Assembly (NCBI RefSeq): GCF_000021645.1
Contig: NC_011661.1
Coordinates: 806,001 to 870,000, forward strand
DNA from: Dictyoglomus turgidum DSM 6724
Lineage (GTDB): Bacteria; Dictyoglomota; Dictyoglomia; Dictyoglomales; Dictyoglomaceae
Length of the DNA: 64,000 nt
Reading direction: 5' to 3'
Part shown: positions 1 to 64,000 of the stretch, one piece after another
Layout of the letters: each line of letters opens with the position of its first letter
Numbering within the stretch: the stretch's first letter is position 1
Notes under the pieces: model-generated
Seen by the model: only the letters and a program-made list of their open reading frames with translations
Database searches by the model: none
Told to the model about the DNA's origin: nothing
Translations under genes and position numbers: made by a program

Positions 1-2
1 AA

Positions 3-536
3 ATTCATCCTCAAAAAGATAAGATATTTGTTGTTGATTCAAAACTTACAGAACTTGCTCTTGGTGTTGTGGTAATTGAACTTGCAAAGGCTATAGAGAA
101 AGGTGCAAAAGTAGATGATCTTATAAATCTTGCTGAGAAATTGTATCTAAATAGCAATATAAAATTTACGGTAGACACTTTGGAGTATCTCTATAGAGGT
201 GGGAGAATTGGGGCAGCTCAAGCATGGATGGGAAGCATCCTGCAAATTAAACCCATCTTGGAATTGAGAGAAGGGGCTATTGAACCAGTGGAAAGGGTAA
301 GAACTAAGCAAAAATTAAGGGCAAGAATTATTGAGCTTATTAAGGAATATGCAGGGAAAGATCCTGTAAAAATTGCTGTTGCTTACTCAGACAATTATGA
401 AGAAGTCTTAGAGATATCTCAAGAGGTAAAAAATACTCTCAATATTACTGATTTTTATATGGGATTCTTTAGCTGTACTATTCTTTCTCATATTGGTCCT
501 GGCTCCTGGGGAATAATAGCTTTTAAAGAAGTTTAA
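3..536 (+). CDS. DegV family (fatty-acid-binding) protein, 3' part
   Basis: The open frame enters from the left edge, so the start lies outside the window; 177 C-terminal residues are visible. They contain a VVDSK-T-LALG segment and, further on, DTLEYLYRGGRIG, the layout of the second half of DegV proteins. DegV proteins bind one fatty acid in a cleft between two domains, and FakB members hand it to the FakA kinase for phospholipid synthesis. No fakA is in this window, so a role in fatty acid uptake is inference from the family. The stop codon sits 7 bases before the next gene, so the two are probably co-transcribed. Confidence 0.85.
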   Translation: MHPQKDKIFVVDSKLTELALGVVVIELAKAIEKGAKVDDLINLAEKLYLNSNIKFTVDTLEYLYRGGRIGAAQAWMGSILQIKPILELREGAIEPVERVRTKQKLRARIIELIKEYAGKDPVKIAVAYSDNYEEVLEISQEVKNTLNITDFYMGFFSCTILSHIGPGSWGIIAFKEV

Positions 537-543
537 GAAGGAG

Positions 544-2094
544 ATGATGAATAAATTGTTACAACAGATAGTGGATGACTTAGATAAATTTTTGGCCATA
601 TTTCCTAATGATATAAAAAATAGATTAGAGCAAGATCCTGATATAAAGGATCTTATAGAAGTAGTGCTTGACCTTGGAAGAGAAATTGAGGCAAGATTTT
701 ACAAAAAGACTGTTATTTTCGAAGGAAGATTTACCACTGAGGAAGATCTAAATTATATTATCGCAAGAGTAGGGGAATTTAGTGGGGATAAGAGGGCAGG
801 TATAGAAAGGACTCTTCATAGGATTTCTGCTATAGAGAATAGACATGGGAGGATAATTGGGCTAACCTGTAGAGTGGGAAGAGCTGTATTAGGAACGGTA
901 GATATAATAAGAGATGTTATTGAAACAGGCAAAAATATACTTCTTCTAGGTAAGCCTGGTGTAGGTAAGACTACTCTTTTAAGAGAGACTGCAAGGGTTC
1001 TTGCTGATGAGCTTGGTAAAAGGGTTATTATTATTGATACTTCTAATGAGATTGGTGGAGATGGTGATATTCCCCATCCTGCCATAGGCAGAGCAAGGAG
1101 AATGCAAGTTCCAAATCCATCAAAACAGCACGATGTTATGATTGAAGCGGTAGAAAATCATATGCCTGAGGTTATTGTAATTGATGAGATTGGAACAGAA
1201 CTTGAAGCGAAAGCTGCAAGAACTATTGCAGAAAGAGGTGTGCAGTTGATTGGGACAGCCCATGGTATAACTTTGCAAAATTTACTTCTCAACCCAACTC
1301 TTTCTGATCTTGTAGGGGGAATTCAGGTAGTTACTTTAAGTGATGAAGAAGCAAAAAGAAGAGGTACCCAAAAAACTGTCTTAGAGAGAAAGGCTCCTCC
1401 TACTTTTCAAGTGGTAATAGAGATTCAAGAGAGAGATAGGCTTGCTATTCATCATGATGTGGCAAAAACCGTTGATGCATTACTTAGAGGATATATTATA
1501 AAACCAGAGATAAGAGTAAGAACCCCTGAGGGAGAAGTTAAAAAGGTTGAAGCTCCTACTATTGAACCTGTGGAAGAAGAGGAAGAAGTATCGGTTTTTG
1601 GAAAGCCTGAGAAAATAGAGAAAAGAACAGAACCTTTAAGGATATTTCCTTATGGTATAAGCAGAAATAGATTGGAGAAAGCAATACGCAATTTAGGTGT
1701 TCCTGCTTTTGTAGTTAAAAATCTTTCTGAAGCTAATTGTCTTTTGATTCTAAAAGCACATCAAAAGAGAGCAAAGGATCTTTTGAAGGAGGCGGAGAAA
1801 AAGGGTATTAAAATTGCTGTATTAAGAAGCAATACTGTAACCCAGATAGAAAGATTTTTAAGCGAGGAATTTGGAATAGCTATAAGCAGTAAGAGTGATG
1901 CTGAGGAAGAAGCATTAAGAGAGGCTCAAGAGGGTATAGAATATGTATTAACTCATGATGAGCCTTACGAATTATCACCTCAACCTGCTTATATAAGAAG
2001 ATTACAACATCAACTTATTCAACAGTATGGTTTACACTCCGAAAGTGTTGGAGTAGAACCTTTTCGCAAGGTAAGAATATATCCTTCTCATTAA
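544..2094 (+). CDS. SpoIIIAA-like AAA ATPase with R3H domain
   Basis: This 516-residue protein has an N-terminal region of about 120 residues, then a RecA/AAA-like ATPase core with Walker A GKPGVGKTT (around residue 140) and Walker B VIVIDEIG (around residue 212), an acidic linker, and a C-terminal nucleic-acid-binding segment with an R-x3-H (RRLQH) motif near residue 490. The core resembles stage III sporulation protein AA and the plastid Ycf45 family; the R3H tail is typical of the non-sporulation branch. In Bacillus, SpoIIIAA powers the feeding-tube complex, but no other spoIIIA genes are here. A role with single-stranded nucleic acid is more plausible, though unproven. The start has ATG-ATG after AAGAAGGAG; either ATG would serve. 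Confidence 0.85.
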   Translation: MMNKLLQQIVDDLDKFLAIFPNDIKNRLEQDPDIKDLIEVVLDLGREIEARFYKKTVIFEGRFTTEEDLNYIIARVGEFSGDKRAGIERTLHRISAIENRHGRIIGLTCRVGRAVLGTVDIIRDVIETGKNILLLGKPGVGKTTLLRETARVLADELGKRVIIIDTSNEIGGDGDIPHPAIGRARRMQVPNPSKQHDVMIEAVENHMPEVIVIDEIGTELEAKAARTIAERGVQLIGTAHGITLQNLLLNPTLSDLVGGIQVVTLSDEEAKRRGTQKTVLERKAPPTFQVVIEIQERDRLAIHHDVAKTVDALLRGYIIKPEIRVRTPEGEVKKVEAPTIEPVEEEEEVSVFGKPEKIEKRTEPLRIFPYGISRNRLEKAIRNLGVPAFVVKNLSEANCLLILKAHQKRAKDLLKEAEKKGIKIAVLRSNTVTQIERFLSEEFGIAISSKSDAEEEALREAQEGIEYVLTHDEPYELSPQPAYIRRLQHQLIQQYGLHSESVGVEPFRKVRIYPSH

Positions 2095-2099
2095 GGAAT

Positions 2100-2723
2100 A
2101 TGAAAAATAATCTTTTTATAACCTTTGAAGGAATAGATGGCTCTGGAAAGACTACGCAAGCTTTACTTTTAAAGGAGCATTTTGAAAGTAAGGGTTATAA
2201 AGTTCATCTTACGAGAGAGCCTGGAGGAACAGATGTGGGAAATAAAATAAGAGAAATACTTTTAAACCCTGCTTTTTCAATAAATTACTGGACAGAAGCC
2301 TTTTTGTATTTAGCATCCAGAGTAGAAAATACTATTAATATTATTAAAAAACTTAAGGAAAATTATGTAGTAATCTGTGAAAGGTATGCTGATTCAACCC
2401 TTGCTTATCAAGGATACGGAAGAAATTTACCTTTGGAACTTCTTGTAGAGATGAATCAGATAGCTACTTTTGGATTAAAGCCAAATCTTACTATTTTGAT
2501 TGATTTAGATCCTGAATTGGCTTTGAGAAGAAAAAAAAGTTTTGATAGAATTGAAAGAGAAAACATAGAATTTTATTATAAAGTAAGAAAAGGGTACTTG
2601 GAGATTGCTAAAAAGGAAAAAGAAAGGTTCATAATAATACCTGGAGATTTGTCAAAAGGAGAGATTTTTAAAAGAATTGTTGAAGAAATAGAGAGAAAAA
2701 ACCTTGGAGAGGTGCAGAAATGA
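2100..2723 (+). CDS. tmk: Thymidylate kinase
   Basis: Phosphorylates dTMP to dTDP with ATP. The 207-residue protein has the P-loop GIDGSGKTT at residues 11-19, the TREPGGT segment that contacts nucleotide, and ERYADSTLAYQGYGR with the DR-type catalytic region near residue 97. Length is normal for bacterial TMK. It starts 6 bases after the previous stop and overlaps the next gene by 4 bases (ATGA). The order tmk, darA, holB, ricT is the one known from Bacillus. With thyX, tdk and dut elsewhere in the window, most of the dTTP supply route is present. Confidence 0.97.
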   Translation: MKNNLFITFEGIDGSGKTTQALLLKEHFESKGYKVHLTREPGGTDVGNKIREILLNPAFSINYWTEAFLYLASRVENTINIIKKLKENYVVICERYADSTLAYQGYGRNLPLELLVEMNQIATFGLKPNLTILIDLDPELALRRKKSFDRIERENIEFYYKVRKGYLEIAKKEKERFIIIPGDLSKGEIFKRIVEEIERKNLGEVQK

Positions 2724-3046
2724 AGTTAGTTTTTGCCATTATTCAGGAGGAGGATTGGAAAAAGGTAAGGGAGATTTTTATAGAACATAATTTTTCTCTT
2801 ACCTTTTTCAAGAGTAAAGGAGGTTTTTTAGAGGAAGGGTCTGTAACACTGATGACAGTGGTAGATGATGATAGGTTTGAAGAAGTTTTGACTATTTTAA
2901 GAGAAAATTGTAAAGAAAGAGAAAAGATGATTATTCCTCCTCTTCCCTCCGTAGAGTTACTAAGAACTGTGCCTATGCCTGTTAAAATAAAAGTAGGCGG
3001 AGCGGTAGTTTTTGCTGTAGATGTAAGCTATTTTGAAAAGATATAG
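2720..3046 (+). CDS. darA: Cyclic-di-AMP receptor, DarA/PstA (YaaQ) family
   Basis: This 108-residue PII-like protein has the family layout: MKLVFAIIQ at the N terminus, a glycine-rich KSKGGFLEEGS loop near residue 32, and the ending of the core CKEREKMIIPP. DarA proteins are trimeric, bind c-di-AMP between subunits, and sit in the cytoplasm; their downstream partner is not established. Placement directly between tmk and holB matches Bacillus (yaaQ) and supports the call. Regulation by c-di-AMP in this organism is inference, since no diadenylate cyclase is in the window. Confidence 0.88.
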   Translation: MKLVFAIIQEEDWKKVREIFIEHNFSLTFFKSKGGFLEEGSVTLMTVVDDDRFEEVLTILRENCKEREKMIIPPLPSVELLRTVPMPVKIKVGGAVVFAVDVSYFEKI

Positions 3047-3048
3047 TT

Positions 3049-4029
3049 ATGGCATTTAAGGAAATAGTTGGTCAAAGACAAGCAGTAGAAATATTGAGAA
3101 AAGCTATTCATGAAAATAGGTTATCTCAAACTTATCTTTTTGTAGGACCCGAAGGCGTTGGTAAAAAACTAACTGCAATTTCTCTTGTTCAAGCCTTAAA
3201 TTGTAAGATAGAACCCTTTGAGGGATGTGGTAAATGTGATATTTGTGAGGCTATTAAAAACCTTTCTTATCCTGACCTATTCTATATTGAGCCCGAGGGA
3301 CAATGGTATAAAATACAACAAGTAAGAGAATTGAGAAAAGAAGCATATGTAAAGCCATACATAGGTGATTTGAAAGTGTTTATATTAGATGAAGCACATC
3401 AATTAAGAAATGAGGGGGCTAATGCTCTTTTGAAGATATTAGAGGAACCTCCAGAGCATACATTGTTTATTCTGATAGCTTACAGACCTGAATTATTACT
3501 ACCTACAATTATTTCAAGAAGTCAAATCATAAACTTTACGTATTTGACTTATGAAGAAGTATGGCGGATAATAGAAGATAAAGTTCCTGAAGATAGGCTT
3601 GAAGTTCTTGTAAATTTATCCCAAGGAAGTGTAGGAAAGGCTTTTTTTTGGAATGATGAAAATAATTGGACAAAAAGGGTAGAACTATTTAAATATCTTA
3701 CCCTTCTTAAGAAAGACAAATTATATTCTCCTTTTGACCTTGTTGATTTTTTAGCAGAAGAAAAGGATAATGAGAAGATCATAAGCTTACTTGAGCTTGT
3801 TCTTTTTTGGTGGAGAGATCTCTTTTTCTGGAAGCTTACAGGAGATGAAAAATATATCACTCAAAAAGATTTTTCTGTAGAGATAGCAAGAAAATCTCAG
3901 GAATATTCAATTTCAGAGTTAAAAACCTTTTTTAGATTAACTCAGGATGCTATAAGAGGTATTAGAAATAATGCTAATTTATTGTTGACTTTAGAGACTT
4001 TATTTTTGAGAGTAGGTTTGGGCTCGTGA
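3049..4029 (+). CDS. holB: DNA polymerase III delta' subunit
   Basis: Clamp-loader subunit of the replicative polymerase. The 326-residue protein has an AAA+ fold with a P-loop-like GPEGVGKK at residues 33-40, a zinc module with Cys52, Cys60, Cys63 and Cys66, a DEAH box (ILDEAHQL) and an SRSQ segment where DnaX-type loaders have SRC. The zinc module and the position after darA support delta' rather than DnaX. The gene begins 2 bases after darA with no clear ribosome site, which suggests translational coupling. It overlaps ricT by 4 bases or fewer depending on the ricT start. Confidence 0.93.
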   Translation: MAFKEIVGQRQAVEILRKAIHENRLSQTYLFVGPEGVGKKLTAISLVQALNCKIEPFEGCGKCDICEAIKNLSYPDLFYIEPEGQWYKIQQVRELRKEAYVKPYIGDLKVFILDEAHQLRNEGANALLKILEEPPEHTLFILIAYRPELLLPTIISRSQIINFTYLTYEEVWRIIEDKVPEDRLEVLVNLSQGSVGKAFFWNDENNWTKRVELFKYLTLLKKDKLYSPFDLVDFLAEEKDNEKIISLLELVLFWWRDLFFWKLTGDEKYITQKDFSVEIARKSQEYSISELKTFFRLTQDAIRGIRNNANLLLTLETLFLRVGLGS

Positions 4030-4931
4030 TGATGCTTGAGGATAAAGAAAGTATATACGTGGTAGGAATAAGATTAAGAAGTTTGAAGGTTTATTATTTC
4101 TCAACCACTGATCCTGATCTGAAAGTGGGAGATGTGGTAATAGTAAAGACTGTTCAAGGGATGGAAGCGGGAAGAGTAGTAATTCCTCCTTTTGTTCCTT
4201 CAGAAAATTTTGAACCCCCTTCTCCTCTAAAACCTATATTGAGAAGAGCAACTGAGGATGATTTAAAAAAAATAGAAGAGTATAGAGAAAAAGAAAGAGA
4301 AGTTCTTCGATTTGCACAAGAAAAAGCTAAGACTTTGAATTTACCTATGAAAATGCTTGCTTGTGAGATTAATTTTGATTACAGTAAAATTACTATACAT
4401 TTTGCATCTGAAGAGAGAGTTGATTTTAGGGAGTTAGTAAAGGAACTTGCAGCTCAATATAAGACCAGGATTGAATTGCATCAAGTGGGAGTAAGGGATG
4501 AGGTAAGGTATTTAGGAGGTCTTGGAATTTGTGGAAGAGAAGTTTGTTGTCATCTTTATCTTCAGGATTTTGAATCTATTTCGGTAAAGATGGCAAAGGA
4601 ACAGGGGCTCGCTTTAAACCCGTTAAAAATTTCTGGTATTTGTGGAAGATTAATGTGTTGTTTGTCTTACGAATATAAGACATATCAAGATATAAAAGCG
4701 AATTTACCTCCTAAGGGTACAGTAGTGGAGACGAGACAAGGAAAAGGAGTGGTTGTAGATCATCATGTACCGTTAAATAAGCTGGTTGTGGAGTTTGATG
4801 AAGAAAGAAGAGAGTTAGTCTCTTTAGACGAGATTGAGAAAATCTATACGAAAGAGGAAAAAGAAAGGGATAAAGATAAAGTTCTTGAGAAGATACTTAA
4901 GATGTTAGAAGAAGATGATGAGCAAGGCTGA
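4029..4931 (+). CDS. ricT: RicT/YaaT, PSP1-domain protein
   Basis: A PSP1-domain protein of 300 residues. Two cysteine clusters, CGREVCC and CGRLMCC, lie about 40 residues apart near residues 165-215; in Bacillus RicT such cysteines take part in iron-sulfur binding by the RicA-RicF-RicT (Y) complex, which steers RNase Y cleavage. GTG (4026), ATG (4029) and ATG (4032) are stacked; I chose the ATG overlapping the holB stop. RNase Y is encoded in this window (12978), so a RicT-RNase Y link is plausible, but RicA and RicF are not present here. Confidence 0.92.
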   Translation: MMLEDKESIYVVGIRLRSLKVYYFSTTDPDLKVGDVVIVKTVQGMEAGRVVIPPFVPSENFEPPSPLKPILRRATEDDLKKIEEYREKEREVLRFAQEKAKTLNLPMKMLACEINFDYSKITIHFASEERVDFRELVKELAAQYKTRIELHQVGVRDEVRYLGGLGICGREVCCHLYLQDFESISVKMAKEQGLALNPLKISGICGRLMCCLSYEYKTYQDIKANLPPKGTVVETRQGKGVVVDHHVPLNKLVVEFDEERRELVSLDEIEKIYTKEEKERDKDKVLEKILKMLEEDDEQG

Positions 4932-5710
4932 TGGAAGCTGTTTCTCTTGAGGAGATTAAGCTATTTTTTTGGAGAAGGGGTTATCAAATTGACGAATGTT
5001 GTCAAAAAGAAAGGATAATATTACCCAAGGATTTATCCTTAGAAGGGGACTATTTTAATTTCCTCTCTCATTATAGGTTTAGAAGACTATTAAGTGATAT
5101 AATTCACTCTCAGGATAATGGAAGGGTCAATCTTGAAAAACTATTTTCCCGATGGAATTTAGAAGAGATAAGAGAATACTGGGAATTTCTAGTTAAAAGC
5201 GGAATTTTAACTTTAGTTAATGAGAATTATTATTTTTCCTATCCCTATATTGATAATTTTGGGGAAACTCTTGAGTGGTATATATCTGGTTTATTAGTGA
5301 AGGAGTTTAAGATGCCTACAGTTTGGGGTGTAAAAATCAGAGAACTAAAGGGTGGAGGAGACTTTGACGTCCTTTCTATTCTTGAGGGATATTTACTATA
5401 TATAGAATGTAAAACCAGTCCTCCTAACAATGTAAGATTAAGGGAAATTTGGGAGTTTCTTCGAAGAAGGGAGGAATTAAAACCTAAGATTACTATACTT
5501 TTTATTGATACTACTCTTAAAATTGAGAGAAATATAACGGAGAATGTGAAATATCTTCTTGATAAGAGATTTGCTAAAGACAAAAATAATGTACTTTTAA
5601 AATTAAAAGAAGGGATATATGCGTTTGATAAAAGTTTATATATAATGCAAAGTAAGGGTGAGATGGTTAAAAATTTTCAATTAGTTTTTAGAGATTTTTT
5701 GAATGGATAA
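4931..5710 (+). CDS. Predicted PD-(D/E)XK nuclease-fold protein
   Basis: I do not recognise a named family. The 259-residue protein has an N-terminal, probably helical, half (1-110) with winged-helix-like content and a C-terminal half with the signature of the PD-(D/E)XK nuclease superfamily: Glu115 on a helix, GGGDFDVL with Asp146, and YIECK with Glu159 and Lys161. No signal peptide or membrane segment is visible. It overlaps ricT at its start and rarA at its end by 1 and 8 bases, so it belongs to a tight operon with holB and rarA. A DNA repair or replication nuclease is a reasonable guess from fold and context only. Confidence 0.6.
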   Translation: MEAVSLEEIKLFFWRRGYQIDECCQKERIILPKDLSLEGDYFNFLSHYRFRRLLSDIIHSQDNGRVNLEKLFSRWNLEEIREYWEFLVKSGILTLVNENYYFSYPYIDNFGETLEWYISGLLVKEFKMPTVWGVKIRELKGGGDFDVLSILEGYLLYIECKTSPPNNVRLREIWEFLRRREELKPKITILFIDTTLKIERNITENVKYLLDKRFAKDKNNVLLKLKEGIYAFDKSLYIMQSKGEMVKNFQLVFRDFLNG

Positions 5711-6998
5711 GCAGGAAAGATTATTTAAAGAGGATAATAGTTATGAACCCCTCTCTTTTAGGATGAGACCAAGAACTCTTGAGGAGTTCCTTGGGGCAGA
5801 GGATATTATTGGAGAAAAATCTTTTTTGAGGAAAGCTATTAATAAAGGGTATCTTCCATCTCTCATCATTTATGGCCCTCCTGGATCTGGAAAAACTACT
5901 TTATCAGTACTTTTGGCAAAGGCTATAAATGCTGAATTTATAGAACTTAATGCTGCTATTGTGGGGGTACAGGAGTTAAAGGAAGCTTTGCAGAAAGCAA
6001 AAAGAAATCTTGAACTTTATAATAAAAGAACAGTACTTTTCCTTGACGAAATACATCATTTTAATAAGCTTCAACAAGATGTGCTTCTTCCTTTTGTAGA
6101 AAGGGGAATAATGATTCTTATAGGGGCAACTACAGAAAATCCCTTTTTTAGCCTAAATACTACTTTACTATCAAGGTGTAGATTAGTAGAATTGAAGCCT
6201 CTTTCTAAGGAAAACATTGAGAGAATTATAAAGAGGGCTTTAGAAGATAAGGAGAGGGGACTTGGAGAGAGGGATTTAGAGATTAACGAGGATGCTATGG
6301 AAGAAATTGTTAGATTTGCAAATGGTGATGCGAGAATAGCTTTAAATACTTTAGAACTTGCTTCTTTTATGGTCGCTCCTTCTGAAAATGGAAAACTAAT
6401 TATTACTCGGAACATAGTAAAGGAAGTTATTGGAAAAAGGATTTTTAGGTATGATCAAAGGGGAGATGAACATTATCATACTATTTCTGCCTTTATAAAA
6501 AGTATAAGAGGATCCGATCCTGATGCTGCTCTATATTATCTTGCAAAGATGCTCCTTTCAGGAGAAGATCCAAGATTTATAGCAAGAAGGTTAATTATAC
6601 ACGCAGCTGAAGATATAGGCATGGCTGATCCTTTTGCTCTTGTTATCGCTCAATCAGCTTATTATGCTGTGGATGTGGTAGGTATGCCTGAAGCAAGAAT
6701 ACCTCTTGCAGAGGCAACGGTATATTTAGCAACTGCCCCTAAGAGTAACAGTATCATTATAGGAATTGATAAGGCCATGAGATATATTGAAGAACATGGC
6801 ATATCAGTAATTCCAGAACATTTAAGGGGCAATTCTCCTAAATATATTTATCCTCATGATTATCCAGATCATTTTGTAAAACAGAAGTATCTTCCAGAAG
6901 ATATAGGGGAAATTTTTTATAGTCCTTCAGATCAAGGCAAGGAAAAAATGATAAGAGAAAGGTTAGAGAATTTATGGAAAGAAAGATACAAAAAGTAA
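5703..6998 (+). CDS. rarA: Replication-associated recombination protein A (MgsA-like AAA ATPase)
   Basis: RarA acts at stalled replication forks as a clamp-loader-like ATPase. This 431-residue protein begins with the family SFRMRPRTLEEFLG, then has Walker A GPPGSGKTT near residue 57, Walker B FLDEIHHF near residue 112, a sensor-1 GATTENPFF, and the C-terminal MgsA region with NSIIIGIDKAM and GNSPKYIYPHDYP. Length is typical. It overlaps the upstream nuclease-like gene by 8 bases and the downstream lipoprotein gene by 25 bases. Confidence 0.95.
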   Translation: MDKQERLFKEDNSYEPLSFRMRPRTLEEFLGAEDIIGEKSFLRKAINKGYLPSLIIYGPPGSGKTTLSVLLAKAINAEFIELNAAIVGVQELKEALQKAKRNLELYNKRTVLFLDEIHHFNKLQQDVLLPFVERGIMILIGATTENPFFSLNTTLLSRCRLVELKPLSKENIERIIKRALEDKERGLGERDLEINEDAMEEIVRFANGDARIALNTLELASFMVAPSENGKLIITRNIVKEVIGKRIFRYDQRGDEHYHTISAFIKSIRGSDPDAALYYLAKMLLSGEDPRFIARRLIIHAAEDIGMADPFALVIAQSAYYAVDVVGMPEARIPLAEATVYLATAPKSNSIIIGIDKAMRYIEEHGISVIPEHLRGNSPKYIYPHDYPDHFVKQKYLPEDIGEIFYSPSDQGKEKMIRERLENLWKERYKK

Positions 6999-8149
6999 TT
7001 CTTTTAATTTTGATTTTTTTCCTTTTGTGGTTAGGAGGGTGTGGAGAGGATAGAAAAATAGAAAAAGGAGAGGAGATAAATAAAGGTGAAGTTGTAAGGG
7101 AAAAATTATCTTTAAATCTTGATACAAAGATTGCAGAAGAGATTATAAAGGTATATGAGAAGGAAATAGATAAGTACCTTGTTGAAGATAAAAATGAAGA
7201 GTTTAGAGATTATGTGTTAGGGTATAAAGTTTACTCTATTTATTATAAAAACTTAATGATTAAATATTTTCTCTTGCCAACCTTAAAGTCTGAAAATTTA
7301 ATTATTAGAAAGGTTAAAAGTTCCGATAAGTTAGTTGAAAAATATCAAGTTTATAAAAAATACTCCCTTCCTTCTGGAGAGACAAAGGATGTTAAAATAT
7401 TGAATCTTTATTTCCCCATTAGTAGAATAAGTGGAGTTCTTCCTAAAATCGCTTTCGTAGTAGATGATGTAGTAGAAGACAACTATTGGGTTCATGAACT
7501 TTTAAGTTTTCCGTACACCCTTAATATATCTATAATTCCTACAAGGAAAGCTGAAAAAGTAGCAGAAAAAATTTTTGAGCGAGGTTGGGAGATTATGATG
7601 CACCTTCCAATGGAGTCTATAACTTATCCAAAAGATGCGAAATATTTAGTAGCAGAAGCGATAATGGTTGGGATGAATGAGGATGAAATTGATAATATAG
7701 TGAGGACCCATCTTAAGAGATTTGGGAATATTAAGGTTTCTTGGGTTAATAATCATATGGGATCAAAGGTTACAAAGGACCCTGAAACTATGGAAAAAGT
7801 AATAAATGTTTTTAAAAAGTATAATTTAGCTTTTCTTGACAGTAAAACCATTTTAGGTAGTGTAGCGTATAAGATGGCAAATAGCTCAGGGATTCCTTCT
7901 CTTGAAAATATGTTATTTATTGATCATGAGAACGATGAGAATAAGATAAGACTAAGATTTTTAAAAGCAATTAATATGGCAAAGAGTAAGGGATGGGGAG
8001 TATTTATTTTGCACCTCAGACCTAAGACAATCAAGGTACTCAAAGAACTTGAAAAGGAGGGATTTTTTGCTGACGTGGATTTGGTAAAGATTAGTGATTT
8101 ATACGAAGCAATAAATGAGCATTCATTGGATTTACCTTTAAAGAATTAG
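6974..8149 (+). CDS. Divergent polysaccharide deacetylase family lipoprotein (YibQ-like)
   Basis: The 391-residue protein starts with a hydrophobic signal and a lipobox LGGC (Cys23), so it should be a membrane-anchored lipoprotein. The C-terminal two thirds carry the YibQ pattern: IAFVVDD near residue 163, a later HLPME, and NNHMGSK, which are the positions of metal ligands in the NodB-like fold. The natural substrate of this family is not established; a cell-wall or envelope glycan is the usual assumption. The 3' end overlaps the convergent amylase gene by 59 bases. Confidence 0.85.
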   Translation: MERKIQKVILLILIFFLLWLGGCGEDRKIEKGEEINKGEVVREKLSLNLDTKIAEEIIKVYEKEIDKYLVEDKNEEFRDYVLGYKVYSIYYKNLMIKYFLLPTLKSENLIIRKVKSSDKLVEKYQVYKKYSLPSGETKDVKILNLYFPISRISGVLPKIAFVVDDVVEDNYWVHELLSFPYTLNISIIPTRKAEKVAEKIFERGWEIMMHLPMESITYPKDAKYLVAEAIMVGMNEDEIDNIVRTHLKRFGNIKVSWVNNHMGSKVTKDPETMEKVINVFKKYNLAFLDSKTILGSVAYKMANSSGIPSLENMLFIDHENDENKIRLRFLKAINMAKSKGWGVFILHLRPKTIKVLKELEKEGFFADVDLVKISDLYEAINEHSLDLPLKN

Positions 8150-9779
8150 TATAAATGTTCCCACTAAATAAGTCTTTATAAATTCCGTTTAGATTAAAAA
8201 TTTCCTCCTTATGGTTTGGGTTTATTAATACCAGTATAGATTCCTCTTCATCCTCTTTAATGAACGAGACTAGATTTGATAATATGGGAATAAATCTTCC
8301 TTTATAAAGAGAGGGATGTTTTTTTCTAATGTTGATCAATTTCTTGTAAAATTCTATAAGCTCTTTATCTTGTTTACCCTCATCCCAAGGTATAGGAAGT
8401 CTTGTGTACTCATGTAGGGTTTTATTTCCTTCTATTATGTCTCTAAATTGGTTACAACCCATTTCTTGACCATTATAAACTATAGGAATGGGGTTTAAAG
8501 AGAATTGAAAGATAGAGGCTAATTTAAGTAAGTTTTTGTCTTTAGCAACCCATAAAAATCTATTTGAGTCATGATTCTCGAGGAAAGAAAGCCTCTTAAA
8601 CTTGTCTCCGTAGAATTTGTTTTCTAAGTCAATTATTCTTAAAAACTCCTTAGGTTCCCAACTTTTACCTATGAAGAAATCTCTAATGATTTTGAAAAGA
8701 TAAAAATCTAAAGTCCCATCAAATTTATCTATGTATTTTTTTGTTTCTTTTGGAGTTTCAACAATCTCTCCAAAATAAAAAGTATCTGGAAACTCCGACT
8801 TCATCCTGTAATAGAAGATAGTCCAGAAGTTAATATCAGGTCCTGTAGCATGATCCATTCTATATCCAGAAATTCCAAATTCCTTTATCCAGTATTTTGC
8901 AGCATTTATAATATATTCCATTGCTTCTTTGTTCCTTAGGTTTATCTTTGGCATTGATTTTACTCCAAAAAAGCTTTCGTAATCATCTCCTTTAAATAGA
9001 AACCAGTCTCTTAACTTACTATTTTTATTATTTAATGCCTCTTGAAATAATGGATTATTGTGGGACATATGATTAGGAACAAAGTCTAAAATCACCCTAA
9101 TACCTCTTTTAAAGGCTTCGTTTACAAGCCTCTTTAAATCCTCCTTTGTTCCCCATAAAGGATCAATTTCAAAATAATCTTCGATATCATAGCCATGATA
9201 GGAAGTGCTTTTAAATATGGGAGAGATCCATATAACGTTTACTCCAAGATTTTCTATATAATCTAAGTGACTTATTATTCCCTTCAAATTCCCTCCCAAT
9301 TTCTCTTTGAGATTTTTAGAAAGAATCACCTCTTTGTCATCCTTAGCAAATCTATCAATGAATATGTGATATATAATGCTTTCATCACTCCATTTGGGGG
9401 GTTCGTGATTATCTATTGGAAAGTAATATTCATAAAATTTTTTATCTATACTAAATAGCCGAATTTGGTATACGCCTTTTTCTTTTAAAGCAGGTATTTT
9501 TATTTTTACGACTTCACTAAAGTTAAAAACACTGTCATTCCATTGAGTCTCTCTGTCATATACATTGAGAGTATATAATTCTTTATCTTCTCTAATAATT
9601 TGGACTGAATTAGGATAAAAATTTATTGGACAACTAAAAGTAATTTCTATTTCATCTTCTGGTTTTGGATCTTCAGGGAAAATTTCTTCTAAGTTTACCT
9701 CTTCAAGCTTTTTAGCTTCTCTCTCAGCTAAGAACTCTCTATGAGATAGATCTCCAAATATTTTGTCGTCATATATCAT
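8091..9779 (-). CDS. amyB: Alpha-amylase/neopullulanase-type GH13 glycoside hydrolase
   Basis: A 562-residue cytoplasmic enzyme (no signal peptide) that should cut alpha-1,4-glucans or maltodextrins. Residues 1-110 form a beta-rich N domain as in neopullulanases. The catalytic barrel has DFVPNH (232-237), GYRMDHATG with nucleophile Asp309, GEIVE with acid/base Glu338, and ENHDSN with Asp404. I recall D. thermophilum amylase 2 (AmyB) as 562 residues, hence the symbol; this was not checked. The GGAGGT site at 9786-9791 supports the start. It is divergent from a PfkB sugar kinase and shares a control region with it, so both probably answer to sugar supply. Confidence 0.9.
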   Translation of the reverse strand: MIYDDKIFGDLSHREFLAEREAKKLEEVNLEEIFPEDPKPEDEIEITFSCPINFYPNSVQIIREDKELYTLNVYDRETQWNDSVFNFSEVVKIKIPALKEKGVYQIRLFSIDKKFYEYYFPIDNHEPPKWSDESIIYHIFIDRFAKDDKEVILSKNLKEKLGGNLKGIISHLDYIENLGVNVIWISPIFKSTSYHGYDIEDYFEIDPLWGTKEDLKRLVNEAFKRGIRVILDFVPNHMSHNNPLFQEALNNKNSKLRDWFLFKGDDYESFFGVKSMPKINLRNKEAMEYIINAAKYWIKEFGISGYRMDHATGPDINFWTIFYYRMKSEFPDTFYFGEIVETPKETKKYIDKFDGTLDFYLFKIIRDFFIGKSWEPKEFLRIIDLENKFYGDKFKRLSFLENHDSNRFLWVAKDKNLLKLASIFQFSLNPIPIVYNGQEMGCNQFRDIIEGNKTLHEYTRLPIPWDEGKQDKELIEFYKKLINIRKKHPSLYKGRFIPILSNLVSFIKEDEEESILVLINPNHKEEIFNLNGIYKDLFSGNIYTNSLKVNPMNAHLLLRINH

Positions 9780-9795
9780 CTTTATACCTCCAATA

Positions 9796-9813
9796 AATTA
9801 ACTCGTGTTAATT
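9796..9813. promoter_or_regulatory. Perfect 18-bp inverted repeat, candidate operator
   Basis: AATTAAC-TCGT-GTTAATT is a perfect 7-bp inverted repeat around a 4-base centre. It lies 17 bases before the amylase start codon on the minus strand and upstream of the kinase -10 on the plus strand, so one bound repressor could affect both genes. Immediately to its right the 10-bp unit CATAGTTTAT occurs twice in tandem (9821-9840). No regulator gene is adjacent, so the cognate factor is unknown. Confidence 0.5.
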
Positions 9814-9837
9814 ATTTTATCATAGTTTATCATAGTT

Positions 9838-9843
9838 TATAAT
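9838..9843 (+). promoter_or_regulatory. Candidate -10 box for the PfkB kinase gene
   Basis: TATAAT stands 36 bases before the kinase ATG, followed by AGGAGGG at 9864-9870. No good -35 hexamer is visible at 16-18 bases upstream, where the tandem CATAGTTTAT repeats lie. An activator or a weak constitutive promoter is possible. Confidence 0.45.
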
Positions 9844-9879
9844 GATTATACAAACATAATCTTAGGAGGGTAATAAAAA

Positions 9880-10827
9880 ATGATTTTGGCATGTGGAGAG
9901 GCTCTTATAGACTTCACCCCTATAGAAATAAATAAAGAGGTAGCTTACGTACCTAAGGAAGGTGGATCGCCCTATAATGTGGCAATCACTCTTGGCAGGT
10001 TAGGAACACTTTGTGGATTCTTTGGTAAAATTTCCAAGGACTTTTTTGGAGAGATGTTAATTGAAAAATTAAGAAATAACCATGTGGATACATCTTTTGT
10101 GTTAAGATCTGAGAAATCAACTACTCTTGCCTTTGTCATTCTAAAGGAGGGAGAACCTCATTTTGTTTTCTATGGCGAAAATACTGCTGATACATCCTTA
10201 GAAGAGAAGGATATGCCCTACATAGATCCTGAAAAAATCAAGCTTATTCATTTTGGATCAATTTCCATGATACGAGAACCAGGTTGCTTTGTGTTAGAAA
10301 AAATGATGAGTCAAAATCATGGAAAGGTATCAATTTCTTTTGACCCTAATGTAAGATCTAATCTAATAAAAGATAAAGTTAATTACTTAAAAAAATTTGA
10401 AACTTGGATTGGATATGTAGATATTTTAAAGGCAAGCATTGCAGATCTTACTTGGCTTTATGAGACAGAGGATACGGATGAGCTTGCTAAATATTTTCTG
10501 AGAAGAGGTGTAAAGATCTTTCTTGTAACCTTAGGTAAGGAAGGATCAAAAGGCTATACTAAATTCTTTTCTGCTTTTTCTAAGGGTAAAGAAGTAAAAG
10601 TTGCTGATACAGTAGGAGCAGGAGATGCTTTTATGGGAGGATTTTTATATTATTTAAATTCTATTGGGAAACTGAATAAGAATTTTTTAGAAAGTATAAC
10701 TAAGGAAGAGCTTGAAAATGCCTTGGATTTTTCTAATACGGTCTCGGCGTTAACCTGTACTAAGAAGGGCGCAGAGCCACCATATTTGTCTGAAGTTGAA
10801 AATTTTATGCTTAAAAGGTATTATTGA
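9880..10827 (+). CDS. PfkB-family carbohydrate kinase (fructokinase-like)
   Basis: A ribokinase-fold sugar kinase of 315 residues. It shows the N-terminal family signature GGSPYNVAITLGRLG (28-42) and the C-terminal DTVGAGDAF with catalytic Asp249. Overall it resembles bacterial fructokinases (ScrK type), though the sequence alone cannot fix the sugar. Divergence from an intracellular amylase suggests hexose phosphorylation after oligosaccharide breakdown. The start follows AGGAGGG by 9 bases. Confidence 0.9.
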   Translation: MILACGEALIDFTPIEINKEVAYVPKEGGSPYNVAITLGRLGTLCGFFGKISKDFFGEMLIEKLRNNHVDTSFVLRSEKSTTLAFVILKEGEPHFVFYGENTADTSLEEKDMPYIDPEKIKLIHFGSISMIREPGCFVLEKMMSQNHGKVSISFDPNVRSNLIKDKVNYLKKFETWIGYVDILKASIADLTWLYETEDTDELAKYFLRRGVKIFLVTLGKEGSKGYTKFFSAFSKGKEVKVADTVGAGDAFMGGFLYYLNSIGKLNKNFLESITKEELENALDFSNTVSALTCTKKGAEPPYLSEVENFMLKRYY

Positions 10828-10871
10828 AGGAAAAGTTTTTAAGAAATTTGTGGGTTAAGGAGAGATAGAAT

Positions 10872-11918
10872 ATGGATTTAATATTTTTTTTGATATTATT
10901 TGCCTTACTTACTATACCCCATGAGTTTGGACATTTTATTTTTGCAAAGGTTTTTGGAGTTAGGGTTTATGAATATGCCGTAGGTTTTGGTCCTAAGATT
11001 TTAGAGATAAAGGGAAGGGAAACAAAATTCGTACTAAGACTTATTCCTATTGGTGGATTCGTAAAAATGGCAGGAGTTGATGATATTAATATTCCAGAGG
11101 TGGAAAGTGTTCCAGAGGATAGGAAGTTCTATAAAAAGGCACCTTGGCAAAGATTTTTAATTCTTTTTGCTGGTTCTTTTATGAATTTTATTTTTGCGAT
11201 AATTCTCTTTATGGCTATTTTCCTTATAGGGATTCCTCAGCCTATTCCTGTGGTGGATAAAGTTTTGGAAAACAAACCAGCCAGCGTATCGGGAATCTTG
11301 CCAGGAGACAGGATTTTATACATTGATGGAAAAAAGATTGAGGATATTTCTGATGCGGTTAAGTTAATTACCGGATCTATAAAATCTCCAGGAGAAAAAA
11401 GAGAGATTGAAATTAAGGTAGAAAGAGATGGAAAAATTGTGAATATCAAAGTTGTACCTGAATGGAGTGAGGAAAGAAAAGGAGGAATAATAGGAATTGT
11501 TTTTAAAACTGTTCCTAAGAGATATTCTCTTCCCACTGCTGTTAAGAATGGCTTTTTGATGTTTATAAATGCCTTGATTTTAATATTTTATGTTTTCAAA
11601 GCATTGTTTAATGGGGTACAAGGTGTATCTATTGCAGGACCCATTGGAATTGCTAAAATGACAGGAGAGGTTGCTTCTATGGGGTTAATATATTATTTGA
11701 ACTTTCTTGGTGTTTTGAGTGTACAGCTTGGAGTATTTAATCTACTTCCTATACCTGCTCTTGATGGTGGGAGAATTCTTTTCGTAATAATTGAAAAAAT
11801 AAGAGGAAAGCCTATAGAAACAAAAAAAGAAGAGATGGTTCATTGGATTGGCTTGCTGATATTGTTGTTTTTAATGATAATTGTGACCTTTTTTGATATA
11901 CTAAACTTAAGGAAATGA
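10872..11918 (+). CDS. rseP: RseP/M50 site-2 zinc metalloprotease
   Basis: Membrane-embedded protease that cleaves transmembrane substrates such as anti-sigma factors. The 348-residue protein has HEFGH (His17-His21) in the first membrane helix, a second helix around residue 95, one PDZ domain (about 120-200), and the third ligand motif NLLPIPALDGGR in the last third, followed by a C-terminal helix. Length fits the short form with a single PDZ. It overlaps ispG by 4 bases, a pairing also found in other bacteria. It could act on the anti-sigma factor encoded at 60350, but that is inference. Confidence 0.95.
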   Translation: MDLIFFLILFALLTIPHEFGHFIFAKVFGVRVYEYAVGFGPKILEIKGRETKFVLRLIPIGGFVKMAGVDDINIPEVESVPEDRKFYKKAPWQRFLILFAGSFMNFIFAIILFMAIFLIGIPQPIPVVDKVLENKPASVSGILPGDRILYIDGKKIEDISDAVKLITGSIKSPGEKREIEIKVERDGKIVNIKVVPEWSEERKGGIIGIVFKTVPKRYSLPTAVKNGFLMFINALILIFYVFKALFNGVQGVSIAGPIGIAKMTGEVASMGLIYYLNFLGVLSVQLGVFNLLPIPALDGGRILFVIIEKIRGKPIETKKEEMVHWIGLLILLFLMIIVTFFDILNLRK

Positions 11919-12982
11919 AGAGAAAAATAACAAGAGTTGTAAAGGTTGGTAATATAGAGATAGGTGGTAATAATCCTATAAGGGTTCAGACTATGACTAA
12001 GACACCTACGGTGGATGTTAAAGCTACCGTAAGGCAAATAAGGAGACTTGCTAAAAAGGGTTGTGAGATTGTTAGGGTTGGAGTACCTGATAAAGAATCG
12101 GCTCTTGCACTGGGAAAGATAAAAAAGGAAAGTCCTATCCCTATTGTAGCTGACATACATTTTGATTACCGTCTTGCTCTGACAGCTTTAGAACAAGGGG
12201 TAGATAAGTTAAGACTGAATCCTGGTAACATTAAAAATCCCAAATATGTTTCTATTATTGCCAAAGAGGCAAAGGCTCGGGGGGTGCCTATAAGGGTTGG
12301 TAGTAATGCTGGATCCTTACCTAAGGAAATTCTGGAAAAATATGGTGGACTTACTTCAGAGGCATTAGTAGAAAGTGCTCTTAATGAAGTTAGGCTTTTA
12401 GAGGACAATGATTTTACGGATATTGTAATATCTGTAAAAGCCTCCTCTGTACCTTTAACAGTAGAAGCCTATAGGCTTTTATCAGAAAAGGTAGATTATC
12501 CTCTGCATATTGGTATAACGGAGGCAGGTACTTTATTTCCTGGAACTATAAGATCGTCGGTGGGCTTGGGCATCCTTCTTTATGAGGGTATAGGTGACAC
12601 TATAAGGGTCTCTTTGTCTGCTCCTCCTGATAAAGAGGTTGAAGTTGCGTATGAAATTCTTGATAGCCTTGAGCTGAGAAGGAAGGGATTAAGGGTTTTG
12701 GCTTGTCCTATGTGTGCTCGGTCGCATTTTCCAGTTCAGGAGGTAGCAAAGGAAATTGAAAAAAGGTTTGGGGATTATCCTTTAAACTTGGTAATTGCTG
12801 TGATGGGCTGTGAAGTCAACGGTCCGGGAGAAGCCAAATGGGCTGATATTGGTATTACAGGATCTAAAGAAAGAGTTATAATTTTTAAGAAAGGGAAAAT
12901 AATCAAAGAGACTAGTTTCGAGAGAATAATTTCCGAATTAGAAGAGGAACTAACTAAGATCAAGGAGGTGAACTCAAATTAG
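11915..12982 (+). CDS. ispG: 4-hydroxy-3-methylbut-2-enyl diphosphate synthase
   Basis: Iron-sulfur enzyme of the MEP isoprenoid pathway, converting MEcPP to HMBPP. The 355-residue protein has the TIM-barrel N-terminal half ([30 protein letters not shown]) and the cluster-binding part with CPMC and CEVNGPGE, giving the three Cys and Glu ligands of the family. Length is normal for the bacterial type. Its stop codon overlaps the proposed ATT start of rny. Confidence 0.96.
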
Positions 12983-14489
12983 CACTTTAATAGTAGCTGT
13001 GTTACTGTTCGTTATAGGTATAGGGATGGGATATTTTGTTAGAAAGTACATAGAAAGCAAAACTGTTCAACTTGCTGAAAAAAGAGCTGAGGAGATAAAA
13101 AAGAAAGCTGAGGAAGAGGCTGAGGAGAAGAGAAGAAGAGCTCTTCTTGAGGCAAAAGAAGAGATTTTTAAATTAAGAAGTGAAGCTGAGAGGGAGATAA
13201 GAGAGAGAAGAAATGAGCTTATAAATCTTGAGAGAAGGATTCTTCAAAGGGAGGAAAACTTAGAGAGGAAAGAGGAGATTCTTGCTAATAAAGAAAAAGA
13301 GATAAATCACAGACTTGAAAATATTAAAAAATTGGAAGAAGAAGCTATAATTGAGCTTCAAAAAGTGGCTCAAATGACCAAGGAAGAGGCTAAGGAAATA
13401 TTATTAAGGCATGTAGAGGATGAGATTCAAAAAGATATTGCATTAAGGATAAAAGAGGCTGAAGCAAGATATAAAGAAATAGCTGAAGAAAAAGCGAGAG
13501 AGATAATAATGGAAGCAATACAAAGATGTGCGGTAGATCATACTGTGGAGTCTACAGTCTCTGTAGTGAGTTTGCCCAGTGAGGAGATGAAGGGAAGAAT
13601 TATTGGAAGAGAGGGAAGAAATATTAGGACTTTTGAAACCTTAACTGGGGTTGACTTAATTATAGATGATACACCTGAGGCTGTAGTTCTTTCTTCCTTT
13701 GATCCTGTGAGAAGAGAAATAGCAAGGATTGCTTTGGAAAGGTTAGTAAAGGATGGTAGAATTCATCCTGCAAGGATCGAAGAAATGGTAAATAAAGCCA
13801 AGAAAGAAGTAGAGAATAGAATAAGAGAAGAGGGAGAAAGGGCATTGATAGAGGTTGGTATTCAGAATATTCATCCTGACCTAGTAAGAACCTTAGGAAG
13901 ACTTTATTATAGAACCAGTTATGGGCAGAATGTTTTACAACATTCTATTGAGGTTGCTAAGATTGCAACAATAATTGCTGCTGAACTTCATATGGATGTA
14001 AATCTTGCTAAGAGGGCAGGACTTCTTCATGACATAGGAAAGGCAATTGATTATGAGGTAGAGGGATCTCATGCTGTATTGGGTGCTGAACTTTTAAAGA
14101 AATACGGGGAGCATCCTGATGTAGTACATGCTGTGGCAGCTCATCATGAAGAAATTCCATTAATTAAACCATTAGATGTTATAATACAGGTGGCTGATAG
14201 TATATCTGCAGTAAGGCCTGGAGCAAGAAGAGAAAGTATTGAGATATATATAAAGCGACTGGAAAAATTAGAGGAAATTGCTATGTCTTTTCCTGGAGTA
14301 GAGAAGGCGTACGCTATTCAAGCTGGAAGAGAGGTTAGAGTACTAGTGAGTCCAGAAGAAGTAGATGATCTTACAGCCACAAGGCTTGCTTATCAAATTG
14401 CAAAAAAGATTGAAAAAGAGATGGAGTATCCTGGGCAAATTAAAGTTACTGTGATTAGAGAAACAAGAGCTGTAGAGTACGCAAAATAG
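12978..14489 (+). CDS. rny: Ribonuclease Y
   Basis: Membrane-anchored endoribonuclease that starts mRNA decay. The protein has an N-terminal membrane segment, a long charged coiled coil (about 30-190), a KH domain with [13 protein letters not shown], and an HD domain with LLHDIGKA; it ends in the family tail [10 protein letters not shown] start it at ATT (12978), seven codons before the first GTG: AAGGAGGTG lies at optimal spacing before ATT, the frame is closed by TGA just upstream, and only this start gives a full membrane helix ([19 protein letters not shown]). The length is then 503 residues. ATT is a rare start codon; see the findings. Confidence 0.93.
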
Positions 14490-14491
14490 TT

Positions 14492-15280
14492 ATGAATATA
14501 CTTTTCTTAGGAGATATAGTGGGAAGGATAGGCAGAAGAGGGGTTGGACTTCTTCTGCCTCAAATAAAGAAAGAGTTCAATATTGACCTTGTAGTTGCAA
14601 ATATTGAAAATGCTGCCTCAGGGTTTGGTATAACTGAAAGTGTAGTAAAGGAGCTATTTGAATATGGTATTGATGTTTTTACCAGTGGCAACCATATTTG
14701 GGATAAAAAGGAAGGTATACCCTTATTGGATATATATGAGAGAATATTAAGGCCAGCTAATTATCCCTTAGGGGTTCCTGGAAGAGGATATTTGGTTTTA
14801 ACACATATGGACAAAAAAGTGGGTATAATTAATATACAAGGTAGAATATTCATGGAGCCTATTGAAAATCCCTTCTATGTGGTTAAAAATATAGTTGAAG
14901 AAATGAAAAAAGATACTAAAATAATAATAGTGGATGTACATGCTGAAGCAACTTCAGAAAAAATAGCTATGGGTTATTTTTTAGATGGAATGGTAACAGC
15001 AGTGGTAGGTACACACACACATGTACAGACAGCTGATGAGAGAATTCTACCAGGGGGGACGGGTTATATAACAGACCTGGGGATGTGTGGGGCTTATGAT
15101 TCGATTTTAGGGGTTGAAAAGGAGGCTGTTCTTAAAAAATTTCTTCTCCAAATACCTCAAAAATTTAATGTACCAGAGAAAGGACTTTTTAAAATGGAAG
15201 GGGTGATTATAGAGGTAGAAGAAGAAAGCGGAAAAACAAAAAATATTATAAGATTACAAAGGAGGGGAGAGATTAAATAA
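14492..15280 (+). CDS. ymdB: YmdB-family metallophosphoesterase
   Basis: A calcineurin-like phosphoesterase of 262 residues with the family motifs MNILFLGDIVGRIG, NIENAASGFGIT, TSGNHIWDKKE and VVGTHTHVQTADERILPGG, giving the Asp, Asn and His metal ligands. Bacillus YmdB hydrolyses 2',3'-cyclic AMP and affects biofilm and RNA turnover. It follows rny by 2 bases, the same pairing as in Bacillus, and has no clear ribosome site of its own, so it is probably coupled to rny. Confidence 0.93.
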   Translation: MNILFLGDIVGRIGRRGVGLLLPQIKKEFNIDLVVANIENAASGFGITESVVKELFEYGIDVFTSGNHIWDKKEGIPLLDIYERILRPANYPLGVPGRGYLVLTHMDKKVGIINIQGRIFMEPIENPFYVVKNIVEEMKKDTKIIIVDVHAEATSEKIAMGYFLDGMVTAVVGTHTHVQTADERILPGGTGYITDLGMCGAYDSILGVEKEAVLKKFLLQIPQKFNVPEKGLFKMEGVIIEVEEESGKTKNIIRLQRRGEIK

Positions 15281-15325
15281 TTTTAAAAGTCAGCCATGGG
15301 AAGAACATATAAAGGAGGTAGGTTT

Positions 15326-15589
15326 ATGGTAGAGGTATTAAAAGTTTCAGCTAAATCTAATCCCAATGCAGTGGCAGGTGCATTAGCTGGTGTAATTCGT
15401 GAGAAAGGTCGCGCAGAAATTCAAGTAATAGGGGCTGGAGCTGTAAACCAAGCTGTTAAAGCAATAGCTATCACAAGAGGATATGTAGCTCCAAGTGGTA
15501 TTGACTTGATTTGTATTCCAGCATTTACTGATGTACAGATTGATGGAGAAGAAAGAACAGCCATCCGTTTCATTGTAGAGCCCCGCTAA
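15326..15589 (+). CDS. spoVS: Stage V sporulation protein S (SpoVS)
   Basis: An 87-residue Alba-like protein close to Bacillus SpoVS along its whole length (EVLKVSAKSNPNAVAGALAG, VAPSGIDLICIPAF, DIQ-like VQIDGEERTAIRFIVEPR). An in-frame ATG upstream at 15296 exists, but AAAGGAGGT at 15311-15319 places the start at 15326, which gives the family length. SpoVS proteins are conserved in many non-sporulating thermophiles and probably bind nucleic acid; their molecular role is not settled. The gene closes the rseP-ispG-rny-ymdB unit and is followed by a strong terminator. Confidence 0.95.
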   Translation: MVEVLKVSAKSNPNAVAGALAGVIREKGRAEIQVIGAGAVNQAVKAIAITRGYVAPSGIDLICIPAFTDVQIDGEERTAIRFIVEPR

Positions 15590-15619
15590 ATTCTACTGAG
15601 TCAGAAAAGAAAGGATCAG

Positions 15620-15660
15620 GAGGCAGAAGGGAATTTCTCCTTCTGCCTCATAATTTTTTT
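15620..15660 (+). terminator. Rho-independent terminator after spoVS
   Basis: A perfect 11-bp stem, GAGGCAGAAGG (15620-15630) with CCTTCTGCCTC (15639-15649), an 8-base loop, then A-TAA and a run of seven T. It separates spoVS from rpmE. Confidence 0.92.
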
Positions 15661-15664
15661 ATGG

Positions 15665-15670
15665 TATAAT
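15665..15670 (+). promoter_or_regulatory. Candidate -10 box for the rpmE operon
   Basis: TATAAT lies 45 bases before the rpmE start and directly after the terminator. The -35 position would fall in the 3' arm of the terminator stem, where no TTGACA-like sequence is seen, so this is a weak call supported mostly by position. Confidence 0.4.
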
Positions 15671-15709
15671 TCACAAGGTATAAATATGTAGAAAGGAGAG
15701 GTTAAAAAT

Positions 15710-15916
15710 ATGAAGAAAGGAATTCATCCTGAGTTAAAGAAAGCAAAAATTGTTTGTGCGTGTGGCGCGGTTTATGAGACTTTATCTACAAAAGAGTATA
15801 TGACTGTAGAAATCTGCTCAAAATGTCATCCATTCTTTACAGGCCAAAGAAAGTTCGTAGATACCGAGGGAAGAGTAGAAAGATTTACTAAAAAATATAA
15901 TTGGGAAATTAAGTAA
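15710..15916 (+). CDS. rpmE: 50S ribosomal protein L31 (zinc-binding form)
   Basis: A 68-residue large-subunit protein with the zinc ribbon Cys16, Cys18, Cys36 and Cys39, the C+ form of L31. The start follows AAAGGAGAGG. The neighbours thyX and tdk make a nucleotide-metabolism and translation operon similar to the Bacillus rpmE-tdk region. Confidence 0.97.
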
Positions 15917-15918
15917 AA

Positions 15919-16575
15919 TTGAAGGTTAAATTAATTTCTTATACGCCAGAGCCAGAAAAAGTATGTGCTCTGGCAATGCGTCTTTGTCATTATCAAGGAA
16001 GTATTGAGGAGTTAGAAGAAAAGCTAACTCCAGAAGAAATTGTTCGTTTGCTTAATAAAGCTAAAAAACTCCAACATATGTCTATATTTGAACACGCCTC
16101 TTTTACTTTTTATATCGAAGGAGTTTCAAGGGTGACCACTCACCAATTAGTAAGGCATAGAATTGCTTCTTATTCTCAGCAGAGTCAAAGGTATGTAAAG
16201 ATAAAGGATGAGTATGTTATTCCTGAAACCATAAAGAAAGAAGAACAAAGGCTAAATGTATACAGAGATCTAATTGAAAGAGCTTTTGATGCATATGAGG
16301 AGTTGGTAAAGCTAGGGGTTCCTAAGGAGGATGCAAGGTATCTTTTACCACAAGCTATAGAGTCCAAAATAATAGTTACTATGAATGCAAGAGAATTGAT
16401 GCACTTTTTCACTTTGAGAACTTGTAATTCTGCTCAATGGGAGATAAGGGAACTTGCATGGAAGATGCTTGAATTGGTGAGAAATGTGGCACCTACAATT
16501 TTTTCTGATGCTGGTCCTCCATGTTTTAGAGGTCCATGTCCAGAAGGGAAGACTTGTGTTCCAGAGAGAAGGTGA
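15919..16575 (+). CDS. thyX: Flavin-dependent thymidylate synthase
   Basis: Makes dTMP from dUMP with methylene-tetrahydrofolate and reduced FAD. The 218-residue protein carries the ThyX motif [13 protein letters not shown] (R-H-R-x2-S-x4-S-x-R) near residue 80 and a conserved [23 protein letters not shown] segment. It starts at TTG two bases after rpmE with a poor ribosome site, so it may be coupled. No thyA is in the window. Its neighbour tdk supplies dTMP by salvage. Confidence 0.95.
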
Positions 16576-16580
16576 GAAAA

Positions 16581-17177
16581 ATGGAGATTGTTAGTGGAGC
16601 ATCGGGATGGATAGAGGTAATATGTGGAGGAATGTACAGTGGCAAGAGTGAAGAATTGATAAGGAGAGTAAGAAGAGCTCAGATAGCTAAGCAGAAGGTT
16701 CAGGTTTTTAAACATAGTTTAGATATAAGATATGATAAAGATTATGTAGCTTCTCATACAGGACTAAAGATCGAGGCAATTCCTGTGAGTAGTAGCGCTG
16801 ATATTGAGAGATTAGTAAAGGATGATACTCAAGTGGTGGCCATAGAAGAAGGACAGTTTTTTGATATGGGGCTTGTAAAGGTTTGTCAGAGACTTGCAGA
16901 TAGAGGCAAGAGGGTTATTGTGGCTGGGCTTGATCAGGATTTTAGAGGGGAACCTTTTGGTCCAATGCCCTATTTAATGGCGGTAGCAGAGTATGTGGAT
17001 AAGCTACATGCCATATGTATGAAGTGTGGAAATGTGGCAAGTAGAACTCAAAGAATAATAGATGGTAAACCAGCTTATTATGATGATCCTATAATACTTG
17101 TAGGGGCTTTTGAAACTTATGAGGCAAGGTGTAGACATTGCCATGTAGTATTAAGGAGAGAGGAAGATGAAAAATAA
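16581..17177 (+). CDS. tdk: Thymidine kinase (type II)
   Basis: Phosphorylates thymidine. The 198-residue protein has GGMYSGKS as P-loop, DEEGQFF-like EEGQFFD as the Walker B and catalytic Glu region, the lasso-domain [10 protein letters not shown], and zinc ligands CMKCG and CRHC. An in-frame ATG at 16536 would overlap thyX, but AGAAGGTGA at 16567-16575 favours ATG 16581, which gives the normal family length. Confidence 0.95.
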
Positions 17178-18051
17178 GAAAGATTTAGTTGGTGGACAAG
17201 CGGTATATGAAGGGGTAATGATGAGGAAAGGAATAGATATAGCAGTTGCTGTGAGAGACCCTGATGGGCAAATTGTGGTCAAAAAGGAAAGGCTTCAGCC
17301 TTATTTTAAAAAGTGGACTCAAATTCCCTTTTTAAGAGGGTTAATGATATTGATGGATTCTCTTTTTTGGGGTATTAAGGCATTAAACTACTCAACACAG
17401 GTAGCCTTTAAAGAGGATGAAAAGATTGATAGTAATTGGGAGATTGGTTTAGCATTGCTTCTTGGATTTGTCTTTTTTGTAATTATTTTTATTGTTTTAC
17501 CTTTATTAGTGGTGAAGCCCATCGAAAAACATATATCATCTCAAATAATTATAAGGCTTCTAGAAGGAATAGTCAGACTTGTCATTTTTGTGTTTTATTT
17601 GTTCAGTATAACGAAAATTAAAGAAATCTATAGAGTATTTCAATATCACGGTGCAGAACATAAGACTGTTTTCTGTTATGAGGCGGGAGAGGAGTTGACT
17701 GTTGAGAACTGTAGAAAATACTCTCGTTTTCATCCAAGATGTGGTACTTCTTTTTTGCTTGTGGTAATGATTGTAAGTATAGTTATTTTCGCCTTTTTAG
17801 GACAGCAAACTTTTTTACTTCGAATTATTTCCCGAATACTATTGATTCCTGTAATTTTTAGCCTATCTTATGAGATAATAAGATTAGGTTCTCAACATAC
17901 CGATTCATGGTTTTGGAAAATAGTTCTTACTCCCGGATTATGGATGCAGTATTTTACTACGAAAGAGCCTGATGATTCTCAACTTGAGACAGCTATTGTT
18001 GCCTTAAAGGAGGTGACAAAGGAGGACTATGCTTCAGAAGTTAGTCATTGA
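17167..18051 (+). CDS. DUF1385 membrane protein (YqhQ-like)
   Basis: A 294-residue protein with the family N terminus [14 protein letters not shown], two or more membrane helices around residues 95-145 and 195-235, and the conserved [13 protein letters not shown] and HPRCGTSFL blocks; the end [21 protein letters not shown] is also typical. The function of DUF1385 proteins is not known. In many Firmicutes it sits, as here, just before prfA. It overlaps tdk by 11 bases and prfA by 23 bases. Confidence 0.9.
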
Positions 18052-19132
18052 TAAATTGGAAGAGATAGAAAAAAGATTTGAAGAGATAGAAGGTCTTCTT
18101 GCTAAAGAGGATGTTATCTCTGATTTTAATAAATATCAATCTTTATTAAAGGAAAGAGCAAAGATAGAAGAGATTGTTGACAAATTTAGAGAATATAAGA
18201 GGTTACTAAAGGAAAAAGAAGATCTTGAGGAAATGGTTAAAGAGGAACAAGATGAAGATTTGCGTTCTCTTGCAGAGACAGAATTAGAAGATATTCAGGA
18301 AAAACTTGAAAAAGTTGAATTTGAGTTGAAAGCCCTTCTTTTACCTAAGGATCCTAACGACGAGAAAAACATCATTATGGAAATAAGAGCAGGAACCGGA
18401 GGAGAGGAGGCTGCATTATTTGCTGCTGATCTTTTTAGAATGTATTTGGGATATGCTCAAAAGAAGGGTTGGAAAGTTGAAATTGTAAGCTCTAATCCTA
18501 CAGGACTGGGTGGTTTTAAAGAAATAATATTTATAGTAGAAGGAAAAGGAGCATATAGTAGATTAAAATTTGAGAGTGGAGTACATAGGGTTCAAAGAGT
18601 ACCAATAACGGAGTCAAGCGGGAGAATTCATACCTCTACTGCTACAGTAGCTGTACTTCCTGAAATGGAAGAGATAGAGGTTGAGATTGATCCCAAAGAT
18701 CTGAGGATAGAAACCTTTAGATCTGGTGGGGCTGGTGGTCAGCACGTTAATAAGACTGAGTCAGGTGTAAGAATTACCCATATTCCTTCGGGTATTGTAG
18801 TTCAATGTCAAGATGAGAGATCACAGCATCAAAATAGGGAGAAGGCAATGAAGGTTTTGAGGGCAAGACTTTATGAATATTATCAAAGGGAAAAAGAAAA
18901 TGAGATAGCTTCTCAGAGAAGACAGCAGGTTGGAACAGGGGAGAGAAGTGAAAAAATTAGAACTTATAATTTTCCACAAAGAAGAGTTACAGATCATAGA
19001 ATAAATTACTCCTCTTTCCAGTTAGAAGAAGTTTTATCAGGAGAATTAGATGAGTTTATTGATAGGTTGATTCTTGCTGAGAAAGAAGAGCAAATTAAGA
19101 AACTCTTTGAAGAAGTTGGCGCAACCTCTTAG
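18029..19132 (+). CDS. prfA: Peptide chain release factor 1
   Basis: Terminates translation at UAA and UAG. The 367-residue protein has the codon-recognition tripeptide PIT (in VPITESSGR), the catalytic GGQ in [12 protein letters not shown], and the RF-1 C-terminal helix. AAAGGAGG at 18018-18025 fixes the ATG at 18029 inside the end of the DUF1385 gene. The GGQ-modifying enzyme prmC follows, as is common. Confidence 0.97.
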
Positions 19133-19964
19133 AGAAGTTCTTGTATGGTTGAATAATAAGATTAAAGAAATTAATCCTGAATCAGCATGGTTAGAAGCTG
19201 AGTTATTAGTAGCTTTTGTATTAAATAAGGATAGAGCCTTTATATATACTATTGATTTTTTAACTGACGAAGAAGTAGAAAAGCTTAAGAAGCTTTTAGA
19301 TTTAAGAAAGAAGGGAATTCCTTTAAATTATATAATTGAAAAGAAACAGTTTTATGACATTGAACTTTTTGTTGAAAGAGGAGTCCTTATTCCAAGAAGT
19401 GAAACGGAGATACTAATTGAGGTGGCAAAGGATACTATTTTAAAAGAAGGATATAAGAAGATAGTAGAGATAGGAGTTGGTAGTGGAAATATTTCTATAA
19501 CCCTTGCTAAGGAGTTTAAGGATATTAAAATATACGCTTGTGATATTTCTCCAGAAGCAATAAAAGTGGCAAGATTTAATGCTAAAAAGCATAAAGTCTC
19601 AGATAAAATTGAATTCTTTTTTGGTTTCCTTCTTTATCCAATGGTTCATAGAAACGTTGATTTTGAACTCATAATTAGTAATCCTCCTTATATAGCCTCT
19701 TGGGAATTTCCTTTTTTACAAAAAGAGGTCAAGAAAGAACCCTGGAAGGCTCTTTATGGAGGCTGGGACGGATGTGAGTTTTATAGGAAACTTTTTACTC
19801 TTTTGAAAAAAAGAGGTAAAAACTTTACTGCTATTTTAGAGATATCTCCTTATATATATCATAAAGTTTTAAACATTCTCAAAAATTTTTTTGATAGTGT
19901 AATAATAGAATCTTTTAGAGATTACTTAGGACATGAGAGGGTTATAAAAGTTATATGGCATTAA
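19116..19964 (+). CDS. prmC: Release factor glutamine methyltransferase
   Basis: Methylates the Gln of the GGQ motif in release factors. The SAM-binding core shows [13 protein letters not shown], and SNPPYIAS is the catalytic NPPY motif; the N-terminal helical domain is present ([48 protein letters not shown]). The frame is open back to an ATG at 19074, but the family length and AGAAG at 19111 suggest TTG 19116 (282 residues), inside the end of prfA. The exact start is uncertain. Confidence 0.92.
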
Positions 19965-20971
19965 TATATAAGGTGGATAAAGAAAATCCAGATATAGAGG
20001 TGTTAAAAAAAGCTGCTCAGGTACTTGAGAAAGGAGGACTTGTAGCTTTTCCTACAGAAACAGTTTATGGACTTGGAGCAGACGCTCTGAATCCAGAGGC
20101 GGTTAAGAAAATTTTTATAGCAAAAGGAAGACCTCCAGATAATCCTATTATTGTTCATGTGGGTAAAAAGGAGCAAGTTTATAGTCTTACTGAGAATGTT
20201 CCTTCTATAGCGGAGAAGCTTATGGAGGAATTTTGGCCTGGTCCTTTAACACTCATATTTTATAAATCTAATCTTGTAGATGATGTTGTTACTGCTGGAA
20301 GCCCTAAGGTTGGTATAAGACAACCTATGAATAAAGTAGCTCTTAAGCTTCTTGAAGTTTTTGGTAAACCTATTGCAGCTCCTTCAGCTAATGTTTCTGG
20401 AAGACCAAGCCCTACAAAAGCTGAACATGTCATTGAGGATTTAGAGGATAAAATTGACATAATTATTGATGGGGGTGATGTGAATTTTGGAGTTGAGTCT
20501 ACTGTACTCGACATAACTACTGATACTCCTATTATTTACAGGCCAGGAGCATGTCCCAAAGAAGAAATTGAAAGAGTAATTGGTAAAAAAGTGATGGTTT
20601 GGAATAAAGAGAAATCAAAAGAAGATGTTCCATCTCCTGGTTTGAAGTATAGACATTATGCTCCAAAAGTTCCCTTGTATATTGTTGAAGAGTTTAATGA
20701 AATATGGCAAAATAAAATAAATGACTGGTTAAAGGAAGGGAAAAAAGTGGGTGTTTTGGTCTCTAAGGAGAACGAAAACCTTTATTCTGATAAGATCAAG
20801 AAATATGTTATAGGAAGTAGAAAAAATTTGACAGAGATTGCTTTAAATTTATTTTTTTATTTACGTAAATTAGAGAAAGAAGTAGATATAATAATTTCTG
20901 AGTCTTTTCCTGAAGAAGGACTTGGACTTGCAGTAATGGATAGATTAAGAAGAGCTGCAGGGGAAAAATAG
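19955..20971 (+). CDS. tsaC: Threonylcarbamoyl-AMP synthase, two-domain Sua5 type
   Basis: First enzyme of the t6A37 tRNA modification: makes threonylcarbamoyl-AMP from Thr, bicarbonate and ATP. The 338-residue protein has the YrdC domain (KVDKENPDIEV, FPTETVYGLGADA, KGRPPDNPIIVH, APSANVSGRPSPT) and the additional C-terminal Sua5 domain after a linker (SPGLKYRHYAPKVPL). This is the Sua5 (YwlC) form rather than short TsaC. It overlaps prmC by 10 bases and sits before a ywlE-like gene, as in Bacillus. Confidence 0.95.
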   Translation: MALIYKVDKENPDIEVLKKAAQVLEKGGLVAFPTETVYGLGADALNPEAVKKIFIAKGRPPDNPIIVHVGKKEQVYSLTENVPSIAEKLMEEFWPGPLTLIFYKSNLVDDVVTAGSPKVGIRQPMNKVALKLLEVFGKPIAAPSANVSGRPSPTKAEHVIEDLEDKIDIIIDGGDVNFGVESTVLDITTDTPIIYRPGACPKEEIERVIGKKVMVWNKEKSKEDVPSPGLKYRHYAPKVPLYIVEEFNEIWQNKINDWLKEGKKVGVLVSKENENLYSDKIKKYVIGSRKNLTEIALNLFFYLRKLEKEVDIIISESFPEEGLGLAVMDRLRRAAGEK

Positions 20972-20973
20972 GC

Positions 20974-21417
20974 ATGAAGATTGTATTTGTATGTACTGGA
21001 AATACCTGTAGAAGTCCTATGGCAGAATATCTATTTAAAGATATAATGGAAAAAATGAATGTTTACAATATAGAAGTAACCTCTGCAGGTATTTTTGCTT
21101 TTGAAGGTAGAGAGCCTTCTCAGTTTTCGGTAAAGGTGATGTTGGAGAAAGGCATAGATATTTCTTCTCACAGATCTAAAAGATTAACTATTGACTTGGT
21201 TAAAGAAGCATCGATAGTCTACACCATGACTAAGGATCAGTTATTTATTTTGAAAGAGATGTATCCTAATTTTAAAAATAAAATCTTGACTCTTGGGGAA
21301 GAGGATATTGAGGATCCTTTTGGCTTAGATATTGAAAAATATAGAGAGGTTCGTGATAAGATAGAAAAAGAAATAATAAAAATTATTGAAAATTTAAAAG
21401 AGAGGGTAGAGATATGA
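20974..21417 (+). CDS. ywlE: Low-molecular-weight phosphatase, YwlE-like (protein-arginine phosphatase)
   Basis: A 147-residue LMW-PTP with the P-loop CTGNTCR (Cys7 to Arg13) and the general acid region DPFG. Thr11 in the loop is the residue linked to phosphoarginine specificity in Bacillus YwlE, where tyrosine phosphatases have Ile. The position between sua5 and rpiB is the Bacillus one. No McsB arginine kinase is in the window, so actual phosphoarginine activity is inference. Confidence 0.88.
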   Translation: MKIVFVCTGNTCRSPMAEYLFKDIMEKMNVYNIEVTSAGIFAFEGREPSQFSVKVMLEKGIDISSHRSKRLTIDLVKEASIVYTMTKDQLFILKEMYPNFKNKILTLGEEDIEDPFGLDIEKYREVRDKIEKEIIKIIENLKERVEI

Positions 21418-21856
21418 AGATTGCTATAGGAGCAGATCATGCAGGCTATATGTTAAAAGAGGAGTTAAAACGTTGGCTTGAGGAGTGGAATATATCTTAC
21501 CATGATTTTGGAACTTATTCTCCTGAAAGGGTAGATTATCCAGATTATGGAATCATTGTTGCGAGAGCAGTAGCAAAAGGTGGTTTTGAAAAGGGGATTT
21601 TGATTTGTGGGACAGGAATAGGTATGAGTATTGTGGCAAACAAAGTGAAAGGAATAAGAGCTGCATTATGTAGAGATCCTTATGAGGCAAAATTAAGTAG
21701 AGAGCATAATGATGCCAATATACTAACTTTAGGAGGTAGAATTCTTGGTTTTGACTTGGCAAAGGAGATAGTAAGAGTATGGTTAAATACTGAGTTTACT
21801 GGAGGCAGACATAAGGTAAGGATAGATAAAATCTCAATGATTGAGGAGGATGAGCT

Positions 21857-21860
<4 letters not shown>
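21414..21860 (+). CDS. rpiB: Ribose-5-phosphate isomerase B
   Basis: Interconverts ribose-5-phosphate and ribulose-5-phosphate. The 148-residue protein matches the RpiB/LacAB family: [13 protein letters not shown], the DYPDYG block, and [21 protein letters not shown], where the family Cys lies (CGTGIG). It overlaps both neighbours by 4 bases, and with glyA and upp it recalls the Bacillus ywlF-glyA-upp order. Confidence 0.95.
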
Positions 21861-23727
<1,867 letters not shown>

Positions 23728-23746
23728 TATGGTAGGTGATTTACAT

Positions 23747-25030
23747 GTGAGAAAAGATAAGTTTGTTATTGAAGGAGGACATAAACTTAGAGGAGAGTTA
23801 GAGATATGGGGAAGTAAAAATGCTTCTCTTCCTATAATGGCTGCTTCTGTACTGAATTCGGGAGATCTAATCTTGGATAATGTTCCTCCAGTTAAAGATA
23901 ACATTACTATGGCAGAGATTTTAAAGGTTTTAGGTATGGAAGTAGAGTTCTTAGAGGGTGATAAAGTACATATAAAAGGAGAACCTAAGGGATATAGAGC
24001 TCCCTATGAGCTAGTCTCTAAAATGAGGGCATCTTTTGAATTGATGGGACCTCTGCTTGCTCGTTTTGGCGAGGCTGAGATTCCTTATCCTGGTGGATGT
24101 AGAATAGGTTTAAGGCCTGTAGATCTACATATTAAGGGTTTTGAGAGTTTGGGTGCGGAAGTTACTGTGGAAAAGGGATATGTGTGTGCAAGAGCTAAAA
24201 AGGGTTTAAAAGGCACAAAAATTCATTTAGACAAGCCCAGTGTAGGTGCTACAAGAAATATAATGATGGCTGCAATTATGGCGGAAGGTGAGACGGTTAT
24301 CGAGAATGCTGCCTGTGAACCTGAGGTTGTGGATTTGGGAAATTTTTTGAAGATGATGGGAGCAGAAATTGAGGGTTTAGGCACATCTACTATTTATATA
24401 AAGGGAAAGAAAGATTTAAAACCTGTAGATTACTATAAAGTTATACCCGATAGAATTGCTGCGGGAACCTTTATTATTGCTGGTGTAATGTTAGGAAAAG
24501 ATTTGATTATAAAAAATGTCGAACCGGAGCATCTACAAAGCTTATTTATAAAATTAAAAGAAGCAGGAGTGGAAAGTTTTCAAATCAAGGATAAGGAAGT
24601 AAGAATTAAAGCAGCAAAGAATTGGAAAGGTATAGAGGTGACTACTATGCCATATCCCGGCTTTCCTACTGATTTGCAACCTCAAATGATGGTATTTTTA
24701 AGTCTTGCTCAAGGAAGTAGTTTAATTGTAGAGACAGTGTTTGAGAATAGATTTCTTCATGTAGGAGAATTATTGCGCCTTGGCGCCAAGATAAGCATAG
24801 ATGGTAGAACAGCTTTAATTCAAGGTGTAGAGAAGCTTAAAGGTGCACCTGTGGAGGTTACTGATTTGAGGGCTGGCGCTGCTCTTGTTCTTGCTGGTTT
24901 GGTAGCGGAAGGAACTACAGAGGTATTAGATGTGGGAGAACACATTGATAGAGGTTATGTGGCTTTAGAAGATAAGTTATCAAATTTGGGTGCTAAGATC
25001 AAAAGGGTTTACTATGAAGAAGCTAATTAA
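23747..25030 (+). CDS. murA: UDP-N-acetylglucosamine 1-carboxyvinyltransferase
   Basis: First committed step of peptidoglycan synthesis. The protein has the N-terminal SKNASLPIMAA (catalytic Lys-Asn), the GGCRIGLRPVDLHI loop with the reactive cysteine that is targeted by fosfomycin, and DLRAGAALVLAG near the end. The frame is open from 23696 inside upp, but the GTG at 23747 follows TAGGTGAT by about 7 bases and gives a family-like N terminus and 427 residues, so I prefer it. It overlaps the next gene start by 17 bases. Confidence 0.95.
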   Translation: MRKDKFVIEGGHKLRGELEIWGSKNASLPIMAASVLNSGDLILDNVPPVKDNITMAEILKVLGMEVEFLEGDKVHIKGEPKGYRAPYELVSKMRASFELMGPLLARFGEAEIPYPGGCRIGLRPVDLHIKGFESLGAEVTVEKGYVCARAKKGLKGTKIHLDKPSVGATRNIMMAAIMAEGETVIENAACEPEVVDLGNFLKMMGAEIEGLGTSTIYIKGKKDLKPVDYYKVIPDRIAAGTFIIAGVMLGKDLIIKNVEPEHLQSLFIKLKEAGVESFQIKDKEVRIKAAKNWKGIEVTTMPYPGFPTDLQPQMMVFLSLAQGSSLIVETVFENRFLHVGELLRLGAKISIDGRTALIQGVEKLKGAPVEVTDLRAGAALVLAGLVAEGTTEVLDVGEHIDRGYVALEDKLSNLGAKIKRVYYEEAN

Positions 25031-26453
25031 AGGTTTTCTAATTCTTTTTCTTGTGATTTTTTCCATAGTAATACTTTTGGCTCTCACTTCTCCTTGGTGG
25101 GCAAAGTCCTTAGTTTCTTATATCCTAGAAAAGAATTTTGGAAAATATGCTAAAGCGGAAGATGTAAAATATATTTTCCCAAATAAAGTGGAAATATCTA
25201 CTTTGGAAGTAGCAAATTTTGCTACTTTTTCTAATGTAAGTATTTCTCTTCAAAATCCTTTAAAACTTTCTCCCATTAATATTGAACTTACTAAGCCTAA
25301 AATGATTATTATTCATAATGAAAAGGGAGAATGGACTTTTCCTCAGATACCTGGGATTGATACTTCAAAGTCTAATAATGCAAATAATATTAGTATAGAA
25401 ATAAAGGCAAAGATTAAGGACGGGATAGTAGTTGTTAGGGACTTAAAGACTGAAAAAGATATAGAAGTCCAAAAAGTAAACGGTAATTTGTATTGGAAGA
25501 ATCAAATGATTACCTATAGTGTGTCTACTTCTATTAATAATCAAGAGATAAAAAGTTATGGTACTTATGACTTTTCAAAAGAGGAGGGTAATCTAACCTT
25601 TGAATTTAAAAATGCCTTAGCAGATGTATGGGCGGGAGTGTTTTTACCCAATATATTTTATATTGAGAAGGGTTACTTTACGGGCTGGATCAATACCAAG
25701 GGAGATAAGAATGACTGGGTTGTATCTGGAGAGATTAATGCTTTTAATGTGGAAGGTAGAATTGCTTCTTTTACTCCTAAATTTGTAAATGTGAGTACAA
25801 AAGTTAAGATTGATGGGGAAAATATAAATATTCTTGATGGGAGAGGAAATCTTTGGGATGCGGATATAAAGTTCTTAGGCAAAGCTACTCCTAAACCTGA
25901 AATGAACATAAGTTTTGAGAGTCTAAATTTGGAGAAAATAGACAAAGAATTTTTTAAAGGTAGCATTAATTTGAGGGGAAAGGCAAAGGGGGAATTTTCT
26001 ATTTCCGAATCTTGGGAAAATGCTATTATAAAGGGTTATATTATTGCGGAAAAAGGGTCTATTTATAATTTTGACTTTAATAATATAAAGATAGATATAG
26101 ATTCTAAATTGCCTTTAGTAAATGCAAAAATTTTAGGAGATCTTGATCTTGGTAATTTAAATGGAAAAATTTCCTTTGATCTAAAGAGTACTCTTATCAA
26201 TTTAAATCTCGAGGCTAATAATGTTAAGATAGAGAAAATAGCAGAGATTTTTAATCTTCCTAAGATGGAGGGAAAAGGAGACGTTACTATAGAAGCTAAG
26301 AAGGATAAAAAATGGAAAATTTCAGTGAGTGGTATTATTGAGAATGGTAAACTTGGAGATTATTCTGCTGAGAGCATAGAATTTAATTTTGAAAATGAAG
26401 ATATAGATTTTAATTTGCCCTTTGGTGATAGTTTTTTTTTCCAAAAAGGTTAA
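25014..26453 (+). CDS. TamB/AsmA-like envelope protein, N-terminal part (before frameshift)
   Basis: From ATG 25014 the frame codes 479 residues: a membrane anchor (about 5-28) and then long beta-rich repeats (LxLxN-type strands such as INIELTKPKMIIIHNEKGEW) as in AsmA/TamB proteins. It runs into TAA right after a 9-T run (26432-26440). One extra T would join it exactly to the following frame as one protein of 1,623 residues. TamB-like proteins span the periplasm as a hydrophobic groove and help move lipids or assemble outer membrane proteins. Its position before bamA supports this. In-frame ATG 24990 inside murA is less likely. Confidence 0.8.
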   Translation: MKKLIKGFLILFLVIFSIVILLALTSPWWAKSLVSYILEKNFGKYAKAEDVKYIFPNKVEISTLEVANFATFSNVSISLQNPLKLSPINIELTKPKMIIIHNEKGEWTFPQIPGIDTSKSNNANNISIEIKAKIKDGIVVVRDLKTEKDIEVQKVNGNLYWKNQMITYSVSTSINNQEIKSYGTYDFSKEEGNLTFEFKNALADVWAGVFLPNIFYIEKGYFTGWINTKGDKNDWVVSGEINAFNVEGRIASFTPKFVNVSTKVKIDGENINILDGRGNLWDADIKFLGKATPKPEMNISFESLNLEKIDKEFFKGSINLRGKAKGEFSISESWENAIIKGYIIAEKGSIYNFDFNNIKIDIDSKLPLVNAKILGDLDLGNLNGKISFDLKSTLINLNLEANNVKIEKIAEIFNLPKMEGKGDVTIEAKKDKKWKISVSGIIENGKLGDYSAESIEFNFENEDIDFNLPFGDSFFFQKG

Positions 26454-29400
26454 AGGTTGAGATTTTAGGTTTTTCTTACAAAGACTTAAAGGCTAAAGGG
26501 AATTTTGTTTTTTCTAAACCTTCTACAGCCTCTAATATATATAATCTCAATGGTAAGATTATTTCTAATTTAGGCATATTGTGGATCTACGGTAAGTATG
26601 ATCTGAAAAAAAATTATGGGGATATATCCTTAATTTCCTCAAACTTTAATCTAAAGGATATTAAGTCTTTGTTAGGACTAAATATACCAGAGATAAATAG
26701 TAGTACTTATTTCAGAGGAAAAATTACAGGGGATATTTTTCACTCTCCCAATTATACTTTGAGTTTTTATTTTAAATATATTAAGGTAAATAGTTTTAAT
26801 GTTGATAGGATAACTATTCATCTAAAAGGGAAAGACATAAATAACTTAGACCTTTCAGTAAGTGGAAAATATGGAGAAAACATCTTATGGGGTAAAGGAA
26901 AGTTCAATTTTAGTGGTTTTAGATTTGATGTTAGAGGGAGAATTAATTGGCAGGATCAAATTAGGATTAGCCCTTATTTTAGCTTGAATGGTGATGCTTC
27001 CTCGTGGAACTTGGAAATATATCTTAAAAATTCAAGTCTAAAATATAATAGTTACTCGTTTAATATTTCAGATTTTAATGTAAAAACTGGAAGCGATGGG
27101 AATTTGGACGGGTATGTCTTTTTTGTTGAAGGGGATCGCTTCATGTATATTAGTATTGGAGGGAGTTGGGAGAAGTGGAGTTTAACTTTTTGGGGAGAGA
27201 ATATTGAGGTATTAGGTGAAAAAATAAAATTGATAAAGTTAAATTTAGATAATAATCTTTCTGGGTGTTTTGATGCTAAGATTAGAGACTATTTCGTAAA
27301 GGGTAATTTAGACATATCTTTGGAAAATAGGACTATTATTATTAAAGACTTGTATTTTAATGAGTATTATTTGGGGGATATGAGATTGGCACTAGAAAAT
27401 AATTTTATAAAAGTTGAGGGAAATATTTTTCAGGGTTCTATTAAAGGATACTATGAGTTAGGAAAAAGGGGAGAGATTAATTTTTCAGAATTAAAATTTA
27501 GTAATTTAAGCCTTTCAGGAGGAGTTGGTATTGAAAAAGATTATTTTGTGTTTGTAATCCCTCAGTTGAGTGCAAATAGTTTAGTTTTTGAAAACATTAA
27601 AGGAAGAGTGGATTTTAAAGAGCCTAATCATATAAAGAATTTTTCTTTGGAGATTCCTTCTTACATTAAAATATATGGAGATATTTTTTTAGAAAATGAC
27701 TCTGTTAATTCTCTCTTACATATAGGATTAGGAGAAAAAGAAATTGGTTTGTTAAATCTTATAGGAAATTTTAGCAAATTTGATTTTTCGGGTAATATAT
27801 TTGGTGGGAGCCTCAAGGGATATTATGAAATTGACAAAAATACCGCTGTTTTTAATGTTGAAAATTTGGATTTATCTAATATTGATAATAATCTTGACGG
27901 TAGGATTGAGATTCTTTCTGGAGTCTTTAAGGAGGGAGGTTTATCTTTTGAAGGAAATATTCCTAAAATAAATCTTAAGGGAAATAGTATTGACAATGTT
28001 TCTTTTAGGGGTATTTATAAGGAAAATTTGAATTTTAGTTTTAATGCTTCTTATTCTGTTTTTGATTTTTCTATTCGTGGAGCTTTTGATTTTAAAGATG
28101 AAAACAAGTTCACTTTATTTATAAAGCCAAAGAATAGTGTATTTTCTGGATCTCTTGTCAAAGTTCTCACTTTAAGTTTTAGTGGAGATGTGGATAAAGA
28201 GTTTAAAAAAATAAGACTTGTTTTGAGTAAAGAAAGTAATGAGTTTTTTAAGTCTGGTATTATGACGATAAATATCCCTGAGGGGCTTATTATAGGGAAT
28301 GCATTACTAAAGGATAATGGAGAGATAGGATGTAATTTAAGTCTTTATGGAGATGGGACAATAAATTTGAAGAAAATTTCTCTTTCTGTTCTTGAAATTT
28401 TAAATATTCCTAAGTTTGAAGGTTTAATTTATGGAGATTTAAAGCTTGAGAAATGGAACATAATTGAAGCGAATCTTCGTGCAGAAGAAGTTGAAATTAA
28501 AAATTTTCCTAAAAAAGTTGGCTTGTCTTTGAATATAAAAAAGCTTGAGAATAAATATTTGTTGGACGGAAATATCTCTAAACTTTCAGAAAAACCAGCA
28601 GAGTTTAGTGGAAGTTCTGATTTAAAAGCTTTTGATTTACAGGTAAAATTCTTAGATCTAAAATTTTTAGAAGATCTTGTTAGTAAAGATTTGATTGAAG
28701 AAGGTAATCTAGGGGATGGAAAGGCAGTATTAAATATAAATGGGGATTTTAATGAATTGACTATTTATAGTGACATAACCTGGAATAATCCTTTAGTGTT
28801 CAAGTATATTAAAGATAGAGTTTACGGTGGAAATTTTTCTCTTAACTATAGAAATGGTGAGCTAAAATTGAAGGACTTTGAGATTAGGACTTTCTCTAAC
28901 AGGATGAAGATTTATGGTATAATTTTCCCTTCATTTAATATTTATGGTAAATTTAATAATATTTGTTTATCTATTCCTGGTTTAGCTAATGGTTATGTGG
29001 ACGGAGATCTCCAATTGATTAAAGAAAAAGATATATATATTGCGAGGGGAATTATTAAAATTAATAACTCTCATATCTATCTCCTTAAGAATGTGAAGAT
29101 GAATTTTAAAAGTACAAAGATGAATTTTCCTTTAAAATTAGACGTAAAAATAGAGATAGGAGATAATGTAGTATTTTCTGAGCCTAATCTTATTTATATA
29201 TCTCTTTTGGGAAGTGTCTCTGTAAAGGGTGATATCAATACTCCTATTCTTGATGGTAAAATAGATTTTATGAATGGGAATTTGAATGTTCTTGGAAATG
29301 ACTTTTTGGTAGATAGTGGATATATTAAGTTTCCGGGTTTAAGTCTTAATGAAAATATATGGGAGATATCTGCTTCAAGAATAATTCAGGGTTATAATGT

Positions 29401-29884
29401 GATTTTAAAAGGTATAAGCTTTATGGGAAATTCTTCCTTTGTTTTTAGTTCTGAACCTCCTCTTTCTTTGAGGGAAATATTGTTTTTACTTTTAGGACAG
29501 AAGAACCTTCCTATTGCAAGAGAAGAAAGTTGGACATTGTCAACGATTCTTGAAAGTATTCCTCAAAGTGTAGAGGGTGTGGTAAGCTCTGCTTTTAGTA
29601 GCTATATCCTTTCTCCTTTGTTAGGAGAACTTGAAAAAGCACTAAATGTAGATAGGATAAAAGTTGATTATATATTAGAAGGATTAATTCCTAAGTGGAA
29701 AAGTGTCTCCTTTGAAAAGTCTTTACTTAGTAATTTAAGTTTAAGTATAGTTTATTATTGGGAAGGAGATAAATTATGGAGTACTGAGTTAACATATAGA
29801 TTTAATGAAAATCTTTACTTCAAAATCTATACCTCTCCTAAAACAGAGTTCTCATTTAGTTTTGAATATAGTACTCAATTTTAA
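26432..29884 (+). CDS. tamB: TamB-like (DUF490) protein, C-terminal part (after frameshift)
   Basis: This frame is open from the T run and continues the beta-rich repeats without a sensible start of its own (the first candidate, TTG 26579, has no ribosome site). The last 300 residues carry the TamB C-terminal domain: a LGSVSVKGDINTPILDGKIDF-type strand pattern, FLVDSGYIKF, LSLREILFLLLGQ, and a tail with SPKTEFSFSFEYSTQF. It ends 18 bases before the BamA-like gene. Read with the upstream part, it makes a full-length TamB. I treat both parts as one gene. Confidence 0.82.
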   Translation, partial: FFFPKRLKVEILGFSYKDLKAKGNFVFSKPSTASNIYNLNGKIISNLGILWIYGKYDLKKNYGDISLISSNFNLKDIKSLLGLNIPEINSSTYFRGKITGDIFHSPNYTLSFYFKYIKVNSFNVDRITIHLKGKDINNLDLSVSGKYGENILWGKGKFNFSGFRFDVRGRINWQDQIRISPYFSLNGDASSWNLEIYLKNSSLKYNSYSFNISDFNVKTGSDGNLDGYVFFVEGDRFMYISIGGSWEKWSLTFWGENIEVLGEKIKLIKLNLDNNLSGCFDAKIRDYFVKGNLDISLENRTIIIKDLYFNEYYLGDMRLALENNFIKVEGNIFQGSIKGYYELGKRGEINFSELKFSNLSLSGGVGIEKDYFVFVIPQLSANSLVFENIKGRVDFKEPNHIKNFSLEIPSYIKIYGDIFLENDSVNSLLHIGLGEKEIGLLNLIGNFSKFDFSGNIFGGSLKGYYEIDKNTAVFNVENLDLSNIDNNLDGRIEILSGVFKEGGLSFEGNIPKINLKGNSIDNVSFRGIYKENLNFSFNASYSVFDFSIRGAFDFKDENKFTLFIKPKNSVFSGSLVKVLTLSFSGDVDKEFKKIRLVLSKESNEFFKSGIMTINIPEGLIIGNALLKDNGEIGCNLSLYGDGTINLKKISLSVLEILNIPKFEGLIYGDLKLEKWNIIEANLRAEEVEIKNFPKKVGLSLNIKKLENKYLLDGNISKLSEKPAEFSGSSDLKAFDLQVKFLDLKFLEDLVSKDLIEEGNLGDGKAVLNINGDFNELTIYSDITWNNPLVFKYIKDRVYGGNFSLNYRNGELKLKDFEIRTFSNRMKIYGIIFPSFNIYGKFNNICLSIPGLANGYVDGDLQLIKEKDIYIARGIIKINNSHIYLLKNVKMNFKSTKMNFPLKLDVKIEIGDNVVFSEPNLIYISLLGSVSVKGDINTPILDGKIDFMNGNLNVLGNDFLVDSGYIKFPGLSLNENIWEISASRIIQGYNVILKGISFMGNSSFVFSSEPPLSLREILFLLLGQKNLPIAREESWTLSTILESIPQSVEGVVSSAFSSYILSPLLGELEKALNVDRIKVDYILEGLIPKWKSVSFEKSLLSNLSLSIVYYWEGDKLWSTELTYRFNENLYFKIYTSPKTEFSFSFEYSTQF

Positions 29885-29902
29885 AAAAGGAAGGTGATGG
29901 GA

Positions 29903-32782
29903 TTGGATAAAAGATTTATCTTTATTCTTGTCTTAATATTTGCTTTAGTCTGTGCTACTTTTGCCCAGAGCGAGTATAGAATTGCGGACATTATAATAAA
30001 AGGGAATCAAAAGATTTCTAGTCAAGAAATATTAAAAATAGCAGGTATTAATAAGGGGATGAATATAAGGGATGAGCAAATTGATAAAGTAAAAGAAAAA
30101 CTTGATAGTTCTACCTATTTTATTTCTGTGGTGATAAACAAGATTTCTGGAAAAGATGGAATAATCCTTGAGATAAATGTAGTAGAATCTCCTTTTCTCA
30201 TTTTTATTAGTGGGATTTCTTTTCAAGGGTTGCAAAAGATTAGTATTAAAGATCTACAAAACCTTATAATTTTACCTACTATTGGGTGGGTCACTGATGA
30301 ATTGGTTTGGGAACAAAGAAGAAGATTCATGTCCACGGGATATTTCTCAAAGGTAGATGTTAAAGAGGTGAAATCAGACGGGAGTATAATAGTTGTTTTT
30401 AACTTTCAAGAAAATCCTATTTTGGAAAGGATAGAAATTAAGGGAATACAAAGCCTAAAAAGGGAAGATGTATTGTCTATGATTGGAATTTCAGAGGGAA
30501 TTTTAATATCAGAAGATGATTTAATGGCTAAAAGAGATGTTCTTTTAAAATCAAACATATTTTCAAAGGTGGAATTTAACATAGATAAGAAAGATAATAA
30601 GCTTTGCCTAATAATTGATTTAGAGGAGAATCCTCTTATTTCAAGAGTTATCTTAGAGGGTAATAACAAGTCTAGCATAAAAGATATTCAGAATATCCTT
30701 TTCATATCAGGAGATGTTTCGGAAAATTCAATTCTTTTAAAAGATAAGGTTTATTATTCTGAAGATCTGATGGGTTTATGGAAAAATAAATTGCTAGACT
30801 CAGGGTATTTTAAGGGGGTTGAAATTACTTCTAAGAGAAACGATAAGATTGTGGAGGTCAAAATTGTAGTTACAGAAAATCCATGGGTTGTTTCAGTAGA
30901 TGTTAAAGGATTAATAAATGCTAAAAAAGATAAAGTTATGGAGATAATTTCAAAAAGGGGTAGGGGATTTTTGAGTGACAAATATTTAAATAATTTAAAA
31001 GGAAAACTGCTAGATACAGGTTGGTTTTCTTCTGTGGATGTGAAGATTATTATAACTCCTAATAATTATGCATATCTTACCTTCATAGTTAACGAGTATC
31101 CTATTTTAAAAAGTATTGAATATTCAGGTTTGAAACTTCTTTCTCAGGAAGAAATTAAGAAATATTCTATATTGAAAGAGGGAGATTTTGTTTCTGATGA
31201 TAAGGTAGAAGAACAAATCACAAAATTTGAAGGTGTAGGATACTTTTCCAAAGTAAAGGTGGAGAAGAACATAGAAAACGATAAAATATCTCTTAATTTT
31301 ATCTTTACTGAGAATCCAGAGATTAAAAAAATTGTCTTCGATGGACTTTTAGGTATATCAGAAAGGGAGATTAAGCAGATTCTACTAAATAGAGAAGGAC
31401 AACCCTTTAATCAGATATTTTTAGATAAAGATGTACAGAATATTTTGGCTTTATTACAAAACAAGGGATATGTTTTTGCCTCTATTGAAAATGTCATTTT
31501 CAATGAGAAGGGGGAGTTAATTTTCTATTTTAAAGATTATAAGGTAGAGGATATTCAAGTGGAAATTATACCTCCTACTGAAACTTCTTCTCTAAGTTTT
31601 CTTGCCATATTCAGAAGACCTACGGATAAAAATGTGATAAGTAGAGAGATATCACTATCTGTTGGGGAATCTGTTAACATAGAAAAGATAAAAGCTGATC
31701 TTCAGAGAATATATAATGTGGGGATATTTGAAGATGTTTCGGTAAGGTTCGACAGAGGAAGCACAGAAGATAAGGTTAAAGTGGTATATGTGGCGAAGGA
31801 AAAACTTTCAGGATCTTTTAACTTTGGTGGTGGATATGCTACTGATGTGGGGCTATACGGGTTTGTGGAATATAAAGAAGGAAATTTATTTGGAAAGGCT
31901 CAACAGCTGAGTTTACAGCTTTCTCTAACTTCTTCAGCTAAGATTAACTATCAATTAAGCTTCAAAGATCCATGGTTTTTAGGTGGAAGAAATGCTTTTC
32001 AACTGGATCTTTATGACAGGAAGGTAACGGTCACTGATGCTACAATATCCTCCACTTCTACTTTGGAAAAAGCAGGAGGAGCTTTCTCTTTCTCCTATCC
32101 TCTTGAGAATTTCTGGAGTATAAGCCTGGGTTTTAAGTATGAAAATATTATTCCCATAGAGTCAGCTACTATGACTTCTTCTACTACTGTGGCAAGCTTT
32201 AATGTGGGAATATGGAGAGATACTCGAGATTTCTATGTAAATCCTACGCAGGGCTCAAGGCAGTATCTTAATATTGAATTTGCAGGGGGAGGAAGCGAAT
32301 CTAATTTTACAAAATACAATGCAGACTTTCAATGGCATATTCCCTTAACAAACAGGGAAGATTTGATTTCTATTTCAAAACAGAAGGAAAGGCAAGTTTT
32401 GTCTTTGAGAATAGGTTTTGGTTTTGAGGAGGGTAATTTCCCATCCACAGAACTTTTTACCCTTGGTGGTGCGGGAAGCATAAGAGGATTTTCAGACAAT
32501 ATTTTTAAGGGAGATACTTATGTCCTTCTTAATGTACAATATAGAATTCCATTAGGGAATAATCTATATGGTGTATTATTTGTGGATTCTGGAAATGCTT
32601 GGTATAGACAAGATTTGAGTTCTTTCTCCGATATTAAATTATACACAGGTATTGGTTTTGGATTAAGGTATGATACTCTTATCATACCTATAAGATTTGA
32701 CTTTGGATATAACTTTGGAAATGATCCCTCAGATCCTAATACAAAATGGAGGGTGCATTTTAGTTTTGGTGATATTTTTTAA
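29903..32782 (+). CDS. bamA: BamA/Omp85 outer membrane assembly protein with about eight POTRA domains
   Basis: Inserts beta-barrel proteins into the outer membrane. After a signal peptide ending near Ala-Gln, I count about eight units of some 75 residues with the POTRA pattern (strand, two helices, a GYF/STYF-S-V turn, strand, ENP-type end), then a C-terminal barrel with the Omp85 GGAGSIRGF motif (the lid-lock RGF) and a terminal Phe. BamA of proteobacteria has five POTRA units. GTG 29894 and ATG 29897 are too close to AAGGAAGG; TTG 29903 has correct spacing, giving 959 residues. Two Skp-like genes and lpx genes follow, as in diderm bacteria generally. Confidence 0.93.
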   Translation: MDKRFIFILVLIFALVCATFAQSEYRIADIIIKGNQKISSQEILKIAGINKGMNIRDEQIDKVKEKLDSSTYFISVVINKISGKDGIILEINVVESPFLIFISGISFQGLQKISIKDLQNLIILPTIGWVTDELVWEQRRRFMSTGYFSKVDVKEVKSDGSIIVVFNFQENPILERIEIKGIQSLKREDVLSMIGISEGILISEDDLMAKRDVLLKSNIFSKVEFNIDKKDNKLCLIIDLEENPLISRVILEGNNKSSIKDIQNILFISGDVSENSILLKDKVYYSEDLMGLWKNKLLDSGYFKGVEITSKRNDKIVEVKIVVTENPWVVSVDVKGLINAKKDKVMEIISKRGRGFLSDKYLNNLKGKLLDTGWFSSVDVKIIITPNNYAYLTFIVNEYPILKSIEYSGLKLLSQEEIKKYSILKEGDFVSDDKVEEQITKFEGVGYFSKVKVEKNIENDKISLNFIFTENPEIKKIVFDGLLGISEREIKQILLNREGQPFNQIFLDKDVQNILALLQNKGYVFASIENVIFNEKGELIFYFKDYKVEDIQVEIIPPTETSSLSFLAIFRRPTDKNVISREISLSVGESVNIEKIKADLQRIYNVGIFEDVSVRFDRGSTEDKVKVVYVAKEKLSGSFNFGGGYATDVGLYGFVEYKEGNLFGKAQQLSLQLSLTSSAKINYQLSFKDPWFLGGRNAFQLDLYDRKVTVTDATISSTSTLEKAGGAFSFSYPLENFWSISLGFKYENIIPIESATMTSSTTVASFNVGIWRDTRDFYVNPTQGSRQYLNIEFAGGGSESNFTKYNADFQWHIPLTNREDLISISKQKERQVLSLRIGFGFEEGNFPSTELFTLGGAGSIRGFSDNIFKGDTYVLLNVQYRIPLGNNLYGVLFVDSGNAWYRQDLSSFSDIKLYTGIGFGLRYDTLIIPIRFDFGYNFGNDPSDPNTKWRVHFSFGDIF

Positions 32783-32803
32783 AAAGGAATGGAGGGGTAT
32801 AAA

Positions 32804-34267
32804 TTGAGAAAGATCATTGCTTTTCTAATAGTTAGCATAATACTTTTGGGTGTAATGTATGGAGAAGAAAATTATCTTATTCAGGGAATAGTGTTTGATG
32901 GAGTGAAAAATGTTCCATATGACATCTTACAAAATACTCTTAATATAAAGGTTTTTAGCTCTTATTCTAAGGACTACATTGAGAGAGAAGTACAAAAACT
33001 TAAAAATACTGGTTATTTTAGAGCTTTAACCTATGAGCTTGTTAAGAGAGATGTGGGATATGAATTAGTGATTCATGTAGAAGAATTGCCTGTTATATCT
33101 AAGATTATATTTCCTGATACTAAACTTATTCCTATTGAAGAAATTAAAGGTATTCTTTATAGTAAGGAACGGGGATTTTTTAGTGAAGAAAAGGCTAAAG
33201 AAGATTGTGATAAAATTGAAAAATATTATATTAAAAAAGGCTTTGTTTTAGCCCAAAGTCCTGAATATTCTTTCAAAGATAACATACTGACCTTTAACTG
33301 GAAAGAGCTTCCTCCTATAGGAAGAATTGAGATAAAGGCAAAGGGTTATTGGGAAGAACCTCTAATAAGGAATTTTCTTAAATTAAGAATTGGTGAGTAT
33401 TTAGATATGAGGAAGATTGAAGAATTAAATGATTTTTTCTATAAGAAGAATATAAAAATTAAGGTTGAACCTGAGTGGAAAATTGAAGATGAGAATACTG
33501 TTCTTTATCTTAACGTGGTGTACTTATCTCCCCGAGAGGTCTCCCTCTCTTATAACTACAATAAATCTATTGATCTAAAAATGGGCTACTTTTTAGGAAG
33601 CATTGGCTATCTTGAGACATCACTATCTTCTGACCTTCAAGGGAATTTAGATTATGGAATTAATTTACAAAGTTATTATTTTGATTTAGACATAAATAAT
33701 AAGGGCTACAGTATTGCCTTAAAAAGATTGATGTCAAAAACAAATAACATAGAAGCTGAATTAGGCTATAAAGGGAGCTTTGTTTTAAATGATAAGGCTT
33801 TGTTTATCTATTTTACTCAAGATTTAACAAAGACTTATAAAGGGATACCTGAATCTGGAAGGTATATAAGGTTAGGCTTAGATTTTCATGGGGGTGGATC
33901 TTCTTATAACTTCTCTATTTTATCTTTTGAGGGTAAGTACTATTTAAGCTTAGGTGAGGGTTTAGATAGGAAGATAATTGGAGTTGAAGGTGAAATAGGG
34001 TACTCCTTTGGTGATTTACCAGATGGCGGATATTTAGGAGTAAGGCTTTTATATATAATGCCTTTGGAATATCATACATATTTGAGTTTAAAGATTGGAG
34101 GTGATAGCAATTTTAGCAGTTTGAGTTCTTTTTCTGAGTTAAACTTTAACATCTTAGGTGGTTTTTGTTGGTATAGCATAAACGAACCTGTAGAGTATCT
34201 TATGAATTTAGAAAGTGATTTTGTGAGGGTTTTAAATTTAAAGCTTGAAACAAAAATAAAATTTTAG
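32804..34267 (+). CDS. Second, small Omp85-like outer membrane protein with three POTRA-like units
   Basis: A 487-residue exported protein: signal peptide, three POTRA-like units (about residues 20-240), then a barrel-like region of about 240 residues with alternating aromatic strands and a C-terminal Phe. The upstream frame opens at ATG 32789, but GGAGGGG at 32791-32797 supports TTG 32804. I do not see the RGF motif, and the barrel is shorter than in BamA, so it may be a partner or a TamA-like protein rather than a second insertase. Its place between bamA and skp suggests work in the same pathway. Confidence 0.75.
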   Translation: MRKIIAFLIVSIILLGVMYGEENYLIQGIVFDGVKNVPYDILQNTLNIKVFSSYSKDYIEREVQKLKNTGYFRALTYELVKRDVGYELVIHVEELPVISKIIFPDTKLIPIEEIKGILYSKERGFFSEEKAKEDCDKIEKYYIKKGFVLAQSPEYSFKDNILTFNWKELPPIGRIEIKAKGYWEEPLIRNFLKLRIGEYLDMRKIEELNDFFYKKNIKIKVEPEWKIEDENTVLYLNVVYLSPREVSLSYNYNKSIDLKMGYFLGSIGYLETSLSSDLQGNLDYGINLQSYYFDLDINNKGYSIALKRLMSKTNNIEAELGYKGSFVLNDKALFIYFTQDLTKTYKGIPESGRYIRLGLDFHGGGSSYNFSILSFEGKYYLSLGEGLDRKIIGVEGEIGYSFGDLPDGGYLGVRLLYIMPLEYHTYLSLKIGGDSNFSSLSSFSELNFNILGGFCWYSINEPVEYLMNLESDFVRVLNLKLETKIKF

Positions 34268-34281
34268 GAGGCGTATAAGAA

Positions 34282-34749
34282 ATGAAAAAGTATGGAATTT
34301 TAGCTTTAGTTCTATTAGTTTCTGTAGCTTTTATTTTTGTGGGTCTGAAAATAGTAGGGGCTCAAACTCCACAACCCAAAATAGCCTATATTGATGAAGA
34401 TAAGCTTCTTAGGAACTATCCACCCTTTATGAGTGCTTATAATAAATATCAGCAAGAATATCAGGATAGATTAAATAAGATATCAGAGGCACAAAAGGCA
34501 GGAAAATCTCAGGATGAGATTAAGAAGCTATCAGACCAATATGATAAAGAGTTAGAACCTTATAAGCAAGCAGTACAAAAGGTTTTGGAGAATTTAAGAA
34601 AAACCTTAGATGGAATTTTTGCTGATCTTTCTAAGAAGGAAGGATACATAGCAGTTTTGACTAAATCAGTGCAGGGACAAGATATAGTTATATGGGGTGG
34701 GGTAGATATTACTGATAAAGTTATAAAAATACTTTCAGGTAGTAAGTAA
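34282..34749 (+). CDS. OmpH/Skp-like periplasmic chaperone 1
   Basis: A 155-residue protein with a signal peptide (to about residue 28), an AYIDEDKLL strand, a long helical hairpin (about 50-115) and the C-terminal strand IVIWGGVDITDKVI. This is the OmpH/Skp plan: trimeric periplasmic chaperones that carry outer membrane proteins to BamA. GGAGG precedes the ATG. A second, shorter copy follows 2 bases later. Confidence 0.88.
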   Translation: MKKYGILALVLLVSVAFIFVGLKIVGAQTPQPKIAYIDEDKLLRNYPPFMSAYNKYQQEYQDRLNKISEAQKAGKSQDEIKKLSDQYDKELEPYKQAVQKVLENLRKTLDGIFADLSKKEGYIAVLTKSVQGQDIVIWGGVDITDKVIKILSGSK

Positions 34750-34751
34750 TT

Positions 34752-35171
34752 ATGAGAATTAAATGGTTTTTAATTTCAATTTTGGCTTTAATTTTCACTT
34801 TTAATGTTATATCTTCTACTCAAACATTGAATGTTGGTGTTTTGGATTATTCTAAGGTCTTTCTGGAGTATAAAGAAACTAAAACTGTCCAGAATGAGAT
34901 AAAGAAAAGGCAAGAGTTAATTCAAAAAATGGTTGAAGACTACAAAAAGAAGGGGATGAATGACAAACAGATTAATGAGTTAAGAGCTAAGGAGGAGAAA
35001 AAGTTAGGCGATTTTGTGGAAGAGGCAAGGATAAGGATAAGGGAAAGGATTTATAAAGAAGTTGAGAAAGTAGCAAAAGCTAAGAATTTGTCGGTAGTTT
35101 TGGAGAAAAGAATAAAAATTTGGGGTGGTATTGATATTACAACGGAGGTCTTAAATAATTTGAATAAATAA
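34752..35171 (+). CDS. OmpH/Skp-like periplasmic chaperone 2
   Basis: A 139-residue paralogue of the previous gene: signal peptide (to about residue 24), LNVGVLDYSKVFLEY strand, charged helical arms, and the C-terminal IKIWGGIDITTEVL. The helical arms are shorter. The shared W-G-G-[VI]-D-I-T ending suggests tandem duplication or that the two form mixed trimers; this is inference. Confidence 0.87.
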   Translation: MRIKWFLISILALIFTFNVISSTQTLNVGVLDYSKVFLEYKETKTVQNEIKKRQELIQKMVEDYKKKGMNDKQINELRAKEEKKLGDFVEEARIRIRERIYKEVEKVAKAKNLSVVLEKRIKIWGGIDITTEVLNNLNK

Positions 35172-35181
35172 GGTGGAGGAT

Positions 35182-36171
35182 ATGCTTTTAAGTGAAATTG
35201 CTAAGATTATTGAGGGAGAGTTGATTGGCGAGGATATGGATATAGAGAAGGTAGCAGAATGGGAGATTGCTACTGAAAAAGATCTTATCTTTGTTTTTAA
35301 CAGTAAGGATATAGATAAGATTGAAGGCAAAACAAAGGCAAGGTCTCTTGTGATTCCCTTGGATGGAAAATCTAATAAGACTCATATAAAGGTGGAGAAT
35401 CCAAGACTTGCTATGGCAAAGCTTTTGAAATTTTTTGACTTTAGAATTTATCCATCAGGGGTTCATGACACTGCCATTTTAGGAAAAAATGTAGAATTGG
35501 GCGAGGACATAGGTATAGGTGCTTATGTGGTTGTAGGAAACAATGTAAAGATAGGTAAAGGTACAAAGATTTTTCCAGGAGTTGTGATAGGAAATAACAT
35601 AGAGATTGGAGAAAACTGTATAATATATCCTCGGGTCACTATTTATGATCATGTGATAGTTGGAAATAATGTGATAATCCATTCGGGATGCAGTATTGGG
35701 GTAGATGGGTTTGGTTATGTCTGGAATGGAAAGGAGCATTTCAAAATTACTCACATAGGAAAGGTAGTTATTGAAGATAATGTAGAGATAGGTGGAAATA
35801 CCGTTATTGAAAGAGCTACCTTGGGAGAAACTAAGATAGGAAAGGGCACGAAGATAGGATCTTTAATAATGATAGGTCATAATGTAAAAATTGGTGAAAA
35901 TTGTGTAATAGTAAGTCAGAGTGGAATTGCAGGAAGTAGTGAACTTGGTAATAATGTGGTAATGGCTGGACAAAGTGGGGTTTCTGACCATGTAAGGGTG
36001 GGCAATAATGTGGTAATCTTGGCAAAGAGTGGAGTTACAAAGGATATTCCAGATAATATGGTGGTTTCAGGATTTCCTGCAAGACCTCATAGGGAAGAGA
36101 TGAAAATTCAAGCCATTTTGAAGAAACTTCCAGATTTATGGGAAGAGATAAAGAAGCTGAAAAAAACTTAA
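35182..36171 (+). CDS. lpxD: UDP-3-O-acylglucosamine N-acyltransferase
   Basis: Third step of lipid A synthesis, adding the N-linked acyl chain. The 329-residue protein has the N-terminal uridine-binding domain, then many hexapeptide repeats ([IV]-G-x-N/G-V-x type, about 95-270) forming the left-handed beta helix, with a GxDGFGY-type segment (GVDGFGYVWNGKEHFKITHIG) holding the catalytic His region, and a C-terminal helix. GGTGGAGGAT before ATG 35182 decides the start over GTG 35173. Confidence 0.95.
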   Translation: MLLSEIAKIIEGELIGEDMDIEKVAEWEIATEKDLIFVFNSKDIDKIEGKTKARSLVIPLDGKSNKTHIKVENPRLAMAKLLKFFDFRIYPSGVHDTAILGKNVELGEDIGIGAYVVVGNNVKIGKGTKIFPGVVIGNNIEIGENCIIYPRVTIYDHVIVGNNVIIHSGCSIGVDGFGYVWNGKEHFKITHIGKVVIEDNVEIGGNTVIERATLGETKIGKGTKIGSLIMIGHNVKIGENCVIVSQSGIAGSSELGNNVVMAGQSGVSDHVRVGNNVVILAKSGVTKDIPDNMVVSGFPARPHREEMKIQAILKKLPDLWEEIKKLKKT

Positions 36172-36995
36172 GAAGACAGGCAACAATAGATAAACCTTTT
36201 ACCGTTGAGGGAAAGGGACTCCATACGGGAGGTATTTCCAAGGTAACCTTTGTGCCTGCTCCTTCTGATACAGGAATAGTTTTTATAAAGGAAGGAGTGA
36301 GGATTCCTGCTCTTTATAACTATGTCTCGGATACAAAAAGAAGAGTGATTTTAAAAAATAAGGATAAATCAGTATCTACTGTGGAACACTTACTTTCTGC
36401 TATTTATGCTTTAGGAATTTCAAATCTTTTTATTTATATAGAAGGAGAAGAAATTCCAATTTTAGATGGAAGTGCTCTTAAGTGGTGCGAGCTTTTAGAA
36501 AGTGCTGGAATTAAAATACAGGATACGAGAAGAAGGACCTTCTATTTAAAGGAAAATCTTGTAGTAAGAAGTAATAATTCTCTTTTACTTCTTTTTCCAT
36601 CAAATAGATTTGAGGTTTTATGTGTCATATCTTTTCCTAAATCGTTTATTAAATGGCAAAGATTTTATTTAGAGTCTTTAGATAAATATTTTACTGAGAT
36701 TGCGCCTGCGAGGACCTTTGGATTTTATTACGAGGTAAAAGATTTAATTGAAAAAGGATTAATATCAGGTGCAGATTTAGAGAGTGCTCTATTAATTGGT
36801 GAAGAATGGTATGTAAATTCGCCAAGATTTTGGGACGAACCTGTAAGGCATAAGATTTTAGATATTATTGGAGATTTTTCTCTATTGGGAATAGATTTGA
36901 AAATGAAAATTATCTCCATAGGTTCAGGTCATTCTCTACATGTAAAGGCTCTTGAGATTTTGACTGATAAAATAGAGGGAGGGAAGGGACTTTGA
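36138..36995 (+). CDS. lpxC: UDP-3-O-acyl-N-acetylglucosamine deacetylase
   Basis: Zinc enzyme, committed step of lipid A synthesis. The 285-residue protein has EGKGLHTGG near the N terminus, VEHLLSA (zinc His), RTFGF, and HKILDIIGD (zinc His and Asp) plus the catalytic SGHSLH. The ATG at 36138 overlaps lpxD by 34 bases and has a poor ribosome site; no better start is visible. It is followed by fabZ with 4 bases of overlap. Confidence 0.95.
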   Translation: MGRDKEAEKNLRRQATIDKPFTVEGKGLHTGGISKVTFVPAPSDTGIVFIKEGVRIPALYNYVSDTKRRVILKNKDKSVSTVEHLLSAIYALGISNLFIYIEGEEIPILDGSALKWCELLESAGIKIQDTRRRTFYLKENLVVRSNNSLLLLFPSNRFEVLCVISFPKSFIKWQRFYLESLDKYFTEIAPARTFGFYYEVKDLIEKGLISGADLESALLIGEEWYVNSPRFWDEPVRHKILDIIGDFSLLGIDLKMKIISIGSGHSLHVKALEILTDKIEGGKGL

Positions 36996-37426
36996 GAGAA
37001 ATTGACATATTAAGTATTTTACCCCATAGATTTCCATTTTTATTTGTAGATAAAGTTATAGAATACAAAGAGGGAGAAAGTCTAAAGGCTGTAAAGAATG
37101 TCTCTTATAATGATTACTTTTTTATAGGACATTTTCCTCAAAGACCTGTTATGCCAGGGGTTTTGATGGTAGAGGCTTTAGCACAGGCAAGTGGGCTTTT
37201 ACTTTATCTTACTTACGGTGAGGGCAAAGATCCAAATAGTTTTATGGCCTATCTTGCTGGCATTAATAATTTTAAATTTAGGAGAAATGTATTTCCCGGA
37301 GATGTTTTAATCCTTGAAGTTAAGATTAAGCAGACCTTAAGAAACATTTACAAATTAGATACAAAAGCTTTTGTAGATGATAAATTAGTGGCTGAAGGGG
37401 AAATTACTATAGCCTTGGGAGGCTAA
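36992..37426 (+). CDS. fabZ: 3-hydroxyacyl-ACP dehydratase FabZ
   Basis: Dehydrates 3-hydroxyacyl-ACP in fatty acid elongation, competing with LpxA and LpxD for the same substrate. The 144-residue hot-dog protein has LPHRFPFLFVD with active-site His, the GHFPQRPVMPGVLMVEA helix with catalytic Glu, and FRRNVFPGDVL. It starts with TTG after GGGAGGGAAGGG. The lpxC-fabZ-lpxA order is common in diderms. Confidence 0.96.
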   Translation: MREIDILSILPHRFPFLFVDKVIEYKEGESLKAVKNVSYNDYFFIGHFPQRPVMPGVLMVEALAQASGLLLYLTYGEGKDPNSFMAYLAGINNFKFRRNVFPGDVLILEVKIKQTLRNIYKLDTKAFVDDKLVAEGEITIALGG

Positions 37427-37428
37427 GT

Positions 37429-38202
37429 ATGAACTCCATAATTAGTGAAAAGGCGGAAATAGGTGAAAAAGTTGAAATAGGTCCCTTTTGTGTTATAGAG
37501 GATGGAGTTAAAATAGGGAATAACACAAAGATTGAGAGTTTTGTTCACATAAAAAAGGGAACTATAATAGGGGAGAATTGTCATATACATTCTGGATGCA
37601 TTTTGGGAGATATTCCTCAAGATTTAGGTTTTAAAAATGAAGAAAGTTTCCTGATTATTGGTAATAATGTGGTTATAAGGGAAAATTGTGTGTTCCATCG
37701 TGCTACAGGAGAAGGTAATGCTACTGTGATCGGCGATGGTTGTTATTTAATGGCATATGTTCATGTGGCTCATAATGTTAGGATAGGGAACAATGTAATA
37801 ATAGCTAATGGTACGCAAATTGCAGGATATGTAGAGGTAGAAGATAAAGCTTTTATAAGTGGACTTGTTGGAATTCATCAGTTTGTGAGGATTGGAAGGT
37901 ATGCTATGATAGGGGTCTCTACAAAGCTTGTTAGGGATGTGCCTCCTTACTCCCTCTGTGATGGGAATCCTGCAAGAGTATATGGTATAAATGTTGTGGG
38001 ATTAAAAAGAAATAATTTTTCTCCTGAAAAAATAAGAATAATAAGATCGCTATTTCATTTAATATACGATAAAAGTATTCCTTTTGAGGAAAGGCTGAAG
38101 TTATTGAGAGATAAAGAAGAGGAAGAAGCAAAGATCTTATATGAATTTATTACAAACTCAAAGCGTGGTATAACTGACGCTTCTTGGAGGAGTGAAGAAT
38201 GA
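37429..38202 (+). CDS. lpxA: Acyl-ACP--UDP-N-acetylglucosamine O-acyltransferase
   Basis: First enzyme of lipid A synthesis. The 257-residue protein is a left-handed beta helix of hexapeptide repeats (residues 1-190) with HVAHNVRIGNNV, which includes the catalytic His, and SGLVGIHQFVRIG, followed by a helical C-terminal domain. It overlaps lpxB by 4 bases. Confidence 0.96.
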   Translation: MNSIISEKAEIGEKVEIGPFCVIEDGVKIGNNTKIESFVHIKKGTIIGENCHIHSGCILGDIPQDLGFKNEESFLIIGNNVVIRENCVFHRATGEGNATVIGDGCYLMAYVHVAHNVRIGNNVIIANGTQIAGYVEVEDKAFISGLVGIHQFVRIGRYAMIGVSTKLVRDVPPYSLCDGNPARVYGINVVGLKRNNFSPEKIRIIRSLFHLIYDKSIPFEERLKLLRDKEEEEAKILYEFITNSKRGITDASWRSEE

Positions 38203-39290
38203 AAATATTTTTATCTGTCCTTGAAGTTTCAGCAGATGTTCATGGATCAAAATTGATTAATGCGCTAAAGAATAAAAAAAAGGATATATATTTTTATGGG
38301 CTTGGCGGAGAGAGAATGAAAGAAGAAGGAATGGAGGTAATGTATGATGTAACCCAATATAGTACTGTGGGGTTTATTGAACCCATTCCTTATATACCAA
38401 AGCTTTTGTTGGTGCAGGAGAAGGTTAAAAAGATAATAAAAGAAACAAAGCCTGATTTAATAATTTTCATTGATGCTCAAGGTTTTAATTTACCTCTTGC
38501 TAAATATGCTAAAAAATTAGGTATTCAAACAATTTATTATTTTGCCCCCCAATATTGGCTTTGGGGAAACCAAGAAAAAGCAAGAGAAGTTTTAGACACT
38601 GTTTCCTATGTTGTTGCTACTTTTCCTCAGGAGTATAATCTGTATAAGAAGTTTGGAGATAATGTAGTCTATTTTGGTCATCCTCTTGTCGATTATTTAC
38701 TACCATATGAAAATCTTGAAAAGGAAAATGATCTCATTGGACTCTTTCCGGGAAGCAGAATTCAAGAAATTAAAAATTTGGTTCCTTTGTTTTTAGAAAT
38801 CTCTGATAGATTAAAAGAGGAAGGCTATAGGTTTGTGATGCCCATTGCTTCAGAAAAGTTTTCTGAGATGATCTTTAGATATATAAGAGGGAAAAATCAT
38901 ATAGAATTGGTCTCAGGCAGAGAAAGTCAAAAATATTTAAAACTTTCCTCCTTAAGTCTTGTAGCTTCTGGAACTGTAACCTTAGAGGCGGCTATTTTAA
39001 AGACTCCCGTTATGGTCTTTTATAAAATATCCTCTATAACCTATAACATTGCTAAAAGACTTGTACATTATTCCTTTATAGCATTACCTAACATAATCCT
39101 TAACCAAATGATTTACCCCGAGTTTGTTCAAAAAATTGATATAAAGGAGGTAATGGATAGTATAAATAGAATTTTAAAAGATGAAGATTATAAAATAAAC
39201 TTAGAGAATAAGCTTAGAGAATTGGAATTCAAATTAGGAGAGCCCGGAGTTTTGGAAAGGATTTCAAAATTTATTTTAGAAATAATATGA
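38199..39290 (+). CDS. lpxB: Lipid-A-disaccharide synthase
   Basis: Joins UDP-2,3-diacylglucosamine and lipid X into the disaccharide. The 363-residue GT19 protein has VLEVSADVHGSKL, FYGLGGERMKEEGM, IDAQGFNLPLAKYAKKLG, FYFAPQYWLWG-type and LFPGSRIQEIKNLVP, plus VASGTVTLEAAI near the donor site. The substrate lipid X would need LpxH, LpxI or LpxG, none of which I see in the window. Confidence 0.95.
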   Translation: MKIFLSVLEVSADVHGSKLINALKNKKKDIYFYGLGGERMKEEGMEVMYDVTQYSTVGFIEPIPYIPKLLLVQEKVKKIIKETKPDLIIFIDAQGFNLPLAKYAKKLGIQTIYYFAPQYWLWGNQEKAREVLDTVSYVVATFPQEYNLYKKFGDNVVYFGHPLVDYLLPYENLEKENDLIGLFPGSRIQEIKNLVPLFLEISDRLKEEGYRFVMPIASEKFSEMIFRYIRGKNHIELVSGRESQKYLKLSSLSLVASGTVTLEAAILKTPVMVFYKISSITYNIAKRLVHYSFIALPNIILNQMIYPEFVQKIDIKEVMDSINRILKDEDYKINLENKLRELEFKLGEPGVLERISKFILEII

Positions 39291-40387
39291 GCAAGATTTA
39301 TTTTTTAGTAAACGGTCCAGGAGAGATTTCAGGATGGTTGTATCCCCTGATTAGATGGATTAAGGAATTTAAACCATCATGGGCTGAAAGCTTCTCTTTT
39401 AATTCTATTATTGTTCCTTGCCAATTTGCGTCAGGTGAGGAGGAAAAAGTACTAAGATCTTGGAATTTTTTTAAAGAAATTATTCCTTCCAATAAATATT
39501 GGGATTTGTTTAAAGATAGGGTAAAGGATGAAAATTCAGTCCTTTTCCACATAGGGGGAGACCTATATTTTAATTTTATCCTTTCTAAAAGATGGAATAG
39601 CATTCCTATAGCCTACGTGGAAAAATATTTTTGGATAGAAAAATTTTACAAAAAAGTTTATACCTTGAGAGATATAAAGCTCAAAAACTCTATATTTGTG
39701 GGAGACTTAAGATTTGATTTCTTGCCTAAGGATGCCTTTGCTGATAATAATAAAATTGCTTTATTTCCAGGAAGCAGAAGCTATGTTTTAAGGTTTTTTA
39801 TTCCTTTTTATTTAGCTTTGGTTAAAGAATTGGTAAAAGATTTTCCAGATCTCAATTTTACTTTTTTTATCTCCCCTTTTGTTGATGAAAGGATAGTAAA
39901 GGATACTTTGAAAAAATTGCAAACCCTTATTAAAGAACTTCCCATAAATTTTGAAACTCTTGACGATATGAATAAATTGAAAGGATTTTTAATGGCAATA
40001 ACTTTACCTGGAACCAATACCCTTCAGCTTGCTTACATGAAGATACCTATGATGATAATTCTTCCTTTGCATAAGCCTGATTTTATACCCTTGGAGGGAT
40101 TAGCAAATTTTTTAAAGGGAAATCTAAGGGAAAAATTAATTGAGTTTTATTTGCGGAAAAATCCTTATCTTGCCTTGCCCAACCAAATATACCCTGGGAT
40201 TGTTCCTGAGATTGTAGGAAAATTTCAGTTTAGGGAGGTCCTTAATTATATAAAGGAGATCTTATATAATAGAGAGAAATTAAAGAAAATCAATAAGATA
40301 ATGGAGGAAAAATTTAATAAAGACTATTTGACTTCTGAACTTATATGGAAAGATTTATATTATGAGATACTTAGCAAGATTACTTAA
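39287..40387 (+). CDS. LpxB-like glycosyltransferase paralogue
   Basis: A 366-residue protein with the LpxB two-domain plan but divergent motifs: FLVNGPGEISGWLYPL replaces EVSADVHG, the central FPGSRSYVLRF keeps the FPGSR turn, and ITLPGTNTLQLAYMKIPMMI takes the place of ASGTVTLEAAI. The glycine-rich and PGT segments suggest nucleotide-sugar binding is kept. It overlaps lpxB by 4 bases and the ABC exporter by 26 bases. It could add another sugar to lipid A, or act in another lipid glycosylation; the sequence does not decide. Confidence 0.75.
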   Translation: MSKIYFLVNGPGEISGWLYPLIRWIKEFKPSWAESFSFNSIIVPCQFASGEEEKVLRSWNFFKEIIPSNKYWDLFKDRVKDENSVLFHIGGDLYFNFILSKRWNSIPIAYVEKYFWIEKFYKKVYTLRDIKLKNSIFVGDLRFDFLPKDAFADNNKIALFPGSRSYVLRFFIPFYLALVKELVKDFPDLNFTFFISPFVDERIVKDTLKKLQTLIKELPINFETLDDMNKLKGFLMAITLPGTNTLQLAYMKIPMMIILPLHKPDFIPLEGLANFLKGNLREKLIEFYLRKNPYLALPNQIYPGIVPEIVGKFQFREVLNYIKEILYNREKLKKINKIMEEKFNKDYLTSELIWKDLYYEILSKIT

Positions 40388-42089
40388 ATTACTAAAACCA
40401 TATGCTGGCTATTTTATAATAGGTCTTCTTTGTATTCTAATTGGCAATGGAGCTCAACTTTATGCTCCTAAATTTTTAGGAGAGTTATTAGATCAACTTT
40501 CCAAGGTAAAAGATCTTTCTACCCTTAATAGACTCTCATTAATAATCATATTTCTTCTTTTCTTAAGAAGCCTTTTTTTGTATGGACAGATCTATGTTTT
40601 TTCCTTTATAGGGCATAGAATTGTTGCAGACTTGAGGGAAAAGCTTTTTTCTAAAATTCAATATTTATCCTTAGATTACTTAAATCGATGGAATAGTGGA
40701 GATTTAATTGCTAGAACTCTACAAGATACTCAGTTGATTCAAACCTCTTTTCTTTCGGGAATTGCTGATCTTTTTTATGCTATTGTGCTTCTTTTTGGCA
40801 TTTTAATAATTGTAATTTCTACCGATTGGCAGCTTGCTCTTGCTACTTTTCTAGTTATACCTCTTTTTGTTTTTTCCATATCAGGAATAGGAAAAGAGAT
40901 TCAAAAATGGTCTCTTTCAGTTCAGCGAAAGATTGCAGATCTTACTAGGATAATACAAGAGAGCATTAAAGGGGCAAGAGTGGTTAGGGTATTTTCTCAA
41001 GAAGAAACGGAGATAAAAAAGTTTAGAGAAGAAAATGAAAAGAACTTTTTTAGAAATTTAAAAATAGCAAGACTTACTGCAATCCAAATTCCCCTTTCTA
41101 GTTTTCTAACTGCTTTAGCTTTAGTTTTTATTTTATGGCTTGGAACAAGAAAAATAGCAAAAGGAGAAATGACTCTTGGGTCTTTTGTTGCCTTTTTGAC
41201 CTATGTGGGAATGGCTATTGATCCCACTCAAACAATTCTAAGGGTTTTAGCAGGTTTAAGACAAGCTTACGCTGCTCTTGAGAGAATTTTTGAGATACTG
41301 GAAATGGGAAGAGAAGTTGTGGAGATAAAAAATCCCATAATTCTTCCTCCTATAAAGGGTTTTGTAGAGTTTGATAATGTCTCCTTCACTTATGATGGAG
41401 TTAATTGGGTATTAAAAAATATAAATCTAAAAGTAAAGGCTGGAGAGAAAATAGCTATTGTGGGAAGTAGCGGTGCAGGTAAAACTTCTTTAGTGAATTT
41501 AATACCACGTTTTATTGATCCCACAGAGGGAGTAGTGAGAATTGATGGATATGATATTAAAAGGGTTAGTCTTAGATCTTTAAGGTCACAAATTGGTTTT
41601 GTACCTCAGGAAACAATTATCTTTCATGGTACTGTGAAGGATAATATAAGTTATGGTAATCCTTATGTTTCTTTTGAGGAAATTGTGGAGGCAGCAAAAA
41701 TGGCAAGAGCTCATGATTTTATAATGAAATTACCTCAAGGATACGATACTGTAATTGGAGAAGGAGGAGTTAATCTTTCTGGTGGACAGGCTCAGAGAAT
41801 AGCTATAGCAAGAACTATTCTTTTAAAGCCAAAACTTATTATTCTTGATGAAGCCACATCTGCTCTTGATTCAGAATCGGAGGCTTTTGTTCAGGAGGCT
41901 CTCGATGAACTTATGAAAGGTAAAACTGCTTTTATTGTTGCCCATAGACTTTCCACTATAAAGAGAGCTGATAGAATTGTGGTGCTGGAAAATGGGGAGA
42001 TAGTGGAAGAAGGCACTCATAATGAGCTGTTGAAATTGGGCGGGGTTTATTTAAGAATAATAAAATGGCAGATAGAGGAGAGTAAGTAA
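40362..42089 (+). CDS. msbA: MsbA-like lipid exporter, ABC transporter with fused ATPase
   Basis: A 575-residue half-transporter with six membrane helices (about 10-320) followed by an ATPase domain: Walker A GSSGAGKTS, signature LSGGQ, Walker B LIILDEATSALD and the switch His in VAHRLST. This layout fits MsbA, which flips lipid A-core across the inner membrane. The location right after lpxB supports that reading, though multidrug exporters share the fold. Confidence 0.9.
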   Translation: MRYLARLLKLLKPYAGYFIIGLLCILIGNGAQLYAPKFLGELLDQLSKVKDLSTLNRLSLIIIFLLFLRSLFLYGQIYVFSFIGHRIVADLREKLFSKIQYLSLDYLNRWNSGDLIARTLQDTQLIQTSFLSGIADLFYAIVLLFGILIIVISTDWQLALATFLVIPLFVFSISGIGKEIQKWSLSVQRKIADLTRIIQESIKGARVVRVFSQEETEIKKFREENEKNFFRNLKIARLTAIQIPLSSFLTALALVFILWLGTRKIAKGEMTLGSFVAFLTYVGMAIDPTQTILRVLAGLRQAYAALERIFEILEMGREVVEIKNPIILPPIKGFVEFDNVSFTYDGVNWVLKNINLKVKAGEKIAIVGSSGAGKTSLVNLIPRFIDPTEGVVRIDGYDIKRVSLRSLRSQIGFVPQETIIFHGTVKDNISYGNPYVSFEEIVEAAKMARAHDFIMKLPQGYDTVIGEGGVNLSGGQAQRIAIARTILLKPKLIILDEATSALDSESEAFVQEALDELMKGKTAFIVAHRLSTIKRADRIVVLENGEIVEEGTHNELLKLGGVYLRIIKWQIEESK

Positions 42090-42093
42090 GAAG

Positions 42094-43041
42094 ATGAGTA
42101 AAGTAAAAGTGGGAGTTGTAGGAGTAGGTTATTTAGGACAACATCATGTGAGAATATTTAATGAAATTCCTGACGTAGAACTTGTAGGCATTTGTGATAT
42201 AAATCTTAAAAGGGCAAAAGAAATAGCATCCATTTATAATGTACCTTTTGTAACTGATGATTATAGGGATTTACTTAATAGAGTTGAAGCTGTAAGTATT
42301 GTTACTCCAACTACCTCCCATTTTCAAATAGCAAAAGATTTTCTTGAGAAGGGAATTCATACTTTTATTGAAAAGCCTGTAACTCATAGTTTAAGGGAAG
42401 CAGAAATACTTTTAGATATTGCCAGTGGGAAGGATTTAGTATTACAAGTAGGACATATTGAGAGGTTTAATCCAGCAATACAGGAGTTAAAAAAATATGT
42501 GAAAGATCCTTTCTATATTGAGGCAAGAAGAATGGGACCCTTTGATGGTAGATCAACAGATGTAGGTGTTGTAATGGATCTCATGATACATGATCTAGAT
42601 ATTCTTTTCTATGTTCTTGGAAAAAACAGAAGGATTCTTGAAATTAGTGGAATAGGTTATTCTATTTATACCCCCTATGAGGATTTTGCTACGGTGAATA
42701 TTCTTTTTGAGGGAGAAATTTTAGTGAACCTTATAGCAAGTAAGGTTTCACCTAAAAAGTTAAGAAAACTTGATATTCATGAAAAAAATGGTGATCAAAT
42801 AATTGTGGATTATATTGAGCAGAGCATATCTGTAGTTCATGGAGGAGCAAGACATATTGAGTCAGCTTTGGAGTCGCCAGTTTTAGAAAGAGAAGAGCCT
42901 CTGAGATTAGAGCTTACGCATTTTGTTAAGTGTATTATAGAAGGAAAGGATCCTGAAGTGACTCTTGAGGATGGAAAATTAGCATTGGCTCTTGCTACAG
43001 AAATATTAAAGGAGTTGAAGATTATTGATCTTAAAGCATAA
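42094..43041 (+). CDS. Gfo/Idh/MocA family oxidoreductase
   Basis: A 315-residue NAD(P)-dependent oxidoreductase with Rossmann motif GVGYLGQHHVRIF, EKPVTH after beta-strand 4, and a MDLMIHDLDI segment in the substrate domain. Homologues commonly sit among lpx genes. In some bacteria GnnA of this family oxidises UDP-GlcNAc so that GnnB can make the 3-amino sugar for amide-linked lipid A; no GnnB aminotransferase is here, so that role is only a possibility. Confidence 0.85.
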   Translation: MSKVKVGVVGVGYLGQHHVRIFNEIPDVELVGICDINLKRAKEIASIYNVPFVTDDYRDLLNRVEAVSIVTPTTSHFQIAKDFLEKGIHTFIEKPVTHSLREAEILLDIASGKDLVLQVGHIERFNPAIQELKKYVKDPFYIEARRMGPFDGRSTDVGVVMDLMIHDLDILFYVLGKNRRILEISGIGYSIYTPYEDFATVNILFEGEILVNLIASKVSPKKLRKLDIHEKNGDQIIVDYIEQSISVVHGGARHIESALESPVLEREEPLRLELTHFVKCIIEGKDPEVTLEDGKLALALATEILKELKIIDLKA

Positions 43042-43042
43042 A

Positions 43043-43648
43043 TTGATTATTTTTATATTATTTTTTTTAATTCTAATTAATTTGGCATATTTACAAGATC
43101 TTAACTCATTAGTGGAGTATTATGAATTAAAACACAGGGAAAATCCAAAGGACCCTGATAATATTTTTAATTTACTTGTACTATATGGTGCTTTGGGAAA
43201 TTTAGGTAAATTTTATGATTACTACAATCTTTTGAATAAAATTGACCCTAATTATTTAAAAGAAAAAGCAAAGGAAAATGTTAAAGAGAACACAAATAAT
43301 GTTTTTGACTTATATAAAACTGCTTTTTCTTATTATTTTTTGGGTGAAATAGAAAAGTCAATTTATTATTTCCATAAGCTAAACTCTTTAAAGCCTAATG
43401 ATGATTGGGTGATAAGCTATCTTGCATATTTATATTACTTAAAAGAGGACTATTTAAAGGTAGAAAGCTTAATTAACAGAGGTTTTGAAATAAATGAAGA
43501 TAACGAAGCTCTTCATGCCTTAAGGTGCGCTTTGTATTTGAAAAAAGGTAATTATTTCTTAGCCTTAAAGGAGTACTTTATTACTATGAATATTGTTCAG
43601 AGAAAGGGATACAAAAATATATGGGAGATATTAAGAGGCCTAAGATAA
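43043..43648 (+). CDS. Small exported helical (TPR-like) protein
   Basis: I do not recognise a family. From TTG 43043 the protein has 201 residues: a hydrophobic N terminus (IIFILFFLILINLAYL) that looks like a signal peptide, then paired helices with TPR-like spacing, for example the repeats NIFNLLVLYGALGN, AFSYYFLGEIEKSIYYFHKLN and AYLYYLKEDYLKVES. It lies between the oxidoreductase and lptB; a scaffold role in lipid export is a guess. The frame opens at TTG 43025 and the start is uncertain. Confidence 0.65.
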   Translation: MIIFILFFLILINLAYLQDLNSLVEYYELKHRENPKDPDNIFNLLVLYGALGNLGKFYDYYNLLNKIDPNYLKEKAKENVKENTNNVFDLYKTAFSYYFLGEIEKSIYYFHKLNSLKPNDDWVISYLAYLYYLKEDYLKVESLINRGFEINEDNEALHALRCALYLKKGNYFLALKEYFITMNIVQRKGYKNIWEILRGLR

Positions 43649-43651
43649 AAA

Positions 43652-43680
43652 TTGACATGAGATTAAAAATTTTTTAACAT
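43652..43680 (+). promoter_or_regulatory. Sigma-70-type promoter for lptB (probably leaderless)
   Basis: TTGACA (43652-43657), a 17-base spacer, and TAACAT (43675-43680) form a near-consensus promoter. The -10 ends only 8 bases before the lptB ATG, and no ribosome site is present, so transcripts would begin at or within a few bases of the start codon. Confidence 0.68.
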
Positions 43681-43688
43681 AAAAACAT

Positions 43689-44408
43689 ATGGCTTTAGAA
43701 ACCGTAGGGATTTATAAATATTATGGTAGAAGGTGTGTAGTCAAAGATGTATCCCTCACTGTGAATCCTGGGTACGTAGTGGGTCTTTTAGGTCCTAATG
43801 GGGCTGGAAAAACTACTACCTTTTATACTATCATGGGAGAGGTTTATGCCGATGGTGGAAAAGTGCTTCTTGATGGAGAAGATATAACCAGTTTATCTAT
43901 GCCCCAGAGAGCAAGAAAAGGAATAGGATATCTTGCTCAAGATCCTACCATTTTTAGAAAACTAACGGTAGAAGAAAATATCAAATTAGTATTAGAACTC
44001 ACAAATTTAACTCCTAAGGAACAAAGAGAAAGACTTGAGGAATTAATTGATGAGTTTCAACTTCAAAAGGTTAGAAAGAACTTGGGATATACCTTATCAG
44101 GAGGAGAAAGGAGAAGGGTAGAAATAGCAAGGGTTTTGGCTCTTTCACCTAAATATATTCTTCTTGATGAACCTTTTGCGGGGGTAGATCCTATAACGGT
44201 TCAAAATCTCCAGGAGACTATTGCTTATTTAAAAGAGAAAGGGCTTGGTATTCTTATAACGGATCACAATGTACGTGATACTTTAGCTATAACCGATTAT
44301 GCATATATTATTTTTTCAGGAGAGGTTTTAATTTCTGGAACTCCTGAGGAGATAATAAATAGTGATATTGCAAAAAGATTTTTTCTTGGAGAGAGGTTCA
44401 ATCTCTGA
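43689..44408 (+). CDS. lptB: LPS export ABC transporter ATPase LptB
   Basis: Cytoplasmic ATPase of the Lpt system that pulls LPS to the outer membrane. The 239-residue protein has Walker A GPNGAGKTT, the LptB-type YLAQDPTIFRKLTVEENI Q-loop, signature LSGGERRR, Walker B YILLDEPFAGVDP and the DHNVRDTL switch region. LptF/LptG permeases and LptC/LptA are not in the window. No ribosome site precedes the ATG; see the promoter. It overlaps the next gene at a TGATG. Confidence 0.94.
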   Translation: MALETVGIYKYYGRRCVVKDVSLTVNPGYVVGLLGPNGAGKTTTFYTIMGEVYADGGKVLLDGEDITSLSMPQRARKGIGYLAQDPTIFRKLTVEENIKLVLELTNLTPKEQRERLEELIDEFQLQKVRKNLGYTLSGGERRRVEIARVLALSPKYILLDEPFAGVDPITVQNLQETIAYLKEKGLGILITDHNVRDTLAITDYAYIIFSGEVLISGTPEEIINSDIAKRFFLGERFNL

Positions 44409-45598
44409 TGTCTGGAGTAATGCTAATAATCATATTGCTTGTTGCCAGTGGCCTGATAGCATATGCAGGGGATTATGTAGGAAGAAAAGCTGGCAAGAAG
44501 AAATTAACTATTTTTAATCTTCGTCCTAAGTATACATCACGGATTATAAGTGTTTTAACGGGGATTCTTATCATGGTTTTTGCCCTTATTGTTTTATCTG
44601 TTTTTTCTGAAAATGTTAGAATAGCTCTTTTTGGTATGGAAAAATTAAAAAAAGAGATTTCCACTCTCCAACTTAATATAAAAAGTAAGGAAAAAGAGTT
44701 TTCAGAGATTATAAAAAAATATGAAGCGGTAAAAGAAGAAAGAGGGAGAGCAATAAAAGAATTGGAGTCATACAAAATAAAACTTAACGAGTTAGAGGAG
44801 GATAGAGCTAAGATCCTTGAGGAACTTAATAAATTATCTAAGGAAAGAGAGATTCTTTGTAAAGAGAATGAAAAACTTCAAAGGTCCATATATGAAATTT
44901 CTCAAAAGATTTCCTCTCTAAGCAAAGAGAGGGAAAAATTATTGGAAGAAAAAAAAGAACTCCTTGATGAGATTCAGTTTTTAAATACTACGATAACTAA
45001 TATGAGAACTGAAGGTATAGTTTTTAGAAGAGGAGAATTAATACTTAATTATATTTCTAAGGGAGATTTGACCGAAGAGAAGGCAAAAGAGGAAGCAAAA
45101 GTTCTTCTCTCGCTTATAGAGAACATAGCTAAGGAAAGGGGAGCTGGAAACGAGGAGAAGGGATTTATATGGGTTCCTGAAGCGGAGTGGATAAAATTGC
45201 TAAATGCTTTTACGACTTCTGGCGAGAAATTAATAAGAGTTTTTTCTCTTGCAAATATCTTTGAGGGTGAACCTGCTCTTATAACTTTTGAGATATATCC
45301 TTATAAACTTATCTTCAAAAAGGGTGATGTGTTAGTTTTGAAGGTAATTGATGGTAGTGAAGATCTTAATAAAATTGAATCAAAGCTTTTGGAAATCCTT
45401 TCTGAGGTGAATAAAATAGCGCAGCAGAAAGGAGTGTTGCCAGATCCTCTTACTAACACGGTGGGAGAAATATCTTTTGAAGAATTTTACAATATAGTTT
45501 ATAAAATAAAAGAGAAGGATAAAAAAGTTCTTCTAAAAGTCATAGTTGACGAAGATACATATAATAGTGGTCCTTTAAAGATAAGATTTGAGTTATAG
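44408..45598 (+). CDS. DUF3084 coiled-coil membrane protein
   Basis: A 396-residue protein with two N-terminal membrane helices (about 4-22 and 45-66), a conserved YVGRKAGKKKLTIFNLRPKYTS between them, a long coiled coil (about 75-200) and a C-terminal globular domain. This is the DUF3084 plan. Function is unknown. Its start overlaps the stop of lptB, which hints at a role in LPS transport or envelope structure here. Confidence 0.82.
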   Translation: MSGVMLIIILLVASGLIAYAGDYVGRKAGKKKLTIFNLRPKYTSRIISVLTGILIMVFALIVLSVFSENVRIALFGMEKLKKEISTLQLNIKSKEKEFSEIIKKYEAVKEERGRAIKELESYKIKLNELEEDRAKILEELNKLSKEREILCKENEKLQRSIYEISQKISSLSKEREKLLEEKKELLDEIQFLNTTITNMRTEGIVFRRGELILNYISKGDLTEEKAKEEAKVLLSLIENIAKERGAGNEEKGFIWVPEAEWIKLLNAFTTSGEKLIRVFSLANIFEGEPALITFEIYPYKLIFKKGDVLVLKVIDGSEDLNKIESKLLEILSEVNKIAQQKGVLPDPLTNTVGEISFEEFYNIVYKIKEKDKKVLLKVIVDEDTYNSGPLKIRFEL

Positions 45599-45612
45599 GA
45601 GGTAGGAAAACC

Positions 45613-47055
45613 ATGGAAAAAAAGTTTGTAGAAGAGTTGACTTCTCAAAAAGAAGATTTTTCCAAGTGGTATACAGAAGTAGTTTTAAAGGCAGATCTTG
45701 TGGATTATTCTCCTGTTAAAGGATGTATGGTAATAAAACCTTATGGATATGCTATTTGGGAGAACATGCAAAGAATTCTTGACGAGAAAATAAAGGAAAC
45801 AGGACACGTAAATGCCTATTTTCCTCTATTTATACCCAAAAGTTTCTTGGAGAAGGAAGCAGAGCATGTAGAGGGGTTTTCTCCTCAAGTTGCTTGGGTG
45901 ACTAAGGGGGGAGATGAGGATTTATTTGAGCCTCTTGCTGTAAGACCTACCTCAGAAGCGATTATCTGTAGTATGTATTCAAAATGGATTCAGTCTTGGA
46001 GAGATCTTCCTATTTTAATAAATCAATGGGCAAATGTGGTTAGATGGGAAAAAGAGACAAGACCATTTTTGAGAACTACTGAGTTTTTATGGCAAGAAGG
46101 ACATACTGCTCACAGAACTTTTGAAGAAGCAGAAGAGGAAGCCCTGAGGATGTTAAATGTCTATAAAGAGTTTGTAGAGAACGATCTTGCTATTCCTGTT
46201 ATAGCTGGAAAAAAGACAGAGAATGAAAAGTTTGCAGGAGCTCTTCATACTTATTCTATTGAAGTACTTCTCGCAGATGGAAGGGCTCTGCAAGCTGGAA
46301 CTTCTCATAATTTAGGGCAACATTTCGCAAAGGCTTTTGATATAATGTTTCAAGATGTAGATGGGGAGAGAAAATATGTATGGCAAACCAGTTGGGGCGT
46401 TTCTACAAGATTGATTGGAGCTCTGATAATGACTCATGGTGATGATTATGGGCTTGTATTGCCTCCAAGGGTTGCTCCTTATCAAATAGTTATTATACCC
46501 ATATGGAAAAATGAAACTGATAAGGTAAAGGTCTATAATTATATAGATGAGATCTATGAAGTATTGAAAAAATATTTCAGAGTTAAAGTGGATAGAGATG
46601 AAGAACATACTCCAGGATGGAAATTTAATGAATGGGAATTAAAGGGAGTTCCTGTAAGATTAGAGATAGGCCCTAAGGAGGTAGAGAAACAAGAAATATA
46701 TGTGGCAAGGAGAGATTTGAGAACCAAGATATCAATTAGGAGAGAGAACATGATTCAAGATCTTGAAAATCTTCTTAAAGATATTCAGAAAACTCTCTTT
46801 GAAAGGGCATTGAAATTCAGAGAAGAAAACACATATGAAATTAATAATTTTGAAGAGTTTAAAAAAATTATGGATACAAAGAGGGGTTTTGTGAAGGCAA
46901 GTTGGTGTGGAGATGGAGAATGTGAGCTGAAAATAAAGGAATTGACAGGGGCTACTATACGGAATATTCCCCTTGACTGGAAAGAGGAAGAGGGAAAATG
47001 TATTTTATGTGGAAGAGAGACTAAGATAAAAGCTTTATTTGCAAAAGCCTACTAA
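45613..47055 (+). CDS. proS: Prolyl-tRNA synthetase, archaeal/eukaryal type
   Basis: Charges tRNA-Pro. At 480 residues it lacks the large editing insertion of typical bacterial ProRS and has the archaeal-type class II core ([52 protein letters not shown]) and the C-terminal zinc domain with CGDGEC and CILCG, ending in a Tyr typical of this form. GGAGG precedes the ATG. Confidence 0.96.
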
Positions 47056-47056
47056 T

Positions 47057-47500
47057 ATGATTAGGGTTTTAATTGAAAGAATAGATAAAGATTTACCTCT
47101 TCCCAACTATGCTACCCATGGTTCGGCAGCATTAGATCTTTATTCTCGTATTGATTTTGAACTTCCTCCTTTTGGAGAAATTGGAGGAGGACTTGTAATT
47201 CCTACAGGTATAAGAATTGCTTTACCCGAAGGATATTTAGCTCTTGTTCTGCCAAGAAGTGGGCTTGCTGCAAGAGAGGGAATATCGGTTCTTAATACTC
47301 CGGGGCTTATTGATAGCGACTATAGGGGAGAGATCTTTGTGAATTTAATTAATTTTTCTAATAAGCCTTTTTTGGGGAAAAGAGGTATGCGAATTGCTCA
47401 ACTTTTGGTCCTTCAGTATTCTCGTATAATTTGGGAAGAAGTAGAACAGCTTCCCCAAACGGAGAGAGGCGAAGGGGGGCTGGGAAGTACAGGATTATAA
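47057..47500 (+). CDS. dut: dUTP diphosphatase
   Basis: Hydrolyses dUTP to dUMP, keeping uracil out of DNA and feeding thyX. The 147-residue trimeric-type enzyme shows all five motifs: [32 protein letters not shown] and the C-terminal [10 protein letters not shown] choose ATG 47057, one base after the proS stop, rather than TTG 47039 inside it; neither has a clear ribosome site. Confidence 0.96.
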
Positions 47501-47573
47501 TCTTCGGGTTTTTTATAATATAATTTTAAAAGCGATTAAAAAATATAAAAGGTAAGGGGGTTTTGAAAGAGAA

Positions 47574-49661
47574 ATGAAATATGAAACTGAAAACTTAAGA
47601 AATGTAGGACTTTTTGGGCACGGGGGTGCTGGAAAGACAAGTTTAGCGGAAGCAATTCTTTATACTGCAAAGGTAATTGATAGAATGGGAAAGGTGGAAA
47701 ATGGAAATACGGTATCGGATTTTGAGCCTGAGGAGATAAAAAGAGGTATATCTCTAAGTCTATCTATCTTACCCTTAGAGTGGAAGGGAAAAAAGATAAA
47801 CTTAGTAGATACCCCGGGATATGCAGATTTTATTGGAGAAATTATAAGCGCACTAAGGGCTGTAGATAGTATGCTTATTGTCATAGATGCAATTTCAGGA
47901 ATACAAGTGCAAACAGAAAAAGTATGGAGTATGGGAGAGGAGGAAAAACTCCCTGTAGCTTTTGTTGTGAACAAACTTGATAGAGAAAATTCAAACTTCT
48001 TTGAGATGGTAAAATCTATACAAGAGAGATTTGGGAGTAAAGCTATTCCCATATACCTTCCTGTAGGTAAGGAGAGTAGTTTTAATGGTGTTATTGATTT
48101 ATTAGAAGGTAAGGCATATATTTATAAAGATGAGAAAGGAGAACCTGAAGTAACGGAAGTTCCTGTTGATTTAAGATCTGATTATGAGAAGTATAGGCAA
48201 CAGCTTATTGAAACTATTATTGAGTTTGATGAGGAACTTTTACAAAAGTACTTGGAGGGAGAAGAGATATCTGGGGATCTAATTGCTAAGACCCTTAAAG
48301 AAGCTTTTAAGAATAGAGAAATCTTTCCTATCTTTCCCGTATCATCTTTTAAAAATGTTGGGGTTTCAAAACTTCTTGATAGTGTAGTATCCTTCTTCCC
48401 AAGCCCTAAGGATCGCCCTGCCATACCTGTAGAAGATACCAAGACAGGGGAAAAGAGGGCCATGTCCATCGGGGAGAAAAATGGTCTTTTAGCTTTTGTA
48501 TTTAAGACCTCTGCTGATCCTTTCGTGGGTAAGATAAGTTATGTTAGAGTTATTTCTGGTGTTTTAAGACCAGATTCTAACTTATTTAATGTGAATAAAG
48601 GAGTTCAAGAAAAGATAGGAGGGCTCTTTTATCAGAGGGGAAAGAACCAAGAGCCTGCTACAGAGATAGGTCCAGGTGATATTGGAGTTATTACTAAATT
48701 AAAGGAAACTTCTACAAATGAAACCTTAGGAGATAGAGATAATTCAGTGAAAGTTATTCCGGTAGAGTTTCCTGAGCCAGTTTTTGCAGTTGCTGTGGTT
48801 CCTAAGACAAGGGCAGACGAAGATAGAATGAGCACTGCAATTGCAAGAATTCTTGAAGAGGACCCTACTTTGAGAGTGCAAAGAAACATTGAGACTAATG
48901 AAACCTTAATCTATGGATTGGGAGATTCTCATCTTGAAGTGGTAGTTGAAAGAATGCAGAGAAAGTTTGGAGTTAATGTTACCCTTGGTACCCCTCAAGT
49001 AGCATATAGAGAAACCATAAGAGCTACAGCTAAAGCAGAAGGTAAGGTTAAGAAACAGACAGGCGGAAGAGGACAGTATGGTCATGTATGGCTTGAGCTT
49101 GAACCTTTACCAAGAGGTGCAGGATTTGAATTTGTAGATAAAATTGTGGGAGGTGTAGTACCAAAGAACTATATACCAGCGGTAGAAAAGGGTGTAAGAG
49201 AGACTATGGAGAAAGGAATTCTTGCTGGGTATCCTATTGTAGATGTTAAGGTGACACTCTTTGATGGATCTTATCACGAAGTGGATTCTTCTGATATGGC
49301 ATTTAAGATTGCAGCCTCAAAGGCGTTTAAAAAGGGTTTCTTGGAAGCAAAGCCTGTTCTTCTTGAACCTATAATGAGTGTGGAGATTACTGCTCCTGAC
49401 GAATATACTGGGGATATAATTAGTGATTTAAATGGTAGAAGAGGAAAGGTGACTTCTATAGAAGCTTTAGGAAAATTACAGGTAATAAAAGCTCTTGTTC
49501 CTCTTGCTGAAATGTTGAGATACTCTTCAGTTTTAAAGTCTATAACCCAAGGCAGAGGGTCTTATTCTATGAAATTTTCTCATTATGAAGAAGTACCTGC
49601 TAAGATACAAGAAGAAATAATTGCTAAAGCTAAACCAAGAGCTGAAGAGGAAGAGGAATGA
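47574..49661 (+). CDS. EF-G-like translational GTPase (non-canonical EF-G)
   Basis: A 695-residue GTPase with the EF-G domain order. The G1 motif is GHGGAGKTS, where canonical EF-G has AHIDAGKTT; G3 is DTPGYADF and G4 NKLDRE. The tail keeps domain IV and V features (GGRGQYGHVW, YTGDIISDLNGRRGKV). This matches the second EF-G-like group found in Thermus, Thermotoga and cyanobacteria, whose role is unsettled. The main FusA is expected elsewhere, next to rpsG. Ribosome site AAGGGGG precedes the ATG. Confidence 0.88.
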   Translation: MKYETENLRNVGLFGHGGAGKTSLAEAILYTAKVIDRMGKVENGNTVSDFEPEEIKRGISLSLSILPLEWKGKKINLVDTPGYADFIGEIISALRAVDSMLIVIDAISGIQVQTEKVWSMGEEEKLPVAFVVNKLDRENSNFFEMVKSIQERFGSKAIPIYLPVGKESSFNGVIDLLEGKAYIYKDEKGEPEVTEVPVDLRSDYEKYRQQLIETIIEFDEELLQKYLEGEEISGDLIAKTLKEAFKNREIFPIFPVSSFKNVGVSKLLDSVVSFFPSPKDRPAIPVEDTKTGEKRAMSIGEKNGLLAFVFKTSADPFVGKISYVRVISGVLRPDSNLFNVNKGVQEKIGGLFYQRGKNQEPATEIGPGDIGVITKLKETSTNETLGDRDNSVKVIPVEFPEPVFAVAVVPKTRADEDRMSTAIARILEEDPTLRVQRNIETNETLIYGLGDSHLEVVVERMQRKFGVNVTLGTPQVAYRETIRATAKAEGKVKKQTGGRGQYGHVWLELEPLPRGAGFEFVDKIVGGVVPKNYIPAVEKGVRETMEKGILAGYPIVDVKVTLFDGSYHEVDSSDMAFKIAASKAFKKGFLEAKPVLLEPIMSVEITAPDEYTGDIISDLNGRRGKVTSIEALGKLQVIKALVPLAEMLRYSSVLKSITQGRGSYSMKFSHYEEVPAKIQEEIIAKAKPRAEEEEE

Positions 49662-49870
49662 TAGACAAAATTCAGGTAGGAGACATTTTGGAGCTTCCTA
49701 AAAAGCATCCCTGTGGAGGAAACAGGTGGATAGTACTTTTCTCAGGAGTTGATATAAAGCTTAAATGTGAAAAATGTGGGCGTATTGTGATGCTTCCAAG
49801 AATAGAGGTGAGGAGAAAGGCAAAAAAGGTTGGAGAGGTAAACTTAGAGGAGCTTTTAAAGTATGAATAA
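49658..49870 (+). CDS. DUF951 small protein
   Basis: A 70-residue protein with KKHPCGGNRW and CEKCGRIVMLPR, three cysteines that could bind metal, and a basic tail (RRKAKK). This matches DUF951, a family of unknown function often found near translation GTPase genes. It overlaps both neighbours by 4 and 8 bases. Confidence 0.85.
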   Translation: MIDKIQVGDILELPKKHPCGGNRWIVLFSGVDIKLKCEKCGRIVMLPRIEVRRKAKKVGEVNLEELLKYE

Positions 49871-50978
49871 TTGGAAAAGAATTGTAGTAAAAGTAGGTAC
49901 TTCAAGTATTACCGATGGAAGAGGAAGCCCTTCTGGGGAGAAAATTTTGTCCTTAGTTAAGGAGTGTGTAAAGCTTATAAGGGCAGATAAAGAATTAGTT
50001 CTTGTGTCCTCGGGTGCTATAGCTTCGGGAAGAGAGATTATACAAAAGCTCTCTAAAAGGAAAGATCTTCCTGCAAAGCAGGCTCTTTCTGCAGTAGGAC
50101 AAGTAAGATTGATGCAGTATTACTCTCAGCTTTTTTCTATCTTTAAGCAACCTATTGCTCAAATCCTTCTTACTGCAGAAGATCTTAGAGATAGAAAGAG
50201 GTATATAAACATTTCTCAAACCTTTGAGACATTGTTAGAAGAAAAAATTATCCCTATCGTAAATGAAAATGATACCGTAGCTGTCGAGGAAATAAAAATA
50301 GGTGACAACGATACTCTTTCTGCAAAGGTAGCTTGTGCTATTAATGCTGATCTTCTTGTAATTTTATCTGATGTTGAGGGTTTATATTCAGAAGACCCAA
50401 ATATTTCATCAAATGCATTACTGATAACTGACGTATATGAAATTGACGAGAGTATAGAGAAAATAGCTGGTCCAGGGAAAGGTACAGGAGGAATGTTTAC
50501 TAAAGTACAGGCTGCTAAAATAGTAACCGAAGCTGGCATTCCTATGATTCTTGCCAGAGCTGATGTGGAAAATATCCTTGAAAGAATTGTTTTAAAGAAA
50601 GAAAAAGTTGGAACCTTCTTTTATCCATCAGAAAAACATTTAAACAAAAGAAAGCATTGGATGCTTTTTATGGCAAAGCCTGAAGGCAGAATTTACATAG
50701 ATGACGGAGCAAAGGATGCGCTCCTAAAAAGGGGAAAAAGTCTTCTTCCTGTGGGAATTAAAAAGGTAGAGGGAGAATTCACAAGGGGAGATACGGTAAG
50801 TATTTTTGATCTTAGAGGGGAGGAAATTGCCCGAGGAATAACAAATTATGATAGTTTGGAATTAGATAAGATAAAGGGTAAGAATACCGAGGAAATAAGA
50901 AACATTTTAGGGGAAGATTTTTACGAGGAAGTAATTCACAGAAATAATTTAGTATTAACCAATAGAGGGGACCTTTAA
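49863..50978 (+). CDS. proB: Glutamate 5-kinase
   Basis: First step of proline synthesis. The 371-residue protein has the amino acid kinase domain (KVGTSSITD, VSSGAI, NENDTVAV, LLVILSDVEGLY, GTGGMFTKVQAAKI) and a C-terminal PUA domain (about 280-365). proA does not follow; the operon ends at a hairpin holding the stop codon. Confidence 0.96.
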   Translation: MNNWKRIVVKVGTSSITDGRGSPSGEKILSLVKECVKLIRADKELVLVSSGAIASGREIIQKLSKRKDLPAKQALSAVGQVRLMQYYSQLFSIFKQPIAQILLTAEDLRDRKRYINISQTFETLLEEKIIPIVNENDTVAVEEIKIGDNDTLSAKVACAINADLLVILSDVEGLYSEDPNISSNALLITDVYEIDESIEKIAGPGKGTGGMFTKVQAAKIVTEAGIPMILARADVENILERIVLKKEKVGTFFYPSEKHLNKRKHWMLFMAKPEGRIYIDDGAKDALLKRGKSLLPVGIKKVEGEFTRGDTVSIFDLRGEEIARGITNYDSLELDKIKGKNTEEIRNILGEDFYEEVIHRNNLVLTNRGDL

Positions 50979-50991
50979 TGTCCCCTCTATT
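50961..50991 (+). terminator. Perfect hairpin at the end of proB, probable terminator
   Basis: AATAGAGGGGAC pairs without mismatch with GTCCCCTCTATT (12 bp) around a 7-base loop that includes the proB TAA. The following TATTTCC is a weak T tract. It lies between two opposed units (proB forward, tRNA-Ala reverse), so it may limit transcription from both sides. Confidence 0.65.
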
Positions 50992-51003
50992 TATTTCCAA
51001 TTT

Positions 51004-51078
51004 TGGTGGAGGCGATGGGATTTGAACCCACGACCTCTTGCATGCGAAGCAAGCGCTCTCCCGCTGAGCTACGCCCCC
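51004..51078 (-). tRNA. tRNA-Ala (anticodon CGC)
   Basis: A full cloverleaf of 75 bases on the minus strand. Acceptor GGGGGCG pairs with CGCCTCC and includes the G3-U70 pair that marks alanine tRNA; the D arm is GCTC...GAGC; the anticodon stem CTTGC/GCAAG holds loop TTCGCAT with anticodon CGC, reading GCG; the T arm has TTCAAAT. The 3' CCA is encoded. Confidence 0.97.
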
Positions 51079-51110
51079 ACTTAATCTCCATTTATCAAAT
51101 GCCTATTAAG

Positions 51111-51139
51111 TTTATAAGTGATAAAAATATTTTTGTCAA
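51111..51139 (-). promoter_or_regulatory. Promoter of tRNA-Ala
   Basis: On the minus strand TTGACA (51134-51139 complement), 17 bases, then TATAAA (51111-51116 complement). The start of transcription should fall about 25 bases before the mature tRNA. It is one of the best promoter matches in the window. Confidence 0.82.
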
Positions 51140-51162
51140 ATACTTTTAAAAGGAAATAAAAT
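51133..51162 (+). promoter_or_regulatory. Candidate promoter of the efflux operon
   Basis: TTGTCA (51133-51138), 18 bases, TAAAAT (51157-51162), one mismatch in each box. Its -35 overlaps the tRNA promoter -35 on the other strand, because TTGTCAA read backwards is TTGACAA. About 60 bases separate the -10 from the first gene. Confidence 0.5.
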
Positions 51163-51221
51163 TATTGAAAAAAGCGTCTCATTAAAGAGAAATCTTCATA
51201 AGAAAGGGTGTGAGAAGGAAA

Positions 51222-51929
51222 ATGGAAGATGTTTTTGTTTTGGATAACGTGGTTAAAATTTATAAGATGGACAGTGTAGAGACTATAGCCTTAAATGGTG
51301 TTTCTTTAAGAGTTGAAAAGGGAGAATTTATAGCCATAATGGGACCATCTGGATCAGGTAAATCTACTATGATGCATCTTATGGGATGTCTTGATAGGCC
51401 TACATCGGGGAAAATCTATTTTGAGGGAAAAGATGTCTCAACACTTTCTGATGATGAACTTGCAGAGATAAGAAATAAAAAAATAGGCTTTGTATTTCAA
51501 AGTTTTTATCTTCTTCCCCGTTATGATGCTCTTCAGAATGTGGAACTACCCCTTATATATAGGGGTGTTCCTCCTAAGGAGCGAAGAGAAAAAGCAAAGT
51601 TAATACTTGAGAAAATAGGGCTTGGAGACCGATTACATCATAGGCCAACTCAGCTTTCAGGAGGTCAACAGCAGAGAGTAGCTATTGCAAGAGCTTTAAT
51701 TGTGGATCCTGTTGTTCTTCTTGCTGATGAGCCTACTGGAAATTTAGATTCTAAATCCAGCCATGAGATAATGGAGCTTATTAGCAGATTACATAAAGAA
51801 GAAAATCTGACTATAGTGCTTGTTACTCACGAGGCTGATATTGCAAGTTATGCTGAGAAAATTATTAGGATGCAAGATGGTAAGATAGTGGATATTGAGG
51901 ATAGGAAAAGGGAGATAAGCCATGTATAA
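51222..51929 (+). CDS. MacB/LolD-type ABC transporter ATPase
   Basis: A 235-residue ATPase with Walker A GPSGSGKST, FVFQSFYLLPRYDALQNVELP at the Q-loop, signature LSGGQQQR, Walker B VVLLADEPTGNLDS and VTHEADIA. These are the marks of the MacB/LolD/FtsE group that works with extracytoplasmic permeases. It heads an operon with two TolC genes, a MacA-like adaptor and a MacB-like permease. ATG 51222 after GAGAAGGA is preferred to GTG 51210. Confidence 0.92.
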   Translation: MEDVFVLDNVVKIYKMDSVETIALNGVSLRVEKGEFIAIMGPSGSGKSTMMHLMGCLDRPTSGKIYFEGKDVSTLSDDELAEIRNKKIGFVFQSFYLLPRYDALQNVELPLIYRGVPPKERREKAKLILEKIGLGDRLHHRPTQLSGGQQQRVAIARALIVDPVVLLADEPTGNLDSKSSHEIMELISRLHKEENLTIVLVTHEADIASYAEKIIRMQDGKIVDIEDRKREISHV

Positions 51930-53262
51930 GAAAACCGTATTTTATCTTCTGCTAATTCTTATTTTTATTGTGACTCTTAGCTTTTCTGAGGACTATTTAA
52001 CTCTTGAAAGCCTTAAACCTTTGTTAATAAAATCTCCTCTTTATAAAATTTACCAGGTGCAATATAATAACGCTTTACAAGAATATAATCTTGCCTATTC
52101 TAACTTAAAACCTCAACTCTCTTTACAGTTTTCTTATAATCAAGGTGAGACGAGTGTGACCTTAAATAATGTCACCTCTATGAGCGAGACAAAATCAGGG
52201 AATCTATCTCTTAGTTTTTCCCAAGTTCTTTTCCTAAAGGGACAGGCAGGTATAAGTATAAAATTAGCTGAGCTAAATTTGGAACAAGAGAAGAATAATT
52301 TTAAAACTAACTGTCAAAATCTATACTACCAATTTATACAAAGCTTTTACAATTTATATCTTGCCCAAGAACAGTTAAAAATTTACGAAGAAAGTTATAA
52401 TCTTAGCAAAAAGCAAGAAGAGGTAGCGGAAAAGCAATTTAAAGACGGTGTAATAAATGAAATTACTCTTTTAGACTATAAGCAGAAAGCAAAGCTTGCA
52501 GAGATAAATTACAATTCTGCAAAAAATAACTTGGAGTTAAGTTATAAATCTCTTGAAAATTTGTTGGGAACCACTCTCCCCAGAGTACCTGTAAAACTTG
52601 ATGTAAATTATGAACCCATTACGTATTCTGCTGATGAATTAATATCAAGGCTGTATTCAAATAATTTAACTATTAAAAATTCAACCCTTGATCTTGAGAA
52701 GGCGAAAGTAAATTTGGAGAAGGCAAATCTCCCGTCTTGGAATATTGGTATAAGTGGAAGTTATAGTTCGGGGAATATTACTTATGCTTTGTCCTTTGAT
52801 ACTCAAAATTATGCTCTTAATGCTTCGGTAAGTCCAAGCTGGAGTACTTCTCAAAAAAGTACTGAAAATATATGGAACTTTAAAATATCCTTCAGCACTC
52901 CTATTTTAGATGGTGGAAGTAAAAACATTACTAAATCTCAAGCTCAAATCTCTTTAGATCAAGCCCAAATAAATTATGAAAAAACTAAAAAAGATGTGGA
53001 ACTCAATTTTTGGAAAACCTATTATAATCTCTTGACAGCTCAAGAAACTATAGAGCAAAAGAAACTTCTTTTAGAACAAAAGAAGACCAATTTAGAGGCT
53101 CAGAAAATAAGATATAACCTTGGTTTGATTACAGATCTTGATCTTAAAAATTATGAGATTGACTATATGCAGGCTCAGTATGATCTTAAAAATGCAATTT
53201 TAAATTTTAATCTTCAAAAAATTCAGTTAGATATTCTTTTAGGAAACTGGGAGGTAAATTAA
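51922..53262 (+). CDS. TolC-family outer membrane efflux protein
   Basis: A 446-residue exported protein with signal peptide and the two OEP repeats: long helices and, in each half, short beta strands (PQLSLQFSYNQG and the GNITYALSF...ALNASVSPSW region) that should build the shared barrel. It would form the trimeric exit duct for the MacAB-type pump. Overlaps the ATPase gene by 8 bases. Confidence 0.9.
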   Translation: MYKKTVFYLLLILIFIVTLSFSEDYLTLESLKPLLIKSPLYKIYQVQYNNALQEYNLAYSNLKPQLSLQFSYNQGETSVTLNNVTSMSETKSGNLSLSFSQVLFLKGQAGISIKLAELNLEQEKNNFKTNCQNLYYQFIQSFYNLYLAQEQLKIYEESYNLSKKQEEVAEKQFKDGVINEITLLDYKQKAKLAEINYNSAKNNLELSYKSLENLLGTTLPRVPVKLDVNYEPITYSADELISRLYSNNLTIKNSTLDLEKAKVNLEKANLPSWNIGISGSYSSGNITYALSFDTQNYALNASVSPSWSTSQKSTENIWNFKISFSTPILDGGSKNITKSQAQISLDQAQINYEKTKKDVELNFWKTYYNLLTAQETIEQKKLLLEQKKTNLEAQKIRYNLGLITDLDLKNYEIDYMQAQYDLKNAILNFNLQKIQLDILLGNWEVN

Positions 53263-53263
53263 G

Positions 53264-54292
53264 ATGAGAAGGCTATTCATAATTTTTGTATCTTTTGTGC
53301 TATTACTCTCCATCTCTTTTTCTCAAGAAGCAAAAGTATTATCTCTTGAAGAGGCTATAGATATTGCGTTGAAGAACAATGGAGATCTTTTGGTAGCAAA
53401 AATCAACTTAGATAATGCTTTTGTTGATTATGAAAATAAGAAAAAGGATCCTACAACTTTAATATTGGCGTTAAAACAGGCAGAGTTAAACTTAAGTTTA
53501 GAAAAGGTTAGATATGAAAATACAAAATTACAAGTTATTCAAAATGTGAGAAATGCATATTTTAACGTCTTGGAGGCACAAACTCAGGTTAAATTATATG
53601 AAAAGCAATTGGCATATTATGAAGAGACCTTTAATGCTACAAAAGCCAAGTATCAAGTAGGGAATGCCACAGCAACTGATGTAAGTCAGGCTGAGTTAAA
53701 CTATCTTTCTGCAGTAAATTCCTTAAAGACTGCACAAAATAATCTAACAATTTACTGGAGCCAGTTTTGGCAAACTCTTGGAATATCACCCATAGAAAAA
53801 GTGGTATTAAGAGAGCCAGAGATGAAGGTATATAATTTTAATCTTGATGATCTGTTTAATATAGCTAAGGAAAACCTATCTTCTTTAGTTCAAGCCAAGA
53901 ATAATGTTGAACTTTACGAGCTTCAAGTTAAACTTTGTGACAATGATTATACACCTAAAGCTACACTAATTTCTGCGATGAATTCTCTTGAAAGCGCAAA
54001 GAAGTCCTATGAACAGACTTTAAATAGTACAAAGATCACTATTGCTCAAAGGTTAGAACAATTAAACGCAAGTTTAAAGGATATAGAAGTTCAACAGAAA
54101 AATTTAGATCTTGCTAAGGAAAATTACAAAATAATCCAGCTTAAGCTTGACGCTGGCTTAGTGACTAAACTTGATCTGATGAATGCTGAAATAAATGTCA
54201 TAAAAGCTGAAAATAATTATTATTCTTCCCTTCATAATTACTGGAAAAGTTTGGATAGCTTATCCTTAGCAGTAGGAAAGGCTCTTTATTAA
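53264..54292 (+). CDS. TolC-like helical protein apparently lacking barrel strands
   Basis: A 342-residue exported protein with a signal peptide and the TolC N-terminal LSLEEAIDIALKNNGDLLVAK, followed by long coiled helices. Between the first helices (after VDYENKKKD) and in the second half (around CDNDYTPK), where TolC has about 50-70 residues of beta-barrel strand, the sequence goes straight from helix to helix. The length deficit of about 100 residues against its neighbour fits this. It could be a periplasmic helical partner. GGGAGG precedes the ATG. Confidence 0.85.
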   Translation: MRRLFIIFVSFVLLLSISFSQEAKVLSLEEAIDIALKNNGDLLVAKINLDNAFVDYENKKKDPTTLILALKQAELNLSLEKVRYENTKLQVIQNVRNAYFNVLEAQTQVKLYEKQLAYYEETFNATKAKYQVGNATATDVSQAELNYLSAVNSLKTAQNNLTIYWSQFWQTLGISPIEKVVLREPEMKVYNFNLDDLFNIAKENLSSLVQAKNNVELYELQVKLCDNDYTPKATLISAMNSLESAKKSYEQTLNSTKITIAQRLEQLNASLKDIEVQQKNLDLAKENYKIIQLKLDAGLVTKLDLMNAEINVIKAENNYYSSLHNYWKSLDSLSLAVGKALY

Positions 54293-54307
54293 TTGGAGGT
54301 TGAAATT

Positions 54308-55606
54308 ATGAAAAAGAGGCTGATTATTATATTCATAATAGTAATTCTAATAGGAATTGGGGTTTGGTGGGGGTTTGGAAGATCTAAGAATAATGAGAAA
54401 AATAGTTCTATTCTCAATACTTATACAGTAAGAAGAGGAGATTTGCTTGTTACGGTCTCGGGAAGCGGAACTTTGGAGGCTGAAAGAAGTCTTGATATTA
54501 CAAGCAAGGTTTCAGGAACAGTTATATACGTAGTTGAAGAAGGCACAAGGGTTAAGGAAGGAGATATTTTAGTAAAAATTGATCCAACAGATTATCAAAA
54601 TACCTATCAACAAGCTTTGATCACTTACAAGAACTACGAGAATTCTTATGAGCAAGCACGATTAAATTATGATACCCAAAAGAGGCAGCTTGAGAAAAAT
54701 CTTAAAGATGCTCAAATAAGTAGGGATAATGCATACATAGAGTATCAGAATGCAAAAAATAATTTAGAAAGAACTGAAGAATTGTTTAAGAAAGGTTTTG
54801 CTTCTCAAAGCGATTTAGATACTGCGAGATTTAATTTTGAAAAAGCTAAAAACTCTATAACTCAGGCAGAGAATAACCTAAAATTAATAAAAGAAAATTA
54901 TGATACTCAATTAAAAACTTTACAAAGGGATCTGGAGGCAAGCAAACTTTCTTTAGAAAAAGCGAAAATAGATCTTTCGAATGCTAAGAGAAATTTAGAT
55001 AATACTATAATTAGAGCTCCTTTTTCAGGTATTGTGGCAAATGTAAATGTAGTTAAGGGCCAGAATATATCTTCAAATGTCACGTTGATGACCCTTCTTG
55101 ATACTAAAAATGTGGAACTTTCTCTTGAAGTGGATGAGACCGATATAGGTAAGGTTTTTGTGGGGCTTCCTGTGAGAATATCCTTAGATGCTTTTCCTGA
55201 TGAGGAATTTGAGGGTAAAGTTATTAGAATATCTCCTACAGCAACAATTTCCAATAACATCCCTATCTTTAAAGTGAGAGTTAGAGTTCCTAATAAAGAT
55301 TTTAGGTTAAAAGTAGGAATGAGTGCCGATGGAGATATTATCCTTTTAGAAAGAAAGAATGTTCTTCTTGTTCCTCTTAAGGCAGTACAGAAAACCGAGA
55401 GGAGAAGTTATGTGGAGGTATTGAAACCTAATGGATCAAGGGAGTTGGTCAGAATAACCCTCGGAGAAGATGATGGGACAAATGTGGTGGTGGAAAGTGG
55501 ACTGAAAGAAGGTGATGTAGTTATTGTTCCATCTTCAAGTACATCCTCTAATACTAGTAGGAATCAACAATTACAAATAAGGATTCCAGGAGTTCCTTTA
55601 AGGTAG
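54308..55606 (+). CDS. MacA-like periplasmic adaptor (membrane fusion protein)
   Basis: A 432-residue adaptor with an N-terminal membrane anchor (about 4-22), the split biotinyl-lipoyl domain (GSGTLEAERSLDITSKVSGTV... and IIRAPFSGIVANVNVVKGQ), a long alpha hairpin between (about 95-225), a beta-barrel and a membrane-proximal domain. It links the MacB-like permease to the TolC duct. Start ATG 54308 after TTGGAGGTTG. Confidence 0.92.
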   Translation: MKKRLIIIFIIVILIGIGVWWGFGRSKNNEKNSSILNTYTVRRGDLLVTVSGSGTLEAERSLDITSKVSGTVIYVVEEGTRVKEGDILVKIDPTDYQNTYQQALITYKNYENSYEQARLNYDTQKRQLEKNLKDAQISRDNAYIEYQNAKNNLERTEELFKKGFASQSDLDTARFNFEKAKNSITQAENNLKLIKENYDTQLKTLQRDLEASKLSLEKAKIDLSNAKRNLDNTIIRAPFSGIVANVNVVKGQNISSNVTLMTLLDTKNVELSLEVDETDIGKVFVGLPVRISLDAFPDEEFEGKVIRISPTATISNNIPIFKVRVRVPNKDFRLKVGMSADGDIILLERKNVLLVPLKAVQKTERRSYVEVLKPNGSRELVRITLGEDDGTNVVVESGLKEGDVVIVPSSSTSSNTSRNQQLQIRIPGVPLR

Positions 55607-55615
55607 GTGAAAGAT

Positions 55616-56833
55616 ATGTTCTTAGAAATAATAAAAATGGCTCTTCATAGTTTTTCTACAAATAAATTAAGAACATTTCTCACTACCTTAGGAATTATTA
55701 TCGGAGTTGCCGCTGTGGTCACTCTTATGTCTTTGGGGGAAGGAACAAAAGCTACCATTGAGAAGCAATTTACTTCTTTGGGATCAAATTTATTAACAGT
55801 CTTTCCAAGATTCGGAAGAGGGATAGGTCTTGTAAGAGGTGCTCCAAGAAGCTCTATTACTAATGATGATTACGAGGCTTTGTCGAAAGAATTAGATCCA
55901 AATAAGGTTGTAGCTATAGTACCTTATAGTTCCAGAAATGTTCAGGTGAAATATAAGTCTGAAAATACAAATACCCAAGTAATTGGGACGTCTCCTGATT
56001 ATTTAAAAGTGAGAGAAGTAAAGGTTGCTAATGGATCTTTTTTCTCTGAAGAGGAGTATAAAGCCAGCAAGAAGGTAGCGGTTTTAGGAGCATCGGTAGC
56101 AGAAACTTTATTTGGTAATGATGATCCTATTGGACAGAGCATAAAAATTGCAGGTGTTACTTTCAAAGTTGTAGGAGTACTTGAACCTCAGGGACAACTT
56201 GGAGGCTTTGCTAATCTTGATGATATGATATTTATTCCCTTAACCACTTTTCAAAGAAAGATCCAAGGTGGAAATTCTTTAAATAATATATACATTTCTG
56301 CCATAAGTCCCGATGTAATGAATGACTTGCAATCTCAAATAGAGGATATTTTGAGAAAGAGACATAAAATAACAGATCCTAATAATGATGATTTTATGGT
56401 GCAAAATCAGCTCACTATACTTTCGTCATTAAACCAGTCTATGCAGACATTAACTTTGTTTTTAGCAGGGATTGCTGCTATATCTCTCCTTGTGGGAGGA
56501 ATTGGGATAATGAATATCATGCTTGTTAATGTAACGGAAAGAATAAAAGAGATAGGAATAAGGAAAGCAGTTGGAGCAAAAGCAAGGTACATATTATATC
56601 AATTTTTGACGGAGTCAGTTATTGTATCCGTTGCTGGGGGTATATTTGGAATATTAGTTGGAATTGTACTTTCTCAAGTTATAAAATCTCTATCAGGTCT
56701 TTCCGCTGTTGTAACTTTGTATCCTGTGGTATTGTCTTTTACAGTTTCTGCTCTTGTGGGAATATTCTTTGGATATTATCCAGCTTATAGGGCATCAAAA
56801 CTGAATCCTATTGAAGCCTTAAGGTATGAATGA
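55616..56833 (+). CDS. MacB-like ABC transporter permease
   Basis: A 405-residue permease with one N-terminal membrane helix carrying the LRTFLTTLGIIIGVAAVVTLMSLGEG signature, a periplasmic MacB_PCD domain (about 50-280) and three C-terminal helices with GGIGIMNIMLVNVTERIKEIGIRKAVGA. Unlike E. coli MacB the ATPase is a separate protein (first gene of the operon). ATG 55616 is chosen over GTG 55607 because of AGGTAGGTG spacing. Confidence 0.93.
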   Translation: MFLEIIKMALHSFSTNKLRTFLTTLGIIIGVAAVVTLMSLGEGTKATIEKQFTSLGSNLLTVFPRFGRGIGLVRGAPRSSITNDDYEALSKELDPNKVVAIVPYSSRNVQVKYKSENTNTQVIGTSPDYLKVREVKVANGSFFSEEEYKASKKVAVLGASVAETLFGNDDPIGQSIKIAGVTFKVVGVLEPQGQLGGFANLDDMIFIPLTTFQRKIQGGNSLNNIYISAISPDVMNDLQSQIEDILRKRHKITDPNNDDFMVQNQLTILSSLNQSMQTLTLFLAGIAAISLLVGGIGIMNIMLVNVTERIKEIGIRKAVGAKARYILYQFLTESVIVSVAGGIFGILVGIVLSQVIKSLSGLSAVVTLYPVVLSFTVSALVGIFFGYYPAYRASKLNPIEALRYE

Positions 56834-56845
56834 GGAGGTGGAAAG

Positions 56846-57424
56846 ATGAGAAGGATAAAAGCGGTTTTAGGTCTTGTATTTATAATTCTTTTTTTTGTCT
56901 CTGTAGTTAATGCTCAAACAACTCAGACCCAAACTCCAAGAAGAGGTTTTATGTCTCAAGAGGTGCAATATTTGACAAGATTGATAAGAGACTTGAGAGA
57001 ACTGGATAAGGATAAAAAAGTTGCCATAACAAAAGATCAGGCTAGGAAGCTTATTTCTATTCTTCAAGAGCTTGGGAAAATGAGTGAATTACCTAAAAAA
57101 GAGGCTGATAAATTTATTAGTCGCATTGAGGGGACACTTACAGATGCACAATTAACTTATCTTGATAAACTACAGATAGAGAGGCAAAAGAGAATAGAAG
57201 AAATGAGACAAAAAATGTCTCAGCAACAATCTTCCTCGCAACAGCCTCAATTTAACCCTCAGTTGAGAAATCAACAGAATTTTCAAATGAGTGAAAGAGA
57301 AAGACAAGAATTTCAAAAATTTATGGATGCTTGGAGTAAAGGAAAACCATTAAATCCTTTTTATCATTTATCTATTTATAAGAAACAACTTAACGATCTT
57401 ATTGATTACTTAAAGAAAAAATAA
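56846..57424 (+). CDS. Small secreted Gln-rich helical protein of the efflux operon
   Basis: No family recognised. 192 residues with a clear signal peptide ending VVNAQ, a helical region with [31 protein letters not shown]-like pattern, a low-complexity stretch rich in Gln, Ser and Asn (about 125-150), and a conserved-looking end. GGAGGTGG precedes the ATG, 12 bases after the permease. It could be a periplasmic accessory or sensor of the pump. Confidence 0.75.
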
Positions 57425-57467
57425 GAAAATTAAAATGGAAAAATATTTGAGGGGGAGGTTGATGTTG

Positions 57468-58952
57468 ATGTATATTCTTGCCTTGGATCAAGGTACTACA
57501 AGCTCAAGAGCTATTATTTTTGACCAATTGGGAAATGTTATAAGTGTGGCTCAAAAGGAATTTCCTCAAATTTTTCCGAAGTCTGGCTGGGTAGAACACA
57601 ATCCATGGGATATATGGAATTCTCAAAGGGAAGTAATGATTGAGGCAATAGAAAAGGCAAAAATAAAACCTAAAGAAATTTCTACTATTGGAGTTACAAA
57701 CCAAAGGGAAACTACTATTGTGTGGGACAAACATACAGGACAACCCATATATAATGCTATAGTCTGGCAATGTAGAAGAACTGCAGATTACTGTGAAGAA
57801 TTAAAAAGAAATGGACTTTCAGAGGTTATTAAAGAAAAAACTGGACTTGTCATAGATGCGTATTTCTCAGGTCCTAAGATAAAGTGGATTCTTGATAATG
57901 TACCCGAGGCAAGAGAAAAGGCTGAAGAAGGAAGATTGCTTTTTGGTACTGTGGATACATGGCTTATATGGAACTTAACAGGAGGAAAAGTGCATGCTAC
58001 AGACTATACTAATGCATCCAGGACTATGTTATTCAACATAAAAAATTTAGATTGGGATGATGAACTTTTGGAGATAATGAATATTCCAAGAAGCATGCTT
58101 CCTAAAACCTTCCCCTCCAGTTATTTTTATGGAGTCTGTAATATTTTTGATGGTGTGGAGATTCCCATAACAGGAATAGCGGGTGATCAGCAGGCAGCTT
58201 TGTTTGGACAGTGTGGCTTTGAAGAAGGAGTTGTGAAAAACACCTATGGAACGGGATGTTTTATCCTTCTTAATACGGGTGAAAATATTAAATATTCTTC
58301 AAAGGGATTAATAACTACTATTGCTTATGGAATTGGAGAAAAAGTTAACTATGCATTGGAGGGTAGTATTTTTATAGCAGGAGCGGTAATTCAGTGGCTG
58401 AGAGATAATCTTGGACTTATTAAGAGTTCTTCAGAAAGCGAAATCTTAGCTAAGATGGTTGAGGATAACGGTGGGGTATATTTTGTTCCAGCCTTTGTAG
58501 GGCTTGGAGCACCTTATTGGGACATGTTTGCAAGAGGTTTAATTATTGGACTTACCAGAGGGGCAAAGAAGGAACATCTGGTGAGAGCTGCTTTAGAATC
58601 CATAGCATATCAAACTAATGATGTAGTAGAGCTTATGGAGCAAGAGACAGGTATTAAAATAAAAGAATTAAGAGTGGATGGAGGTGCTTCAGCAAATAAT
58701 TTTCTCATGCAGTTTCAATCAGATATTTCTAATTTAAAAGTTATAAGACCTTATATTACTGAAACTACCTCTCTTGGAGCAGCTTTTCTCGCAGGTCTTG
58801 GAGTAGGGATATGGAAAGATCTTGATGAAATTAAGAGAATTTGGAAAGAAGAAAAGGTATTTACTCCTTGTATGCCTGAGGAAAAAAGAAGATATTATTT
58901 ATCAAAATGGAAGGAAGCTGTGAATAGGTCTAGAGGTTGGGATAAGGAATGA
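57468..58952 (+). CDS. glpK: Glycerol kinase
   Basis: ATP-dependent FGGY kinase forming glycerol-3-phosphate. From ATG 57468 it has 494 residues starting [18 protein letters not shown], with the [33 protein letters not shown] and the late [17 protein letters not shown] motifs. Two earlier in-frame ATGs exist (57435, 57462), but GGGGGAGG at 57451-57458 is best spaced for 57468. No glpF or glpD is adjacent. Confidence 0.96.
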
Positions 58953-58959
58953 TATTTTT

Positions 58960-58985
58960 GGAATAAAAAATAGAAAAAGCACGTC
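58960..58985 (+). promoter_or_regulatory. Candidate ECF-sigma promoter of the stress cassette
   Basis: GGAAT (58960-58964), a 17-base spacer, and CGTC (58982-58985) resemble promoters read by ECF sigma factors (GGAAC/T and CGTC). The site is 39 bases before the Spy-like gene, whose operon encodes an ECF sigma factor, so autoregulation is plausible. No other promoter-like sequence is seen in this gap. Confidence 0.5.
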
Positions 58986-59023
58986 AAATGCAGTAAGAAG
59001 GTGTAAAAAGGGAGGTGGTAGAC

Positions 59024-59665
59024 ATGAAAAAGGTTGTAAAAATATTGGGGGTAGTTTTAGTACTGCTAACAATGATGTTGGCTTTTTCGTATGCTTCTTC
59101 ATTTAGAAGTACGCCTGTGGTGCAAAGAGAAAGGATAAGAGTGATTGAGAGAGATAGATTAATGCTCCAAAATAGTTTGCAGTTCTCTCAGGAATTTAGG
59201 AATCTGATAAGAGAGAGGGATAGGATCCAAGCTCAGATTCAACTTCTTTTAAGAAGTGGAAAGGTAAATTCTGATGAACTTCAGAAATATTTGACTCAGT
59301 TAGAAGATATAGAGAACAAGCTTTTTGCTGAATTTAAAAAGGATCTTATAAATAATCTTTCTAATGCTCTGAAGCTCAAGGAAGAGCAAAGACAAAAAGT
59401 AGCGGAAATATTAAACAAGTATATGGATGATATTAGAAATCTGAGGATAGAATTAAGGAATAAAAATTTAGAGATGAGGGCTTTAGGTATTAATGAACAA
59501 AGTAAGCAAAGAGAGATTAAAGATAAGATACAGAAGCTAAGAAATGAGATAAGGGAAAAAAGAACTGCTATGCTCAATGAGTTGAAGCAAGTACTTGACC
59601 AAAATCAATTTAGGATCCTTACAAGAATAATGTGGAGATATAATATAAAGATTAAAGTATTCTAA
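59024..59665 (+). CDS. Spy/CpxP-like exported helical protein
   Basis: A 213-residue protein with a signal peptide ending near AFSYA, then almost entirely charged helix. A segment with LKEEQRQKVAEILNKYMDDIRNL, then paired helices and DQNQF, recalls the Spy/CpxP fold (L-T-x-x-Q motifs), which holds envelope proteins under stress. GGGAGGTGG precedes ATG 59024. The ECF sigma factor follows 23 bases later. The family call is tentative. Confidence 0.65.
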   Translation: MKKVVKILGVVLVLLTMMLAFSYASSFRSTPVVQRERIRVIERDRLMLQNSLQFSQEFRNLIRERDRIQAQIQLLLRSGKVNSDELQKYLTQLEDIENKLFAEFKKDLINNLSNALKLKEEQRQKVAEILNKYMDDIRNLRIELRNKNLEMRALGINEQSKQREIKDKIQKLRNEIREKRTAMLNELKQVLDQNQFRILTRIMWRYNIKIKVF

Positions 59666-59688
59666 ATTTTTGAAAAGAAGGGAAAAAT

Positions 59689-60360
59689 ATGGAAAAAAGT
59701 ATAATTAATGTAATTAAAGGAAAGTACCCCCTTTCAACTCATACCTCCCAGCCGTCTCCCCTCGGCTGGGAGGAGAAAAATAAGCTTTCTGATCAGTCTT
59801 TGATATCTTTGATAAAGAATGGAGATAAAGAGGCCTTTAATATATTAGTAAAAAGGTACGAAAAGAAGGTCTTGAACATTCTTTATCTACAATTGGGGAA
59901 TATTCCTGATTTAGAGGATCTTGCTCAAGAGGTTTTTATTAAAATTTTTAAGAATATCAAGGGATTTAGAGGAGAGGCAAAGTTTTCTACTTGGATCTAT
60001 AGGATTACTATGAATGTGGCTTATGATTATAAAAGGAAAAATAAAGAAATGTATTCCTTAGATGAGCCAATGAAGGAGGATGAAGAAGACACCTTTGAAA
60101 AAGTTATTCCCAGCGAAGAAGAAGATCCTCTTTCGGTAGTAGAGAGAGAGGATATAAGAAGTAAATTACAAAAATTGATAAGAGAACTTCCTAAGGAATA
60201 CCAAGAGGTTTTAATTTTGCGAGAGTATGAAGGACTATCTTACGAAGAGATCTCAAATATTCTTAAATGTCCTGTGGGCACTGTAGAATCTCGCCTTTTT
60301 AGAGCAAGAAGGGAGTTAAAAGAAAAGTTGTTAAGGGAAGTAGGGAGTTATGCGTTGTAA
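59689..60360 (+). CDS. ECF-type RNA polymerase sigma factor
   Basis: A 223-residue sigma factor with region 2 (LEDLAQEVFIKIFKNIKG, FSTWIYRITMNVAYDY) near residues 75-120 and region 4 (LPKEYQEVLILREYEGLSYEEISNIL, GTVESRLFRARRELK) near 165-215, and no region 3. The core begins only about residue 34; the first 30 residues are unlike the family and are coded in part by a GC-rich hairpin (59744-59773). A zinc-finger anti-sigma gene overlaps its end by 11 bases. Confidence 0.93.
   Translation: MEKSIINVIKGKYPLSTHTSQPSPLGWEEKNKLSDQSLISLIKNGDKEAFNILVKRYEKKVLNILYLQLGNIPDLEDLAQEVFIKIFKNIKGFRGEAKFSTWIYRITMNVAYDYKRKNKEMYSLDEPMKEDEEDTFEKVIPSEEEDPLSVVEREDIRSKLQKLIRELPKEYQEVLILREYEGLSYEEISNILKCPVGTVESRLFRARRELKEKLLREVGSYAL
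59744..59773. repeat. GC-rich palindrome inside the sigma factor gene (REP-like)
   Basis: CCTCCCAGCCG and CGGCTGGGAGG form an 11-bp perfect stem around TCTCCCCT. It is 30 bases, exactly ten codons, and stands out from the AT-rich surroundings. Only one copy is in the window. Its sequence and frame-neutral length fit insertion of a small palindromic element into a tolerant N-terminal tail. Confidence 0.6.
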
Positions 60361-60790
60361 AGAGGTAAGAAGACTTCTTTCCGCATATATAGATGGGGAA
60401 GTATCTCCCGCAAAAAGGATGGAGATAGAAGAGCATCTTTCTTATTGCCTTGAGTGTAAGAAGGAGTTGTTAACTCTTGAAAAATTAATAAAAGAACTTC
60501 ATGAAATTCCTGAGATAATACCCTCGGAAGATTTCTCTAAAAGGTTATGGACCAAAATAGCCCTTGGAGATGAAAGAAACACATCTTATATCAATTGGAG
60601 GAAAATTTTTATAGTTTTGGGTACTGCTGCCATATTTTTGGGTTTGATTTTTGTTATTCAAAGCTATTTTAATCAGTTTTTGAGCAAACAAAATAATACT
60701 TATGTATATTATGAATTACATGGAAAAATGATTAATTCTACTTTTACCCGTGAAAATAACTTAGTTGAATTGGTTATATTTAGAGAATAA
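60350..60790 (+). CDS. Zinc-finger (zf-HC2) anti-sigma factor
   Basis: A 146-residue protein with an N-terminal anti-sigma zinc domain (MRCKEVRRLLSAYIDGE and H-x3-C-x2-C in HLSYCLEC), one membrane helix (about 85-105) and a short outer domain. It should hold the adjacent ECF sigma factor at the membrane until a signal removes it; RseP (10872) is a candidate protease. The outer domain is only about 40 residues. Confidence 0.9.
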   Translation: MRCKEVRRLLSAYIDGEVSPAKRMEIEEHLSYCLECKKELLTLEKLIKELHEIPEIIPSEDFSKRLWTKIALGDERNTSYINWRKIFIVLGTAAIFLGLIFVIQSYFNQFLSKQNNTYVYYELHGKMINSTFTRENNLVELVIFRE

Positions 60791-60792
60791 CA

Positions 60793-61785
60793 ATGAATAA
60801 AATTCTCTCCACCACATTAGTTGTCTTATTTTTCATTCCTATATTTGCTATTGACCCTATGGAAATAATCAAAAACTATGGTTTAAATAGTGGCAAGATT
60901 TCCTATGAGGGGATAGAAGTGTCGATCTTGTTTGATAATCCTGATTTTCCAAAAACAAGTATGGCAAAGGTTATTGCTAACGGCAAATATATGGTCAGGA
61001 GAGATTTTCTTTCTCCTCCCTTTATGCTCGGAAGAATCAACATAGATGATGGAAAGTTTCAATATGATTTTGATCCTAAGAAGAATTTGGTTAAGATCTC
61101 TCCCTCAAGTACTATCTTTTTAAATAAAGACGAAATAAATAAGAGGTTAAATCTTATTAAAAAGAATTTCTCTACTAAATTAGAGAGAGAAGAGGTATAT
61201 CTTGGAAGAAAGGTTTATGTTTTGACTATTAGTTCTGTATATACTAAAAAGGTTGTTTTAAGGCTTTGGATTGATAAAGATAAGTATATTCCTTTAAGAA
61301 TTGACAAATATAATAGTGATGGAGTTTTGATTGGAAGAATAATGTTTGTTGAGATAGGCTTTAATCCTAAATTGCAAAATGATCTATTTGATTCGAATAT
61401 CCTTAAGGATAAAAATGTGAAAATGGAGGAAACAAAATTAAGGGAAGAGAAATTAGAAAATGCAAGTGTGCCTTCGGAACTTTCCTTAGGATATTCCCTT
61501 ATTAAGTATTATACCATATGGGAGAGAGATGATAAGTTTACTCATTACTTCAAGTATACTGACGGCTTAAATGATGCGTCTCTTTTTAAGGGATTAATGC
61601 CTTTTAAGCTTCCAGGAAAACCTACGGATATAGATAATTTTCATGTCTTTTATGATTCTAATGTTTTGTGGAAGTCTATTTCTTGGGTTGATGGAGATAA
61701 TTTTTACTTGCTCATAGGCGATTTTCCAAAGGATTATTTAAGTAAAATAATTTCTACTTTTATAAAAGATCCTGTTGTTAAATAA
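60793..61785 (+). CDS. RseB/MucB-like exported regulator
   Basis: A 330-residue protein with a signal peptide, then a half-open barrel like MucB/RseB and LolA (YEGIEVSILFDNPDFPKTSMAKVIANGKYMVRRDF..., KLEREEVYLGRKVYVLTI), and a C-terminal domain. RseB-like proteins bind anti-sigma factors in the periplasm and sense lipid or protein stress. It follows the anti-sigma gene by 2 bases. Its 3' end overlaps the convergent glycosylase gene by 48 bases. Confidence 0.8.
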   Translation: MNKILSTTLVVLFFIPIFAIDPMEIIKNYGLNSGKISYEGIEVSILFDNPDFPKTSMAKVIANGKYMVRRDFLSPPFMLGRINIDDGKFQYDFDPKKNLVKISPSSTIFLNKDEINKRLNLIKKNFSTKLEREEVYLGRKVYVLTISSVYTKKVVLRLWIDKDKYIPLRIDKYNSDGVLIGRIMFVEIGFNPKLQNDLFDSNILKDKNVKMEETKLREEKLENASVPSELSLGYSLIKYYTIWERDDKFTHYFKYTDGLNDASLFKGLMPFKLPGKPTDIDNFHVFYDSNVLWKSISWVDGDNFYLLIGDFPKDYLSKIISTFIKDPVVK

Positions 61786-62409
61786 ATACCTCCTAAGGAA
61801 ACAATGGTTTGGACATTTCTTGCAACTTCTCTTTCCGTGTTCTACAATTAAAGCATGATATTCTTGAAAGAGCTGATATATGGGAAATAGAGAATTGTGA
61901 AATATTTTTTGCCAATCCTCATAAGGTAGGTCAAAGCTACCTATTCCTAAGCATGAAAAAATCCTCTTTGTATAATTGTCTATCACAAAGACAGGCCTGT
62001 TGAAAACGTAAAGTAAAATTGAATCTACAGTTTCTTTTCCTAAACCTTTTATCTTAAGTAACTCTTCTCTTAATTCTCTGGTAGGATTTCTATTCATGGC
62101 TAAAAGATCTCCGTGGTATTCTTTTACAAAATAATTGATAAAATTCTTTAATCTTTGAGCCTTTATTTTATAGAAACCTACTGGTTTTATTAATACAGAG
62201 AGTTTTTCCTCGTTAAGGGAATAAAGTTTAAAAGGATCAAGCAAATTTTCCTCTTTGAGATTTCTTATAGCTTTTTCCACGTTTCTCCAGTTAGTAGCTT
62301 GAGTCAAAATTGCACCAATGATTACCTCAAAAGGTGTATCTGCAGGCCACCAGTATTGAGGTCCATATTTGTCAAAAAGTACTTTAAAAATGTCTTCAAT
62401 TAGGTTCAA
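61738..62409 (-). CDS. Endonuclease III-like HhH-GPD DNA glycosylase
   Basis: A 223-residue base-excision protein with the N-terminal FEVIIGAILTQATNWRNVEKA helix, HhH motif LLKIKGLGKETVDSILLY with the catalytic Lys, and FVIDNYTKR with the catalytic Asp. In the C-terminal loop it has C-x2-C-x3-C only, in place of the usual four-cysteine C-x6-C-x2-C-x5-C cluster, so an iron-sulfur centre may be altered or lost. It starts at TTG overlapping the purH stop. Confidence 0.88.
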   Translation of the reverse strand: MNLIEDIFKVLFDKYGPQYWWPADTPFEVIIGAILTQATNWRNVEKAIRNLKEENLLDPFKLYSLNEEKLSVLIKPVGFYKIKAQRLKNFINYFVKEYHGDLLAMNRNPTRELREELLKIKGLGKETVDSILLYVFNRPVFVIDNYTKRIFSCLGIGSFDLPYEDWQKIFHNSLFPIYQLFQEYHALIVEHGKRSCKKCPNHCFLRRYLFNNRIFYKSRNYFT

Positions 62410-63902
62410 TGTCTAAAGTGTCTTGAAGATATCATTACTAAGATGATTCCGTGTCTTTCGGCTGCTTCTATGACCTCGTTGTCCCTTATAGAACCTCCAG
62501 GTTGTATTATGGCTTTTATTCCGTATTTTGCTGCTATTTCTATAGAATCTGGGAAAGGAAAGAAGGCGTCTGATGCAAGGTAGGCTCCTTTAGCTTTTTC
62601 TCCTGCTTGTTCTAAAGCAATTTTTACTGAATTTACTCTATTCATTTGTCCCGCTCCTATGCCTAAGGTTTGCTTCTCTTTACTTACTACGATAGCATTT
62701 GATTTAACATGTTTTACCACTTTTAGTGCAAATATTAATTCTTCTATATCCTTTTCTGTGGGCTTATGGGATGTCTTAACCTCATGGTTATCAAAGAGGA
62801 TTCTGTTAAAGGTCTGGATTAAAAATCCCCTTCTAAGGGATCTTATCTCAAAGGGGTTTTCTAATATATCTTCTCTATATCTTAAGACCCTTAGATTTTT
62901 CTTTTGAGAAAAGATCTTTAAGGCTTCTTCTTTGTAAGAAGGCGCTACTATGACTTCAAAAAAGTGTTTTATAACTTCTTTTGCCAAATCCTCTCCCACT
63001 TCAAAATTACATGCTATGATTCCTCCATAGGCTGAAACAGGATCCCCTTCAAAGGCTTTAATAAAAGCCCTTAAAGTATCATTGTCAGAAGCAACACCAC
63101 AAGGGTTATTATGTTTTATTATAGCTACAGTAGGTTCGTTAAATTCTTTTATTAGGTTCCAGGCAGAGTCAGTATCTAACAAATTATTGTATGAAAGCTC
63201 TTTTCCCTGGTATTGAATAAAAGGTGGGTCTTCATCATCTAACATGTAAAATCCTGCTTTTTGTTGGGGATTTTCCCCATACCTTAGGTCTAATTTTTTA
63301 GTGAGATAAAGGGCAATATTCTCTTCTAAATTTTGAGCAAGATAGCCTGATATAATATTGTCATAAATACTGGTTAAAGAAAAGGCTCTTATAGCCATTT
63401 TTCTTCTAAATTCTATATCATCTCCACCCTTTTCTAAATAATCTATAACTTCCTCATAATATTTGGGGGATGGAACTACAAGTACATGAGGAAAATTTTT
63501 AGCTGCAGCTCTAAGAAGTGAAACTCCACCAATATCTATATTCTCAAGAGCTTCTTCTAAGGTTACATTTTCTTTTTTTATTACTTGCTGGAAAGGATAT
63601 AGATTGCATACTACTATATTAATAACAGGTATACTTTCTTTCTCAAGATCCTCTATGTCCTTTGGATTATCTCTTCTTGCTAATATTCCTGCAAATATTT
63701 TGGGATGTAGGGTTTTAACTCTTCCTCCAATAAGTTCAGAGAAGCCTGTAATTTCTGAGGTTTCTTTTACTTTAAAGCCATATTCCCTAAGATATTTTGC
63801 AGTAGAGGATGTGGCAATAAGACCATATCCTAGATTTACTATTTTGTTACAAAGTTTTTCAAGGTCTGTCTTATCCCAAACGCTGATAAGAGCGTACTTC
63901 AT
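62406..63902 (-). CDS. purH: Bifunctional AICAR formyltransferase/IMP cyclohydrolase
   Basis: Last two steps of de novo IMP synthesis. The 498-residue protein has the N-terminal MGS-like cyclohydrolase domain (ALISVWDKTDLEKL, GGRVKTLHPKI, VNIVVCNLYPF-type) and the C-terminal transformylase with LDLRYGENPQQKAG, IKHNNPCGVA, KSNAIVV, GIGAGQMNRV and the ending DAFFPFPDSIE...QPGGSIRD...HFRH. Ribosome site AGGAGGG is upstream of the ATG. Confidence 0.97.
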   Translation of the reverse strand: MKYALISVWDKTDLEKLCNKIVNLGYGLIATSSTAKYLREYGFKVKETSEITGFSELIGGRVKTLHPKIFAGILARRDNPKDIEDLEKESIPVINIVVCNLYPFQQVIKKENVTLEEALENIDIGGVSLLRAAAKNFPHVLVVPSPKYYEEVIDYLEKGGDDIEFRRKMAIRAFSLTSIYDNIISGYLAQNLEENIALYLTKKLDLRYGENPQQKAGFYMLDDEDPPFIQYQGKELSYNNLLDTDSAWNLIKEFNEPTVAIIKHNNPCGVASDNDTLRAFIKAFEGDPVSAYGGIIACNFEVGEDLAKEVIKHFFEVIVAPSYKEEALKIFSQKKNLRVLRYREDILENPFEIRSLRRGFLIQTFNRILFDNHEVKTSHKPTEKDIEELIFALKVVKHVKSNAIVVSKEKQTLGIGAGQMNRVNSVKIALEQAGEKAKGAYLASDAFFPFPDSIEIAAKYGIKAIIQPGGSIRDNEVIEAAERHGIILVMISSRHFRH

Positions 63903-63930
63903 TTTTCTACAGACCCTCCTATAACTCTAT

Positions 63931-64000
63931 TTATTGTTTTTTAAATTCATCAGGGTTTAAATCTTGAAGAAGCTTAGTTAATTCTTCTTCAGCACTATAC
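63931..64000 (-). CDS. 3' end of an unidentified gene upstream of purH
   Basis: Read on the minus strand, an open frame enters from the right edge and ends at TAA (63931-63933), 28 bases before purH. Its last residues, SAEEELTKLLQDLNPDEFKK, are charged and helical. Too little is visible to name it; a purine gene is possible from position. Confidence 0.45.
   Translation of the reverse strand, partial: YSAEEELTKLLQDLNPDEFKKQ

Follow-up and report, generated by a model that had tools for sequence, protein, structure and literature searches.

The window analyzed is a 64 kb stretch of the complete genome of the hot-spring bacterium Dictyoglomus turgidum DSM 6724 (1,855,560 bp), and it contains a tamB gene divided between two long, overlapping reading frames on the forward strand. 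The first frame (0 frame; 25014–26453) runs from an ATG to a TAA codon and encodes 479 amino-acid residues ending in SFFFQKG. The second frame (26432–29884), which is in the −1 frame relative to the first, is open over 1,150 codons and encodes the rest of the β-taco and the C-terminal TamB domain (PF04357; 29102–29881, forward strand; E = 3.7e-20, 73 bits vs. a cut-off of 22.4), the only TamB domain in the genome. The start of tamB overlaps by 17 nt the preceding forward-strand gene (23696–25030), which, from general knowledge of the family, we take to encode a MurA-like enzyme (UDP-N-acetylglucosamine 1-carboxyvinyltransferase). The next gene downstream (29894–32782, forward strand) encodes a BamA/TamA-like Omp85 protein, a partner-type gene near tamB, with five POTRA matches and a TIGR03303 match above the cut-off, matches that do not distinguish TamA from BamA. 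It is followed by a second POTRA-containing, BamA-like gene (32789–34267, forward strand), recognized by profile matches and described as a BamA ortholog (PMC5167688). The order tamB–bamA–bamA is that of the cluster Dtur_0814–0816 (PMC5167688).

The structural model of the first-frame product (mean pLDDT 78.6) consists of a helix at residues 2–25, followed by β strands interrupted by short helices about every 100 residues. On the basis of this modeled secondary structure and its hydrophobic sequence, the helix (25017–25088, forward strand) is predicted to be an N-terminal membrane anchor, and the first frame is predicted to comprise, as expected, a membrane helix and the first β-taco repeats, with a periplasmic part of about 435 residues. 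At its end, the model of this short form has a loop that is variable in length and predicted with low confidence, and part two restarts with strands at once in a model of low overall confidence (pTM 0.38). A Foldseek search with the N-terminal part gave no significant match (best E = 0.016; TamB chain 9xdc_B, E = 0.2), and the β-taco fold of this part is assigned from its secondary structure together with the Pfam match of part two. The predicted N-terminal inner-membrane helix and long β-taco, the C-terminal TamB domain and the neighboring BamA/TamA-like Omp85 gene correspond to features of the TamB/AsmA-like proteins of diderm bacteria (PMC8593681).

The two frames share a 22-nt overlap at a run of nine T residues (T9; 26432–26440, forward strand), which is the candidate slippage site; it is read in the 0 frame as AGT TTT TTT TTC and includes the −1 heptamer T TTT TTT. 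In the codon listing, a TAG codon (26429–26431, forward strand) closes the −1 frame directly upstream of the run, and an equivalent TAG is present in D. thermophilum and in G005 of a second genus. The 0 frame ends at a TAA codon (26451–26453, forward strand) located three codons past the codon that ends the T run. These two stops confine any change of frame to the 22 nt from 26432 to 26453, in which the T run is the sole slippery sequence common to all split relatives. Addition of one T joins the frames into 473 + 3 + 1147 = 1,623 residues, and removal of two T residues gives 1,622. The first-pass annotation had described two frames meeting at a nine-T run, the restoration of a single 1,623-residue TamB-like frame by one added T, and a second part without a credible start; the overlap bears out the first of these and the translation the second. 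As to the third, the earliest ATG, GTG or TTG codon in the second frame of D. turgidum is TTG at 26579, which has no ribosome-binding site in front of it, and the earliest in-frame starts of part two in the five species with the split lie at +147, +456, +42, +810, and +240 nt, none of them being conserved.

The Dictyoglomota genome set comprises seven species, in six of which the junction is assembled (in G001, the junction falls in an assembly gap); a scan of GTDB r220 contigs for further Dictyoglomota returned only the G001 and G005 contigs again. Genus 1 is Dictyoglomus (D. turgidum, D. thermophilum [G002], and G003), and genus 2 consists of G004, G005, and G006. The sister-genome comparison that had been proposed as a check reveals the same split, with the same sign and at the same site, in five of the six species, i.e., in D. 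thermophilum, G003, G005, and G006 as well as in D. turgidum. The junction is AGT TTT TTT TTC CAA AAA GGT TAA in D. turgidum, AGT TTT TTT TTC CAA AGA GGT TAA in D. thermophilum, AGT TTT TTT TTC CTA AAA AGT TAA in G003, AGT TTT TTT TTC CAA AGA AAG TAA in G005, and AAT TTT TTT TCC CAA GCA AAG TAA in G006, so that the run is T9 in the first four and T8 in G006. In all five, a −1 shift or one extra T leads into the long frame, and the 0-frame stop after the run occupies the identical codon position.

G004 also retains T9 but is unsplit (AAT TTT TTT TTC CTC AAA GAA GTA AAT): one net extra base after the run opens a frame of 1,624 codons, and the single-frame protein carries the TamB domain PF04357 at 100.6 bits. 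Slippage at T9 in this species would truncate the protein, not extend it. G004 is sister to G005 plus G006 in a maximum-likelihood tree (no outgroup), and a split ancestor with a single reversion in G004 would be the shortest history; the split could also have arisen twice independently. The T run persists although protein identity falls to 30–70% and synonymous divergence (dS) is 0.9–1.7; alignment of the first-frame protein with its five orthologs gives 38–70% identity. Conservation of the FFF residues and a preference for TTT (89% in tamB) account for part of this persistence. The two-frame layout, conserved in five species at 30–70% identity, corresponds to the conservation in non-identical homologs used as a criterion by Baranov et al. 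(2005).

This distribution bears on two explanations that place the frame change in the data or in the population. Nine-base homopolymers are error-prone, notably in 454 data. A homopolymer read error, one of the options raised in the first-pass annotation, or an assembly error gains some force from the use of 454 reads in the sequencing of D. turgidum (20x Sanger plus 20x 454; PMC5167688). However, the same run length and sign are present in four genomes and the same sign in the T8 genome G006, such that the error would have to be repeated in five independent assemblies, and the 20x Sanger data provide a second source for D. turgidum (PMC5167688); we reject this option as very nearly impossible. 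Phase variation, in which replication slippage in the T run would toggle TamB within a population, has in its favor that it classically involves a homopolymer within a surface-related gene. It is nevertheless very improbable, as all five split species are in the same “off” phase with the same sign, where other phases would be expected in some, and as nine-base runs are rare in these genomes and are not enriched in surface genes.

Both tamB frames are under purifying selection at the protein level. With dS about 1 between D. turgidum and D. thermophilum, the dN/dS values are 0.18 for the part upstream of the junction and 0.24 for the part downstream. Ahead of the first possible second-frame start, dN/dS is 0.17 when that start is taken from D. 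turgidum (49 codons) and 0.14 when it is taken from D. thermophilum (151 aligned codons). Purifying selection ahead of any start indicates that translation of part one continues into part two and covers even its earliest codons, which excludes both a pseudogene and an internal start. Termination–reinitiation is common at overlapping genes, and the overlap of the two frames might accordingly suggest two separate proteins that would assemble with each other, part two being produced by reinitiation or from a start codon of its own. This arrangement is extremely unlikely given the selection on codons that precede the first start, the lack of a conserved start, and the encoding of both halves as a single protein in G004. 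A true null mutation, which the first-pass annotation had also considered and by which tamB would be a decaying pseudogene in D. turgidum, is suggested by that genome viewed singly, with its two frames and a second part without a start. It is discarded as similarly improbable, because the split recurs in five species of two genera with dN/dS of about 0.2 in both halves, because the 1,150 codons contain no other stop or indel, and because the gene encodes the only TamB of the genome and lies within an intact outer-membrane gene cluster (PMC5167688). The frame change is thus almost certainly conserved and used, being neither an error nor a null mutation, and the full-length TamB is very probably made by slippage of either RNA polymerase or the ribosome.

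The length of the run is unusual for these genomes. The D. turgidum genome contains 11 T9/A9 runs in 1,855,560 bp, whereas codon randomization of the window genes, scaled up, predicts about 150. In the window genes themselves, there are 9 A/T runs of exactly eight, against 11.2 after codon randomization, and 1 run of nine or more, against 5.2. Over the entire D. turgidum genome, 256 eight-base A/T matches, minus two for every nine-base run, leave 234 runs of exactly eight; with 11 runs of nine or more, the ratio is 0.047, the expected ratio being 0.46. In the other four genomes for which both lengths were counted, the ratio is 0.044 (D. thermophilum), 0.066 (G004), 0.040 (G005), and 0.043 (G006). 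A/T runs of nine are thus sharply depleted in Dictyoglomota genomes, whereas those of eight are not. Such a sharp length transition was read by Baranov et al. as selection against transcriptional slippage, taken to become harmful from that length on (PMC1088944); the avoidance could instead reflect replication slippage. Four of the five split species have an uninterrupted run of nine in tamB. The T8 run of G006 is of a length that these genomes tolerate, which makes polymerase slippage less compelling in that species.

One other nine-base run in the D. turgidum genome is also a T9 in the sense orientation, located in frame within an AMIN-Amidase_3 gene. D. thermophilum and G003 retain this run as AAT TTT TTT TTG, and it is absent in genus 2; slippage there would cut off the amidase within 3–7 residues (D. 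turgidum, D. thermophilum). The dnaX gene of D. turgidum (G000:C1:264314), considered as a second slippage gene, is not among the T9/A9 runs of the genome.

A programmed −1 ribosomal frameshift on T_TTT_TTT / T_TTT_TTC would yield the same two proteins from an mRNA that is faithfully T9 (T8 in G006). The T_TTT_TTT heptamer is in the correct phase in all six species, including that with T8, and the sign is −1; however, an in-phase heptamer of this kind is unavoidable in any T9. An upstream Shine–Dalgarno-like motif is a known kind of stimulator of ribosomal −1 frameshifting, and GAAGGAGA is such a motif, located 10–16 nt upstream of the run in G004, G005, and G006 (its GGAG ends 10 nt upstream in G006, 13 nt in G004, and 16 nt in G005), a spacing near that of the E. 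coli dnaX stimulator. In G004 and G006, about 98% of background positions pair less well with the anti-Shine–Dalgarno core than do the 20 nt ahead of the run; in G005 the figure is 86%. On the other hand, GAAGGAGA is also present in G004, in which no shift is needed, and it sits in GAA-GGA-GAN codons, which are common in such genomes. In genus 1, D. turgidum and D. thermophilum have only GGTGAT near the run, which reaches the 94th percentile when scored with the extended anti-Shine–Dalgarno sequence, and no Shine–Dalgarno-like motif was found upstream of the run in G003. Downstream RNA structure is not conserved: folds of 40, 60, and 80 nt after the run in the six species (pseudoknots not modeled) gave no consistent stem-loop signal, with a predicted folding energy of about 0 at 70°C and values in genus 1 no better than those of shuffled sequences. 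In addition, nine T residues are kept against the genome trend in genomes that avoid such runs, even though seven suffice for a ribosomal site, which favors RNA polymerase. Ribosomal frameshifting as the general explanation is therefore rather unlikely, if by far less so than the explanations set aside above. It is plausible in the T8 relative G006, and the ribosome may be responsible in genus 2; perhaps genus 2 uses the ribosome with a Shine–Dalgarno-like stimulator and genus 1 uses RNA polymerase, a division that resembles that among homologous dnaX genes.

We consider it probable that the single tamB gene of Dictyoglomota undergoes a conserved programmed frameshift, caused by RNA-polymerase slippage and giving two protein lengths. 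RNA polymerase would slip on T9 (26432–26440) so that the run has 10 or 7 U residues in a fraction of the transcripts, and straight-through translation of these would produce TamB of 1,623 or 1,622 residues, respectively. Unslipped transcripts and all other slipped transcripts would lead ribosomes to a stop a few codons past the run, yielding a form of 479–482 residues that would retain the membrane anchor and the beginning of the lipid-binding β-taco. Apart from the full-length frame, each frame in all six species meets a stop no more than seven codons past the run, and slippage by any amount would thus give only two length classes. These near stops are individually unremarkable (they occur at 24–41% of background positions, and at 11% in G003), and their conservation is only suggestive of selection for the short form. 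A separate function for the short form is tentative, and somewhat less probable than not. The occurrence of slippage, the machine, and the proportion of slipped transcripts are what we infer from the sequences. The suggestion in the first-pass annotation of slippage by RNA polymerase or the ribosome is accordingly upheld as regards slippage, whereas the choice of machine only leans, on balance, toward RNA polymerase in the genus Dictyoglomus.

The closest parallel is tssM, which encodes an inner-membrane-anchored, envelope-spanning protein and has a stop a few codons past a homopolymer, at which slippage of 20–25% produces two length variants (PMC4256274). In Citrobacter rodentium, slippage on A11 in tssM1 was shown experimentally and gives the full-length protein, and both forms are needed; in the T6SS of Yersinia pseudotuberculosis, slippage gives the short form of tssM3 (PMC4256274). 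This role reversal resembles that predicted between the five split species and G004. In contrast, tssM slippage is found in only two family members, whereas the putative site of tamB, T9 (T8), is conserved in two genera of a phylum.

The tau and gamma products of dnaX are also two nested proteins from one gene, made by RNA polymerase or the ribosome in different homologs: the mechanism is ribosomal in E. coli and transcriptional slippage on A9 in Thermus thermophilus, and slippage truncates the protein (PMC3711429, PMC5009743). Thermus is a thermophile too, and stops are close in both other frames of its dnaX, as in the six Dictyoglomota species. However, the full-length product is encoded in the 0 frame in dnaX of E. 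coli and Thermus, whereas slippage in tamB would extend the protein except in G004, and the run is of A in Thermus dnaX and of T in tamB. The analogy to thermophile dnaX drawn in the first-pass annotation is thus apt in kind but opposite in effect. Other bacteria, such as Chlorobi, are known to have two-frame dnaX genes (PMC3711429). In Shigella mxiE and spa13, slippage is needed to reach a C-terminal extension in another frame, as is proposed for tamB, but these are plasmid-borne secretion-system genes that are not known to be conserved over a phylum, and the spa13 extension is only 112 residues (PMC5009743).

AsmA-like paralogs range from 425 to 1,125 amino acids, and the periplasmic part predicted for the short form (about 435 residues) matches the smallest of them in size (PMC8593681). 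Long and short AsmA-like proteins are elsewhere products of separate genes (PMC8593681), whereas here one gene would give both. Literature searches gave no account of frameshifting in either tamB/DUF490 or Dictyoglomus, and the main text of the GeneTack survey names neither Dictyoglomus nor TamB, a listing among its supplementary clusters being possible (PMC3711429). This kind of system is known; the unusual aspects are the gene concerned and the conservation across two genera.

The presumed role of TamB-type proteins is the transport of phospholipid between the membranes, and their length determines whether they can span the periplasm. Short and long TamB from a sole gene would represent a rare recoding event kept throughout a deep-branching thermophile phylum, and the conserved slippage site would make a role of the short form testable. 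For annotation, tamB of D. turgidum should be labeled neither a pseudogene nor two genes. A broader and more speculative idea, which we hold to be doubtful, is that throughout the phylum the sole TamB-type lipid bridge is produced in two lengths, an anchored stub and an envelope-spanning form, with the mixture itself under selection, the default product and the machine being changeable, and that T9 of the AMIN-amidase gene, a second envelope gene, acts likewise in the genus Dictyoglomus. If so, selection in Dictyoglomota would keep the mixture of short and long forms rather than the frame, with the default swapped and the T run kept in G004, and the machine may have moved from RNA polymerase (T9, genus 1) to the ribosome (T8 plus a Shine–Dalgarno-like motif, genus 2).

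In the D. turgidum genome as a whole, the number of A/T runs falls from length eight to length nine about tenfold more steeply than under codon randomisation, and a fall of about this steepness is seen in all five Dictyoglomota genomes counted. This distribution suggests that slippage becomes costly at a run length of nine in Dictyoglomota. Two non-coding runs of nine T or A are common to D. turgidum and D. thermophilum: one (loci L028/L047) is located between two divergent or neighbouring genes, and the other (L030/L057) adjoins a GC-rich inverted repeat resembling an intrinsic terminator.

The T9 run of tamB is retained in G004, a genome of the second Dictyoglomota genus (locus L015, plus strand 3852–3860; gene on the minus strand). 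Because one net extra base lies 3′ of the run, tamB of G004 is a single frame of 1,624 codons, and slippage there would therefore truncate the protein rather than extend it.

An in-frame T9 (AAT TTT TTT TTG) in a gene encoding AMIN and Amidase_3 domains is kept in three Dictyoglomus species, namely D. turgidum (L032, G000:C1:1367143-1367151, minus strand), D. thermophilum (L062/L081), and a third species, G003 (L082), all with genomes that shun nine-base runs. The orthologue in G005, from the second genus (L085, G005:C33:4458-6071), is given with one in-frame TAG within the match. Slippage at the Dictyoglomus run would leave an AMIN-only protein, which makes this gene a candidate for dnaX-like slippage.
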